The notes beneath the pieces were generated by a model. It worked only from the letters and a program-made list of their open reading frames with translations, was not told the DNA's origin and made no database searches. From Argopecten irradians (Eukaryota > Mollusca > Bivalvia > Pectinida > Pectinidae): a stretch of 64,000 bases of DNA. The stretch covers positions 26,877,849-26,941,848 of the forward strand of contig NC_091147.1 of assembly GCF_041381155.1 (NCBI RefSeq), written 5' to 3'. Position numbers and translations under genes: made by a program. This document shows, piece by piece, positions 1 through 64,000 of the stretch (position 1 is its first letter; each line of letters begins with the position of its first letter).

Positions 1-2120
1 ATGCATTTGAAATGATTAATTTTCGTCTTTATATAGATATAAAGTTTTGAAAATATTAACTATGCCCACACTATCAGTTAAAATGTCACTGTTATTTGAA
101 GCCATATAAGGAATTAAGGTTTGGTGGTCTTAGAGTCTCCAGTACATTCACACTATGATTCGATCAGTACCATGTGGGTCTAAAACTTGCAATGCAAATA
201 GTTCATTGAACGTTTTTAGTAAAATGACAACTGTTGTTATGCAGAAAGGTACCAAGGTATTGGCAAAAGTGTTCAAATTAAGTCCAAACGATTCCATTAT
301 AACTTTATTGAACCAATGACACAACTTCCTTCACATAGAAACATTATTTATTGACGAACGACACACTATTTTAATATATATACACTGTATGAATGGTTCT
401 CGATTACGTGGATATGGTCAAACAAGGTACCATTTTCGTAGTTATGCATCAAGCAATACTTTTGATTATACAGCTAGTCATGCAAGTTATTGAAATATAG
501 ACAAAGATGTAATTAATAACAGACCTTTTTAAGTATTGGTGTTGCGTGAAGGGTGGAAGTGTCTTGGACAGTTTCCGATTTCTCTTCATCGTATATTTGA
601 GAGGTCAAACCTGTGCTTGGTAGTTAGTGATTTAGAGCGCTGGTCATAATGGCATAGTAAAGAAAACAAGTAACTTTTTAGTTGAAAGAAGATTCAAAAC
701 AAAGTTGGTTATCATATGAAGCTTTGAATATTGAGTACAAAAAAGACTTCTGGTAATAGAAAAGAGTCCACAGATAGATAAACGTGTATTTTCATCTTTC
801 GTGCACGTCGGAAATCAAAGGATATTTGATACGGTAACATTACGTAATTAAGACACCTTTTTACAGAGCAGATGGTTTACTTAAATTTATTAGCTTTGGA
901 TAACTCAGCTTGACATAAGTGTCGTAGCGTCTCTTATACGGGATTTGCCGCTAGGTGTATTAAACTCATTAGCCTTATTTTAAATCGCACTTTGCTATGT
1001 TTTGCCCAATGAGGTTCTTAATATGCTACTTGAGGCATGAAGAACCATCTAATTAAACCACCTAATAACCAAATGCTCTTTAAAATGGATATGCAACATT
1101 GTATGACCGGAGGAGGTAAATCAGAAAAAAATCGTCATTAAAAAAAGTTTTTGATCGTCTCTAGTTTTGAGGAAAAAAACTTGACCCACTTCGGAATATC
1201 TGATAGTCAATTTAGCATGAAGGTTATTGAACGATGTTCATCGGTTAAATCATCAAAAGGCTTAATTAATCACCTATGGAGTATTTTGACGATGTTGAGT
1301 CAGTTTTACGTTCGTAAATTCAACAGACAAACACTGACAATTATTTGATAAAACTTGTAATGTCTTTTTTGTCTCACCTTGGACGCTACTCTAGGAGTGT
1401 GTGATTAATGTGCTGCTTTTCCGCCGTTGGCAACGACGTCAATATTTCACTTTAAACAATGTTAATCACTTTCACGTGAATCGAAACCTGGTCAGGTTGC
1501 TTTTTGTCACAATACATACAAAATTATTTTTTGAGGGTTTTTGTTTGTTTTCGAGTTCAGTACACTTGGTCTAGATATTCTTTGCATCAGTCGGTATATA
1601 GTGTATGGTGTATATTTTCCCATACTTCATTTGTTTAACGTATTGTGGGTTACAAACGCTAAATTATTTCGGATTTTGAGAATTTCCGTAAAATTCATAC
1701 TTCATGAAAAAAAAATCATTCACTCCAAACTAACTAGAATAATTTCGTCACCCATAAGATCTAATGAAGTAGACTGTGTCCTGTACGTATTTTAAACAGA
1801 CTAGCAACCATTATTATAAAGTGGGATAGGCAAGACAAATAAGTATGCGTAATGTTTTGTGATGGTTACTTTATTACATTAAATACATTCTGATCTGTAA
1901 GAAATATTGTCTTATGTATGACACTCCTTCAGATGAAATAACGTTGCCTTAGTTGGTTCTAGGAAAAAATAGTCTGTTAATTTTTACGGCGTAGCAGGAT
2001 CACATAATCGATGGTCAATTGCTTAAACACTCTTTAACATTGCACATTTTATGGATATGACATATATTTGTATGACAATTTCAAGAAATTTCGTTGTTAG
2101 ATGCAAAATAATTTGGCATT
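1..2120. other. AT-rich intergenic sequence, nothing recognised
   Basis: No open frame with plausible codon use, no splice-bounded exon and no clear repeat structure was seen on either strand. The short open frames here, such as those around 1151-1348 and 1541-1795, are small, of low-complexity composition and lack splice or initiation context. Confidence 0.6.
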
Positions 2121-2127
2121 AAAAAAA
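2121..2127 (-). terminator. RNA polymerase III T-run terminator of tRNA-Leu
   Basis: Seven consecutive T on the minus strand, five bases past the tRNA 3' end. A run of four or more T is the standard Pol III stop, so the isolated tRNA gene has a proper termination signal. Confidence 0.85.
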
Positions 2128-2132
2128 CAAAG

Positions 2133-2215
2133 TAGTACGGGTGGGGTTCGAACCCACGCGGAGATACCTCCATTGGAACTTAAGTCCAACGCCTTAACCA
2201 CTCGGCCACCGTACT
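2133..2215 (-). tRNA. trnL-UAA: tRNA-Leu (anticodon UAA)
   Basis: An 83-nt type II tRNA read on the minus strand. The acceptor stem is seven perfect pairs (AGTACGG at 2215-2209 with CCGTACT at 2140-2134) and the discriminator base is A, the leucine identity base. The A box GGCCGAGTGGTTAAGGCG and B box GGTTCGAACCC are intact. The anticodon loop reads CTTAAGT between paired TTGGA and TCCAA, giving UAA. A long variable arm, expected for Leu and Ser tRNAs, follows. There is no intron. Overall it closely resembles animal tRNA-Leu(UAA). A Pol III T-run follows directly. It stands alone with no tRNA cluster around it. The intact stems argue for a working gene rather than a SINE-derived copy. Confidence 0.97.
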
Positions 2216-2387
2216 TGTTATGCATCAATATAAATATTGATTTTTAGATCGAGGATCGACACATGGAAAAGTATGGGTAATCATTTTATACTGCAAAAAC
2301 TACCAAATAAGTATATTGCTCTGATGGCGTATGTTTAAATTAAAGAATGGCTTCCTGTATGTGATGTGTGTAAGTAGTTAATGTATT

Positions 2388-2556
2388 GGGAGGCTGTGTT
2401 GTATTCGTTTTGTGTCTCTTTACAATATTGGAATCTCTTGTCATCACACTGAAGCAAATCGCCAGAGACACCAGACCTCGTCCGTCGTATCGTAACAGCT
2501 TGTAGGTGAACCTGTCGTCCCACTTCCTTTATACTGACAAATAATCAGGAGCAGAA
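2388..2556 (-). repeat. Old copy of the composite SINE family
   Basis: This segment matches, with many substitutions, the reverse complement of the copy at 23.07-23.48 kb. Shared blocks include a gggaggctg start, a tgtgtctctt block, a cactgaagca block and the gtcgtcccact and ataatcaggagcag blocks. Divergence is high, so this is an old insertion. The open frame on the minus strand here is an accident of the repeat. Confidence 0.65.
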
Positions 2557-4090
2557 CAGACGTAAGTGTAATGATCTGTGGTGCCACTGAGATATTTTGA
2601 AATATCAATTGAAAGTTACGTTTATAATTAATTTTGTTTTAATAATACTCCATGACATATAATGTTGAATCGGTAGTACATTAATTCCCATTTCTGGAAT
2701 TGATAATGTGAATAATATATCGCAATTGAGTGTAAACATATTTTTGTCGATATTTATAAATGTTTCAATAACTCAAATGCATGTGTTCTTTGTCTGTGGA
2801 TACTAATGTAATGATAATGATTATGGTCCACTGAAACACCAAGAGAAATTTATTTTTCACTCAAATATGACACATTTCATTTTATTACGTCAACTTTATC
2901 ATTGATAAACGTAATTTTCTATTGATGTTTCAAAAATTCATCGACAATAAATTAAACACGTATAGTAAATGTACTGATTTCGGCACAGTACAATTTTAGC
3001 ACTGTACATGTACATGAATTGACGCTTAAAAGGGAGCACGAAAACCGCTAAAATTAAACTACCACTAAAATAAGCATGTTGATAGTAATCAGTTTGTGCA
3101 CAGTTTGCATGCCACACACTGTCGTAACATGTTTATTGACGCAGGTAATTCCACACAAGCTCTATAATACATCATGTTCTTACTCCTTGACACAATCAAA
3201 TAATACCTCTGTGACAGGCTGAGTTGCGTGAAGGATATTGCCTTATTTTGAGCGTGTCACAGATATGGTTCATCCGTCTATATTACCTAGAATTGTTAAT
3301 CGGAGTGTTTATAACGAGTTACACGGTTTTCGTCAATGTTTACTTGTGTTGCCGATGTGAGAGTCATACGAGTGACCTTGTTTTTGGTGCAGCGGTCGCC
3401 GTTGAATCAGACCCAATTTCCTCGATAGACCATCAAACATACCCAACATCTTACATTACGCTTTGTAAATTGGCAATTACCTATAGCTACATACAGTGTT
3501 CTTGTCCCAAACATGGTGTGCATCCGTCAACTGTTGTCAACATATTCCTCTCCATATCGCCAAACCTGAGAGAAAATTGGGAACAACTTTTGAATTTTAA
3601 AAATATCTTCTCAGAGTTACTATTAAAACAATAGTTTTTATAGTGAACGGCTTTTTTATAAAGATCGTTTGATTTAGTAAAAAGAAAGGATTTACCCAAG
3701 CGGTAATTACCGTAAGGCCATACAAGGATTACAGCCCGATACACAGACCTCTTCTACGTTATCGCGTTCTTAAAATAACGAGCTCGAGCTTGAGTTGAGC
3801 GTCGGCCTGCGAAGTAGTTATCGTATGATGACGAATGCGGTACGATGAAGAACATAAGTCATGTTTTACGACAATAATCACTTCCCTGTTGGTTGTCAGT
3901 TGTTTTTTGTTTTTTTTTTATTTTTCTCTCTCCTTCTTCTTTTTTTTTTTTTTTTTTTTTTTTTTCTCTTTTTTGAGAACTCCAGTTGTTTCCAATGGCA
4001 AAATATAAGCAGGTTTGGATCAATTTTTAGCTGGACATTGATATGTTCTGCTGGTGCCGACAACAAATTCACCCTTTAGGACGAGTAACT
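2557..4090. other. AT-rich intergenic sequence with a poly-T tract
   Basis: No gene was recognised. A pure T run of about 25 bases lies within a pyrimidine-rich stretch at about 3905-3972. A 136-codon open frame at 3224-3634 begins at TTG, lacks exon signals and matches no family I recognise. A small palindrome, CGGTAATTACCG, lies near 3701-3712. Confidence 0.55.
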
Positions 4091-4092
4091 GA

Positions 4093-4165
4093 ATACTATA
4101 AACCACCTTTCTTTTGCGCTACAAGATTTTGCAATATCTATTTGAAACTGAATTCGGTTAGATTA
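4093..4165 (+). repeat. Fragment of a dispersed repeat shared with 19.77 kb
   Basis: The block around 'actataaaccacctttctt' resembles 'actataaaccaactttctt' at 19772-19830 and continues for some tens of bases in both places. Only two copies are seen here, so family and boundaries are unknown. Confidence 0.4.
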
Positions 4166-4239
4166 TCTTTTTTTAATAGTCAGTTAATAAATTAATGCAG
4201 ATATATATATCAATGCGTTTGCGGTGATAAACATTCGCA

Positions 4240-6472
4240 AAGGAGGGATATCACTTTGGGCCGTTTTACGGCCGCTCAGTGATAAGATAAAATATTTTGT
4301 ATGAAGATACATTAGGGTCAGCTGCATATTGTATGATATTCAGAATATCCTATTTTTTCTGCGTCTGGTAATTTCAGAGGTCAAATGATGAAAATTCACA
4401 TTTCCCTTGTTTAAGTCCTAATTAATTAAATGTTAGAATAGACATAACATTTTTGCAGGTTTTGCCTGTAAATAATGGATTTGTGAAGTTCAGTTCAGAG
4501 AAATGATGATGAATTCAAAAAGTAGGTCACAGTAACCTTGTTAAGCATTTATTCTATTTTGGCATTAAAAATTTGATATGTTTGCTAAAAACTAGGTTTT
4601 TCAAAGATTTGATGTCTTGAAATTGATGTTTAGTACTGCATATGGATCTTTACATGACCTGCTTACGATGATTACATCCTAGGGTCATATTGACTAGATC
4701 ACGAGCATAAATTAGGTCATATATAATTAATGGTATCATCTGTCCACTAAGCATAATATGCTGCATATGCTGTTTTCACATGTTTTAAGCACGATTTTAA
4801 ATTATTTAGACTTGTTTTACAGACTTAATTTCTAGCAACGCCTTCATTGAGGTAGGATGTAAGAATTATGCCTGCTGCCTCACTGCATGATTACGAAAGG
4901 CGACTAAATTTGGAATCTTAATTTTGCGGTAATTGAGATGAAAATGTTTGAATTGTTCAACCATTTCAAAGCTTTAGAGTAATGTTTAACACTTGATTTG
5001 TATTTTGACACGATCTGCTTTAGATTGTTACATCCTAGGGGCATATTTGCTGGGTCACGTGTATAAATTAGGTCACATTCAATAATTGTTATTGTCTGTC
5101 AACTAAGTATCTTCTGGATTTTCCATGTTTTAAGCAAGTGTTTACGCTATTTAAATTTGTTGTAAGAGAAAATATTAAGTAACATCTACATCGCATGTAT
5201 GATGCTAGAATTGTGGCTGCTGCCTCATTGCATGATCGGAAAGGCGACTAAATCTGGGATCTCAATTCTAGTGGCTTCCTAGATCAAAATTAGGTTAATG
5301 TCTCAAATATCATAGAGAACGTTTGTTTCTCAGGAAAATTTTCCTGTCAATACAAAACAGTTAATAGTAATAAGATAATATTCTCATATGGTGAACACTT
5401 GATGTTAAATACATGATATTGTTAACTAAAGCCACGAGATGAAGGTTCCATATTTAGTAGCATTTTACAATCATGCAATGGAGCAGCAGGCACAATTCTA
5501 AGAAAATGTTTGAAATGCAGGTGTTGCTTGAGATTATCTCATAAAACAAACTTAAATAGCTTAAACTCTTGCTTTATATATAGAAAATCCAGAAGATATA
5601 TAATTGACAGAATGTACCTTTTATTGAATATGACCTAAATAATCCCCGTCACCCAGCTCATATAATTATCATCTGTCATCATCTTAACCAGATCAATACA
5701 GAACATAAATAAAGCACTAAACGTCACTCTGAAGCTATGGAATGATTGAAAATGTAAACTATTCATCTAGGTAACCTTGAAATTAAGATTCCAAATTTAG
5801 TCGCCATTCACAATCATGCAGTGGGGCAGCAGGCATAATTCTAACATCCTACCTCAGTGAAGGCATTGCTTGAAATTAAGCTCATAAAACAAGTCTAAAT
5901 AATTTAAAATCATGCTTAAAACATGGGAAAGCAGCATATTCTTAGTGGACAGATGATACCATTCATTTGATATGACCTAATTTATGTACGTGACCTAGCC
6001 AATGTGACCCTAGGATAAGATCCTTATGCAGTACCAAACATCAATTTCAAGACATCAAATCTTTGAAAAATCCTAGTTTTGAAAAAATTCTTTTTGAAAA
6101 ATCCTAGTTTTCAGCAAAAAATATGAAAGTTTTTTTGCCAAAATAGAATAAATGTTTAACTAGGTCACTGTGACCCACCTTTTGAATTCTTCATCATTTT
6201 TCTGAACTGAACATCAAAAACCCAATATTTATAGGCAAAATCTGCAAAAAAATGTTATGACTATTCTAATAATTAATAAATTATGACTTAAACAAGAAAA
6301 ATGTGAATTTTCACCCTATGACCTTTGACCTGTTAAATTACCATGAGCGCAGATAAAATCGGATATTCTGAATATCATGCAATATGCAGCTGATCCTAAT
6401 GTATCTTCATGCAAAATATTTTGCTTATCACTGAGTGGCCGTAAAACGGTCCAAAGCGATACCTCTCTTTTA
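4240..6472. mobile_element. Foldback element: 2.2-kb near-palindrome with arms of about 1 kb
   Basis: The left arm (about 4240-5280) is the reverse complement of the right arm (about 5445-6472), with a spacer of about 165 bp. The outer ends match as 'ccgttttacggccgctcag' on the left and its complement 'ctgagtggccgtaaaacgg' near 6432-6450. Each arm holds two diverged tandem modules of about 350 bp, both recognisable by 'gctgctgcctca' and 'aggcgactaaat' blocks (4869-4913 and 5216-5254 on the left). No long open frame is present, so the element is non-autonomous. Structure fits a foldback-type DNA transposon. No target-site duplication was confirmed. Confidence 0.8.
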
Positions 6473-7938
6473 TTCTGATTGCGGACTTCGGGAAAGTAAA
6501 TCGCACAAAAAAGAAATTTATATTTAGAGTATGGTAATATTTCCGTAATAACATAGCCTTTTGCATACTTATGTGCCTCAAACTCCAATATGCAAAATTT
6601 GGTTTATTTTTTTTCGAATAATATCATTGTTTTACTATATTGAATTGTCTTCCTAACGTTTTTTGTTTTTATATAGAGATTGATTCATTGCCAAACTACA
6701 TTAGTTAATTACACGTTTTCAATTAATCACGGGAACTAATTATTGTGCAGCGCCATACAAAAGACATCCAGTAGCACCTTATTCTTCATACACTTACAAT
6801 GTCACTTTGATCAATTCAATTGGTTTAAATATTCACCAAAGTCGATCACTCGTCAACGCTGTGACAAATTGCAGTGACTTGATAAAACTCAAACACAGTA
6901 TGCATTTGCAAATGCTGACTCTTCTGACAAATGCATTGTCTTACTCTACGGTGCTAGACTTCATATGTCGTGAGGAACCAAATGATTGATTTGGCTGTGG
7001 TAGTGTTGTGACCTGCTTGCGTCGGCAAAGCTTAACATCTCTTTTTGTAAAGTATTTCTCTTCTCCTAGGACTTAGTTTGGGCATTTATCCCGATCATTA
7101 GTGTCAACAGATAGCGGCTTTGAGAAAATATTTACGCTGAAAAATTGCATCCTGTATTTCCAACGGTTTTGACCAGTGCGTTGTTGCCTCTTCATGAAAA
7201 TCATCTTTGTCATAGAAATAGATTTCAGTTTTCTTGGTTAAGTATTCATTCACAATTATGTTTCATGTTTATATACAGTTTTGCGTGCAAATTTCCATTG
7301 CGAAAAATATCAACTCTTGGAAACAGTGTTTCTAGTCAGGCTTTAGGAAAAGTAGAACGGACAGTGATATTTGCACTCACTTCATTTACATGTACATGTG
7401 TGCGAGATGAATTAGGTGATTAGTTAATTGCAAGATATCTGCATAATCATTAATTATAGAGAGTGTGCCTAGAGAGTAAATAATTATCACAATTCCAAAC
7501 CACATTCATCATTTGAATTAATTCACTCAGCACTTACCTTCTATCTTCATACATTGATAACTCAGTACTAATATTATTATAATCTTCACTTTCTATCATC
7601 ATTTTCATCTGCTTTATTCGATCTTTCATTCGACAATTTTTTTTCAATGTAAAGATTAAATGAAAATATGAGTTATATTAACATGAGGTTCTAGCTTGGT
7701 TTAAAAGTTGAAAGATTTAGATAAATAAATACATGTGTATTGCACTATTAATAGGAAAGAAAATTAAGCATAGAAGGATAAAGAAAGATAAGAAGAAAAA
7801 ATATAGATAGTAAGAAGGGGGAAAAGAGGGGAGGGTAGACTGGCGAAATTTAATATTAGATAAATATATTCCACTTGTTGAATAACACCTTCCGGTCTTT
7901 TGATTAGTCGATATTTTGACCCAAACTACATTTTTCTC
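6473..7938. other. Intergenic sequence, nothing recognised
   Basis: AT-rich with a purine-rich stretch near 7755-7845. No exon, RNA gene or clear repeat was identified. Short open frames at 6807-6989 and 7145-7423 lack supporting signals. Confidence 0.55.
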
Positions 7939-7942
7939 ATTT

Positions 7943-7970
7943 TTACGTCACAGATTGTTGAATGACGTCA
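7943..7970. promoter_or_regulatory. Paired CRE-type sites
   Basis: TTACGTCA (7943-7950) and the full palindrome TGACGTCA (7963-7970) lie 20 bp apart, followed by a locally GC-richer stretch to about 8070. CREB/ATF-family factors bind such sites. No downstream exon was found, so promoter function is only a possibility. Confidence 0.3.
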
Positions 7971-8086
7971 TGTTGCTATGCTATACTCCGATCGCTGCTT
8001 GCAGAACAAACCGCATGCGAAACCGAATGTGTGGGGGCGTCGCAATCTTTCCAGTTCTCCCATTCGTAGAATAAACTATCAAAGCA

Positions 8087-8091
<5 letters not shown>

Positions 8092-8121
<30 letters not shown>
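8092..8121 (+). repeat. Poly-A tract
   Basis: About 30 consecutive A. It could be the tail of an old retroinsertion, but no recognisable body precedes it. Confidence 0.6.
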
Positions 8122-8122
<1 letters not shown>

Positions 8123-8741
8123 ATTTAGTGGTTGCAATAAGAGAATGCTGGGGTGATTTCGGTAGAATTGAACCACCTTGGCCGGACTCTCACTTGCTTG
8201 CAATGGTTTGATTATTATTTTTCACTTTGCCGCAACACATGTCCAAATGTAGTTCTTGTGAAATAATTTCCATATCCAACAGCCACTTGTTTGTACCCTC
8301 TATGTAATCATCGCGCGATATATAATACTTAGCGAGTAACACCGGTGCGTAACACCTACACGTATTTATCAACAGAGCAATTGGAAGTATATGTCAGTTT
8401 TTATAGACTCAAGATTATACTTGCTGATAATTATGTCTACAGACATGAATAACCAATATCATTAAGGTTGATATGTGTCTGCACGATATCCAAAGGTACA
8501 TATCGCTCTACCCCCGGGCAGGTAAGTATCTCATCCAACTGATAAGAGGAATCTCCGAATAGGTTCGTTTCCATTGTTCTGATAAAGGTGACGGTGGACA
8601 CATTATATTAGCCATCACCACATCACAATTTGGCACTGGTTGTGTAACAAGGTCATTACGTATAAAGGTTTGTTTCTGTTGCAATATATGTTGATACGGA
8701 ATATAATCACGTAGGTCAACAATGAATTATTTAATGTTTTA

Positions 8742-9145
8742 TTAGCCCTACATCATCTGATGGTGGGCTATTCAAATTTCTTTTCGTCCGTTGTACGTAG
8801 TTCGTCTGTCCGTCCGTCCGTTAACAATTGTTGTTATCGCTATTTCTCAGAAAGTACTGAAGGGATAATTCTCGAATTTCATATGTGGGTTTCCCTAGGG
8901 CCCTAGTCGTGCATATTGCATTCTGGGATAGATCGTTAAACAAGATGGCTGCCAGGCAGCACTCTTGGATTTTATAGTTAAAAGTTTGTTATCGCTATTT
9001 TCAGAAAGCACTGAAGCGATCTGTCTCAAATTTTATATGTAGTATGTTTGAAAAAGTTTGAAAAGCAGAAAAAAGATCAATCTTTCCATTGTCAGACATG
9101 GATCGTTCTTTGGTATGCGCCAAGATCCCTCTGGATCTCCTGTAT
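8742..9145 (-). mobile_element. Helitron-like (Pearl-type) element, truncated 3' part
   Basis: Read on the minus strand this matches the terminal part of the full element at 46.67-48.05 kb. Shared blocks are the 'gatcttggc' box, the 'agggatctttt'-like box with 'ctgcttttcaaac', the stretch rich in 'ggacggac', and the terminal 'gatggtgggct'. It lacks the 146-bp tandem core, though 'aagatggctgcc' near 8942 may be a remnant. No coding sequence is present. Confidence 0.7.
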
Positions 9146-10590
9146 CATTAGCGATGTCATTAAACTTGCGAAGCTTTATTAATCAATCGCTATCAATGAG
9201 TGGATACTACTGGTTATATGTGTTTAAACTTTAAATACCGTAGATCGGGTTCATGTTGATATTATTTTTCGTGGTTTCATGAAATTTTGATATATGATCG
9301 CGAAATTTTGTTCTGCGATAAATTGAGAAATATGTGAATTATATCTGAGAGACAAATTGGGAAATTTCATACCGCTATAATTTTCTATTTCGTTTAAATC
9401 AAAACAGCAAAAATGACCCACGAAAACCCCAGGTCTACAGTGCAATGACTAAGATTTCACAAAATTGTTTTAATATCAATTGTTCCGCGGGCAAGTCTGT
9501 ATCACCATTTGGTATATTAGTACTTTTAAAGGCAGTTAAACGTTTGATCAAACCATTTTATTTGGATTACAAACATAATTTCGCGTATTGCTAACGTTGA
9601 TTTTGAAAGTTTAATGGAAACAAATTTTAAGATAAGGAAATGTATATATGCGGGACTCGGGTTCCTTTTTTAAAGTAGAACACCCATGACACTGAGTAAA
9701 CTACAATTTCCTAACATGAAATGAACACAAACTGTATGTCTGTATAATACTACGTTAATTAAAAGACATTTGGAAAGTATTGTCACATAATACATCAATG
9801 CAATACGTCTGGAATCAACCCTAAATATCTTTTAAATTCCCGACAATACAAACGGCTAACGAACTGATTGACGACCTCCTACGTAAAACACATGTCCGCC
9901 CCCGTCATCGGTAGTGCGACAGTGAGTACCACCCACGTCATCGGAGAGAGTTGAATGATGTCAGCTGGCGGGAGGATCAGTTCCCTCACACCTATCTACA
10001 TAATAAAGTCAAGGAGATCCCGTAAAGTGAGCTACTTTATTGCAGACTTCTACATCAGTAGACATTGGTGTTGTGTAAATTCCTCATTTGGAATCATTTG
10101 TTTTGCCTTCATTCCCATTCCTTTGCCGGTTCAACTGTAATTGCTATTGATTTATAACGCCCAATGAGTTCCGCATGCAGTCGCTCGATCACCAGCAGGT
10201 TTATGTAATGTCAACACATGGGAATCTAGATACAAAAACAAAAGTGTCCAATCTATAGTGGTCGTAGGGTAATACAGACAAAAACAATGCTGTCTGATTT
10301 ACAGGGATCGCTTAATTCCCCTTAAAATGTCTCATAAACAAAATCGGGGTACAATGGAGAGGTTAGATGTTAATTGAAGTTTATATTAGACTTGTATTAG
10401 AGGATTTGGCAACGAGATTGTCTTTCGTTAGTTTTAGAACATCATCACAAATGGTGTTTTGTTTTACCATTAAAGTGTGATGAACAGATGTAAGCTTTAA
10501 GCTTTGTTTCCAGTGTACATAACGCATTGTATAGAAGCGGTCATTTGACTATGATCGGCTAGAGAGTATAGTTAAAAGCAATTTTTCAGA
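9146..10590. other. Intergenic sequence, nothing recognised
   Basis: No open frame with gene-like context and no obvious repeat. A locally GC-richer stretch at about 9890-9990 has no TATA box, donor site or coding frame that I could support. Confidence 0.5.
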
Positions 10591-10599
10591 AAGCTTCGC

Positions 10600-11060
10600 A
10601 AACAATAAAAACACTATTTATGAAGGCTAGACAACAGTATACAAAAGTTCTTCAAAATCAAGTGATTATACTTCAAGATGCTTTATGATGAGTTAATGGC
10701 ACAAAACAATACTTCAAAATTTCCATTCTAATAAGCAATATTTCAAGTCAGGCGATAGCAAAAACTATCATTCAAGATCACGTGAGACAAAAAATCTATA
10801 ATTAAAAAATTCAAGATTTGATGTAAAATAAAACTATAACTGAGAGATTAATAATAAAATTAAAGATAAAATTTAAAATATGACGATTAAATTAACACGT
10901 ATTTAAATATTTGACGATAAAATAAAACTATAGATAAATAATTCAAATTTTGACAATTAAATGAAAATAGTATTTCAAGATTTGCCGATAAAATAAAACT
11001 GAAATATAAGATATGGCGATTAAAGAAAGCTACCATTCAAGATGAAACGATTAACTAGAA
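10600..11060. repeat. Degenerate AT-rich tandem repeat
   Basis: Variants of 'ttcaagatttgacgat' and 'aaaataaaactata' recur about every 40-65 bases with many substitutions and indels. This looks like an old, decayed minisatellite. No coding potential is seen. Confidence 0.55.
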
Positions 11061-12468
11061 GGAAAATATAAACTCATTAGACCAATAAAACATCTAGAGA
11101 CTCAGCAGCTATTCTTTATACAAAATTTCAATGTACGTACATTGTATGGGATTACTGTTAATCACTATGTGTTTTTAGATTATTTCTTTTCATGAGAGAG
11201 CTCAACGCACATTCCATTTTTTTCGCGGAATTTTTCTTTATAACATTTGATTTATTCTTAAATGTAAATATACTTAAATCACAGCGCATGATCGCTAATT
11301 AATGTATTGAAGATGTTGAAATTAACGAGGATGCGAAATATAGTATTTGAGAAACAATGTGGTTTGCAATACGTACTATAGTTATTAGAAAAAAAATCAT
11401 GATATATCTAAAAACCAAAATGCGGTGCATATATTACAAAAATTGATTAATGTTAAAAATTAATCTGATAATCATAATTAAACATTCACGTACAAATATT
11501 CTTCTTTGCAGTATTGACCCTTACCAAATACATTTCTATCATAAAGCTGACAATGGTAGTGATATCTATTGTGTTGACATACAACAATATATCATATGGT
11601 TGAAGATGACCCCGGAACCTGTATAACGACCACATTTTTCTTCTAAAATTTGGCGGTCAGTTGTATTACTTTTTTACTTTCTTTTCACTCATTTGATTAT
11701 ATTTTTATTTATTTGTAATTTAGTTGCATAGTCCATGAAAATAATGACCGATATGCATATACAGTGGTCATCTGCAAACCATTTGAAAGAATGAAAAAGT
11801 GGTTGTCTTAAAACGGATATTTAACATGATTAGCTCCCACGTGGATTTTGCTGTAACCTGTTGTAGACAACTTAAAGATCAAAGCAATTTTTTAACAATC
11901 GATATTGTTTAAATGGTGTCAGTGATTGGATGATTAAATCAGAGATTTTAATGAAGATAAATCACTAGACTAAGTGGTATTCATTAAAAACGTCATAATG
12001 CCTAATGCATTAATTGACCCATTTCAAAATACACATTGAAACAACATCACGTATGACACTGGCAATATATCTTGATCTGAAATTGACATGAAATAAATAT
12101 CCATGTGAGTTCAGGTCATATTCTTTACAATTTCAGGTCAATTTTACGTAATTCATTAAAATTCAGGAAATTCGTTAATTCTTAAGCTCTTGAGTTATGA
12201 CATCCTCAATTCCAGGGTTAAGTCGCTCTGTTACTTAACCTATCCCTGGGAAAATAGGCCATTGATGCGTTATTACGAATATTTGTTTACAATCAGATCG
12301 TCCTAATTTGATTAGTTGCGCCATAGTTTGAGGCGGAAATCTTGACCAATCGAAGTTAGATTGAAACACATGCATACTCCTTGTGGACGTCTGTAGTGAC
12401 GTTTTACCAATACGACGACAGATATATGGACCTAGGATCATTTTTACATATTCATCATTAATTATTTG
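11061..12468. other. AT-rich intergenic sequence, nothing recognised
   Basis: No supported gene, RNA gene or repeat was seen on either strand. Confidence 0.5.
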
Positions 12469-12471
12469 TTA

Positions 12472-13583
12472 CCATATCTCTTCGAGATGGTATTCATGAC
12501 ATCATGAATATTCATGAATGATTCATGAACTTCAATAATATAAGCAGATTGTGGTCCATGAAAAAAATTCATGAATATTCATCAAATGACTCTCATGAAC
12601 TCTTCATGACGTTTTATGAATCCATGAAGCATTCATGATTGTTCATGATCAATATGTCAAGAATTTTTATGCACGACTGATATTCATTACAATTCTTCAA
12701 AATGAACGAAATTGTTTCATTCAAAGAATCTTAATGAATATCAGATATGCATAAAACTTCATGAATGATTGTTGACATACTATTTCATTCATTTAAATGA
12801 ATTTTAATGAATATCCACTGAAGTCACATGACTTGTCACATGACCATATCAGTCACGTGACTTCTATATATATTTCCCGCCAAAACAGTCACCAACCAAA
12901 ATGGCTGCTGAATCTGCTGGCGTGTGGAAGGGGAAACATTATGCATTTTAAAATGGAAGTTTTGGCACATGACTGAACGTATTATTCCATTCCTGGATTT
13001 CTCTAAGCACAGATGAACACTTTCAGTAAGTTTTGATTTATCTGCAGTTCTTTTCCAACATGAAATTGTTGCACACTGATATTGCTACAGTGATTAAGCA
13101 TAGATATTGGTTTGTGAAATTTTGTCAAATGTTATTGAATGAAATTGCCCATATAAACTATCATGCTTTACAACTATAGGTTTATTTTGGACAATTACTA
13201 ATCAACTTGGAATGTATTATGAAATTGATTTCTGAAAACATTTTGTTAGTACTTGCCTGTGGCAGTATGAAAGTATAATGAACAGAGTAAACTGTTGGTG
13301 ATTTCACTCTTTTGAATTGTTCCAGTTCATGAAGTTTCATGAATATTCATGAATTGTTTGTGCATACTGCTGTGAGTTGTAATTCATGAGTTTTATTAAT
13401 TTTCATGATATAGTTGTTCATTGAAGTTCATAATTTAATTAATAAGGGATTCATGAATGTTCATGAATTCACGAATAAAAGGATTCATGATTCGTGAATT
13501 ATTGAATAATATTCATGAATTTTATGCATGAATTATTCATGAATATTCATGTATTATTCATCAACGTCTCGCAGGGGTAATAT
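12472..13583. mobile_element. 1.1-kb element saturated with TTCATGAA palindromes
   Basis: The outer thirds (12490-12790 and 13330-13560) are packed with overlapping TTCATGAA and ATGAATATTCAT palindromes. The ends look like short inverted repeats: 'ctcttcgagatgg' on the left and the complement of 'cgtctcgcagggg' on the right. Inside the left part, 12652-12712 pairs with 12712-12778 as an imperfect hairpin. The middle (about 12790-13320) is ordinary sequence with a promoter-like segment. It is probably a non-autonomous DNA element, but the family was not recognised. Confidence 0.55.
12820..12951 (+). promoter_or_regulatory. Promoter-like core with E-box palindromes, TATA and a small ORF
   Basis: In order: GTCACATGAC, TCACATGACC and AGTCACGTGACT (a CACGTG E-box palindrome), then TATATATA (12866-12873), then an ATG in good context (aaaATGG) at 12901. 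The ATG opens a 16-codon frame ending at TAA 12949-12951. The spacing of TATA and ATG suits a short leader. Whether it is transcribed is unknown; the tiny frame may be chance or a captured first exon. Confidence 0.3.
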
Positions 13584-13744
13584 GACGTTCTATCTGAAGT
13601 TGTATTCGGAATAGTTTTATTAGACGGTTCATAGGGTTCTTTAAACCCTACTACAAATACAAATAGTAAGTTCTATTCTGATATAAAGGATATTCCTTGT
13701 TTCTTGATGAATACCAGTTATATTTCAACGAGTCAGGCGGAAAC

Positions 13745-14095
13745 ATCAATCATTTTCACGAGTAAAGCACTTATGAAGTAATGAGTTTTCATAAGAGAAA
13801 CCGCAGAACTTTTGAAGTTATGAATATTTCTAAGAGAAACCAATGCTAAACGTAAAATATCACTTTGCTTCAAAGTGTTTTCGATGCAATGGTAAACTTA
13901 AGTTCACAAAATCTTTAATTTAATTAATGACGTACGAAATTATGAATATTCATAAAAGAAAACCAATGCTGGGCGTAAAATATCACTTTTGCTTCAAAGT
14001 ATCTTTGATGCAATGGTCAACTTAGGTAAATAGAAACATTGAATTCAAAAATGATGAACTTATGAATATTCATAAGAAAAACCGCAGCAGTCGTG
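13745..14095 (+). repeat. Short tandem array of a unit of about 130-150 bp
   Basis: Roughly two and a half units, each with a 'cttatgaatattcataag'-like palindrome, an 'aaccaatgct' block, 'gtaaaatatcactt', 'gcttcaaagt' and 'gatgcaatggt'. A separate partial copy lies at about 15695-15765, so the unit also disperses. Confidence 0.65.
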
Positions 14096-14099
14096 GTCT

Positions 14100-15690
14100 A
14101 TGTCTTCCGAGTTTGAATAAGCGACTGTGCGACCTACAAATAGGACCAAAGACGAACTAGTGGCTGCCAATTTACAAACTTGGTGCATAGGTTAATCTAG
14201 CGTGTGTGTACTTCTAAAGTATACTTCTACTCTTTGCCAATTTAGCTCCGTTAGACAACATACCAGTTTCACTATGCCTTGTATTCACATACTGGGGTCA
14301 ATCAACAACAGTCAAATGACAGATGTCCATTACATTAAAGTTGTATGGTCTATCACTTACGCTCTTTTTGTCATAGTAAAAACTGTATAGGTGCTATACA
14401 CATTTTTCTCCGTCTGTCCGAGGTTTAAACTTTCTAATTTCACCACTTTTTATAAAGTTGCAGCACTGGAAGTATTTTTTATTCTAAAAGCAAAAAATCT
14501 TGTTAACGTGTACACATGAAAATAGGCTCGAAAGATGCCGAATTATTCCGAACTCTTCCGAACATCGTCGCGACAATCTCAAAGTGACACGAGGGTTGTA
14601 AACAAAACATGTGGTCGACCTCAGCAGACTGGATCTACAGAGAAATTAATGCTCGCACATTACAATATTTGATACACACATTTTTGAATAACGGCAATGT
14701 GTGAATTAGATGTTTCAAATACTCGCTCTGTGAACATATACCAGCACGATTTGCTCAGAAGGAAAACGTAAACAAACACATGTGCGCTTAGTTACCTGGA
14801 TCATCACGTGCAGGACGTGTGGACGTCAGTCACGTGGTACGATTCAAAATTCCGACAAAACCCAAGGTACTGGACATGGCGGTGATTGAAGGCTTTTTAT
14901 TCAAAACCGGGAATATATGATCCCTAGATTTCTTATAGTCATACATATGGTTTTGGGGAGCTAAATCATCAAGATACATGACCATGTTTAAATATCAAAT
15001 GTTAAAACGACATATCGTTTCAGTGAAAATTACAAGAAATATAACTTTAAAGAGCCTATTCATTCTGTAATGTTGTCTCGATCAAGGTAAAATTGTCTTT
15101 AAAGAATTAAAGCTATTAGGTTTAAAAAAAGTATTAACTAACAGGAATGTTGAGGTATATGAAATCAAAGAACGTAAACAAAACGCAAACATGAGCTACT
15201 GAATAATGTCTGTTTTCGTTCCGGAAATAAACATTCTAATATTCTTTAATGACATATGCTGACGAGAACACGTGTCCAATCGGTCACCGACACGTTGTGT
15301 GTATTGGACTTCTGTCAACGAAGCTCGGTGTACCGACCTCAAATGTCATAAACATCGTTGATCCGTTTGGAGCCTTTAACTTCGTGTATTTCACGAAATT
15401 GACCAGGTGAATGATGCGACTTGAAAAAATAGTTTAAAAAACTTTTCTTACTTAGCTGACAACTTTGGCCTTATCATGATAGGCATTGGTTTACCATGCT
15501 GGAGATTCGGGTTCGATTCCTGTCGCCTTCTTGTGCTACATTTCAAGTACATACATGCTTGATATATATAAGATTGCAATTGAAGACGTTTTATCAAACG
15601 ATGATCAACCGATTGCACATGTTAGTAAACAATTAAAATAACCTATTTAAAACATTTTATGAGATCGATCGAGATCAGAATCGATTCTGA
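14100..15690. other. Intergenic sequence, possible old repeat, no gene
   Basis: Holds 'ccgaactcttccgaac' near 14550, shared in part with the paired repeat at 20.2 and 31.4 kb, and several E-box/CRE-like sites near 14800-14840. A B-box-like GGTTCGATTCC (15510-15520) has no convincing A box or stems, so no tRNA is called. Confidence 0.4.
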
Positions 15691-15694
15691 ACAC

Positions 15695-15765
15695 AAAATA
15701 TCACTTTTGCTTCAAAATATCGTTTAGATGCAATGGTAAACTTGGGTACATAGAATCATTAAATA
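15695..15765 (+). repeat. Dispersed copy of the 13.9-kb tandem unit
   Basis: Contains 'aaaatatcacttttgcttca', then 'gatgcaatggtaaactt' and 'acatagaa', in the same order as in the 13.75-14.1 kb array. Confidence 0.6.
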
Positions 15766-15769
15766 ACAT

Positions 15770-18060
15770 TTAATAAAAAATCATAATCAATTAATCAATC
15801 TCGTACCAATATGTACATGTACACTCGTTTTGCCCGATATAATCGACATTATTCCTTCCCATATCTATCATAATATCATTACAATACCATGGGATATTGA
15901 TCATTCAACAACGATCGATAACTTACATTACGTAAATAAACAGGCAGTGAACGATGGACATTCCGACTCAGCGTCAGTATGGATAAGTACACCTAAGAAC
16001 TACTCAAGGAGGATCAGTTGTGTTCTAGGCTGATCACATCAGGATTGATCTGATATTAAGCCTGATCAATAGAAAACAGCTTTTTCCTTGAGGGGGGTCA
16101 ATTTGCCTAGCAGAATGTGCACTTCTTCTAATTTAGGTAACAGTTCACAGAATTATCTTAATAATCGAGTTATCATGGAATGCATTAAAATTCCATGATA
16201 TCTAATACAAATTGTAGCGGTTATGATAATCTGGACGCCAATTTTCAGGAAAACGACCACAAAAACCACAACCATGATTACACACGACTTTATTGCATAC
16301 CAGTTACTTACGTTGTCACTGTAAATACACATGTTCACGTCTTTGGTTCAGATGATATAAAATATACACTTTTGTGTCAATGAAACAACCGTAAATTATT
16401 TTATCCAAAAAAAAAAAATTACAATGGAAATTTTACCTGATAAACTTTACAGCAGTTGCTTATCGTTTATGATGACATCGTACACACCTACAGCAACTCT
16501 TATGGTCATCAATAAAGTCTTTCGTCTGATATGATGCATATATCTTTCGACTAGTTTTCATAACGCAATTTTTATTTAGCTTTTATAAAGGGTAGTTTTT
16601 TATTCAAAGTTAAAACAAGCAAATAATTGCATCTCTATTTCGGTAAAAGATTTGAAAGATGCAGTATTTAATCAGATTCCCACAACAACTGATCACCACG
16701 GTTTTATAGGATAAACAGAACCTTCAATGAATGACTGCTATCTTATATAAAAGTATACACAAACTATCGTAAATTACAATGTAATTAAAAAAGAAAATAT
16801 ACTTGGTAAAGCTCGTGTCTTTAAAAATTTGAAAGTTAAATACCTTTGGTTATAATAGCATGATAAACACAGTTCACTTGTTTGGGAAGCGTCTATTAAT
16901 ACCAAATCTTTTTTCCTAAGCTTTTACAAAATATGGTATGTTTATCATGTAGACATGACACTGATAAATTCAACGATGAAAGTCACAATTCACCTGTGTT
17001 TAATATTAACTTTTACCTTAACCACGAATCACTCTCTAAAGGGTATGGTTTAGGTGATATTTGTGAAAAAGATAATTTCAACATTAAATTAATATGTTTT
17101 CATACTCTAATCACACGCAATGCATACTCTATATAATATAATTCTTTGCGATTTTTTTAATTAAGATCTCGTATAAAAAGTCTACTTGTACAAATTCATG
17201 TCACTTTGGTATTTTTATCAGAGTTTTGTAACAGTTTGAAGAATTAAGGAACTGGTAAATCAAATGATTTATGTGAAATTTCTATAGTTAACGTTGAATA
17301 ACCATCCATTATTGTCAAACGATTATCACAAAGTCGTTCAGTCACGTTTAATGTTAACAACCTTAGAGCAAATTGTACATATGATTTAATAAATTATTCG
17401 ATAAAGGAATGTACTGGGTCTGCAAGTTTTGCCGTTTCGTAACGTTTCTGATAATATGTGTATCATGTACATGTAACATACATTGGTCTTTCAAACTTTT
17501 CAACAGTAGCTTTATCACATATTGTATTTCCACTTATCATTTTAGATGGTTTAGAAGGGTAAAATGCCGTAAATAGTATGACTCTTACTAGAGTTGACTA
17601 TTCCTCCAGACAAGCAGTCGATATATACTGCAGAGTACTAATAAAGACGAAAGCCAAAGAAAAAAAAGTATAAGGATATTATTACTAATGTACTATGTGA
17701 AAATTGCAAAATCACAATAACCTAGGAATGATTGACCATCATAATCATCGTAATCTAGAAAAGATCCGATGCATTTAGAAATATAGAGGAGAGTCATTAT
17801 CAAAGGATGTTGTTGAATAAAGATAGATGTGGAAAATGTAGGTAAGGTGATATATATAACACTTTTATAGAATTGGAATTGCGGTGTATGCCATATATGG
17901 GTAGATAACATAGTAAAACATATATCCTATAACATTTTATATAGGATCTTAATGTAATTTATTTGTAATATATAGATTGTCTGTCGTAATTCATTTTGAA
18001 AAACAAGAAGAATTGTAATAAATAAAATAAAGAAAAACACACTTTGTTACGTCATTTGTT
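15770..18060. other. AT-rich intergenic sequence, nothing recognised
   Basis: No gene supported. Short open frames at 15830-16033, 16195-16383 and 16933-17136 lack exon or initiation context. Confidence 0.5.
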
Positions 18061-18063
18061 CTT

Positions 18064-18404
18064 TTATATAGAGAACAGCTTGACTTACAGCGATGACGAA
18101 TAGTTTTTGCCGTAAGAAATTATAATAAATTTAATAGAATTCTTACCCAAAAGGTCACGTGATGTATTGAAAGTGGTGGGCACGAGGAGTTGGCGGAACA
18201 ATAAGTTCTAGCCGATAGGAGAATGTGCTGCCAATATCCACAGAGAGATGAAAGCGAGCTGTGAATACTAACAGCTGAACACAAAGAGCTCGGGAGACGT
18301 TGGACAGTAGCTAGGCGCAAGTAAAGGGACTACTGAGAGATATCAGGCAATCGGCCAGTCAGTCTCCCACAGAACGCAAGGATAGTACCACCGGACAGCG
18401 AAAG
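18064..18404 (+). promoter_or_regulatory. Candidate TATA promoter and non-coding first exon
   Basis: TTATATAG at 18064-18071 is followed by about 330 bp of locally GC-richer sequence with no long frame, ending at a strong donor (AAAG followed by GTAGGT at 18405-18410). TATA, exon-like composition and donor in that order suggest a leader exon. The nearest plus-strand coding gene is the EF-hand gene 13.5 kb downstream, but a non-coding RNA is equally possible. Confidence 0.25.
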
Positions 18405-18410
18405 GTAGGT

Positions 18411-19012
18411 CTGGCTCCTAACACTAATCATTGATTTTAATTAACTTAATGCATTTTATTTAACTAGATTCGCAATGATATTGGTTACTTTTATTTATTT
18501 ATTTTTTGCTAGAAAAAGAATGACAATCAAACTAAGTGTACATTTGTTACGCGAAAATGTATTTTTGCAGTGCGTTAACGATATCTTTATTTTTCATTGA
18601 GAATCGGTTCCACTCGCACATTACTTTTTTTCGGGAGAAATGTAATACAAATTTGATGGTGTCATAAAGGTGACATTAATTGGTGTAGCAATTATATAGG
18701 TTTATTAGATTAGAAAAGTGTCTGTCGCGCAATGATATAGTTATTGGTTTTCTTGATTACTACATGTTATCACATCATACTGAAATTGTTTCATATTTCA
18801 ATTATGAATCATGTTGGTACATTGTCTAACTTAAATCATAATCAAGAATTAACAAATGGTTATGGGGATTGTTAGGATGGTATTAATGTATTGCATATAG
18901 CTTACTTTTGATTAATAACTTAGTTTTATCAAAGGCCTCTGGCAATACATAGCCTAATATCGCTTCCTAAGGAAATGTATGGTAAATGAATATGATTGCC
19001 ATACACTAAACA
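18411..19012. other. AT-rich sequence, nothing recognised
   Basis: No supported feature. If the proposed upstream exon is real this is intronic. Confidence 0.4.
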
Positions 19013-19410
19013 TTAAAGGCCCACTACCTTTCGGAAACGGCTTGTAATTTTTAAAATGGGATTGTTAATCGAGATTGATAATTTCGCAGAGTCACAAAAG
19101 TTATTAACTTAATATTAATGCTACACTTACCATCACCTTCCGAATACTTTCATTAAAAAATACTTGAATATTATTTTTTAACGCGGGTCTTATTAAGTTT
19201 CCCGTCGTCGTCCTTATTATGGCACGTTAGTTGTTTATCACTGCGTCAGACGGCAAAACTGCTAAATGAATCTTCACTATTAGCATACATAGGTTACGCA
19301 GGGAAATTTGCATTTGTAGTAACTTCATCTTAGGCTGTCGATATAAATTTTCTTATGTAGTTTTTTTGTTTTAAAGAAACTTTTTTTCCGGAACGTTAAC
19401 AGACCTTTAG
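19013..19410. mobile_element. MITE, 'AAAGGCCC' family, copy 1
   Basis: About 400 bp homologous along its length to 56895-57303. It begins 'ttaaaggcccactacctttc' and ends near 'ccggaacgttaacagacctt', a decayed inverted copy of the start. Shared internal blocks include 'taatgctacacttaycatca', 'gttgwttatcactgc' and 'cttaggctgtcgatata' variants. It is non-coding. A third, truncated copy is at 37661-37710. Confidence 0.75.
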
Positions 19411-19771
19411 ATATACATGGTTCTGTATTCCGACATGTTGGAAGCATACTATAATTACATTGACATAATTAAAGTCTACTATATAGGAACGTTTAACAGA
19501 AAATTTTACATAGCACAAATTAAGTTCGATTCTAAATCTGTATTATGACACCTACCGAATTCAAAGCTGATTAAATTTTGTGATTTATATTTGATTGTAA
19601 CTATTTCGAGTTGATTTCTTTAATATATTGTCCGTGTTTGTGGGAGAAGTGAAGTTTAGTCGTATGGGTAGATAAATTGATTTTAGGTTGTAGATTATAG
19701 AAAAATGCATTGGGATATTTATTTTTGTTTGAAAGATGGTGTAGGTTCAACTGAACTCAAAGAAGATAGCT

Positions 19772-19990
19772 ATACTATAAACCAACTTTCTTTCGCCGTT
19801 ACTGTATTTCGCGGTTTTTTTTAGAAACATTTTCGCAAATTTTAGCTTTCGTGGATTTAAAAACTAAATGGAAATATCTATTATTAAAAGCGATATTTGT
19901 ATAAACTTGTAGAGAGCAATGATCACGAAATTCGTGAAAGCACTTCGTACGTGAAAGTTGGATTATAAATATATAACTTAATTACGTAAT
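19772..19990 (+). repeat. Dispersed repeat shared with 4.09 kb
   Basis: Starts with 'actataaaccaactttctt' and continues with 'cgc', 'gcg' and 'ttcgtg' blocks. The first tens of bases match 4093-4165. Boundaries are uncertain. Confidence 0.35.
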
Positions 19991-20162
19991 TTTTATTAAA
20001 CTGCCGAGAACATACAATTTTGAAAATTTTATTGAAATAAAAAAAAAAAAAAACCAGAAAATGTTTGATGTTGCCTTGATGTAAACTTGGGGCGTAAAAA
20101 GAGAATCAATCGATAGAAAATCAGATACGATCAAATAGGTGTTCAATTTAATTCCCAATATA

Positions 20163-20602
20163 TGTATCTGTCATATTTCTTTCATGATTTAAATGATTTC
20201 ATATTGTAAATCATGCAGAGACAGGACTAAATCGAAGTATAGGTGAGCGGAAATGATTCAGAAAATTTTGATAAACCACAAATAAATAATGAAAATCGCT
20301 AGGTGGATCCAATTTAGTCAAACAAGCCGAAGTTAGCCGACATTGTAACGTCGTTGCCGATAACGTCATGTGACTATCGTAACTGCGTAACGTCTATCCG
20401 AACTCTTCCGAGAACGGGTCATGAACTTTCCGACTTCCTTTCGGCAATAATCGTAACTTCTATGGCGACCAGTTTAAAATGAGGGCATGTTTATAATTAT
20501 CGACTGCTGCTGTACCAAAGTTATTAAGAATTCACTATAGATATTCTTTGACAAAACTGAATTTCAACTACATCACCACATACTTACTATATCGGGGTCG
20601 AA
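20163..20602 (+). repeat. 440-bp paired repeat, upstream copy
   Basis: Collinear with 31361-31797 with moderate divergence. Matching blocks include 'gtaaatcatgca..agacaggactaaat', 'caagccgaagttagccgac', 'gaactcttccgagaacgg' and 'atcggggtcga' at the end. No inverted termini, tRNA-like head or coding frame is visible, so the class is unknown. Homology stops at 'ggtcga', and a SINE was inserted just after it. Confidence 0.85.
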
Positions 20603-20616
20603 TCTAACTTGACTTT

Positions 20617-20838
20617 GGTATTATTATTTTAACGTCCTCTTAACAGCGAGGGTCATTTAAGGACGTGCTAGGTTTGTTGGTGGGAGAAAGCCGTGATACC
20701 CGAAAAAATACCACCGACCGGCGGTCAGAAACTGGTCAGCAACTGCCCCACATGGGATTCGAACTCGCTACCAGACAGAGGTTTTTGAGATAATATGTCG
20801 GGATATATTAACCACTCAGTCACCGCGGCCTCGATCTC
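20617..20838 (-). mobile_element. tRNA-derived SINE with a perfect 14-bp target-site duplication
   Basis: The element is on the minus strand. Its tRNA-like head has an A box (GGTGACTGAGTGGTTAA, complement of about 20809-20825) and a B box (GAGTTCGAATCCC, complement of 20756-20768). A SINE body of about 140 bp follows. Direct repeats of 14 identical bases, TCTAACTTGACTTT, flank it at 20603-20616 and 20839-20852. This is the expected mark of LINE-driven retroposition and suggests a fairly recent insertion. Confidence 0.9.
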
Positions 20839-20914
20839 TCTAACTTGACTTTTTGCTCATGGTGACGTGTAGTCGAAAATGGAATATCTGTCAAAGAAGA
20901 CATTTTTTTCCCAT

Positions 20915-21284
20915 ACTTCACAGGGATATCCCGTGGTTGCTAGAGAAAAGATAACTCTGTCTTACACAGAGGCGTGTAAGACAGCTCACACGCGCTAGAC
21001 AAGTACTTGACGTCATCAATACATGCGGCATAACCGCGGAGTGCATTGTAGATGACGTCATCAGTTTTGACGCATAACGACGTTCCTGCATAAACCAACA
21101 GGGATTTCGTCTGTTTTCTACTAAATATGGCAGAAAAGAATCAAACATGGGTCTGTCAAGTGGACAGGAATATCTCAACCCCCGTGAAAGATATCGGCCG
21201 TCAATCCTCGGCAAGCCTCGGGTTGACCAGCCAAAATCTTTCACTCGGGTTGAGATATCCCTGTCCACTTGACAAACCCATGCA
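20915..21284. mobile_element. Palindromic MITE-like element
   Basis: The right part is an inverted pair: 21146-21192 ('catgggtctgtcaagtggac'...) against 21234-21282, about 45 pairs around a 40-bp loop. To the left lie a perfect 11-bp hairpin (CTGTCTTACAC at 20957-20967 with GTGTAAGACAG at 20974-20984) and a second inverted pair whose arms each hold TGACGTCA (21008-21015 and 21053-21060). The 116-codon minus-strand frame here is a by-product of the repeat. Confidence 0.65.
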
Positions 21285-22652
21285 AGATTCTATTAGTCTA
21301 CATTGAAATTTGTGAGTTGTCCAATCAGCCTATGATTTTAATTAACTTATAGTTTAAGAAACTCAATAGCGATTTTTTGTGATAACGAATTATTTCGTCT
21401 GGCAACATGGGATTAATCATAGCAAAGTTTCACTGGTTTTTTTTATATTAAGGATATAAGTTTACCTGGTATATCGTTATTACGTTTGTATTTCTGTAAA
21501 ATTGATTATCTTTAATTATAAAATCGATGATCTTACATTTAGGGATAACTTCAGCACGTAACACATTGACTAACACTATTAACTTATTATGCCACTAAAA
21601 TAGGACATCACAGCGTTGATGAAAAAGAATGTCCGTCCTTTTTTTATTTTTTTTTATTTTATGATTTGATATACCCAACAACAAAAAATTAAGAATATTG
21701 CTTAGAATTTAATTTAAATAATTCAATAAGGTACTAATCTGACATTAATTTCATGGCTTAAACTTATTTTTATAATAAAATAAATTCAGTCGTAGACTTT
21801 CAATTCTTTCATTCTTCGTGTGTTTGTAAAGCATGGACTTGATACTACAAAACGAAAGACAAAGACTCGAGTATGCATAATATAAAACATTTGATACCTA
21901 CAGTGAATACAGAGACTGTTTCAATTTTGCTTAGAAGATTGTCGCTAAGGTCAAAGCACTTTGTAAATTAAAAGTGGAATCTTGATTCCGGTGTAAAAAA
22001 AAAAAAACCTGTTCGCTCAAAACAGACGTATCTCTGAAGTCAGCATCCTAATAAAATACTCCCCAGGAACTCACATATATTTCATGATAGAAAAACTCTA
22101 AGACGTTTTTATTGGGTTTCTGTCCATGTGAAAGAAACATTTAAAGCGTGTATTTCAATCAATCTTTTGGGATACAATTAAAAACAAAGAATTATCAGAT
22201 TCAAAGTCAGTTGTTTATTGGAACTCAAATTAAACCAAGGTCACATGATATTGTTTGGCTCAGCCAATCTTTCCAGGTAAAACATTATTGCAGTCTGCAG
22301 ATTAAGCAAATCATGTAATATTTGAATAATATCTTGCATTTTCCTTTTTGATATAATTTATCCTAATTCAAGTTGAAATTGAAATTTTTGAGCTGGTTGA
22401 TTATATTTGAAGTCCAATGCCGGCCATGACAAGTTCTTGGTGGCATCACAGTTGCATATGCATTTCAGGAGGATGCGGTATGTTCGTGTTATGTGCTCTA
22501 TTACTATGGAAACTTTTGACCAATTCATAGAGCTATTTTTACAGCAGAAGTACACTAAACAACAGCTGCATTATTGTAGCTCAAACGACTTTAAGACCGA
22601 TACAAATGCCATGAGGTATAGTAGTTCGGGTACGTATAATCAGTCTAACTGA
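21285..22652. other. Intergenic sequence, nothing recognised
   Basis: AT-rich; no supported gene. The overlapping frames at 22358-22652 on both strands have no initiation or splice support. Confidence 0.5.
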
Positions 22653-23060
22653 ACAACAGCAACCGTTCTATCACATTATACTGACAACACTAAATGTATC
22701 ATCCCACTCACTCTTTATGCTGAAGGTTAAACAGGAGAAAAACACCGGAACCCATAGTATTCCCCATAGTTCGCAAGTTCAATGTAAGACCAAAAGTGGG
22801 GCAGTGAACATTATGTTGCTTGTATGACAACCACAAACAGGCTCAGCTAAGGTGATTTAAGGACAACACCCGCTGTTGCGTAATATTATTGCATGTGTTG
22901 CTTTCTAGTGTGCTTTCGGAGACTGTGATACGGTCGTGTTGTCATTCCTTGTAAAAAGGAATATTGTGGGTAATTTTATAATGCTACCTCATAGCCGTAT
23001 ATTGCCATATACATCGCACCTGGCCATATCATACTGACAGTGATGAATTAGTCGTCTCAC
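22653..23060 (-). repeat. Broken minus-strand copy or copies of the composite SINE
   Basis: 'cacattatactgacaac' (near 22672) and 'caggagaaa' blocks match the reverse complement of the middle of the copy at 23.07-23.48 kb. 'ggagactgtgatacggtcgt' (from 22918) matches its tail reversed. The order suggests two fragments. Confidence 0.6.
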
Positions 23061-23069
23061 TCCATAAGT

Positions 23070-23485
23070 GTTACGCGTTAATCAGGAACACATACCGCCA
23101 TTTTTATAGAATATAAGGTGTATAAGGTCGCCCCTGTGAGGAAGGCTCTGGGTTCTACCCCTGGCCGAGACACACCAGAGTCAATAAGAGTTTCTGCTCC
23201 TACTTAGCGCTCAGCATAACGGGAGTGGGACGACTGGTTTGCCCGTTGTCAGTATAATGTGACCGGGTGGGTAGTGTTGCTTGGTGTCTTCGGCGGCATG
23301 CTTCAGTGATATAGCACTATAAAAAGGGCAACAATTCCACTATACAAGAAGACACAACACAAACATACCGCAGTCTCCCAAAACACGCACCTCGCACATA
23401 CACGCAACATACCACATACATGGGAGGCCGTCCTTACATGACCACAGCTGTTAATAGGACGTTAATTAATCAAACAAATAAACAA
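23070..23485 (+). mobile_element. Composite SINE family, longest copy
   Basis: A B-box-like 'gggttctacccc' sits near 23152-23163, followed by a conserved body ('gccgagacacaccagagtc', 'gtcagtataatgtgaccggg', 'ggcggcatgcttcagtgata', 'agcactataaaaagggca') and a tail with 'gttaataggacgttaat' ending in A-rich 'aaacaaataaacaaacaag'. The tRNA-like head and short A-rich repeat tail fit a SINE. Other copies or fragments lie at 2.4, 22.7, 26.5, 26.95, 27.2, 28.6, 33.36 and 45.46 kb. Confidence 0.75.
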
Positions 23486-25450
23486 ACAAGTCTAAGATCG
23501 CAGGCCAAATGCATTGCTTTTCTCAAATTCACTACAATAGAAAAGGTTAGGAAGAACAGAGTAATTAAGGAAAAAAACGTTTTAGCAGATTTTATTGTTT
23601 GACCAACGTTTGGTAATTAGAAGAGAATACTGAATATTTCAACTTCTTTCATTTTATATTTTTCACTCACTAATCGAGAATCTAGATCTTATAACGGTAT
23701 ATGTAGGTCAAGTTTGATGTTACTACAGACACTTAACAATATGGAGCAGACCATAGTAATTTTCGCCACTTACATTTGTGTCCGTTCATTGGACATGAGC
23801 TATTGAACGCCAGAAACAGTAAACCTCTCTATAAACATATTTTGAGGTTCAACAGTTATAGCTTATAAAGAAATGGTGAGTTAATTAATAATTAATTAAC
23901 AAGTGCATACTATGTTTGAGTAATTATGTTTCTTTTCAAAGACGTTAATAGGCAAAATCAACGGTCTCTTATTTAGGATATTTTTATCCGAGACCTTTCT
24001 GTGCCAATGCTTATCTATCCAACATCTTTGTATTGCTACAAAATACGTGGCTCATAAAAAGTTAACTGTCGTAAAATCTAAACAGTTTTGTTAAGTGCTA
24101 TCTAAAATAGACATTAGACCTTGACATGATTTCGTAGGCGAGAATAATGGCATAGCACAAACAAGCATGAGATGTTACTTTTTAAATCATTTAATCTAAA
24201 GTGTTTTAGTCTGAAAAACATTTTCATTCGTCAAAGTTTCGATTGGTTACTTTCCACTTAAGCTGATAAACTTCGTTAATTACATAATGTAGATTTTAAT
24301 TATTATTTTCTTTGATCGTCTTAATTAACAATAATTTGTTTCGTTGTAGTTCTTTTCAGTTATACGTTTAACAATTACTGTAAACAGCATGATTACATTA
24401 TTATGAAGAAAACACATATACCTGACATATTAACTATCAAAAGGAACAAGCCTTATGATAATATTTCCGAGTATGCGTTAAATTACATTTAAGTGTGGTA
24501 TGAAAAAAGTTAACATACAAACCAAGTCCATGGAAGATAACGTGCATTAAACAAGGTGAAACAATCTTACTATTCACATTTATTCTCAATATTTAAAAAA
24601 AAAATCAGATTTTACCTTTTTTTGATAAATGAACCGAAGAATGTATCTCCTCGTATTAAGTTGCTTTTGCTAGATATACAGCGTTTTTTGTATAATACTT
24701 TTAAAGATAACCCATCGCCGACAGAGCATAAGCAATATTTATAAGTTTGGTCAAAAATACTGTTTAAAAGTGTATATATGTCTAATTAACACAAAAAGAC
24801 ACATACAATAATTTGTTGTCTCAGTAATCAGTACTTAGGGAATAGTGCCATCGATTTTTTTTCGAGATGCAATTAAATATTTTAGATACTATGAGTTTGA
24901 AGTAATATCTCAAATGATGGTTATGATGTATAGGAAGTAACTTTTGGTAACTGAAGACAAATACTAATAAATCTGTTCCTGATAAAATTTCAATTCGCCG
25001 GCAATGTAACACTTGTAGCGCACAGTTTCAAATAGACTTTGAAACTGAAATTATTAGATCTTTTATAAAAAAAAAATTCTGATGGTAAGCATTAAACGGT
25101 ACTGTATTACCATTTACTTGTAGGAGTATCATCGTGATTTCGGTTGATATTAATGATGTTGCAAAGATTAAATCCACGAGAAAAATAAGTCTGTAATAGT
25201 TAAATATCATCTACGCTTATCGCTAAGTCCGAAATGTTATGATGATATATTTTTTCTAGAATGAAGTCAAAATGGAGATGTATTTATTCACGGCATTAAA
25301 AAGCTATACGATTCACGACGGATAAAATGCCAAGTATGTACTGATTTTCATTATTTTAAAGTCAATATGCACCTTGTGTACTAAACATTGCTTTGTAACT
25401 CCAAACTCTTTCTAATAACATTTCTCTGCTAACGGTTTTATAGTTTCCAT
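23486..25450. other. AT-rich intergenic sequence, nothing recognised
   Basis: No supported gene or repeat. A short stem (ggtctc with gagacc around tatcc/ggata) near 23961-23995 is too weak to interpret. Confidence 0.5.
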
Positions 25451-25457
25451 TTTATGT

Positions 25458-25870
25458 ATGAATCCAATCTGATTGAAATACAGATCCTTATAACCACTCC
25501 GTTCAATAGAGGATCTGAGAATATCCCATTAAGGGTCATGTTTAGATGACCTTTATACCACGTGTAATTCAGATAAAATGCATTTTCTGCACGTTGCAAT
25601 ATCAATTGACAATGTCATTTCGCCCCAACATACATATACAATTAGCTTTGTTGTGATCTTTGGCCGAGATGACTATGTACACGGAAATTATTCTGACAGA
25701 TTTTCAAACTATTTCGTCCCCTGAAATTAACTGTCAAAATTTTGCCAGCAGCAATTTGATTGGCAATTTCAATAGGTCACCTGGACATGACCCCTAATGG
25801 GATTTTCTCAGATCATCTTATCTAACTTAGTAATAAGGATATGTATTTCAATCAGATTGGTATGAATCCT
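25458..25870. mobile_element. MITE with inverted termini of about 100 bp
   Basis: The left end (25458-25560: 'atgaatccaatctgattgaa' then 'gatctgagaatatcccatta') is the inverse of the right end (25773-25870: 'aatgggattttctcagatc' then 'caatcagattggtatgaatc'). The loop is about 210 bp and non-coding. The family was not recognised. Confidence 0.75.
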
Positions 25871-26449
25871 ACCCTATTTGTAATTTGCAGTTCCTTCTGA
25901 CATTGTCTCTGTAAATCTTTACTCCATTAATATACCTATTTGTTTTGCCACGTCTGACTATTGTCGGATTGTGCTTCAATATTGACCTCAATCGTACCTA
26001 ATCTACTTGTACGATTCCATGATCGCTTTATTGGATCCGTAATAAGTGGTTCTAATCAAATTGTACCATTAATATAATGCTGTAGTGGACTCGTCCCGTG
26101 ACATCCGGCAATTACAGCTAGGTAAGAGAGCGGTACTATCTTGTTCTCTTTTAATTTTACGGATTTCAAGTTTGACAGCCATTATTTGGTGTTGGTATAT
26201 TATAAAATATGGAATGCAACGATGCTGCATTGTACTCACGACAGCATCAGCATCTTATTTACTGTATAGTTTTTGTGTAACGAGTTACAGATTTGATATG
26301 CTGTCTTCATTTGCAATTTCTAAAATTCGGATTTTTTAAGAAAGACTATATATTTTGCAATTGATGAAATTTTGTTTAAGCATATTAGAATTATCAACAT
26401 AATACTGCGTAATGATTGGTTGGTTAATGTTTATCGTCCAGTCGTCCAT

Positions 26450-26760
26450 GTGAGAGCATTGTTTGTGGATGTCAGTATGCGTTATGCTTTGTGTCTCCTT
26501 TACATAGTGTAACTCTTGCCCGTCTTATAGTGCTATTTCACTGAGACATGCCGCCGAAGACACAAAACAACTCATCCAGATCTGTCACATTATACTGACA
26601 ACGGGTAAACTAGTCGACCAACTCATTTCATTCTGAGTGCTAAGCAGGAGATAATCTAGACTATGGTGTATTTAAGTCAGCGGACAGAACTCGGAGCCTT
26701 CCTCACTTTGGCGAGCGTTAAACCGAAGACCAAATGTGGTATCAAGGGAGACGTTAGGAA
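26450..26760 (-). repeat. Composite SINE copy, minus strand
   Basis: Reverse-complement matches to the 23-kb copy: 'atagtgctatttcactgaga', 'catgccgccgaagacac', 'gtcacattatactgacaacg' and 'gagtgctaagcaggaga'. It also retains the 'ggacagaactcggagcct' head region. Confidence 0.7.
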
Positions 26761-26934
26761 AAAGAAAGTAAGTTAGAAAGAAAATTAGAGCTTAAAGTTA
26801 GTCGTCTTTTACGATCATGCCATAAGTACTCAAAAATTCAAATCTGTTTGGGTGTAAGTGGATCAGTAGCATCTACCTGCTGTACACATAATAAACAATT
26901 TAATGTGACATATTATATTTTCTATTCGGCCTGT

Positions 26935-27010
26935 CACCTCTGACACAACCGTCTCTTGTTAAGCGTTCTGTCCTGTGATGAAAGATCTGGGTTCTATTTC
27001 CTGACCGATT
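26935..27010 (+). repeat. Head fragment of the composite SINE, plus strand
   Basis: 'gatgaaagatctgggttcta' and 'tttcctgaccga' match the B-box region of the family. The copy stops shortly after. Confidence 0.5.
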
Positions 27011-27119
27011 CTGTGTACGTTGGTTTTGTTTGATTTATTATAATACGCCATAGTAACAATCATAGTCATTTAAGAATGGTCTGTCATTTATGTAGTATTT
27101 TGCGTGTCTGAAATACGAA

Positions 27120-27400
27120 ATACCTGTTTTAGGAGACTGTGGCATATTCGTGTTTCGTCTTATTGTATGTTGGAATTATTTTCCTTTTTAAAGTGCTATA
27201 TTACTGAAGCATGCCGCTGAAAACAACATTCAACCCATCCAACCCGGTCACAGCATACTGACAACGAAAAAAACCAGTCGTCCCACTCCTTTCGTGATGA
27301 GCGCTAAGCAGGAGATAAACTATCGAGTTTATATACTATGTGTTGTCAAGTATCAGGGGACAGAACCCAGAGTCTACTTCACAGAATGAAGACGGTCTCT
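27120..27400 (-). repeat. Composite SINE copy, minus strand
   Basis: Contains 'ggagactgtggcatattcgt', 'aagtgctatattactgaagc', 'atgccgctgaaaacaac', 'ccggtcacagcatactgaca' and 'ccagtcgtcccactcc', the reverse complement of the 23-kb copy, ending in 'acagaacccagagtct'. Confidence 0.7.
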
Positions 27401-28605
27401 AAATATTGGCCTGTTCTATTTGCTGGGTTGGGAAAATAATGAAGGTATCGGAAGGTGATCAGAAGTATTGGGATTCAGCGGATTAATTCTTATCAAAATA
27501 TATGGGTCTCATGGCCAGACTAATATTTCAGTTTAATGCTAGTAAAATAGACCAAAAGTCTACTCCCAGAGATAGCAGGAGTATTGCCACAGTATAGTTT
27601 TAGGTCATATCCAGGTGAAATCACATGCTGTAAACTGTGTTATGTTCGTGTATGAAATGTTTGACGTCAGTTGCAACGTATGCAAAATAATCAAATTTGC
27701 GATGAAGGACTTTTGTACACAATCTGATGATTAGAAATATATTATCTTCTATAAATGTTTATTTCATATGATATTAAATGAAACTATTTTTTGATATTTT
27801 AAACAACTATTTCCTAAAACATGAATTCGCGTTATTTACACTCTATTACTCAAAAACGTGTATGTGAAAAGAAATTTGTTAACAGTAAATGTAGCACAAC
27901 ATATAGTATTTTATGTGTAGGAGTTCATTTTTTTTTAATTCAGATTTATCGGGCAATAAAAATGAATGAAGAAATAGAAAATCTTATGCTTTATACTTTT
28001 TAACACATAAGTACACCAGCCTACGTTTTAAAGAACTTCAACGCCAACAACAACCTGACTTTAGTTTCTGTCACGGGGATCACAATGGATTTCCTACTCG
28101 GCATAGTCAAACGAAATTGCTCTTGATTATATTGTATAAGTTGCCAATGCACAAAAAAATACCTCTACAAAGTCATTAGCTATCAGGCAGATTATGTGAA
28201 CAATACAATCAAAATCTGTGTTTAAATTATCTTGCGAAATCTCGCAGAAATAGAGTGCATGTAATTTACAGTAGAAATAGACACATCTTACCATACTATA
28301 TATGCTATGTTCAAGAGCTTTCCGTACAGTTGTATTGCTCATCTTGTTGATTCCGATAAGCAAAGTTTACAATTATCGAGTTACTTATAAGAAGGATGAA
28401 TGATAATGGCTAGGTTTTGTTACAATTAATACGGTGATGTGTGGAATAAACTTTGTTCTTATATTAGTGGATTCGTAGCAACCATATTTAACATCGAGTT
28501 TTGAAAGGTTTATTGTTGAAATGGACATTTCTTTTAATCCTTTTAAACTAATTTACACACCAGTAAAAAATCAATTAAACAATATATTACTTATTAATAT
28601 TTTTT
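27401..28605. other. AT-rich intergenic sequence, nothing recognised
   Basis: No supported gene, RNA gene or repeat. Confidence 0.45.
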
Positions 28606-28609
28606 TCAT

Positions 28610-28965
28610 TCTGTTCCCTGGCCAAGACACACCATAGTTTATTAAAGTGTTAGTTTCTGTTTCTGCTTAGCACAAAGTATTTAGGGAGTGGGTCGACTGC
28701 CTCGCCTGTTATCAGTATAATACGACCAGGTGGGATGTATTGATTGGTGCCTTCGGTGGCATGCTTCAGTGATAAAGCACTATAAAAAGGGCAGTTGTTC
28801 CACTATACAAGAAGACATAACACAAACATACCGAAGCCTCCTAAAACACGAACCTCGCACTTCACACATGCTACACACCGCATACATTGGAGGCCGTCTT
28901 TACATGGCCATGGCTGTTAATAGGACGTTAATAAATACATCAATCAAACGAACAAACAATGTTAT
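28610..28965 (+). mobile_element. Composite SINE copy, plus strand
   Basis: Collinear with 23.15-23.48 kb: 'ccaagacacaccatag', 'gggagtgggtcgactg', 'ggtggcatgcttcagtgata', 'agcactataaaaagggcag' and 'gttaataggacgttaata', ending in an A-rich 'aacgaacaaacaa' tail. The head is truncated. Its open frame (28730-28975) is not a gene. Confidence 0.75.
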
Positions 28966-29984
28966 GAAGATGTAACACAAACATCTGAGTATACGCGCTC
29001 CTCACATTTGTACGTTATCTCTCCATATCATGAAACAATGTGGCTTTTTTAAAGTGAAATCATTACACCGTTGAATCAACCAATCGGAATCGACGTTACA
29101 AACGCCAACGGGACCTTACTTTAGGGGCTTTAAATATCTAAATCGGTGTAATTACTTACTAAAAATCAAGAATTGATTATTTTCCAATAGGAATATGATT
29201 GATCAGATACAAATATCATCATGATGATAATTTCATTTTTTTTTCAAATCATTTATATCTCCTCTTGTAATCAACACTTTAAAGTTTTGTGTTCGGAATG
29301 GAAACAACGTTCCTTCCTGTAATCTTATTTCGCGCCAGAAAAACACAATTTCATACAAAACATGAAACGTTAAGACAAAATCGTATATAAATTAATTTCG
29401 CTAATTTCCATTCGACAAAATTGATTTTACTTGCGATTTACTGAATGTGATATGATATCTTAAATTAATATTATTTGACCTAGAAACATTCTTCTCTTTC
29501 TTCATTGATTCGATGCAAAACATATTTATTCTACTTCTTAATATTTTTCTTTTGAATAATTTCTTTTCTTATTTCGACATGCATGTGTAAAGATCAACAG
29601 CTCGAATTTTAATTTAGAAGATTTTGGTATTTATTGATATTTATCTGATATTTTTAATTTCAGTACCGTTGACATTTTGCTAGGTGTCATCCATTTTGGG
29701 TGATTGTTACATTATGTATGTACTAGATTAAGGTACATTGTAGTTTCATAGTAAACGCTTTTGTCAGATGCACTTTTTTCTTTTAAAGGAAAATACATTG
29801 TCGAGTCGTTGACCTTACCTATACAATATATATCCATTACACAGTCCATGTAACTCTTATGGACTCCTGTCTTAAACAAAATTAATGTTCGAGCCCAAAA
29901 AGGCAGAGGACAACGAATGGGTTTTTGTGGTAATTCAATCGGCACTCTATAGTCGGAGTGTAGGAGTAAACGTATATTTCTATT
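28966..29984. other. AT-rich intergenic sequence; possible tiny MITE
   Basis: A weak inverted pair ('cattacaccgttgaat' near 29060 and 'aatcggtgtaatt' near 29140) may be a small MITE. Otherwise nothing is recognised. Confidence 0.4.
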
Positions 29985-30165
29985 TGAAAACCGATTGGTC
30001 GTTATCGAGTTAAGCGGTGGCGGGGCGTCTCTATAAGTCTTGTATTGGTAGAAACGTTTCCGTAAATAGTCCCATGACGTAACAGAAAATTCGCACCTGT
30101 GCAGACTGATGTGACACCTAAATGTAATGGAAATGGATGAGTACGCACAACAGGTTATAACACAT
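29985..30165 (+). promoter_or_regulatory. Candidate promoter and leader exon of the EF-hand gene
   Basis: An inverted CCAAT box (ATTGG at about 29994-29998), a locally GC-rich stretch, a weak TATA-like CTATAAG (about 30032-30038) and a CRE half site (TGACGTAA, about 30075) are followed by a donor (ACAT then GTAAGA from 30166). The next plus-strand acceptor with a coding exon is at 31866. This arrangement would give a short 5' untranslated exon and an intron of about 1.7 kb. It is inference only. Confidence 0.3.
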
Positions 30166-30171
30166 GTAAGA

Positions 30172-31165
30172 AAGCATTCATCTCATGTTAGATGTCGATA
30201 GCCAATGTCATGAAACCACATCGATTCTTTTCCTGTAGTACTTCATTCGGCTCACCATGAAATGGTTTCTTACACCAAGTATATATCGCTTACGTATACT
30301 GTACATGAATTCCAGTCACCCTGGGTCAGATCGACCCTTTCAGGTGTCGGATAGCCCTGCCGACGGGGACAGAATCTCACCAAGAGTTGTGATGAACCGC
30401 CAGTCTGGTATAACACTGTAATATCAAAATAATTGCTACAAAGATAAGGTCGTGGCTTTTCGAACATGTACTTATCTCTTATATCTGTTTACATGTAGAC
30501 TTCAAAAAGTCCAGACTCCTGTAGCATTGTAATTATCTCATCTATATTTATACAGATATTTACAATATAAAAGGATAAAAAAGTACACACGCTAGGTTCG
30601 TTAATGATTTTTAACATGCAGATGTAGTTGAGATTCGTTATTAGTAAACATCGGATGCTGTTCTCGCAAAGAAGTGATAAAAAGTAATACATATAGGTAC
30701 AAAATATCATTACCAATATTTACCCTTTTTAATAACAACCAACTGAACTGAACTTTACTGGCAGTTATAGTTTTGAATAACGCATAATGGAGAATGTTTT
30801 TTAAATTTAGTTTGTTGTACATAACCTATATTATGTCACACTTTTTTACACAATTTACATTAAAACCAGCCATCGCAATGTCACATACAAACCAGAAAAA
30901 ACATACCTAAGATCATCTATTTTTTTATTTTTTTCTTCTGGGATTTGTTTGATAACCTGCTTTATATAATACAAGTCAAAACGGCTATTTAACGTGTACA
31001 AGTATGAGATATGGACGAAGTGGTCACAAATTAGACAATATGGGAATAGATAATATGATATGTAGCTTCGGTATATGTATTTGATTCCCTTAATATTTTA
31101 CACTATTGGTCGCTACAGGTGATTGGTATGACCGGGAGATACAAAATGTTTTACTTTCCATCCCT
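30172..31165. other. Intergenic or intronic sequence, nothing recognised
   Basis: AT-rich, no supported element. If the leader exon is real, this is the EF-hand gene's first intron. Confidence 0.4.
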
Positions 31166-31170
31166 GCTTA

Positions 31171-31334
31171 TTCCGTCCTTACATATTAAAGAGTTGCCTC
31201 CCTTGCGGATAGTTATCTATTGCAACGTCATTATTTTGTATGTAAAAAGCATGACGTTATGATCGGAAGAAGATGACGTCATAATCAATACATGCCCGCA
31301 AGGGCAGATAGCTCTGTAACATGCAAATACGGAA
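31171..31334. mobile_element. MITE, 'TTCCGTC..GCATATTA' family, copy 1
   Basis: Same family as 45011-45195. The left end 'ttccgtccttacatattaaa' and the 'gcctcccttgcgg' box are mirrored by 'cccgcaagggcagata' and 'atgcaaatacggaa' on the right. It carries TGACGTCA at 31274-31281. Non-coding. Confidence 0.8.
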
Positions 31335-31360
31335 AACAGAGCAATAAAGTCCAAATATCC

Positions 31361-31797
31361 GTATCTGTTTTATTTTGATCATGATTTAGTAGAATTTTGA
31401 AAAAAAAATTCTGTTGTAAATCATGCACAGACAGGACTAAATTGAATTGAAGATGAGCGATAATGATTCAAAATCAAATAAATATTGAAGATTGCTAGGT
31501 GGGTCCCATTTAGTTAACAAGCCGAAGTTAGCCGACATTGTAACGTCATTGCCGAAAACGTCATGTGACTACCGTAACGTCGCTCCAAACTCTTCCGAGA
31601 ACGGATCATGAACTTTCCGACTTCCCTTCAACAATAATCGTACCTTCTATGACGACTAGTTTAAAAATGAAGGCATGTTTACAAGTGTCAACTTTCAACA
31701 ACTGTTGTACCAAAGTTATTACAAAATAATTGCAAACATTCTTTGCTATAACTTAATTTCAACTACATCTACAAACACTGACAATATCGGGGTCGAT
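31361..31797 (+). repeat. 440-bp paired repeat, copy beside the EF-hand gene
   Basis: Collinear with 20163-20602. It ends about 70 bp before the acceptor of the first coding exon, so it probably lies in the upstream intron or the promoter region. Confidence 0.85.
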
Positions 31798-31876
31798 AGT
31801 TACGATGTAAGAAATGTAAAGACATGATACAGTCTTATTCAATAATATGTTTTTCGTTTTTAACAGACCCAGAACA

Positions 31877-34553
31877 ATGATGCAGACGTGGATTTATTGG
31901 ACAGTTGTGCTCACAATAGCCATCCTTCAACAGACTATGGCTACCACACTGGCCAACCTGTTCAACCAGGGTGTTCTGAAAGGATTGGAAAAGTTACGTA
32001 AACGTCAACAACAAGCTCCGGAACCAGCATCAGTCTTTCCCTCCGTAAATCAGGTGCTGCAATATTGCAATATTCAAGATAGGAAAAAAACATCTTCACA
32101 TTTGGCAAAAATGAAATTCAAATTAAAAAAAAAAAAACCGTTAAGCACTCTGCTGTAAACTGATATATTTTTACTTTCATTGGCTTAAGAGCCATTAATT
32201 TGTATTGTTTGTCTCTTCTTTGGTATGGATTTGAATCAATATAAACTTTTTAAAAAGATGCTCCACCGCTGACAATTGGTATTTTTCGCTATCAAAAACA
32301 GGGGTAAAGGATTAAGTATTTTTCTTCAGTTACAAAAGCTACTTACTTTTCACCATTACCACCATTGAAAAGTTTGAGCTTTTGATTTTACTTCAAATTA
32401 AAAATATAAAAAAATAATTAATTGCATCCCGAAAAAAATCCGTTGCACTATATCCTATATGGAATGAAGTACTGATTGTGCATGCACCAAAGGCAAAATA
32501 AATGATTTTATATTATTTTTTGTGTTAATTAGACATATATATATATACATGATTAAACACCAATTATTGTTCTAATGATGAATACCATTTACGCTCTGTC
32601 GACGGTGGAGCACCTTTAAATACAAATATCATAACTGCCAACTACAAACATAGATGGTTATAATATTCACATTCATTTAGATTGTTTGATTTTTTCAGAT
32701 TTGCTTCGGCCTCGACCAGCTAGAAGGTTAGTACATGTGTAAATAGACCTGAATCCTGTCCGTTGCGTAATGGATACCGTAAAACCAACAGAAAGTCAAT
32801 GTTTTTCCAACTACCATGCAATATATCCTAGATCTGTTAAAATTTTGACAACAAATTAGCCAATATTACCTTTGTATAAACAGAGAATGATGATATGCAA
32901 TAAACTTATTAATGTTTGATACAATTTCAGTTCGTGCATTTAGCGGGCTGTTGGAATCATAGTATTATTTTTTCGAGGATACATTAATTTTCAAATGATC
33001 TATTATCAATACGGAAGACTTAAAGTGCAATACTAGTTACATAAAATATAATTGTAATTCATACTTGCTGTGATTCATTGTGGTTTTTTTTAAAATGATC
33101 TTTCCCTCAGCCTACAAGGAGCAATTTTCCACTTTCATCGATCATAACAACGATGGCAAGGCTTCATTTGACGAAATCAAACACTACCTCCAGAAGTACA
33201 ACAACAAAGTCACAGACGACCAGGTCCAGAGCTTCCTCCTCAGACGAGACACTAACGGTAAGTATGTGTGTGTGTGTGATTTGTTGACGATATATTTCGG
33301 TGATGTATCGCTATAAAACGATCAATAGTCCAACTATTACAATGGGATATACACGAATTTACCGCAGCCTCCCTAAACACTCAGATATCCACTCACGCAA
33401 CACATACCATACGGGAGAGGGCGTCCTATAACTGTTTATTTGTTAAGCCTAATACATGTAAACGAGATCAAATTAAACCTCCAATGTCTTACTTTCGACA
33501 CACATGCTTCTCAAGCTAATGTAATTCGCATTCATTTGAGCACTGAACTGCATTCAGTTGGTAATTATGGGAGTATGAATACCAGCTGGACGACGGCAAT
33601 TTAATGAAGCACACCAGTATCATAACGTCATAATAAACAACTGGCAATCCATAGACTAATGAATACCAAATGCGCTTGATAAGGTTATATAGCGGGCTTG
33701 CAGTGTGAGTTTCTTCTAAATAACTACCTAATCGTATAAAAATTATCCATAGATGATGGCGAAGTTGACTTCATTCCCGACTACCTCACCGAGATGGCGA
33801 CGCCGAACTACAGTGCCACGACGGCCCGGGAATGGTTTGACCTCGAGGATGCTAACCAGGACGGGTACGTTACCAAGGAAGAACTCATCGCCATCGCCCG
33901 CAATATCGGTATGAGTCAGGAGAAAGCAGAAGAGACGGCTAACGGGTACTACATGGGAGCCGATACCAACGGCGACCGACAGCTGGATTGGAAAGGTAAC
34001 AGGGAAAATATGTGTCCGACATTGTTTCATAACAAGAGTTGCTAATGAAAAGATAGGGCTGCTAAGTAGGTATTTAGTGTGATAAAACGTTCTTGTTCCC
34101 CTGGATAACAACCTGGGCCCGGTTGTCCAAAGGATGATTAGCTTAATCATATAATTAGTAAATTTTTTAGTTCTCATTTGAATTTTGTTTTAATATCTGC
34201 ACTAAATCCGGCGAGTAAATTAGCAATGGAGTTGAAATTGTGTAAAATCCGTATCAGCAATTATTTCAACTTCATTTGAAATTTGTCTTTAAACTGTGAT
34301 CGACAAGGCTTAGAGTGTAAGAGGAAATGAGGTAGCAACATGGAGGCTGTTTTAGGTTATAGCTATCCTCCGGCGACCAACAATATTACTTCGATAAAAG
34401 CATAATTTGTTTTACAAACAGATTTACAAACCTCCATTGCCAAAAACATAGTACCTTTTTAAAAATGATTTTTAGTAAGCGCGTTCTTTATTAACGTGTT
34501 TTAATGTACCTTCTTTATATTTTCCAGAGTATTCGTCACTCTTTGCTGAGTAA
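31877..34553 (+). CDS. Secreted four-EF-hand calcium-binding protein (spliced, 203 residues)
   Basis: Coding exons: 31877-32044, 32699-32726, 33111-33257, 33753-33995 and 34528-34553 (612 nt in frame, stop TAA). Introns are GT-AG with matching phases; exons 3 and 4 are clearly GC-richer than their surroundings. The ATG follows an acceptor (ttaacag ends at 31866), so a non-coding leader exon lies upstream; a second ATG follows at once. Residues 1-22 look like a signal peptide (hydrophobic WTVVLTIAIL, cleavage perhaps after TMA). A basic linker covers 38-44. EF-hand loops are 76-87 (canonical), 112-123 (position 12 is Pro), 147-158 (canonical) and 185-196 (position 6 is Arg, not Gly). Two sites should bind calcium well; the other two look weakened. 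Secretion suggests an extracellular role, for example in calcium handling or biomineral matrix, but that is inference. The first donor is ambiguous: GTAAAT at 32045 or in-frame GTGCTG at 32054, which would add three residues. Confidence 0.85.
32251..32620. mobile_element. MITE, 'AAGATGCTCCACCG' family, in an EF-hand gene intron
   Basis: Ends are inverted: 'aaagatgctccaccgctgac' on the left and 'gtcgacggtggagcacctt' on the right. It aligns with 55473-55863 almost throughout and more loosely with 49768-50118. It sits between coding exons 1 and 2 and is non-coding. Confidence 0.85.
33355..33445 (+). repeat. Tail fragment of the composite SINE in an intron
   Basis: 'accgcagcctccctaaacac' followed by 'acgcaacacataccatac' and 'gagggcgtcc' matches the 3' part of the 23-kb copy. 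It lies between coding exons 3 and 4 of the EF-hand gene. Confidence 0.6.
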
Positions 34554-34842
34554 GCGTGACGTCATAGACGATTCCACACTTCTGTGGACTTTTTAATGCA
34601 TCGTTGTTTATGATCTAACTTATCAGTCATAAATGTTGTGTTATTGTCGTGCATAGTCAGACCACTTTGTCATTTTGTTTGACGTCATATGAGAAGGGAA
34701 CTCTGGGATAGTGCCACGTGATGGGAATGCGGATGTCACTACTATGTAATTAATCGACTGGGCGTTTTCTGTACATAGTATGCCTTATTCACTGTTAACT
34801 TTGTCTATTATACAGTATGTTGAAATTTAAATTTCGAAATCA

Positions 34843-34848
34843 AATAAA
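34843..34848 (+). promoter_or_regulatory. Poly(A) signal of the EF-hand gene
   Basis: AATAAA 290 bases after the stop codon, the first canonical signal downstream on this strand, giving a 3' untranslated region of about 310 bases. Confidence 0.65.
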
Positions 34849-34869
34849 ACTTATACATTCTATCCAATT

Positions 34870-37655
34870 TTGTTATTATATATGCTATTACTTTATATTC
34901 AATTTCACGATGACTTCTGTGTATTACAGTAAGTTATAACATCGTACTCCATTTTGCTATGATATGAAAGATGTATCTTACTTAATACACTTTTACCACT
35001 CATTTGTCAATGTTATAAATACAACACTTCAAAACATTTTACCGATGCCGATAATTGTTGATAAATTTATTTGTTAATTGAAAAAAAATGATTTGAAGTT
35101 ACTGAATTTTACGTCCCATCCATCTCACACACTTAAAAAGGGTATTTATCCACTATTCGGCGTGAATGATTGAAGTGAATGAGTGCGATTTAGAAGACAT
35201 AAAGAGTTCGCATTGTGAACTCTCTAATAACAAAAACTGTTGCAATGGAACTAAAGGCAATCAAAGGAAGAGCCTGACAATTTTCACCAAAAGGCTAATA
35301 TTTTGAAGAGAAAAATTCGTAAAAATAGAAAAAGATACCTCGTACAATATCAAGTTAAATTTCCATTTGGGTTAGCAGTTACAATTTCTAAGCGCAGTTT
35401 GCAGAGCTGTATACATGAACAGAAAGAAGCGAGGTATTTTTATTACTTTCCCAAACAAGGTATAGCTAGCATAAAAATAAAATCGATAAATAAAAAGAAA
35501 ACAAAAGAAATAAGACTATATTTTATTTTTTGCTTTTAGTAAATCCTCGCTGATACGAAAATTTGAAGATAGGAGGTAGCAAAACCCAGATTTCGATTTC
35601 ACCGTTAGCAAACAGCATACTCAAAAATGATCATATAAATATATTAAGTAACATCAAATGAACACGTGAATACACCACATGCAGGTTTGGGAGGTTACTA
35701 TCCAATAAAACGAATTCGTCAAAAAATGATATCACCACACCTCTTGAGTACATTTAAGCTACTACAGGTAATAAATTATATAACATTTGTCCTATTTATT
35801 ATGAATGAAGATTCACCAGACTTAAGACTTTAATAATCCAAACATTTCTATGCCGGCCAAACCGTTCGTGAGACTACAGTATTATCATATTGTACCTCAC
35901 CCCCTTGTCACAGTGAAGCTGTTGTTTATTGTATAGTTCTCTCTCGCTGAAGTATCTATCAAATACACCATGCTGGATATTCCACCCGGTAGAGCACCAA
36001 ACACTATGGATGGTCATCGTCCTGGTAGTTAAACTTAGATAATTCATCACAGGATAAAAAACAAACATGAGGCGGTGTCATAGGTGACTTTAAAAAGATG
36101 ATTGACGAAACGAATTCGTCAAGACGAATAGAAAAGATAATAACTAGCCTTTAGTTGCCTATAACGATCAAGCAATGGATACAGCAGGTACATGCTAATG
36201 ATCCACCTGTTTGTACATTCGTTTGGTAAGTAATGGGTAGAATTATTATTAGTAATTGATATCAGTTGTTAAGCATACAAATATTATTCTAATTCGTGAT
36301 GATTTACACATTTTGATGACACAATACCTTTTACACCTTTTTTTAGTGTTTCAATTTACCATTTGTGAAGTCGACATTTTCTCTGTTCGAATTTCGGATT
36401 CATTTTTATTTTTGAACAACCTCACAAAATATGAATTAAAAAGTTTATATCTAACTGAAGCCATTGGTGTTAGGGAGGTAACTACAGCAGTGAACAGATC
36501 CACACATTCTTAACACTGAAGTTAAAAGTAAAAGTGATGATTTTCTGTGTTTGGTTTAAGGCAATGGTTGCTTGGTTATATCTATTAACCCACTGTGTCA
36601 TTTAAGGACATCACAGTGCCAACAGGATAGTCACCAATGTGAGTAAAATAGATAAACATAAACAGTTACCCCCCTTGATAAAAGATATGTGGTAAATGTA
36701 GACTCGAGAGTCAATTCATATTTCCAATTTGAGGGATGTCTATAATATTCTATAATTAAGATGGACCTTTAGTATCATATTAAGATTGTTTAAATGGTTA
36801 GATATAACACAAACTTAATTCTGTATAAGCGAAAAGCGACAAAACAATGTAAAGAAATGAATATATGTAAACAGTAGAAATCACAGCTGTAACAAATCCA
36901 AACAACAGTTTTATTCATTATCTAGTGCTAGTATTGATTCGTAGTTGAAACTATTTCGTAGGTCTGTTTCGATAATACAGAACACAATGATTCTATGTGA
37001 TGTACAAAATAACAAGGCAGGTCATTCGTTTATTTAATATATTTATATAGATGTCTATCTAATTACATCTTTTGACAACATATCTACAATGTCGGTGTCG
37101 ATTGAGATTTCACATCGTCAAAACAAATAGTTATCAAGTTCGTGCCTTAATAAAGCTGATGAAATATGATTAATTACAGAATGTCAGAACACTGATGTTG
37201 TTATTTACAATGGCCGCATATGTATTAATCATTTGTGATCATTTGAAATTACTAAAACGTTGCTTTTTCCAGAGCACTGTTAGTCCTACAACGCATTAGT
37301 GAACTCTGATCATGCCACACGAGATATTTTGGGTTAACACATAATCTGATCTAATATGTACATGCTTGATTTCAAACGAGAATAAACGTTAAAAATAGTA
37401 TATTTCAACATGCTGTCTCGTAATGAAAGAAACAACGCAAATTTCTAGCAGGATTGTCTCATTATGTTTCCAACAAAGGAAACGCGTCGATATCAAACTC
37501 AGCACGCATCAATTTAGGTATTAAGTGAACTAGTTAATAGGGATATACAATGTAACCCTATGTTAAGTATGTTTATAAATCTGATAATGTAGCATATAAG
37601 AAAGGAATGACCCATAACATATAAACACCCCCATCAAGTGATGTTAATTCTTGAC
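34870..37655. other. AT-rich intergenic sequence, nothing recognised
   Basis: No supported gene. Reverse poly(A) signals (TTTATT on the plus strand) near 36909 and 37031 could end the minus-strand transcript of the 38-kb gene. Confidence 0.45.
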
Positions 37656-37660
37656 TTTCG

Positions 37661-37710
37661 AAGGCCCACAACCTTTCCGAAACGGCTTTTAATTTTTAAA
37701 ACCGACAGGT
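37661..37710 (+). repeat. Truncated end of the 'AAAGGCCC' MITE
   Basis: 'aaggcccacaacctttccga' then 'aacggcttttaatttttaaa' matches the left end of the copies at 19013 and 56895. The rest of the element is missing. Confidence 0.75.
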
Positions 37711-37900
37711 AAAAATTTCTAAAGAAGCAAGAATTATCAGCTTTGTCTAAGAATGTTTTAATTATTATGTTGTTTCAGAAATGTATTGGGCCTTTAATTG
37801 GAGTTTATAGCACTTTCAGGACAAATGTCGTTGAGAAATATGGAATTATCGCAACAAAGTTCATAGTTGCAAAACAACAACTACAGAAAGTCAACTTGTA

Positions 37901-38485
37901 TCAGCCTTTTTCTTTAGTAGGCCCCGACATCAGGGCCTTTCTGGAACTGACGTTAGTAATATATTCAATAGGAGAATCACGGATAAGTTCCTTCACGTTC
38001 ACACGACTAATAGCGAGCACTTTCCGGGGTGAATTACACTTAAGGTCGGGAATGTCTGTCATTTTGCCACGAGCGGGTCCTTTATTAGTCTCCGCCACGG
38101 CATCAATGGTATCCAAATCGGAATCTTTCCGGACGGTATCTCCATCTACATTCACGTTCTTCCCCCGCACCAGCGGGGGCAGGGTTCGCGGGATAATGGT
38201 AGGAGTCATGTAAAATTTGTTGGGTTTATCTTGCAAAACACTTTGTCTCGTAGGGAATTTTTGGGGTCCAAATAAAATCACTTTTTGTTCCATTTTTCTC
38301 AGTGACGGATTTTTAGGTTCCTTTTTACGTCCCCTTAAGTGTCGTTGTCGCTCGATTGACACCATGAGAGGCTTGGCAGTACTATTAAAAGTCCTTCGAA
38401 GATCCTGAATCTGGTCGAGGTAGTTCCTCTGTTTGTCGCTCACCTTCCGGTACTCCTCGAACCACTCGGGCATGCGCTTACTCAT
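37901..38485 (-). CDS. Basic 194-residue protein of unknown function
   Basis: One uninterrupted frame on the minus strand, ATG at 38485-38483 and TGA at 37903-37901. A splice acceptor (tctgataacag, AG at 38492-38491) lies five bases before the ATG, so a non-coding first exon is expected at higher coordinates. GC content and codon use stand out from the AT-rich surroundings. The N-terminal 35 residues (MSKRMPEWFEEYRK..., aromatic and charged) look helical; residues 40-65 are rich in Arg and Lys; the middle and C-terminal parts are polar, with Pro- and Ser-rich stretches typical of disorder. There is no signal peptide, membrane segment or known catalytic motif. I do not recognise the family. 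It is more likely a cytoplasmic or nuclear protein than an enzyme. The plus-strand frames across it are shadows. Confidence 0.7.
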   Translation of the reverse strand: MSKRMPEWFEEYRKVSDKQRNYLDQIQDLRRTFNSTAKPLMVSIERQRHLRGRKKEPKNPSLRKMEQKVILFGPQKFPTRQSVLQDKPNKFYMTPTIIPRTLPPLVRGKNVNVDGDTVRKDSDLDTIDAVAETNKGPARGKMTDIPDLKCNSPRKVLAISRVNVKELIRDSPIEYITNVSSRKALMSGPTKEKG

Positions 38486-38499
38486 GTTTCCTGTTATCA

Positions 38500-39415
38500 G
38501 AAAAAGGCAGATTAGGATGTTTTATTTATGCCATTGTCATAATGTTGACTGTTTCCGTTTATGAAGTCACGAAGTGATCTGACAAAGCGACTGCACATTG
38601 ATGAGGAGAGCTTATTACCAAGATTAAGAAAAGACAAAATGGCTGAAATTTCCGTGCAAACATTTAATTAGTGATTTTATGATGTGTTGATGTTGTTCTT
38701 TTGTTGTTTGTTTGTTTGTTGTTTTTTATTCGCAAAGGCTAATGACGAGCATGTTATCAAAATCCTAACGTTATATGCTATATCTCCCCAATGTCTGATT
38801 TCAATCAATTTATTTTTTCACAATTCTTTATAATGTGCACGGCTTCATCATGCCAAACACGATGGCAAGAAATATTTTCTACATTTGTGTGAACCATATA
38901 CAACTTATACAATACAAATCTGTGGGAAACTACAGCTTCATCTAAATTCCTTTTCAGCTTTTCCCAAGTCAGTTAATTTGAAATAGTCATAAAGTGTATG
39001 ACAAAATAAAATGCACACATATGTATGATAACCATACTTTACAATATTCACTCCGGAGTATAAAATTCCACTAGCTTTGTTAACATAGACATTTAAAGGC
39101 TCATGTGTATCCCGCGGTGAATTAAAATCGACAACAATGGCGATCCACGTCAATATTTATCGTTTAACTTACTTGCATACCTCTTCAGTAATTATTTGTC
39201 ATTTAAACAGATAAACGACTCTGTATAAAATTGGACTTTGTTTATGTGAACATTTTAAAGTGAATATGGGATAAAACCAAATCAACTCTCCATGTTGACG
39301 TTATTGTGATACCGCTTCGACACATAGATCAATAAGATCGTGTTTTAATTTTGCCAAATATTTGTTACATATTTATTTTAACAGCGACAAAATAGCATTT
39401 AATCTGTCACTCGTT
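38500..39415. other. Upstream flank of the 194-residue gene; first exon not located
   Basis: AT-rich. A minus-strand frame at 38938-39153 starts at TTG and is not convincing as coding; it could be part of a leader exon, but no clear donor supports that. Confidence 0.35.
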
Positions 39416-39419
39416 TACT

Positions 39420-39749
39420 GGTTTGAATAAGATAACAAAGATAATGGATGTTATGGGAAATTATATTTAGAAATCGACAGCTGCATATTTTAAAGAGACA
39501 ATTCACTCAGGTTAATTCTTTTACATAACCAAGAAGCAAACTTGGCATAAATGTATTGTTCTACATTTCTTATGAAACATATAAGGTTTGAATAAGATAA
39601 CAAAGATAATGGATGTTATGAGAAATCATATTTAGAAATCGACAGCTGCATATTTTAAAGAGACAATTCACTCAGGCTAATTCTTTTACATAACCAAGAA
39701 GCAAACTATGGCATAAATGTATTGTTCTACATTTCTTATGAAACATATA
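39420..39749 (+). repeat. Direct tandem duplication, two units of 165 bp
   Basis: 39420-39584 and 39585-39749 are nearly identical, with only a handful of differences (for example 'ggttaatt' against 'ggctaatt', and one extra base at 'caaactatgg'). The junction is exact. Each unit contains the left end of the MITE described next. Confidence 0.9.
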
Positions 39750-40222
39750 ACATAAAATATTGACAAATTCCACGTCATTGTTTAGTATTTTAATTGATAG
39801 CGTTGTAATTACAAATCGTTGATCAATACGATTAAGCAGGTACAATATGTACGCTGTACCCATACCCGAGCCAAAGTCACGCAAGTTAAACAAATGAACT
39901 ACATAACCACTAAGGAGATGATGAAATGATTTTGAGGCAAGATAATTCACTTAATAAGGTAAACACACTACTTTCAGAGCGATTTGAGCAGTTCTAGACA
40001 AAAGTTGCACTACTCTACGAGCAAGGGACAGAGTTCGGCATACAAGATGTTCGACCACAATGTGTAATGGCGGATAGCGAGCGAGTTTGAATATTTCCCC
40101 ACCATGGGCTTTTCTGGCATATCACAGTAAAACCGACTGATCTAATTTCAATTAGAATAGGGGTTTTCCCCGATATTTATACAAATTTTAATGTTCTCTT
40201 AGACTGAATTGTCCCTTTAATT
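39654..40222. mobile_element. MITE, 'TTAAAGRGACAATTCA' family
   Basis: The left end 'ttttaaagagacaattcact' is mirrored by the right end 'gactgaattgtccctttaa' (40203-40221). The interior is non-coding. A second copy of the left end lies 165 bp further left because of the tandem duplication. Confidence 0.7.
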
Positions 40223-41020
40223 TAAACAACTATTTAGCCACATCCTTGTCACTAGTCCTTATCATCATAACGTTTGATAACGTAGTGATAATGATATATA
40301 TTTTAATCAGATTGTGCCATCAGCTAAGTCCTAACCATAGATACGAGGACTCCCTAACATAGTTCACATTTTTCGGATAAATAGAACCCAATAAACTACG
40401 CTTTGTGACTTATTTGATATTATTGCGTAAACATAGCGTAGATTGATTATGTCATATTTGCATATATTATCATTGAATCGAATTTTTGCTCGATAATCCT
40501 ACTTATCAAAGTTGTAACTGCATGTCAAGTGGAGCTTATGTGATATCACTAAATAATCTGTCAATAAGGTAGTGTGTGGACCTTCCTAAACGATCTTTGA
40601 TTACCACGTATCTTACCTTCCTTGCTTTACTAATGATTCGTAAAACTGCCTGAATATAATTGAAAACGATATTTTATCATACGTTTTTTAGTATTGTCAA
40701 TCACAAATATAGTACTTTATAACTTTGGGATTTATACATTAGTTATACAACTCGCACTGGCCTGTGTAATTACATACCTTTTTGTTTTTGTACATGTTGT
40801 CTGAAGTCTGATGTTTGGATTACGTTAGTTACGTTAAAAGATATGTGCCATTTCTAATGATGAACCAGTCAACTTATCAATTCTGTGATCTGAGAATCGC
40901 AGGGATTTACGAGTCGTGTAATGTTTGAAACGTTTACTGCTATTTAAGATAACAACACTACATACTATTTTTACTTTATTTATAGGTGAACAAACTCACT
41001 TTTATCGAATATATTTAAGT
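40223..41020. other. AT-rich intergenic sequence, nothing recognised
   Basis: No supported feature. Confidence 0.45.
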
Positions 41021-41101
41021 ACACAGACAATATTTCTTCACGTGAATTTCACGTGATAGAAAAATTCAAGTGAAATTCACGTGAAGAGATATTGCCTGTG
41101 T
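41021..41101. repeat. 81-nt hairpin with 35-position arms and CACGTG boxes
   Basis: 41021-41055 pairs with 41067-41101. Of 35 positions, 32 are Watson-Crick, one would be a G-U pair in RNA and two mismatch; the loop is 11 bases. The left arm holds CACGTG twice, the right arm once, with the second site lost at a mismatch. It could be a solo pair of short inverted termini or a hairpin RNA precursor. Confidence 0.75.
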
Positions 41102-44100
41102 AGAGTCGTGAAAGTCTGGAATCAAGTCGAATAGCAGATAAACTGAAGCAAATTATATTAAACATCAGTATATTGATATGCATTTTAAATATACTTATTT
41201 TAAGCAATGCCATATTTATTTTACAAAACAACCATTGATAACAAAGTTTACTAAATGAAGTCCAATATCAACTAAAATGGGAGGACTTCTCAATATACAC
41301 TTGACATGTGTATATCAATAATTCAAAGAAACACTATTATTTTCTTACACAGCTACACAACACTAACCCAACCATTGTATAGACGTGACATTTTTTATTC
41401 AAATGAAATATTTGGAGAGTGAATGTGTTGGTTTTTCATGTGTCAAAGGCTTCAATATAGATCAATATACGTTTTCATTTACATACATCCGTTATCATTA
41501 AAACGCCTATTGGTTTTTGAAGTGTCCAATATATCGTATATGTACGCCCTGTGTCTTATTTCATATGCTTTCTTCCTGCTCGTTATTTAACAGTTAAAAG
41601 GACGGCACTAGGAGATCGGAAATTTGATATTAATGTATTTTCCATGTGTGTTGATAGGCTTCAGAATACAAATATTATAGATTATAGAATTGATTAAATA
41701 ACATACTTGTCCCGCGGGTCTATAAATGAGTAGACTATAAACTGAAACCTAGTGAAAAGCTTTTGCAATTGGTTCGGGAGAAATATACAAATGTAGACTT
41801 AAAGTAAACATTAAATAAAGAGAATTTTACTTAATTACGTAGATTTCGAGACCGATATGATTTTGATATGCGTATACATTATGAATTTGTAAGGAAGTTG
41901 GTTAAAAATAGATCCGTTGAAAAATAAAAAATAAATGTGTAAATATAGATGGTTTCTGCTATAACTTTTCATTTACCGACAATACCATATTGATTAACGT
42001 AATAAACTTGTGCAATTAAAATCACAAATGAAGATGCGTCTATAGCTGCCCCGCATGGATCAGACGACGTACATAATTTACAAGACATCTACGTAATATA
42101 TATGTGGACTTGTACTAAAATATGACGTTGCTGTACAATAATAGAATGGAATTTTCGAAAGAAATCAGGAGCAGTAAAATGACTTAACCCTATACAAATT
42201 TATGTAAACTTTGGTTTCCGAATGTTGATTCCCACTATATAGTTACTTGTATATCAACAGAACGAAATGGAAAGATAAAAATAAAAGAATAAAGATGTTT
42301 ACGATTACGTTATGACACTTAGGCTACAGATTCAGTACTAATCTTGGTGTTGAATTTTCGGTGCTTGTTCGTTGAGATAATGATGTATGATCAATACCCC
42401 AATTATGTTCCTAAGAATTAAGAAGGCAAAAAAGTATGCAAAAGAAATCCTTTCAAGTTTTATTCTAGAACATGTCTTTAAGTAAAAAATTTTTACCGGA
42501 ATCATTTTTTCTTTTGCTTCATTTTAAAGTTGACATAGTAAATATTCACACCACATCTATGCTAATGTTTATTTTTTCACTTGTCTGTGGCTTTTTCCAA
42601 AACAGTTACCAATGGTATAGTAGTATTTTAGCCTTGATAGATGCAACGACCTAATAAAAATGAGCATGTTCGAGGTAGATGCAGATGCCATTTGCCATAA
42701 TATAAAAACCCCACCGATTTACAGTTGTACAGTTTACAAGAATAAACAAAACTGTTATCAAGAAAACATATTTCTTATAATCATTTTGATTTTTTATGAA
42801 TCCTTACATTTCTTTCTACTGTTATTTACATACTAAATTGAAATAAGACACGGTTTAAACTAAAAAACATACATTTCGTGTCATTCGTTTCTCTTATATT
42901 TTCTTACCTGTTATTTCAATAGTGTGGTTTAGCTCCTAATTTTTGCATCGCCGACCTCTCAAACTCGAACAAAAAATGTCAACTTTCTTCTTCCACAGAG
43001 TCGTCATGGACACGATTCAGTCCTCACCATCGTTCTACCTTTCCTTCTCATATTGCGTTTGATGTGGAACTGTTATTCGATAGACGGATTTTATAACTCA
43101 GTACAGGTACTTTTCTTTAGTATATGTCAATTGCAATACATCACACTGTAAGAAGCAAGTGCCAACACCGTTAGGCCTGTGAAAGCCAAAAGGAGATTAT
43201 CTACCACACTTAGATTGACTGAGTATATAGAGGGGTTTAAATTCTGGCTAGCCCTGTAATTAGGCTATACCCAGGTCATATTTAACTAACACATTACCAT
43301 GGCCAGAATATACCTAATCGATACTCCGTGTAGTTCCTCGACTTAATCCTACCAGCGGTAATTAATTCTACTGTAAATATTGTACACACAGTTATAGACA
43401 ACTAGCATTCATTTCAGTGAATATTAATCTAGGCCGAGGTTTAACAGTGAATATTTTTTATTATTTTTTTTTCACGCTGAAATTGATTCATAAACTTTTA
43501 TAAAAGAATTTATTTTTAAACTGTTTTGGTTGTTGACGATTACGCGATCAGCTTTCAGTACCGAAGGCTAAGATGGTAGTTGTATTTTTAAATTGCATAA
43601 TTAACCGCTTTTGGTAGTATTGTTCCTCAGAATATGCCGTTCATAATTCACAGACTATCCAATCAACAATTACACGATAAAATCCTCAACTACATGAATA
43701 TGGTCATTACTACACAATATGTTAATTTTTTGGTATAAATTCAAACTGACGTAAAGGGCGCTTGTAGATCACCAAAACGTGGCGGCTAATGGAACTTGTT
43801 CATATATTTTTGGAATGGAGTAAGAATATATTTTTTTCTGCATTTTGATCATATTGTAATGGCATATAAGCGACAGTGTTCTCTTAAATTGGTAAAACAC
43901 TCCCTGATATTCACCAGCTTTCACATGATCCATTTGTATCATATATAGTGATTGATAGCTAATATAAAGGACACTTTCTAGAAAGGACAGATAAACCGAT
44001 CACATTTTGTACAATTTACCACATAATTGACCTCTGACACGTTTAACTTTACGTATACTGTATAATTACTTAAGGCTTTATCATACACCTTGAAGCAGTT

Positions 44101-44930
44101 TTCCATATGGATAAGTTTAGATTTGTTTACGTTTAATAGATTGTGCATTGATCATTTTTAAAAATTCAAGAATACATTGTCTGCCATTTGCCATCATGTA
44201 TTTGATCAATGAAGTCCGATCGATTTTACATGTCTTGATTTTTTGTATTTGTTATTCACCATTGTTGACAAACGAAGCATAAAAAATGAAATTGTTGTTT
44301 ACCTATTGTTTACATCTTATTTATTGATGATGGGTTTTTGGGCGAAACAAAATATTAACCTTTGATAAATCAATTGAAATAATTTTATATTTTTGTATTT
44401 ATTTTGAAAGCAATAAAATGTCATTGATTGGCAATTCTAAACAGTCTGTAGTAATTGACAGACTTGTAAAATCAGCAATGCGACATCAATAAGAGTTGTG
44501 ACGTCATTGGAGATAAAACGTGTTATCGAATAGGCGTATACGCTATATACATGTATGTGTACATGTATGTATACACGATAATTTAAGGTACTAAAAGTCA
44601 ATTCTGTTTAAATCTGGCCACAGAATGTGTTTCTCCCGATAACTATGTGTTTGTCTAGATATATATAGCGTATTTACACACATCAATACTTCATGTGACA
44701 ATTAAACAAGTGCTTCAACAACTTTAAAATTTGTTATAAATAATTTTGTAATTCCTGGCACGCGACGTCGTCGCGCAGCTATGCAAACATAGCTTGTGTA
44801 CACATTCCATATCAGTAACCAGTATCGATGTGTATTCCAATATAACTAATATAATCGTTTTTGTTAAACATAGAATACGTAAGTTTTAAACTACATTTGT
44901 AGCAACTTTAACATTACAATAACATAAAGG
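41102..44930. other. AT-rich intergenic sequence, no supported gene
   Basis: A possible acceptor followed by a mixed-composition stretch (43001-43100) has no continuing frame longer than about 30 codons. Alternating atgt/gtat runs occur near 44543-44575. No RNA gene was recognised. Confidence 0.45.
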
Positions 44931-44931
44931 T

Positions 44932-44955
44932 GACCGAGTGGTTAAATTGTTCTAT
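44932..44955 (+). repeat. A-box fragment of a tRNA-derived SINE
   Basis: 'ggtgaccgagtggttaa' resembles the head of the SINE at 20.6-20.8 kb. No B box follows at the right distance, so it is a truncated remnant and not a tRNA gene. Confidence 0.4.
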
Positions 44956-45010
44956 CATAACACGATTAACCCTAAACCACTTTAAATCAAATTACGGAAG
45001 TTGCCATATA

Positions 45011-45195
45011 TTCCGTCTTTGCATATTACAGAGTTATCTCCCTTGCGGGTAGGTATCGATTGTTACGTCATTATTTTGTGAGCGCAATTCACGTCGTTTT
45101 CTCCGAAACGTATGACGTTACGCTCGCAAACACATGACGTCACAATCAATACCTACGCACAGGTGCAGATAACTTTGAAATATGCAAATTAGGAA
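45011..45195. mobile_element. MITE, 'TTCCGTC..GCATATTA' family, copy 2
   Basis: Inverted termini of about 75 bp: 'ttccgtctttgcatattaca' and 'tctcccttgcgggtaggtat' on the left against 'aatacctacgcacaggtgca' and 'atatgcaaattaggaa' on the right. TGACGTCA lies at 45135-45142. Related to 31171-31334, with a fragment at 50275-50335. Confidence 0.85.
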
Positions 45196-45454
45196 TTGTG
45201 AGTAGGTCGGTGGTTTTTATCTAGGTAACCGGCTTCATTCCAATTTTTAAAACTGACATCATTTTATTTTTTGTTGTTGTTGTTGTAAACGAGCAAGGTT
45301 GTTTGTTGAAATTATTAAATTCGATAGGTGTGTTGGTTGATTGTTTGTATGCCATTTGCATGTTAAGGACACATAGGTCGATTTGCATGTTTGTGAAGTC
45401 AAATTAGGTCAAACAAATGCTGCTTTTTGCTATTCGTTGGAAGTGAAACATGAA

Positions 45455-45560
45455 TATACCAAAGCCTCCTAAACCATAGACACCCACACACCTCAACATA
45501 TTGCAGATATATACGAGGCTAAAGTTAAATAACGCTGGTGGTTAATAAGACGTCACTTCT
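45455..45560 (+). repeat. Tail fragment of the composite SINE
   Basis: 'accaaagcctcctaaaccat', 'acacctcaacatat' and 'ggttaataagacgtca' match the 3' part of the 28.6-kb copy. Confidence 0.6.
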
Positions 45561-46300
45561 GTATATGATTGTACAAAATAACAAATAACTCTATGATACA
45601 GAGATAGGTACCTTCTTAAAACTATGGGGATATGTTGCAAGTAGGCTTAGTACCTGAGGAAATACAAACAAGATCTTTCCAAAGCAACAAGGACACTATT
45701 TTGTAGTAACAATTTCACAATAAGAACGTTAAAGTTGTGGAACAATCTTCCCGATGATTTTGTTGTTTCAGCACATAACATAAACTGCTGTAAAAATAGA
45801 CTGGAAATCAGGAAATAATATTTGATTGAAAGGCTACCATAATATAAATATTAATTTACCATTTTAACTATATGTTCTGTGAGAGGAATTATAGAGTTCC
45901 TGCACTGGAAATGTTCTATTTTCTATATTCTAATGTAGTATAATTGAATGAAAGCGAACCCGCCGCGCTTTTCCACAAAACGCTTTGAATGGTTGTTGTG
46001 ATGGTTTAACGATACCAGAATAACTAGTCCATGGGACTCTGATCATGAGGGCAAATGAGGTCATATCAACAGTAACAAAATGTCTGGGGTTTGTGTCTAT
46101 GGTAGTTTCAACCAAGGAATGAAAGAGAAAGCAATACTTACGTTGAATATCAAAGCAAAGACCGATAATGAGTTATTGACCTTGCATCCCTTTAAAGGGG
46201 AATAGAAACTGGACCATACTTTGTTTGGACTAATCCAAGAATTATATGGGCCAGAGTACTGTCTTGCAGCGGGAGACTTTTATTGAGAATATTGAAAATA
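45561..46300. other. Intergenic sequence, nothing recognised
   Basis: No supported feature. Confidence 0.4.
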
Positions 46301-46322
46301 CACGTTGGTAAAAGTAAGGCAG

Positions 46323-46423
46323 CTGATCTGCGTTTCATTAAAGGGACTATATTTAAGACTAAATCGCTCAGTCGGGCCGAAGTTTGGCCAAACGTCAGTC
46401 CCTTTAGTGAAAAGCAGATCTGA
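46323..46423. mobile_element. 100-bp MITE with inverted ends of about 25 bp
   Basis: The left end ('gatctgcgtttcattaaagg' then 'gact') is the inverse of the right end ('agtccctttagtgaaaagca' then 'gatc'). The whole element is nearly a palindrome. The open frame across it (46305-46493) starts at TTG and is not a gene. Confidence 0.7.
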
Positions 46424-46890
46424 TGACGACGTTCTAAAACATCTTACACAATTAATTGTAGATGAACTTCAAATTTTATCACCAATTACATGAATAACTC
46501 ATCAAGTGTTTTGTTAAATTTTCATCATACATTTGTATTTTGAATTCATTAGTAAGAATTTAATTAGCTGTTTTGTATAAATTGAACACAGACAAGATTT
46601 CAAACTCTACAACAAAGGGTTCAAATAGCCACCACGGAATCCTCCATGGGGAAAGAAACACTTAGATTTAAACAAGAGGCCCAAAGGGCCTTAACGGTCA
46701 TCTGACTACCTTGATAATAGTAAAATTAATTATATATGGTGTCACTTTGTCAGGTTCATTTTCAATTTCTTTCAACAAATTTTATTTCAAACAAGAGGCC
46801 CAAGGGCCTTAACATATAGGAAATTAATTAGATATAGTGTCATGGTAGTCATCTTCGATTTGGGAACAACTAGAGATGTAACAATACTTT

Positions 46891-47740
46891 GTCGGGACCA
46901 TGTCAGGATCATTTCATGCAAGTTTCAGCCAAATCGCACCGGTAGAACTTGAGAAGAAGTTCAAAATGTGTTTTCAAGATGGCGGCTGTGGCGGCCATCT
47001 TGGATTTCGGATCGACCCGAAAAATAACAACACTTTGTCGGGACCATGTCAGGATCATTTCATGCAAGTTTCAGCCAAATCGCACCGGTAGAACTTTAGA
47101 AGAAGTTCAAAATGTGTTTTCAAGATGGCGGCTGTGGCGGCCATCTTGGATTTCGGATCGACCCGAAAAATAACAACACTTTGTCGGGACCATGTCAGGA
47201 TCATTTCGTGCAAGTTTCAGTCAAATTGCACCGGTAGAACTTGAGAAGAAGTTCAAAATGTGTTTTCAAGATGGCGACTGTGGCGGCCATCTTGGATTTC
47301 GGATCGACCCGAAAAATAACAACACTTTGTCGGGACCATGTCAGGATCATTTCATGCAAGTTTCAGCCAAATCGCACCGGTAGAACTTGAGAAGAAGTTC
47401 AAAATGTGTTTTCAAGATGGCGGCTGTGGCGGCCATCTTGGATTTCGGATCGACCCGAAAAATAACAACACTTTGTCGGGACCATGTCAGGATCATTTCA
47501 TGCAAGTTTCAGCCAAATCGCACCGGTAGAACTTGAGAAGTTCAAAATGTGTTTTCAAGATGGCGGCTGTGGCGGCCATCTTGGATTTCGGATCGACCCG
47601 AAAAATAACAACACTTTGTCGGGACCATGTCAGGATCATTTCATGCAAGTTTCAGCCAAATCGCACCGGTAGAACTTGAGAAGAAGTTCAAAATGTGTTT
47701 TCAATATGGCGGCTGCGGCGGCCATCTTGGATTTCGGATC
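46891..47740 (+). repeat. Tandem array of six 146-bp units
   Basis: Units start at 46891, 47037, 47183, 47329, 47475 and 47618. The fifth is 143 bp through loss of one 'aag'. Identity between units is very high. Each unit contains 'caagatggcggctgtggcgg' or a close variant, followed by 'ccatcttgg', giving a short inverted pair. The repeated open frames here are by-products of the array. Confidence 0.97.
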
Positions 47741-47935
47741 TTGGCACCCACAAAAGAATGGTCTACGTCTGAAAATAGAAAGAGGGATCTTTTCTCTGCT
47801 TTTCAAATTCAAATTTTCTTTTGTCTGCTTTTAAACTTAAAACCATCACAATAGATCCCAGAAGGATCTTGGCACCCACAAAAGAATGGTCTACGTCTGA
47901 AAATGGAAAGAGGGATCTTTTCTCTGCTTTTCAAA
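47738..47935 (+). repeat. Duplicated 75-bp block in the Helitron-like element
   Basis: 'gatcttggcacccacaaaag' through 'ctctgcttttcaaa' occurs twice (47738-47812 and 47866-47935), differing by about one base, with a 53-bp spacer. Confidence 0.9.
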
Positions 47936-48045
47936 CTTTTACTACATACCGAGATATTGAGGTAACAAGGAATGTTACCGGATAGAAGGCCAGACGGAAC
48001 AACGGACGACGGACAAAAAGCGATTTGAATCAGATGGTGGGCTAA

Positions 48046-48715
48046 AAAACACAAATTGATTGTTGAATGCTGTTGCCAGTACATGTATATATATGTGTGT
48101 ATGTTTGGGCCATTTCATTCTGATTATCAAAGCTACTTTCCTTGGTTTCACTCATTGGGAATGGAAGTAAAATTCAACTGATATACATGTTTCAGAATGG
48201 GGCCAGATTATAATTAATAGACAACACAAAATAAAAGAACATATTCTAAAGATGTTTTATTAAATATGTAGCTGTATATAAAGGAACAACGCCTTCATCT
48301 ATCTCCTGAAACGTCTATAAAAAAATTGTGTACAATGTATATCAAAACATTATCCAGAAAAAAAATCCAACCATGAGTGTTACAACAAAATCATAAACTA
48401 ATTAATATTTTGAACCTGATTGTGTTGGCTTATGTGTAGCAATGCTGGGTCGTTTGCAATAAGATCATTCTTATTTCAAACAAAATATCAGTGAACATCA
48501 AAAAGCAGATGAGCTAAATATTCAAACCAAGAAAAATGGCGTCAAATCTATAGTGCAAGTACTAGAGATTAGATTTATCATGGGTATCGTATAAAATTGC
48601 ATATTGTAAATGTACCATTGATAGTGTAGCATTTTGATGTGGCCAACACACAGAGCATGACTATTTGGCTTGGATATTTTAATGCTGAAACCACAATGGC
48701 ACTAATTAAAGTAAT
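48046..48715. other. AT-rich intergenic sequence
   Basis: No gene supported. A minus-strand AATAAA (TTTATT on the plus strand near 48257) is a distant possible end for the 96-residue gene's transcript. Confidence 0.4.
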
Positions 48716-48719
48716 ATTC

Positions 48720-48848
48720 GATACCTAATAACGTTAGTGCGGGACTATTATTATCCCACACTAACGTAATATCAGTGGGAACACTGCAAAGAATTACATT
48801 CAATCACCACTGGAAATACTAGTCCTGCACAAAAGTTATTGGGTATCA
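48720..48848. mobile_element. 130-bp palindromic MITE, 'GATACCYAATAAC' family
   Basis: The left 'gatacctaataacgttagtg' followed by 'cgggactatta' is the inverse of the right 'tagtcctgcacaaaagttat' followed by 'tgggtatc'. A smaller internal pair 'cccacactaacg' and 'cgttagtgcggg' folds the left half on itself. Confidence 0.75.
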
Positions 48849-49183
48849 TGTGGTACATGGATGAGTGTTATTATTGGTTACAGTATACATGTATATGTAG
48901 TAATTATTTCATAACACTATTTCTTATAGAAAAAAAAAACATTTCTTAAAGAAAAGAAAATAAACATTTCTTATAGAAAAGGAGAAACAACATGCATTTT
49001 GATTACCAGAATCAATTTTAATGACTAGGCCTATACTCTCAATTCAAATTTCCGAAAGGAAAACACATTTTAATAACCTCTGATACAATTACTTAAAATC
49101 GTTAAAAAAACTAAATAGCACTTTACAATAAATCCATCTGCTTGGTGTTGCACAAAGGTGTTTGTGCAGCTTGTAAAAAACTG

Positions 49184-49530
49184 TTTAAAGTGAACAGTCG
49201 GGCAAGGATGGCTAAAGTCGGTAAAAATGGTGTGAATGTATCCAGTATAATTTCTTATGAAATGGAAAAATAAAATCTCTTGTCAAAATCTGTCTGCGTA
49301 CGAAGAAATTGATTTAAAGTTTGTGAATTCTAAAACGTCCTCCCGGCTCATTATGTCCGTGGTTACATTTCCACGCAGCCTCGCTTTCAATGCTTTCAAC
49401 TTTTCTTTACTTTAATGGTCAGAACTGGGAAACTAAGCAGAACTTGACCGTCGTATTAATATGTGAGAACTTTTGGAAGGCCAATGACCGCATTTAGACT
49501 GGTTTTCTTTGCCCGACTATTCACTTTAAA
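49184..49530. mobile_element. MITE, 'TTTAAAGTGAAYAGTCGGGCAA' family
   Basis: The left 'tttaaagtgaacagtcgggc' and the right 'gcccgactattcactttaaa' are inverted. The interior of about 300 bp is non-coding. Confidence 0.85.
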
Positions 49531-49767
49531 AATTCTAAAAATAAATGTGTTACCCTATATCAAACAACGAAAAAAAGGGGAAAAAATGTCAATAGTATAC
49601 TATATGTGATGGTTTTGATAACATCTTGTCATACTTTCTTCCATTCATATACATATCATTAATTAATTCTAAATTTTATTCTACAGAAAAAGCGGAAGAG
49701 CTAGATATACTGCTAACATTTCATTTTAATAAATGAAATAAGATGTTTCATCATTTTCCATTATGAC

Positions 49768-50118
49768 TAGCTTCACCGCCAACAAATGGTAATTGTTATA
49801 ATGTTTGTACTACTAGCAGTAAAAACAGGAGCAGACTACATTAATTATTTTGAGATTACAAAAAAAAAATCTTCTGTTGCCATATTAAAACGTTTTAGCT
49901 TCAGAATAAAATGTATTTAAAATAATAATTGGTTCCCAAAAATCATTTGATATATCAAATGAGGTATTGATTGTGCTGACAACAAAAGCAGCAGATATCA
50001 TTTTATATGTTTTTTGTGACAATTAGACATATATATCCATGATCAAATATAGTACAGTATATTGTCCAACTGAAAAATATTGTTTATGCTCTGTTGGCGG
50101 TGGAGCATCTCTAAAGAT
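49768..50118. mobile_element. MITE, 'AAGATGCTCCACCG' family, diverged copy
   Basis: The left 'gcttcaccgccaacaaatgg' and the right 'gttggcggtggagcatctct' are inverted. Internal blocks 'aaaaacaggagcagac' and 'gacaattagacatatatat' match the copies at 32.3 and 55.5 kb. Confidence 0.75.
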
Positions 50119-50274
50119 TGGTTTCTAAATAATTGCACTCAATTTCCATTCTCCCCATCACACCAGGGTTATGTTTTTTAAATGATTTTCTTTGTATATT
50201 TGAATTTCTCTAGTTGTACATGTATTGCTTATCAGTTTTGGGTTAATTCTGTTTCTTCATATTACATATTTTAC

Positions 50275-50335
50275 CTACATGTACATGCAAGGGCAGATAA
50301 CTCTACACGATGCAAATATAAAATAAAAAATTTGT
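50275..50335 (-). repeat. End fragment of the 31/45-kb MITE family
   Basis: 'catgcaagggcagataactc' then 'gatgcaaat' matches the right end of 31171-31334. The remainder is absent. Confidence 0.6.
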
Positions 50336-50876
50336 AAAAAAAAAAATGAAATAATTGCGGCTAAATTTATATAAATTCTTTTAAAATAAGGTTTTGTTTT
50401 CTTGTAATAAATAAAACCATTTAACTTCTACTGTTTACCAAAGGAGAATAAAGAAAAAATGAGTGCAAATATGTAAGAATCCATCATTCATCATTTTCCA
50501 TGTAAATATCAAATAATTGCTCAAATAGTTTTGATTTAAAAATTATATTGTAAGCGTTTTGCATGTATTCAAATGAATTTGTCCATTTCGAATTCTCAAC
50601 CTGTGATTTTATATGTAAACATGTAAATACATCTAAAGGTAAGATCATTAGATATATATATAGAGAGAACAGAAAATAAATGATATGAGATTATATGTCT
50701 AACATACAAATGATTTTATGTAAAGTTTTATAAAAAAAAATCTCATGTTGAATTATTAGATAAAATTATTCTGATGATCCATGAAACATGTAAGGACTCC
50801 TCTTCAGGAATTTCTTGCAATCGGTTCATAGAGAAATGCTGATTATCCCCAAAATGGATTTTCCATTCTCAAATGC

Positions 50877-53625
50877 TTACGTCTTATTGACTCTGAGAGT
50901 GGCTGACTTTCCATCTTTCTGTAAAGGAGGAAATCATATAGAAGATCAAATGTTTGGAGAGTTTTAACATTTGTCAGAATAGCTAACTTGATAAAATCAT
51001 CACAAATCCTAAAGGATTTTTATAGTTGTGCTTTTAAGAGAAAATTTAAAGAATATTCATACTTGACAAATCTAATATATTAGAAGAATATAAATCTATT
51101 TATATCTTTCTTGCCTGCTTCTCTTTTTATAATTCTTTATCAAATTGATAGTCAAATTGGATTTATCTCCCTTAGTTTGAAATGTGATGAGTATTTTTGT
51201 GCACAGGGACCAGGCACAAATATATAACCAACAGTACATATATATATACATTTTGCATGTAAATGTATAGTGATACTAATATATAAATATATATATATAT
51301 ATCCATACATTGTTGGTTAGAAATTCATGCCAGGTCCCTGTGGTTTGGTGTATTACTGTTCATGAATGTTTGTAACTTTAATTTTACCACTACATTTTTG
51401 TAGGGAGAAAGCCTACGTATATATAGACAATGCCTGCTGCCTAATTCCTCCATACAATTGTTTGAAATAGAAAGGTATACAGGCCTGTGTGACAAAAATA
51501 CCAGGTACTTCACAAAATTACACAGCATGGGTATACTGTAAATGATATATCCGCTTGTGGATGTATATTCATGGAGATAAATTAATTTAAAAACAAAAAG
51601 CAAACAATTTCACAACACGAATATAATCCCATTTCTACAGTACAACAGTACTGGACATATCAAAACTATGATAGAGATATGTATTTGTTTGAATACAAAT
51701 TTGGACACAAATAGCATGAGAATAAATGATATGACTACAAAAATGAATTTTAAACTGAAATGCTATTTAGTGAAAATATACTTTCATTAAATTTGTATAC
51801 ATTTACACATGTATGTGTATGTTCCCAAAATATTTTATCAAAATACTGATATGCACTGCTTTATATTAAGTTTAAATTGTTATCATAATTCTTGTGTCAA
51901 GAAGTTGTTCAGATTGTCTTCAAATCAAATAAGGGGACATAACTGGGGCACATTGGATGATTTAAGTGTGTACATGTATATCTTCATCCATATCATTATC
52001 AACCTGAAAATTTGGCAATCCTATTAACAAATCAAAACAGCTAAGAATCAAGGAATTTTTCTAATAAAGAACAAAAATAAATTAAATGTGTTATTAATTA
52101 ATTGATTTACAGAACAAAAATATATTAATATATTATTAGATAATTATAAAAAAAGCTGGGATTAACTCCACTGAATAAATTTGATGAACACAATAAAATG
52201 ATGAAAAGGATTTTGTTTCTAACCTTGAGTCCACCAGACAAATTTGATGTGTCAATTGCATCTTTTATCTCGCAATCAAATCCATACAGGTCCTCTCCTT
52301 TCCTTGCTCGGACATGCAGTACACTTAAATATATAAGAAATGATGTTACATAATGGTTTTATTACACAATATTACACTTTATAGCCTGTATCTGTTGTGG
52401 TGAATATAGGACCAATATCACAAAATATCAAGTATAGTTAGAATCATGTGATAATATTTTGGTTATTATATAACTGTTAATTTATAGAGTTACAATAAAT
52501 ATGATTAAAAATTATGTCGTTCCTCATCTAGGAGTTACCTCCCCTTATTTTTATAAACCTCACCATGTATACATGTATATATGTTTTATATAATTGTTTA
52601 TTTGTACCACCAATATCAGGAGATGACTAAGATAGGCTATGTCTAATCCAATGGACATTAACATCTTTTTGTCAATAAAATATTTGGAAATTGAAATTGA
52701 AATTGAAATTTATTACACAATCAAATTGTATGCATGGCATTTCAATGATCAGTGCAACGCATATGTACCCTGTTACTTTCATCAAATGACCAGACAGCAT
52801 AAGTAAACAAAGGTGTGAACAGTGCAAGTGTTTTTTAAGAAGTGAAAGTCAAAGTTTGTTGATTGTTGAATGTTGATTTCATCACTGCTGAGTATATATA
52901 CAACACTATAAGACCCCTCGCACGCTTTCATCCAACCCATCAAAAGTGACTCTTATAAGTTATATAATACTTGAATATTTACAGTCAGTGATGAATTAAT
53001 TGTATAAACTCCGTTGATTTCAACCAAAGGCTACACAACATTATTTCTCAATAGATTTAGTATGTCACCTGCAATTTGGAGCCGTGCGGATGGATACATA
53101 TATTCTTCAGTAGGAAAAGGAGGGAGAGTGAGTTTTTTTTTGCCATCAGCATGTATATTGATTCATGGATTTCTCTGTCATGTCAAGCTTAAATATGATC
53201 CAACTTACTTTTGTGAACCATCGAAAGTGATACGGAATTCCATCTCTGTGAATTTTTTTATGCTAGGGTGATCCATCTTAAACTCCATATGATCTGCTTT
53301 GTCTTTCACCTTTGCATCTGTCAATAAAAAAAAATATATATCACAATGTTTTGTCCATTGAAACTGAATCACTGGCAGATAATCATTTTCCTAGGTCACT
53401 AATTTATTATTTCAAGATTATTTAAATCTTTATAAACATGGTTAATGTCGCACAAAATTATGAAAATATTATCCCTGCATAAATCGGTAGTACCTTACAG
53501 TAACATTTGTATATAGACTGTATTATATATGTTTCTTAATATATTTAGAACAAGATAAACTTGGTTTCAAAATAAAAAAACTTACACTGCAGTCCATTGA
53601 AATCATCGTCCCAAGACACAGGCAT
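50877..53625 (-). CDS. 96-residue protein in four coding exons, possible HSP20/CS-like fold
   Basis: Minus strand. Coding parts: 53625-53586, 53317-53209, 52323-52224 and 50918-50877 (291 nt in frame, stop TAA 50879-50877). Donors are GTAAGT, GTAAGT and GTTAGA; acceptors are gacag, ttaag and tacag; phases 1, 2 and 0 match, and all junctions keep the frame open. An acceptor (tttcag, AG at 53664-53663) puts a non-coding exon upstream. The protein begins MPVSWDDDFNGLQ. Residues about 50-96 alternate hydrophobic and polar and end GGLKKDG...ATLRV, which recalls the strand, dG turn and strand end of alpha-crystallin/CS domains. That resemblance is my inference; the family is not recognised. There is no signal peptide, so the protein should be cytosolic. 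The stop overlaps a possible donor (GTAAGC at 50881-50876), so a longer isoform cannot be excluded. Confidence 0.8.
51202..51344. mobile_element. 143-bp palindromic MITE in the last intron of the 96-residue gene
   Basis: The left 'cacagggaccaggcac' and 'aaccaacagta' are inverted in the right 'ttgttggttag' and 'gccaggtccctgtgg', about 40 bp each, with an (AT)n loop of about 60 bp. Confidence 0.75.
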
Positions 53626-53662
53626 GTTGTGTTATGAGTAGTTGTCTATTGAAATAGGTTAC
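53586..53662 (-). other. Second exon of the 96-residue gene, with 5' untranslated part
   Basis: The exon runs from just after the tttcag acceptor to the GTAAGT donor. It holds 37 untranslated bases and the first 40 coding bases. The ATG is the first in the exon, in a weak-to-moderate context (aacATGC). Confidence 0.7.
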
Positions 53663-53710
53663 CTGAAATATAAATGAATACTTGTACTATGTTGTACAAT
53701 TCATTGTAAC

Positions 53711-54415
53711 AGGAGCAGGTCAGTGTGGTTTGTACATAGTGCTAAATATGTTCTCTGTCACTCAGCTGACGGAGTAGGTCAGTGTGGTTTGTACATAGTG
53801 TTAAATACGTTCTCTGTCACTCAGCTGTTAAATATGTTCTCTGTCACTCAGCTGACGGAGTAGGTCAGTGTGGTTTGTACATAGTGCTAAATATGTTCTC
53901 TGTCACTCAGCTGACGGAGTAGGTCAGTGTGGTTTGTACATAGTGCTAAATACGTTCTCTGTCACTCAGCTGACGGAGTAGGTCAGTGTGGTTTGTACAT
54001 AGTGCTAAATATGTTCTCTAGTGCTAAATACGTTCTCTGTCACTCAGCTGACGGAGTAGGTCAGTGTAGTTTGTACATAGTGCTAAATATGTTCTCTGTC
54101 ACTCAGCTGACGGAGTAGGTCAGTGTGGTTTGTACATAGTGTTAAATACGTTCTCTGTCACTCAGCTGACGGAGTAGGTCAGTGTGGTTTGTACATAGTG
54201 CTAAATATGTTCTCTGTCACTCAGCTGACGGAGTAGGTCAGTGTGGTTTGTACATAGTGCTAAATATGTTCTCTGTCACTCAGCTGACAGAGTAGGTCAG
54301 TGTGGTTTGTACATAGTGCTAAATATGTTCTCTGTCACTCAGCTGACGGAGTAGGTCAGTGTGGTTTGTACATAGTGTTAAATACGTTCTCTGTCACTCT
54401 GCTGACCGATCATGC
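53711..54415 (+). repeat. Minisatellite, 59-bp unit, about 11 copies
   Basis: Unit 'ggagtaggtcagtgtggttt' to 'ctctgtcactcagctgac', at steps of 59 bp (for example 53857, 53916, 53975). Two spots carry partial extra units, near 53822-53840 and 54010-54030. Units differ mainly at 'gctaaatatg' against 'gttaaatacg' or 'gctaaatacg'. It probably lies in the first intron of the 96-residue gene. Confidence 0.97.
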
Positions 54416-54418
54416 TCA

Positions 54419-54545
54419 TAAGGCTCGGTCAGTAGAGCAGTAGTTTTTCGCACTAGATATTTGGGTTTGATTCCTGGTCAGGGCACTTGACAAGAATCAT
54501 ATGTATATTTTCCCTGTTCTACAACTTTGGTCTGTAACTAAATAA
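54419..54545 (+). mobile_element. tRNA-derived SINE copy (head and part of body)
   Basis: 'ggctcggtcagtagagcag' resembles a tRNA A-box region, and GGTTTGATTCC (54464-54474) is a B box. A body follows with 'ggtcagggcacttgacaaga'. Confidence 0.6.
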
Positions 54546-54904
54546 CCCATGGAAGGCGGTTAAAGAGTCTCCGGTTGAGATTTAGGAAATCTGAAGAAAA
54601 ATGAAGAGTAGTGTAAAAGGAGCAGGGCGGTGTGATGGGTATCATGTATATTTTACCTGTTCATCTACATCATATTGAACTAATTAAAGATGTACATTCA
54701 AATTAAAACTCATTACTCGCCCTGAAATTCCATAATGCACTCTTCCTGACTTTGAATTAGAAGATCTAGAGTTCTTGTCTGTCTGCAGATGTGAACATGC
54801 AAAAATCTATATAAGCTACAAATGCAGCTGTGAGAAAATTGTTAAAATGCCAGAGGGGCCAAACCAAATTAGAATATAAAACAAATAATGTGTACAAAAC
54901 ATAT

Positions 54905-54985
54905 AGTTACACTGAAATTGATACATATATGATTCCTGTCAAGTGCCCTGACCATGAATCAAATACAGGGCTCTGATATGAAAAC
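54905..54985 (-). repeat. Inverted fragment of the same SINE
   Basis: 'tgtcaagtgccctgaccatg' then 'aatcaaata' is the inverse of 54464-54500, and 'catatatgattc' extends the match. The two copies form an inverted pair about 430 bp apart. Confidence 0.7.
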
Positions 54986-55472
54986 CTAGTGTATTTATAT
55001 ATGGCTTTCTCAATTGATACAAATAATCATGCACCCTCAGCTGAGTGCCTTCAGAGACCGTATTATTTAACATGCACTTAAGCTTAAATTGTACAAGTCA
55101 CATCAACCCTTTTACTTAATACTAGTACATGCACAACTGCTCCTGTGTTTTTTGCGATTTTCCTAACTGAATATATATAGAGTGGGTGTACAAATTTCGT
55201 CATTTTCTATTATAAAAAGTGATAATTTCATAATCATGACATAAGATTAACAGCAAAGTATTAGTAGGAAATGGAGATAATCTTCATAAAAATTTTCAAA
55301 CAATAAAATTTCATTCCATATTGGTAGTCCAGTCCTCTTTCCAGTACAGTTCATAGAAAGAGCGACACGTTAACTTCCTGTGGGGGGTACGTATCAATGA
55401 GATTGACTTGATACAAAATGTTGTTTATTGTGTCTGATTCCACGCAATGAATGCTGAATGAGTGGCTTATTT

Positions 55473-55863
55473 AAAGATGCTCCATCGCTGACAAATGGTA
55501 TTTTTTTTACTATCAAAAACAGGAGCAGACAATTAAGTGTTTTCCTTCAGTTACAAAAACAACTTACTTTACACTATTACCACCATTGAAAAGTTTGTGC
55601 TTCTAATTTTACTTCAAGTTAAAAATATGAAAAATAATTAATTGCATCCTGAAAAAAATCCATGGCACTAATATGGAAGTACTGATTGTGCATGCACCAA
55701 AGGCAAAAGATATTATTTTATACTTTTTTTTGTGTTAGTTAGACATATGTACACGATTAAACACCAATTATTGTTCAAATGATGAATATACCAATTATGC
55801 TCTGTCGGCAGTGGAGCATCTTTAATAATTATGCTCTGTCGGCAGTGGAGCATCTTTAATATT
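55473..55863. mobile_element. MITE, 'AAGATGCTCCACCG' family, with duplicated right end
   Basis: The left end 'taaagatgctccatcgctga' is mirrored by 'gtcggcagtggagcatcttt'. The right 33 bp ('aattatgctctgtcggcagt' onward) occurs twice in direct tandem, about 55794-55826 and 55828-55860. It aligns along its length with 32251-32620. Confidence 0.9.
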
Positions 55864-56520
55864 CAAATGACAGTACTAGTGCATGTGCATGGCATAAATC
55901 AACTTAATGTAATTTTTATATCTACATTTAAATCATCTTTATTTTCCGAATGGAAATCGCGAAATATGGACATGCTAGGGTAAAATGGTTCCTGAAATCG
56001 GGAGGTATTGTAACCATATATTCAAACAAAAAAATATAGCTATATATAGTATTCATACTTTTGTAATTAAATTTTGAAAGAATATGATAACCTTTCATTT
56101 AGACTCTTAATTGTATCGCTTGTACAAACAATAAACATCTAGTTTTTTCTACAATGGGAAAAACAAGTATAAAACGATAAAATATGGTCACCCATTCTAA
56201 CTAATACAAACCACATCTACCCGCTCCTTTTGCTAGACTGATTTAAAGCTGGAACCGTCAAACACCTGCCGGACACCCTACCTAGGCTTTTCGAGCTATA
56301 ATTGGGCAACCAGCCGACCATAAAATATAAATCTACACCTATGGCCAGCGTCATGTACAGTAGGGGCACCACAGTAGGAACTACATATGTATAGGCCTAA
56401 TGACCACCTTTATTGTTAGGTCGTAGCCTGAGGCACTGAGGAGATATATATATTTCGAGATATGTCACGTCTATTATTTAATTTATTTAAGTACATTAAA
56501 CACATGTCAATTATTCTACA
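55864..56520. other. AT-rich sequence, nothing recognised
   Basis: No supported feature; possibly intronic to the 96-residue gene. Confidence 0.4.
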
Positions 56521-56525
56521 GAATC

Positions 56526-56790
56526 ACATACGCTTTCAACTTCAATGGAATGTACGAAGGCGTCACAAAAGCATCTTCTGAACGAACTGGACGCAGCGAA
56601 CTGGTCAGCTGAATATACATGTAAATCTGGCGAGTCTCGCTGTTGTTTACGAGCGACTTTCAACGGAAGTACAGGCATTGACACTAATTTAAGAATCGCC
56701 GCAAAACTAGATATCCGGATATATATCTTTAGGTACATTGTAGGCCTAAATTAGATCTGGTCTACGCTATATAGGTGTTGGTAATTATAA
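56526..56790 (-). promoter_or_regulatory. Candidate promoter and leader exon of the 96-residue gene
   Basis: On the minus strand: CTATATAG (about 56773-56766), then about 210 bp of GC-richer sequence, then a donor (AAAGC followed by GTATGT, 56531-56526). Splicing to the acceptor at 53663 would join it to the first coding exon. Frames on both strands here are short. It is inference without transcript support. Confidence 0.25.
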
Positions 56791-56894
56791 CAGATTTGGA
56801 AATATTCATTTTGTATTATACATACATATGTACATGTATGGAATTCAGGGCGTTTCAGTACTGAGTAGTTTCAGTACTAACGTTAGATCTAATC

Positions 56895-57303
56895 TTAAAG
56901 GCCCACTACCTTTCCGAAACAGCTTTTAATTTTTAAAATGGAAATGTAAAACGAGATAGATTATTTTATAGAGTCGCATAAGTTATCAACTTACCGGTAA
57001 TGCTACACTTATCATCATCTTCTGAACAATTTAATTTAGATAAATAAAAATGTTAATTTTCATAGCACGGGTCGTCTTATGTTTTCCCGCCGTCGTGCTA
57101 AATACCGCGCGGTAGTTGATTATCACTGCAGCAGAAAACAAAATAGCGGGATGAAACCCATCTGTTATCATATATTACGCAGGATAAATTGCATACGTTT
57201 GGCGTTGTAACCTCATCTTAGGCCATCGGTATATATTTTCTTGTGTTATTTATGATTTTTAGAAACCTTTAAATTTTGCTCCGGAAGGGTAGGGGCCTTT
57301 AAA
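56895..57303. mobile_element. MITE, 'AAAGGCCC' family, copy 2 (best preserved ends)
   Basis: The left 'ttaaaggcccactacctttc' and the right 'ccggaagggtaggggccttt' then 'aa' are inverted, and TTAA sits at both outer edges. Collinear with 19013-19410. Confidence 0.85.
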
Positions 57304-58240
57304 AGTACATTTATAACGTTACGTTGTTTCGGTACTTCAAAGTATTTCGGTATCATGACGTACAGTACTTGCAAAAGTCGTTGCGATACTTACAAAAGTC
57401 GTTTCGGTACTTATATATTAAAAATTTGTAAGCCAAAATAAAAGTGTTTTATAGTTTCTGAAACAGGTATTTTTTAGTGCCTTTTACCTCCAGTAACATT
57501 AATTAATTAGCCTGCAGTACATGTACATGTACTAAAGATTTAATATGCGTTAAGATCCAGTCTTCTCTATTTTCGCCAAAATCTTAAAAGCATATTATTA
57601 GCATATTTTAGTTTTTAGGTAAAGTGCACATTTACATTGTCTTAAATCTGACCTGTATGTGGCGCTTGTTAGCCCGAGATGCTCTAGCCCTGACACCAGA
57701 CTTAGACATTATGACAGATAGATGTCTGGTGTATGTAGGGCCAGAGTACTAGTTCAGTGCTATATCAATAGCTGGAACTCGCCGACACCGTTTGGTATCG
57801 GCAATGAAAAACGACATAAGGACCGGCCACGAGAGGGGGATTTGAACAAAGCGTAAAACAAGTAAATGTTTATGTCAAAGCCTGTTATTATAGGTTGCCG
57901 TGTTTTCAGTGTAGTGAATAGACATTTTCGTTTTCAAAAATGTTCTCGATCGTGTCCTACTAAGGGAAATTCGTCATTTTTTTCAAGTTTCGAGGTTGTT
58001 TGTGAAAAAAGTAGACTACTTCAGTAAGACCTCTTGTTATCACCTTGAAGTTTAACATCTTAATTAACTTTCAATTAAGACCGAAGTTGTTGAGATATCT
58101 GGTCTGGATATTTTGTTACAACACTTTGAACTAAATTCAACACTTTGAACTAAATTACCCAATTTTGCATCACGGAGGAGTTCCTTACCTTTCTCTATAT
58201 ATCAGTCTATAGTGGGTCTTTGACTTATCAGCGTGCTAAA
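57304..58240. other. Intergenic sequence, nothing recognised
   Basis: Contains short direct repeats of 'cttacaaaagtcgtt' near 57370-57410 and of 'aacactttgaactaaatt' near 58121-58155. No gene supported. Confidence 0.45.
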
Positions 58241-58465
58241 TACCTATGCATGTACAAGTGCGATTTAGGAAACCGATCTCATTGACCGTGGAATGATTGG
58301 AATACTCGTTTTCTAAGAGGTATATATATATACTTATATAAAATGTAATGCCAGGACCGAAATCTGTTCAGTGTATAGCCAGTTAAGAGTTTTAGTACAT
58401 TTTCGCACGAGGGAGTAAAATTGTGAATTGTGACTTATTATTGATAAGCGCCTGTATATATAAAA
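58241..58465 (+). repeat. Dispersed repeat shared with 61.36-61.67 kb
   Basis: 'gtacaagtgcgattta', 'ctcgttttctaagaggta', 'atgtaatgccaggaccgaaa' and 'ttagtacattttcgc' recur in order, with substitutions, at 61361-61640. Confidence 0.7.
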
Positions 58466-58876
58466 GTGGAAAGTCTCGATGACCTTGCTACACAAGTAAA
58501 TTGTGAACGACGGACGGCCAGGTCGGCAAAACGGAGTGGAGATAGGGTATTCACATTCGTTCCAGGGTGATAACAAATAGGTTATGCACTCAAAGTTCAT
58601 GTCTAGGGCACATCTAGTTGATCAAGCATATTGATCCGTTTTTCTGCTTTTAGCTAAGCTTAATATACTACAAAAACTAAAAGAAACAACGGGTGACGTT
58701 TTGTCTGGTTGTATTAACTTCCTTGCGGCATCGTATTGGGTCCAACAGTTGTTACATGTATCAATGATAAACCAAATACAGTTTTATTTAACACAGTGAA
58801 GTTGTCTGCAGACGACACCAATTTTGTTTGATAGTTATGAGTGATACGTGTTGTACAAGATGTGTGGTCATAAATA
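58466..58876. other. Intergenic sequence, nothing recognised
   Basis: No supported feature. Confidence 0.4.
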
Positions 58877-60265
58877 TGATAATTAAAAGGATAAACTGGA
58901 GAATTCAAACTCCTTAAATTGAGAACAATCAAAAGAATATACTGGAGATTTCAAACTCCTTCCATTTAAGAACAATCAAAAGGATATACTGGAGAATTCA
59001 AACTCCTCAATGTGAGAACAATCAAAAGAATATACTGGAGAATTCAAACTCCTCAATTTGAGAACAATCAAAAGAATATACTGGACAATTCAAACTCCTC
59101 AATTTGAGAACAATCAAAAGAATATACTGGAGAATTCAAACTCCTCAATTTGAGAACAATCAAAAGAATATACTGGAGAATTCAAACTCCTCAATTTGAG
59201 AACAATCAAAAAATACTGAAATTCAACTCCTCAATTGAGAACAATCAAAAGGATATACTGGAGAATTAAAACTCCTCAATTTGAGAACAATCAAAGATTA
59301 CTGGGAAAACTCCTCAATTGAGAACAATCAAAAGAATATACTGGAGAATTCAACTCCTCAATTTGAGAACAATCAAAAGAATATACTGGAGATTTCAAAC
59401 TCCTCAATTTGAGAACAATCAAAAGAATATACTGGAGAATTCAAACTCCTCAATTTGAGAACAATCAAAAGAATATACTGGAGAATTCGAACTCCTCAAT
59501 TTGAGAACAATCAAAAGGATATACTGGAGAAATCTCTCAATTTAAGAACAATCATAAGGATATATTGGGAAGTCAAACTCCTCAATTGAGAACAATCAAA
59601 GAATATACTGGAGAATTCGAACTCCTCAATTTGAGAACAATCAAAAGGATATACTGGAGAATTCAATCCTCAATTTAAGAACAATCATAAGGATATATTG
59701 GGGAAGTCAAACTCCTCAATTTGAACAATCAAAAGTATATACTGGAGAATTCGAACTCCTCAATTGAGAACAATCAAAAGAATATACTGGAGATTTCAAA
59801 CTCCTCAATTAGGAACAATCAAAAAAATATACGGGACAATTCAAAATCTAAATTTGAGAACAATCAAAAGAATATACTGGAGAATTCAAAACTCCTCAAT
59901 TTGAGAACATCAAAAGAATATACTGGAGAATTCAAACTCCTCAATTTGAGAACAATCAAAAGAATATACTGGAGAATTCAAACTCCTCAATTTGAGAACA
60001 ATCAAAAGAATATACTGGAGAATTCAAACTCCTAATTTGAGAACAATCAATTGAGAACTGATTCAACTCCTCAATTTGAGAACAATCAAAAGAATATACT
60101 GGAGGGAGATATACTGAGAATTCAAACTCCTCAATTTGAGAACAATCAAACTCTTCAATTTGAGAACAATCAAAAGAATATACTGGGGAATTCAAACTCC
60201 TCAATTCGAGAGCAATCAAAAAGAAATACTGGAGAATTCAAACCCTTCAATTTAAGAACAAACAA
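58877..60265 (+). repeat. Minisatellite, 46-bp unit, about 29 copies with indels
   Basis: Unit 'gaatatactggagaattcaa' + 'actcctcaatttgagaacaa' + 'tcaaaa' (46 bp; successive units at 59055 and 59101). Many units carry one- to few-base deletions, most clearly from 59205 to 60130, while 58995-59200 is nearly uniform. GGAG and CTCC within each unit form a small stem. Open frames through the array reflect 45-bp variants and are not genes. Confidence 0.97.
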
Positions 60266-60585
60266 TACTCTAATATTCACAATGGTCAACTGCGAGACTG
60301 ACACTATTAGTGAGAATAATGATCTTTAAAAAAAATTGATCAGCGATCATAGGGATCATCAGGAAGTTATCTAAGTACAATGTATATGAATATATTTGTG
60401 CAACTCTACTACATCGGTACATATAACGCTTCGTCAGCAAGGGTTGTTATAACCAATGTACAATATGATATTTAAAAATAGTCCAACGATGCGACACCAA
60501 ACATTTCCACACAAGTCTTAGTATTCCCTACCTGTATAAAGATGACACTCGTAGATGACCAAGGTACATTGTACATGTATAAGGA
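60266..60585. other. Intergenic sequence, nothing recognised
   Basis: No supported feature. Confidence 0.4.
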
Positions 60586-60589
60586 ATCA

Positions 60590-61215
60590 TTCATGAAATT
60601 GATCATTGAGATAATAACATGCTATTTAATCATTCGAAAAGCGACTGAATATTAGAACACATAGCTTCTCTCAACGCATTATTTACATGTTGAACATTTT
60701 GCTAAAACATGTTGTCGATAAGGAAAGTATAAACCAATTCACCAGTCGACTGAACGATTTCTGGAAATTGCACGACATCGAATTCTACATACAAATTATT
60801 TTTTTCAAACCTTAGGTTACCGGAAATAAAAACAAAGAATGTGAAAAGTCAGATAGGCCAACGTTATATGTAATATAGACCTCTAGGACTGGTTACAGGT
60901 ACATGTAAATTGCTCATCAAAATGCAGAGAGATAAAATCCCAGGAAAAGAGAAGGGATCCCTTTTATGTGTCTATTTATAGCAACGGCAGGTAGAAACAT
61001 TGATTTTTTAGAAGTATTTAAATATACATTTACAAATGATCAAATTTGAAAACTTTTTACAAAAAAAAGAAAGAAAAAAAAAGAAGAAAAAAAACATCTA
61101 AAAGTAAGTACTGGTATTTCATAAATATGGGGCTATTTATCATTGTAAGAAACCATTCCTTTGTTATAGATACAGTATGAGATAAGATATAAGATACCAC
61201 GGTATGTATAGAATA
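60590..61215 (+). repeat. Diverged direct duplication, first copy
   Basis: Shares ordered blocks with 61745-62315: 'tagcttctctcaacgc', 'gtcgat..ggaaagtataaacc', 'tctac..ttttcaaacctt' and 'gatacagtat..agata'. Pure A-rich runs lie near 61060-61095. Confidence 0.6.
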
Positions 61216-61354
61216 AAAAAAGTGACATATGACCTAAATTGAAATTCTAGACAGTCTGGTTAACTTCCTGATTTATTCGTGTCATGGACTGAAACTTTAA
61301 TTTATGATGTGCCGTCTTTATTGATAATTTATTGATCAAACTATGTACAACAGT

Positions 61355-61670
61355 ACATACAGTACAAGCGCGATTCAGGACACCGACCCAGGCCAATTGG
61401 CCGCGGAATGAACGAAACACTCGAGCTCTTTTTCTAAGAGGTACTTGACAAAATGTAATCAGGACCGATAAGTGTGAGAAAGTTCGAGTGTTGGTACATT
61501 TAAGCGCGAACGTACAAGCCCAATTCAGGAACATAACACTCGTTTCTAAGACGTATACTTTATGTTAATGCAAGGACCGAAAAGTATTCTGGGCAACGCA
61601 AGCCCTGGTAGTGTTGGTACATTTTAGCGCAGAAGTGTAAAGTTGTAAATTTTGACTTATTAGCGCCGAT
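61355..61670 (+). repeat. Tandem diverged units of the 58.2-kb repeat
   Basis: Three starts resembling 'gtacaagcgcgattcagga' or 'ggtacatttaagcgcgaacg' (61362, 61494, 61615), with 'tttctaagaggtac', 'taatcaggaccgataagt' and 'aatgcaaggaccgaaaagt' between. The minus-strand frame 61247-61534 has no start or splice support. Confidence 0.65.
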
Positions 61671-61744
61671 TTCCAAATGTGAATTTCGATTTCTGCCTAT
61701 CTCGTATACAGACGATTGCATGCTGAAATTATAGAGTTACATTT

Positions 61745-62315
61745 ATATCGAATCTTTAATGAAACTGACCTTTGTGTGTACAAGTGACAATATATTTAAC
61801 GCCAATCGAAGAGAAACAAATACAAGCTAGCAAAAGCAATTGTAGGCTGAATAATAGAACATACACTTAGCTTCTCTCAACGCGTCATTAGCATTTTAAA
61901 AGTCAAATAATGCTGTCGATGCGGAAAGTATAAACCAATCCAAGATGTAATTGAACGATTAATGGAAATGGCATGATATCAAATTCTACCCGTTTTCAAA
62001 CCTTTATTTACATTGTACAAGAAGTGGAAATAACAAATAGTGAATCTTGAAATATTTGAATAGACAAAATTCTAGATATGGAAATGTGTATATGTATAGC
62101 TATATCCGCTATAGATACATACATGTGATTCAACTATGAACGAAGTTAAAACTACATGCATATAAAATGTAAATAGTCCAGCTATATAACACGTAAGTAC
62201 TCTATATAACCAAAAGCGCTCTAAATATGTTAATATATAGATAAAATTGCGCATGGTATTTATTATGGTAGGAAATTATTTATTATAAATACAGTATAAA
62301 ATATGAAGGTACGGA
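61745..62315 (+). repeat. Diverged direct duplication, second copy
   Basis: Partner of 60590-61215, about 1.15 kb downstream. Divergence is high, so the event is old or the blocks belong to a dispersed family. Confidence 0.6.
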
Positions 62316-63590
62316 CATAATTTAACACACCCCTTGCATGTTTTAATCAAAGTACTGAAAGTACTAAATGGCTCGGTCTCGATGATTGGAGGAATATATT
62401 TCTGAGGTCAACACTATTTTTAGACAATAAGAAATAGATTTTGCCAGTGTTCCTTCCAGGTTTTACTTTTGAGGATTCCTTGGACACCAAGGTGTAAACT
62501 AAGAAACACATACTAAACTCTTAGGAGCCCATTCTAATATTTCAAATGATTTAATTTGATGTCAATGAAATATCCATTCTGAATTGCTATTCTCATCAAG
62601 TTCCTGGGACCACAGTATCAGTTAACAAGTATTGGTTTGGAGCAGAGACAGAAAAGAGGCATGTTTTTCTATGCCAAAATGTCTTAAATATAGAATATGT
62701 CAGTCCTCTAGAAGACTTATCAATATAGTCATACCATTTCTGAATAAATTGGTCAATTGGTCTACTTTTAACAAGTTTTTGTAATTATTCTTTTGTAAAA
62801 CAGCAAGTTGATTGATATATCCAAACATTATTTAAATTAGCTCTGGATAAAATATCTTAAACATATTACATACATTTAATATATCAATATAGTCATATTG
62901 TCTTATGTAATATACGGGAATATGTTTATGTAAGTTTTAATTGCTAATCTCTGATGATTGTTGATAAAATATAACTCAGGATAATTGCTAAACATTTAAC
63001 AGTTTTTGTTATATATTGAAACAGCTTTTTAAGTGCCGTTCTACAGTAAAATTATGAAAAAGAAATCGGCATTTTCATCGGTCTACAAATGTATACGTAA
63101 GTAGTCCAAAACATCTCACTTCGGGTCATACGAACATTTTATGTATGATATTTGTCATTCGGAACAACAAATTACTTCGTATTACGTAGTTCAATGAATA
63201 CGCTATATATATTATCAGAACGTCAAGCTCCTGTAGGCCTACATGTGATGAAAGCGGCTAAAATGTTTTTAAAGTATGGTTAACTAGTGGCAATCTCTAA
63301 ACGTGTTTTAATATGTAGATATCATTTGATAATGTACACATGCATTCATGTGCTTATAAAATTATCGATAATTATGGATGTGGTAAATATTGTTAATATT
63401 CATACCTTATTAACTGCCGTAAGTTGGAAGATTACGCCACCTTGAACATTTAGAAAATGTTCACCGTCTGCCACGTGCTATTTGATCAGTAGACAAAGTT
63501 TATCCTAAATTTTATTAGAGTTGTCTTTCTTCCATTGTGGATTTACACGTACATGTGGCATAACGCAGCCGTGATAAACAAATCTCCAAG
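62316..63590. other. AT-rich intergenic sequence, nothing recognised
   Basis: No supported feature on either strand. Confidence 0.45.
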
Positions 63591-63593
63591 CGA

Positions 63594-63671
63594 AGCATTT
63601 TCGGGACGAAACTCCTTCATGCATTGTAAACAACATTTTCGGGACGAAAAGTCTAGATACATTGTAAACAA
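63594..63671 (+). repeat. Two tandem 39-bp units
   Basis: 63594-63632 and 63633-63671 share 'cattttcgggacgaaa' and 'cattgtaaacaa' at identical spacing, with about ten variable bases between. Confidence 0.85.
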
Positions 63672-64000
63672 TTCAAGTGAAAATTTTCAAACCTAAGACC
63701 ATTTGGATAGTGTATATAGATAATGATGTGAAAGCAGTAACTTGCTCTTCCCATTTCAACATTATAGATAAGCTTATTTCAGTAATTTTCAAATTCAAAA
63801 TTTGCGATTTAAAATTCCCCGTAAAATCAAAGTTGTTGAATGCACTGCCGTTTGGAGTGCTAGTATCTGCGAGCAAGTTTTTAGCCAATCATATTGAGGA
63901 AATTGGCGGAAAGAGAATTTTGCAACTACATGTACGATCATAAAGGCGAGGTTATTACCTCATCAAAAAACATCGCCAAAAAAATGACGTTTACTCGAGA
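63672..64000. other. Window end; possible promoter-type motifs
   Basis: CCAAT (63886-63890) and an E2F-like TTGGCGGAAA (63903-63912) lie close together near the window edge. The overlapping frames on both strands (63673-63943) begin at non-ATG codons and are not supported. Any gene would lie beyond the window. Confidence 0.3.

Follow-up and report, generated by a model that had tools for sequence, protein, structure and literature searches.

The window analyzed here, that is, the whole 64,000-nucleotide stretch at C14:26877849-26941848 of an 846-Mb genome, raises a question that is simple to state: do four short open stretches on its minus strand make up a gene and, if so, to which protein family would the product belong? 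The first-pass annotation proposed a short multi-exon gene and saw in the C-terminal half of its product a likeness to alpha-crystallin or CS domains. The explanation that we favor, with a probability of about 0.45, is a minus-strand gene with four or more exons, for which the search revealed no second copy and which would encode a small soluble protein consisting of one beta-sandwich domain distantly related to HSP20 (alpha-crystallin). The exons, the frame, the coding signal, and the tblastn result on a second copy can be read directly from the genome; the remainder of this explanation is argued below.

Structure of the probable gene

The 291 bases of the four minus-strand exons (Table 1) form one frame of 96 residues, and derivation of this frame anew from the sequence reproduced the annotated in-frame joining, with its matched phases, exactly. 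The joined exons contain neither a stop nor a frame break, and all three introns are GT-AG. An in-frame TAA lies two codons before the ATG (TAA CAC AAC ATG, with A at -3), and the start of the 96-residue frame is therefore fixed.

Table 1. Exons, introns, and the intronic repeat of the four-exon locus, in window positions
Feature	Position	Strand	Description
Exon 1, coding part	53586..53625	-	40 bases, ATG to donor GTAAGT; MPVSWDDDFNGLQ plus 1 base
Intron 1	53318..53585	-	268 bases, GT-AG
Exon 2	53209..53317	-	109 bases; putative strands beta2-beta4 of an HSP20-like domain
Intron 2	52324..53208	-	885 bases; contains a dispersed SINE-like repeat
Exon 3	52224..52323	-	100 bases; would hold beta5, beta7, and beta8; weak acceptor, alternative start 52302
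Intron 3	50919..52223	-	1305 bases
Exon 4	50877..50918	-	42 bases including TAA; putative strand beta9
Dispersed repeat in intron 2, approximate core	52376..52695	-	from genome search, query positions 931-1250

Two kinds of repeat accompany the locus. The SINE-like element of intron 2 (about 52376-52714 in the window) is some 320 bases long, is flanked on one side by AATTTC units, and has at least 39 further copies in the genome at 81-87% identity. A 59-bp tandem array, which starts 87 bases ahead of the ATG, occupies 53712-54406, and at its edge there is a tRNA-like match (54414-54485) of 29.4 bits, compared with a family cut-off of 29.

Evidence for a gene

Splice sites were scored with a metazoan consensus and ranked against all GT (n = 7,317, both strands) and AG (n = 6,186) sites of the window. 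The three donors, described earlier as near-consensus, rank in the top 3.2, 1.3, and 3.5% of GT sites. Among AG sites, the acceptor of exon 2 ranks in the top 2.0% and that of exon 4 in the top 0.3%; that of exon 3 is weak, with 43% of AG sites scoring equally well.

Codon usage was judged with a model of 8,765 codons from the same genome, drawn from 32 HSP20- and kinase-family loci and five neighboring exons. The composition of the frame is that of coding sequence: the claimed coding sequence scores 21.1 (null mean -13.2, S.D. 9.0), a value that is also attained by 19 of 20,000 random open segments stitched together from the window (33 of 20,000 with an earlier model of 2,168 codons, now superseded). 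The claimed frame is the best of six in each of the four exons. In exon 2 it scores 8.2 and the other five frames are all negative; in exon 4 the values are 2.26 and, for another frame, 1.88, this exon being too short to tell by itself.

A search for exon chains over 84 kb, limited to chains of four exons with introns between 50 and 1500 bases long, settings that favor the claim, recovered exons 1, 2, and 4 exactly and began exon 3 21 bases later (at 52302), with a score of 61.0, compared with a sum of about 60.3 for the form claimed. The minus-strand chains ranked above this one score 85.0 (this one containing a 194-residue ORF), 69.8, and 66.8 (both antisense to plus-strand genes); on the plus strand, two genes score 196.9 and 91.7, and the next chain, which is non-genic, 56.7. 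None of 40 random sequences of 64 kb (one strand each, with the local triplet statistics of the window) reached 60.3, the best being 57.1, and among 766 non-overlapping random chains there was one whose coding part scored at least 20. These tests of chance are partly after the fact, because the chain was picked by eye and the settings were chosen in knowledge of it.

Could the chain be no gene at all, in other words a fortuitous run of splice-like signals or the fragment of a decayed gene? The weak acceptor of exon 3 points that way, as do the approach of another non-genic chain (56.7 versus 61.0), the repeat within intron 2, and the tandem array just upstream of the ATG. The same may be said of the search for relatives: tblastn against the own genome gave three matches, all of them the gene's own exons, and no second copy; pattern scans yielded 45 fitting stretches in a collection of genome contigs and 10 in viral contigs, none of them a relative that might show purifying selection, both collections being non-animal and hence saying little about other molluscs. 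Set against this are the preference for the claimed frame in four exons out of four, the rarity of its coding score in the null, the failure of every random sequence to score as high, and the freedom of the joined exons from stops and frame breaks. We consider the absence of a gene very unlikely. The splice signals, the codon usage, and the chain search thus uphold the proposal of a short multi-exon gene, and the four exons very probably form a real, small protein-coding gene.

Where the gene ends

The length of 96 residues would hold if the gene ends with the TAA at 50877. This stop lies within GAC/GTAAGC, a donor-like site starting at 50880 that ranks in the top 2.6% of GT sites, and because it overlaps so good a donor, exon 4 may be internal. 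It would then comprise 38 bases (50918-50881, AAGAC/GTAAGC), the gene would continue, and the domain would lie at the N-terminal end of a longer protein, an arrangement compatible with either reading of the fold discussed below. Apart from the strength of GACGTAAGC as a donor, this alternative is favored by the rank of exon 4 among 6,361 exons, 92 as an internal and 173 as a terminal exon, in a ranking that itself favors internal exons, as two signals are scored for them. It is also favored by the distance to the nearest AATAAA/ATTAAA, about 1.15 kb past the stop (49730 and 49680), and by the existence of phase-compatible candidates downstream.

Neither of these candidates is convincing, which counts against a continuation. 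The first, at 47768-47667 (score 23.4, of which coding only 2.7), was rejected as repeat DNA, lying mostly within or beside a tandem array of a 146-bp unit (46879-47740; 5.9 copies, 97% matches). The second, at 38393-37901, some 12.5 kb away inside the 194-residue ORF, has a coding score of 28.3 and a weak inner acceptor (1.5); it was rejected as well, since it bypasses a strong acceptor at 38490 that is out of phase with exon 4 and has its own ATG directly after it. On balance, an internal exon 4 seems rather unlikely. The minus-strand exon that holds this ORF (37901-38490) looks terminal, has its ATG just past the strong acceptor and a coding score of 43.3, and matches no Pfam family.

Likeness to HSP20

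The 96-residue protein has no match up to an E-value of 10 in Pfam, NCBIfam, or the PDB sequences, in searches whose HMMER filters discard most matches with E above 0.1. A PF00011 search of the genome, in which this locus is searched exon by exon, gave 16 matches, and the four-exon locus is not among them. The best BLASTP stretch with a single HSP20 domain spans 18 residues (E = 0.048).

Comparison of profiles with hhalign reaches further. On a profile built from 13 HSP20 domains of the same genome, the protein scores 21.7 (P = 0.0017), and on an enlarged one, made of 12 of these domains (one partial domain having been removed) and three PDB segments, 22.4 (P = 0.0012). The aligned span is 33-87 by default and 18-92 at low stringency, amounting to 51-70 columns in which the order of the domain is kept. 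The score on the first profile was reached by none of 500 shuffled sequences (best 19.0) and none of a further 1,000 (best 20.9), and that on the enlarged profile by none of 600, if barely (best 22.2); the reversed sequence scores 16.7. A form without VLHVRAR, which is close to the form with the shorter exon 3, scores 16.0 in the test with the enlarged profile, and we count this in favor of the likeness. Other results speak against it. Turning off the context pseudocounts lowers the score to 15.6 (P = 0.029), and global mode gives 13.8 (P = 0.011). Of 166 segments taken from unrelated proteins, two score above the query on the first profile (25.6 and 25.3); both are overlapping pieces of one kinase locus, with 27 aligned columns, and the 166 segments themselves overlap. 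Five true HSP20 domains that were left out score 47.3-127.6, two to six times higher than the query with its 22.4.

The residues are similarly mixed. Shared with HSP20 (PF00011) are the order of the aligned stretches, the LxVxA(R/K) motif in beta5, and a gap-free alignment of IKDAIDTSNLSGGLKKDG to LPKAVDPLALTSSLSADG. At the positions that are invariant or nearly so among the genome's own HSP20 domains, G is present, V appears as I, and P of LP as K, whereas L of GxL and AP are missing; in terms of signatures, LP reads IK, GxL reads GKSATL, and there is no AP. The protein thus falls short of HSP20 membership in three respects, namely the Pfam cut-off, the score level of left-out members, and the signature positions, and the pattern of scores indicates a likeness at or beyond the level of a superfamily.

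The case for a gene whose product is no relative of HSP20, but a small protein rich in beta structure, with a fold that is unrelated or not yet described and a chance likeness residing mainly in the 18 residues of IKDAIDTSNLSGGLKKDG, draws on the same data. The databases without a match, the short BLASTP stretch, the unrelated segments that pass, the missing signature residues, and the near tie with the best shuffle of the enlarged profile are all consistent with it; the extent of the alignment, with its columns in domain order and its score attained by no shuffle, argues against. We regard this as possible, if doubtful. The alpha-crystallin character attributed to the C-terminal half therefore survives in part, as a weak likeness between profiles that no shuffle equals, and not at the level of true domains. 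A putative, distant HSP20-like domain, by the tests made a member of neither HSP20 nor CS, is the reading that we retain.

Other differences from HSP20 proteins concern gene structure. Introns of the locus fall inside the putative domain; of the 16 PF00011 matches in the genome, by contrast, 14 are without an internal stop. The locus is also unlike the 12 of the 16 that occur as neighboring pairs of equal open-frame length. Small heat-shock proteins of modest size are known from the nematode HSP12 group; at about 110 residues, with short termini, they resemble the present protein, and they are clear HSP20 members. Tandem-domain small heat-shock proteins are reported for Spiralia (PMC9075518), and the same genome holds such genes (e.g. 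L013/L015, L016/L019, and L022/L024), as would be expected of a spiralian animal; these have two domains in one frame, whereas the present gene would have one divergent domain in four exons. In the portions of the literature consulted, including PMC6197667 and PMC9075518, we did not find such a protein described.

The CS/p23 reading

The co-chaperones of the CS/p23/SGT1 type have a short single domain without beta6, and p23 has the HSP20-like fold. By eye, the spacing of the last strands of the query resembles that of these proteins (PF04969). No similarity was seen between profiles: on a profile of seven CS sequences from the PDB, the query scores 9.7, a value equaled by 246 of 500 shuffles, and the Pfam search gave no CS match with E up to 10. 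The CS likeness suggested for the C-terminal half was not borne out, and this reading was dropped on sequence. The reach of the CS profile is itself limited, since the six true HSP20 domains tried on it score no more than 11.1-13.9, so that the miss is weak evidence. On the first HSP20 profile, human p23 scores 19.4 and the six other CS sequences 8.5-14.6, compared with 21.7 for the query; that the query exceeds p23 is a point in favor of the distant HSP20 relationship.

Proposed function

Our inferences concern whether the gene is transcribed and where it ends, as well as the fold, function, and monomeric state of its product. From the alignment, the strands would follow one another as beta2 (DHMEFKMD), beta3-beta4 (IKKFTEMEFRITFDG), beta5 (NVLHVRARKG), beta7 (LYGFDCEI), the AIDTSNLSGGLKKDG turn together with beta8, and beta9 (SATLRVN). 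Beta5 (VLHVRARKG) would thus be followed almost directly by beta7, and the dimer loop with beta6 would be absent; at its expected place, between GF and DC, the alignment skips eight positions of the profile.

In metazoan small heat-shock proteins, pairing takes place through beta6, and oligomers are assembled with the help of the arms and the IxI tail. As the 96 residues include no beta6 loop, no long N-terminal arm, and no C-terminal IxI tail, features that HSP20 proteins possess, the protein should be monomeric. It would probably act as a constitutive holdase-like protein or as an adaptor that binds clients, rather than as an oligomeric heat-shock chaperone, and a monomeric client-binding domain appears to be the likeliest role. 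Whether it would stand alone, as the mini-chaperone suggested in the first-pass annotation, depends on exon 4, which may be internal. No match resembling a heat-shock element occurs within 4 kb upstream of the ATG; the nearest upstream match to the consensus, with one mismatch, lies at 57933, 4.3 kb away. The lack of a near element would make constitutive expression likelier than induction by heat, and not all small heat-shock proteins are heat-induced. Elsewhere in the window, at 12500-13560, a cluster of TTCATGAATATTC-like units, partly in tandem repeats, fits the pattern of the element, probably by coincidence.

A broader proposal, which we judge unlikely, sees in the gene a single-copy family confined to one lineage. 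Its members, about 96 residues long, would be stand-alone proteins of alpha-crystallin type that lack beta6. Each would be a minimal chaperone domain, monomeric and belonging to neither HSP20 nor CS, encoded by a gene with introns inside the domain and without a heat-shock promoter.

If the fold is as proposed, the protein would, in our judgment, be among the smallest natural alpha-crystallin-like proteins, and would provide a test of how much chaperone activity is kept by a lone domain that lacks the dimer loop and arms. If only the gene is real, it would be a small orphan gene of a type that is overlooked by ORF scans.

Neighboring genes

Two plus-strand stretches of the window, 33119-33257 and 33794-33995, are exons of an EF-hand protein (Pfam EF-hand), perhaps a sarcoplasmic calcium-binding protein. 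About 2.4-9 kb to the left of the window, also on the plus strand, lies a locus of large exons (L027), one of which has a weak match to CbbQ_C, below the cut-off; we take it to be VWA8.
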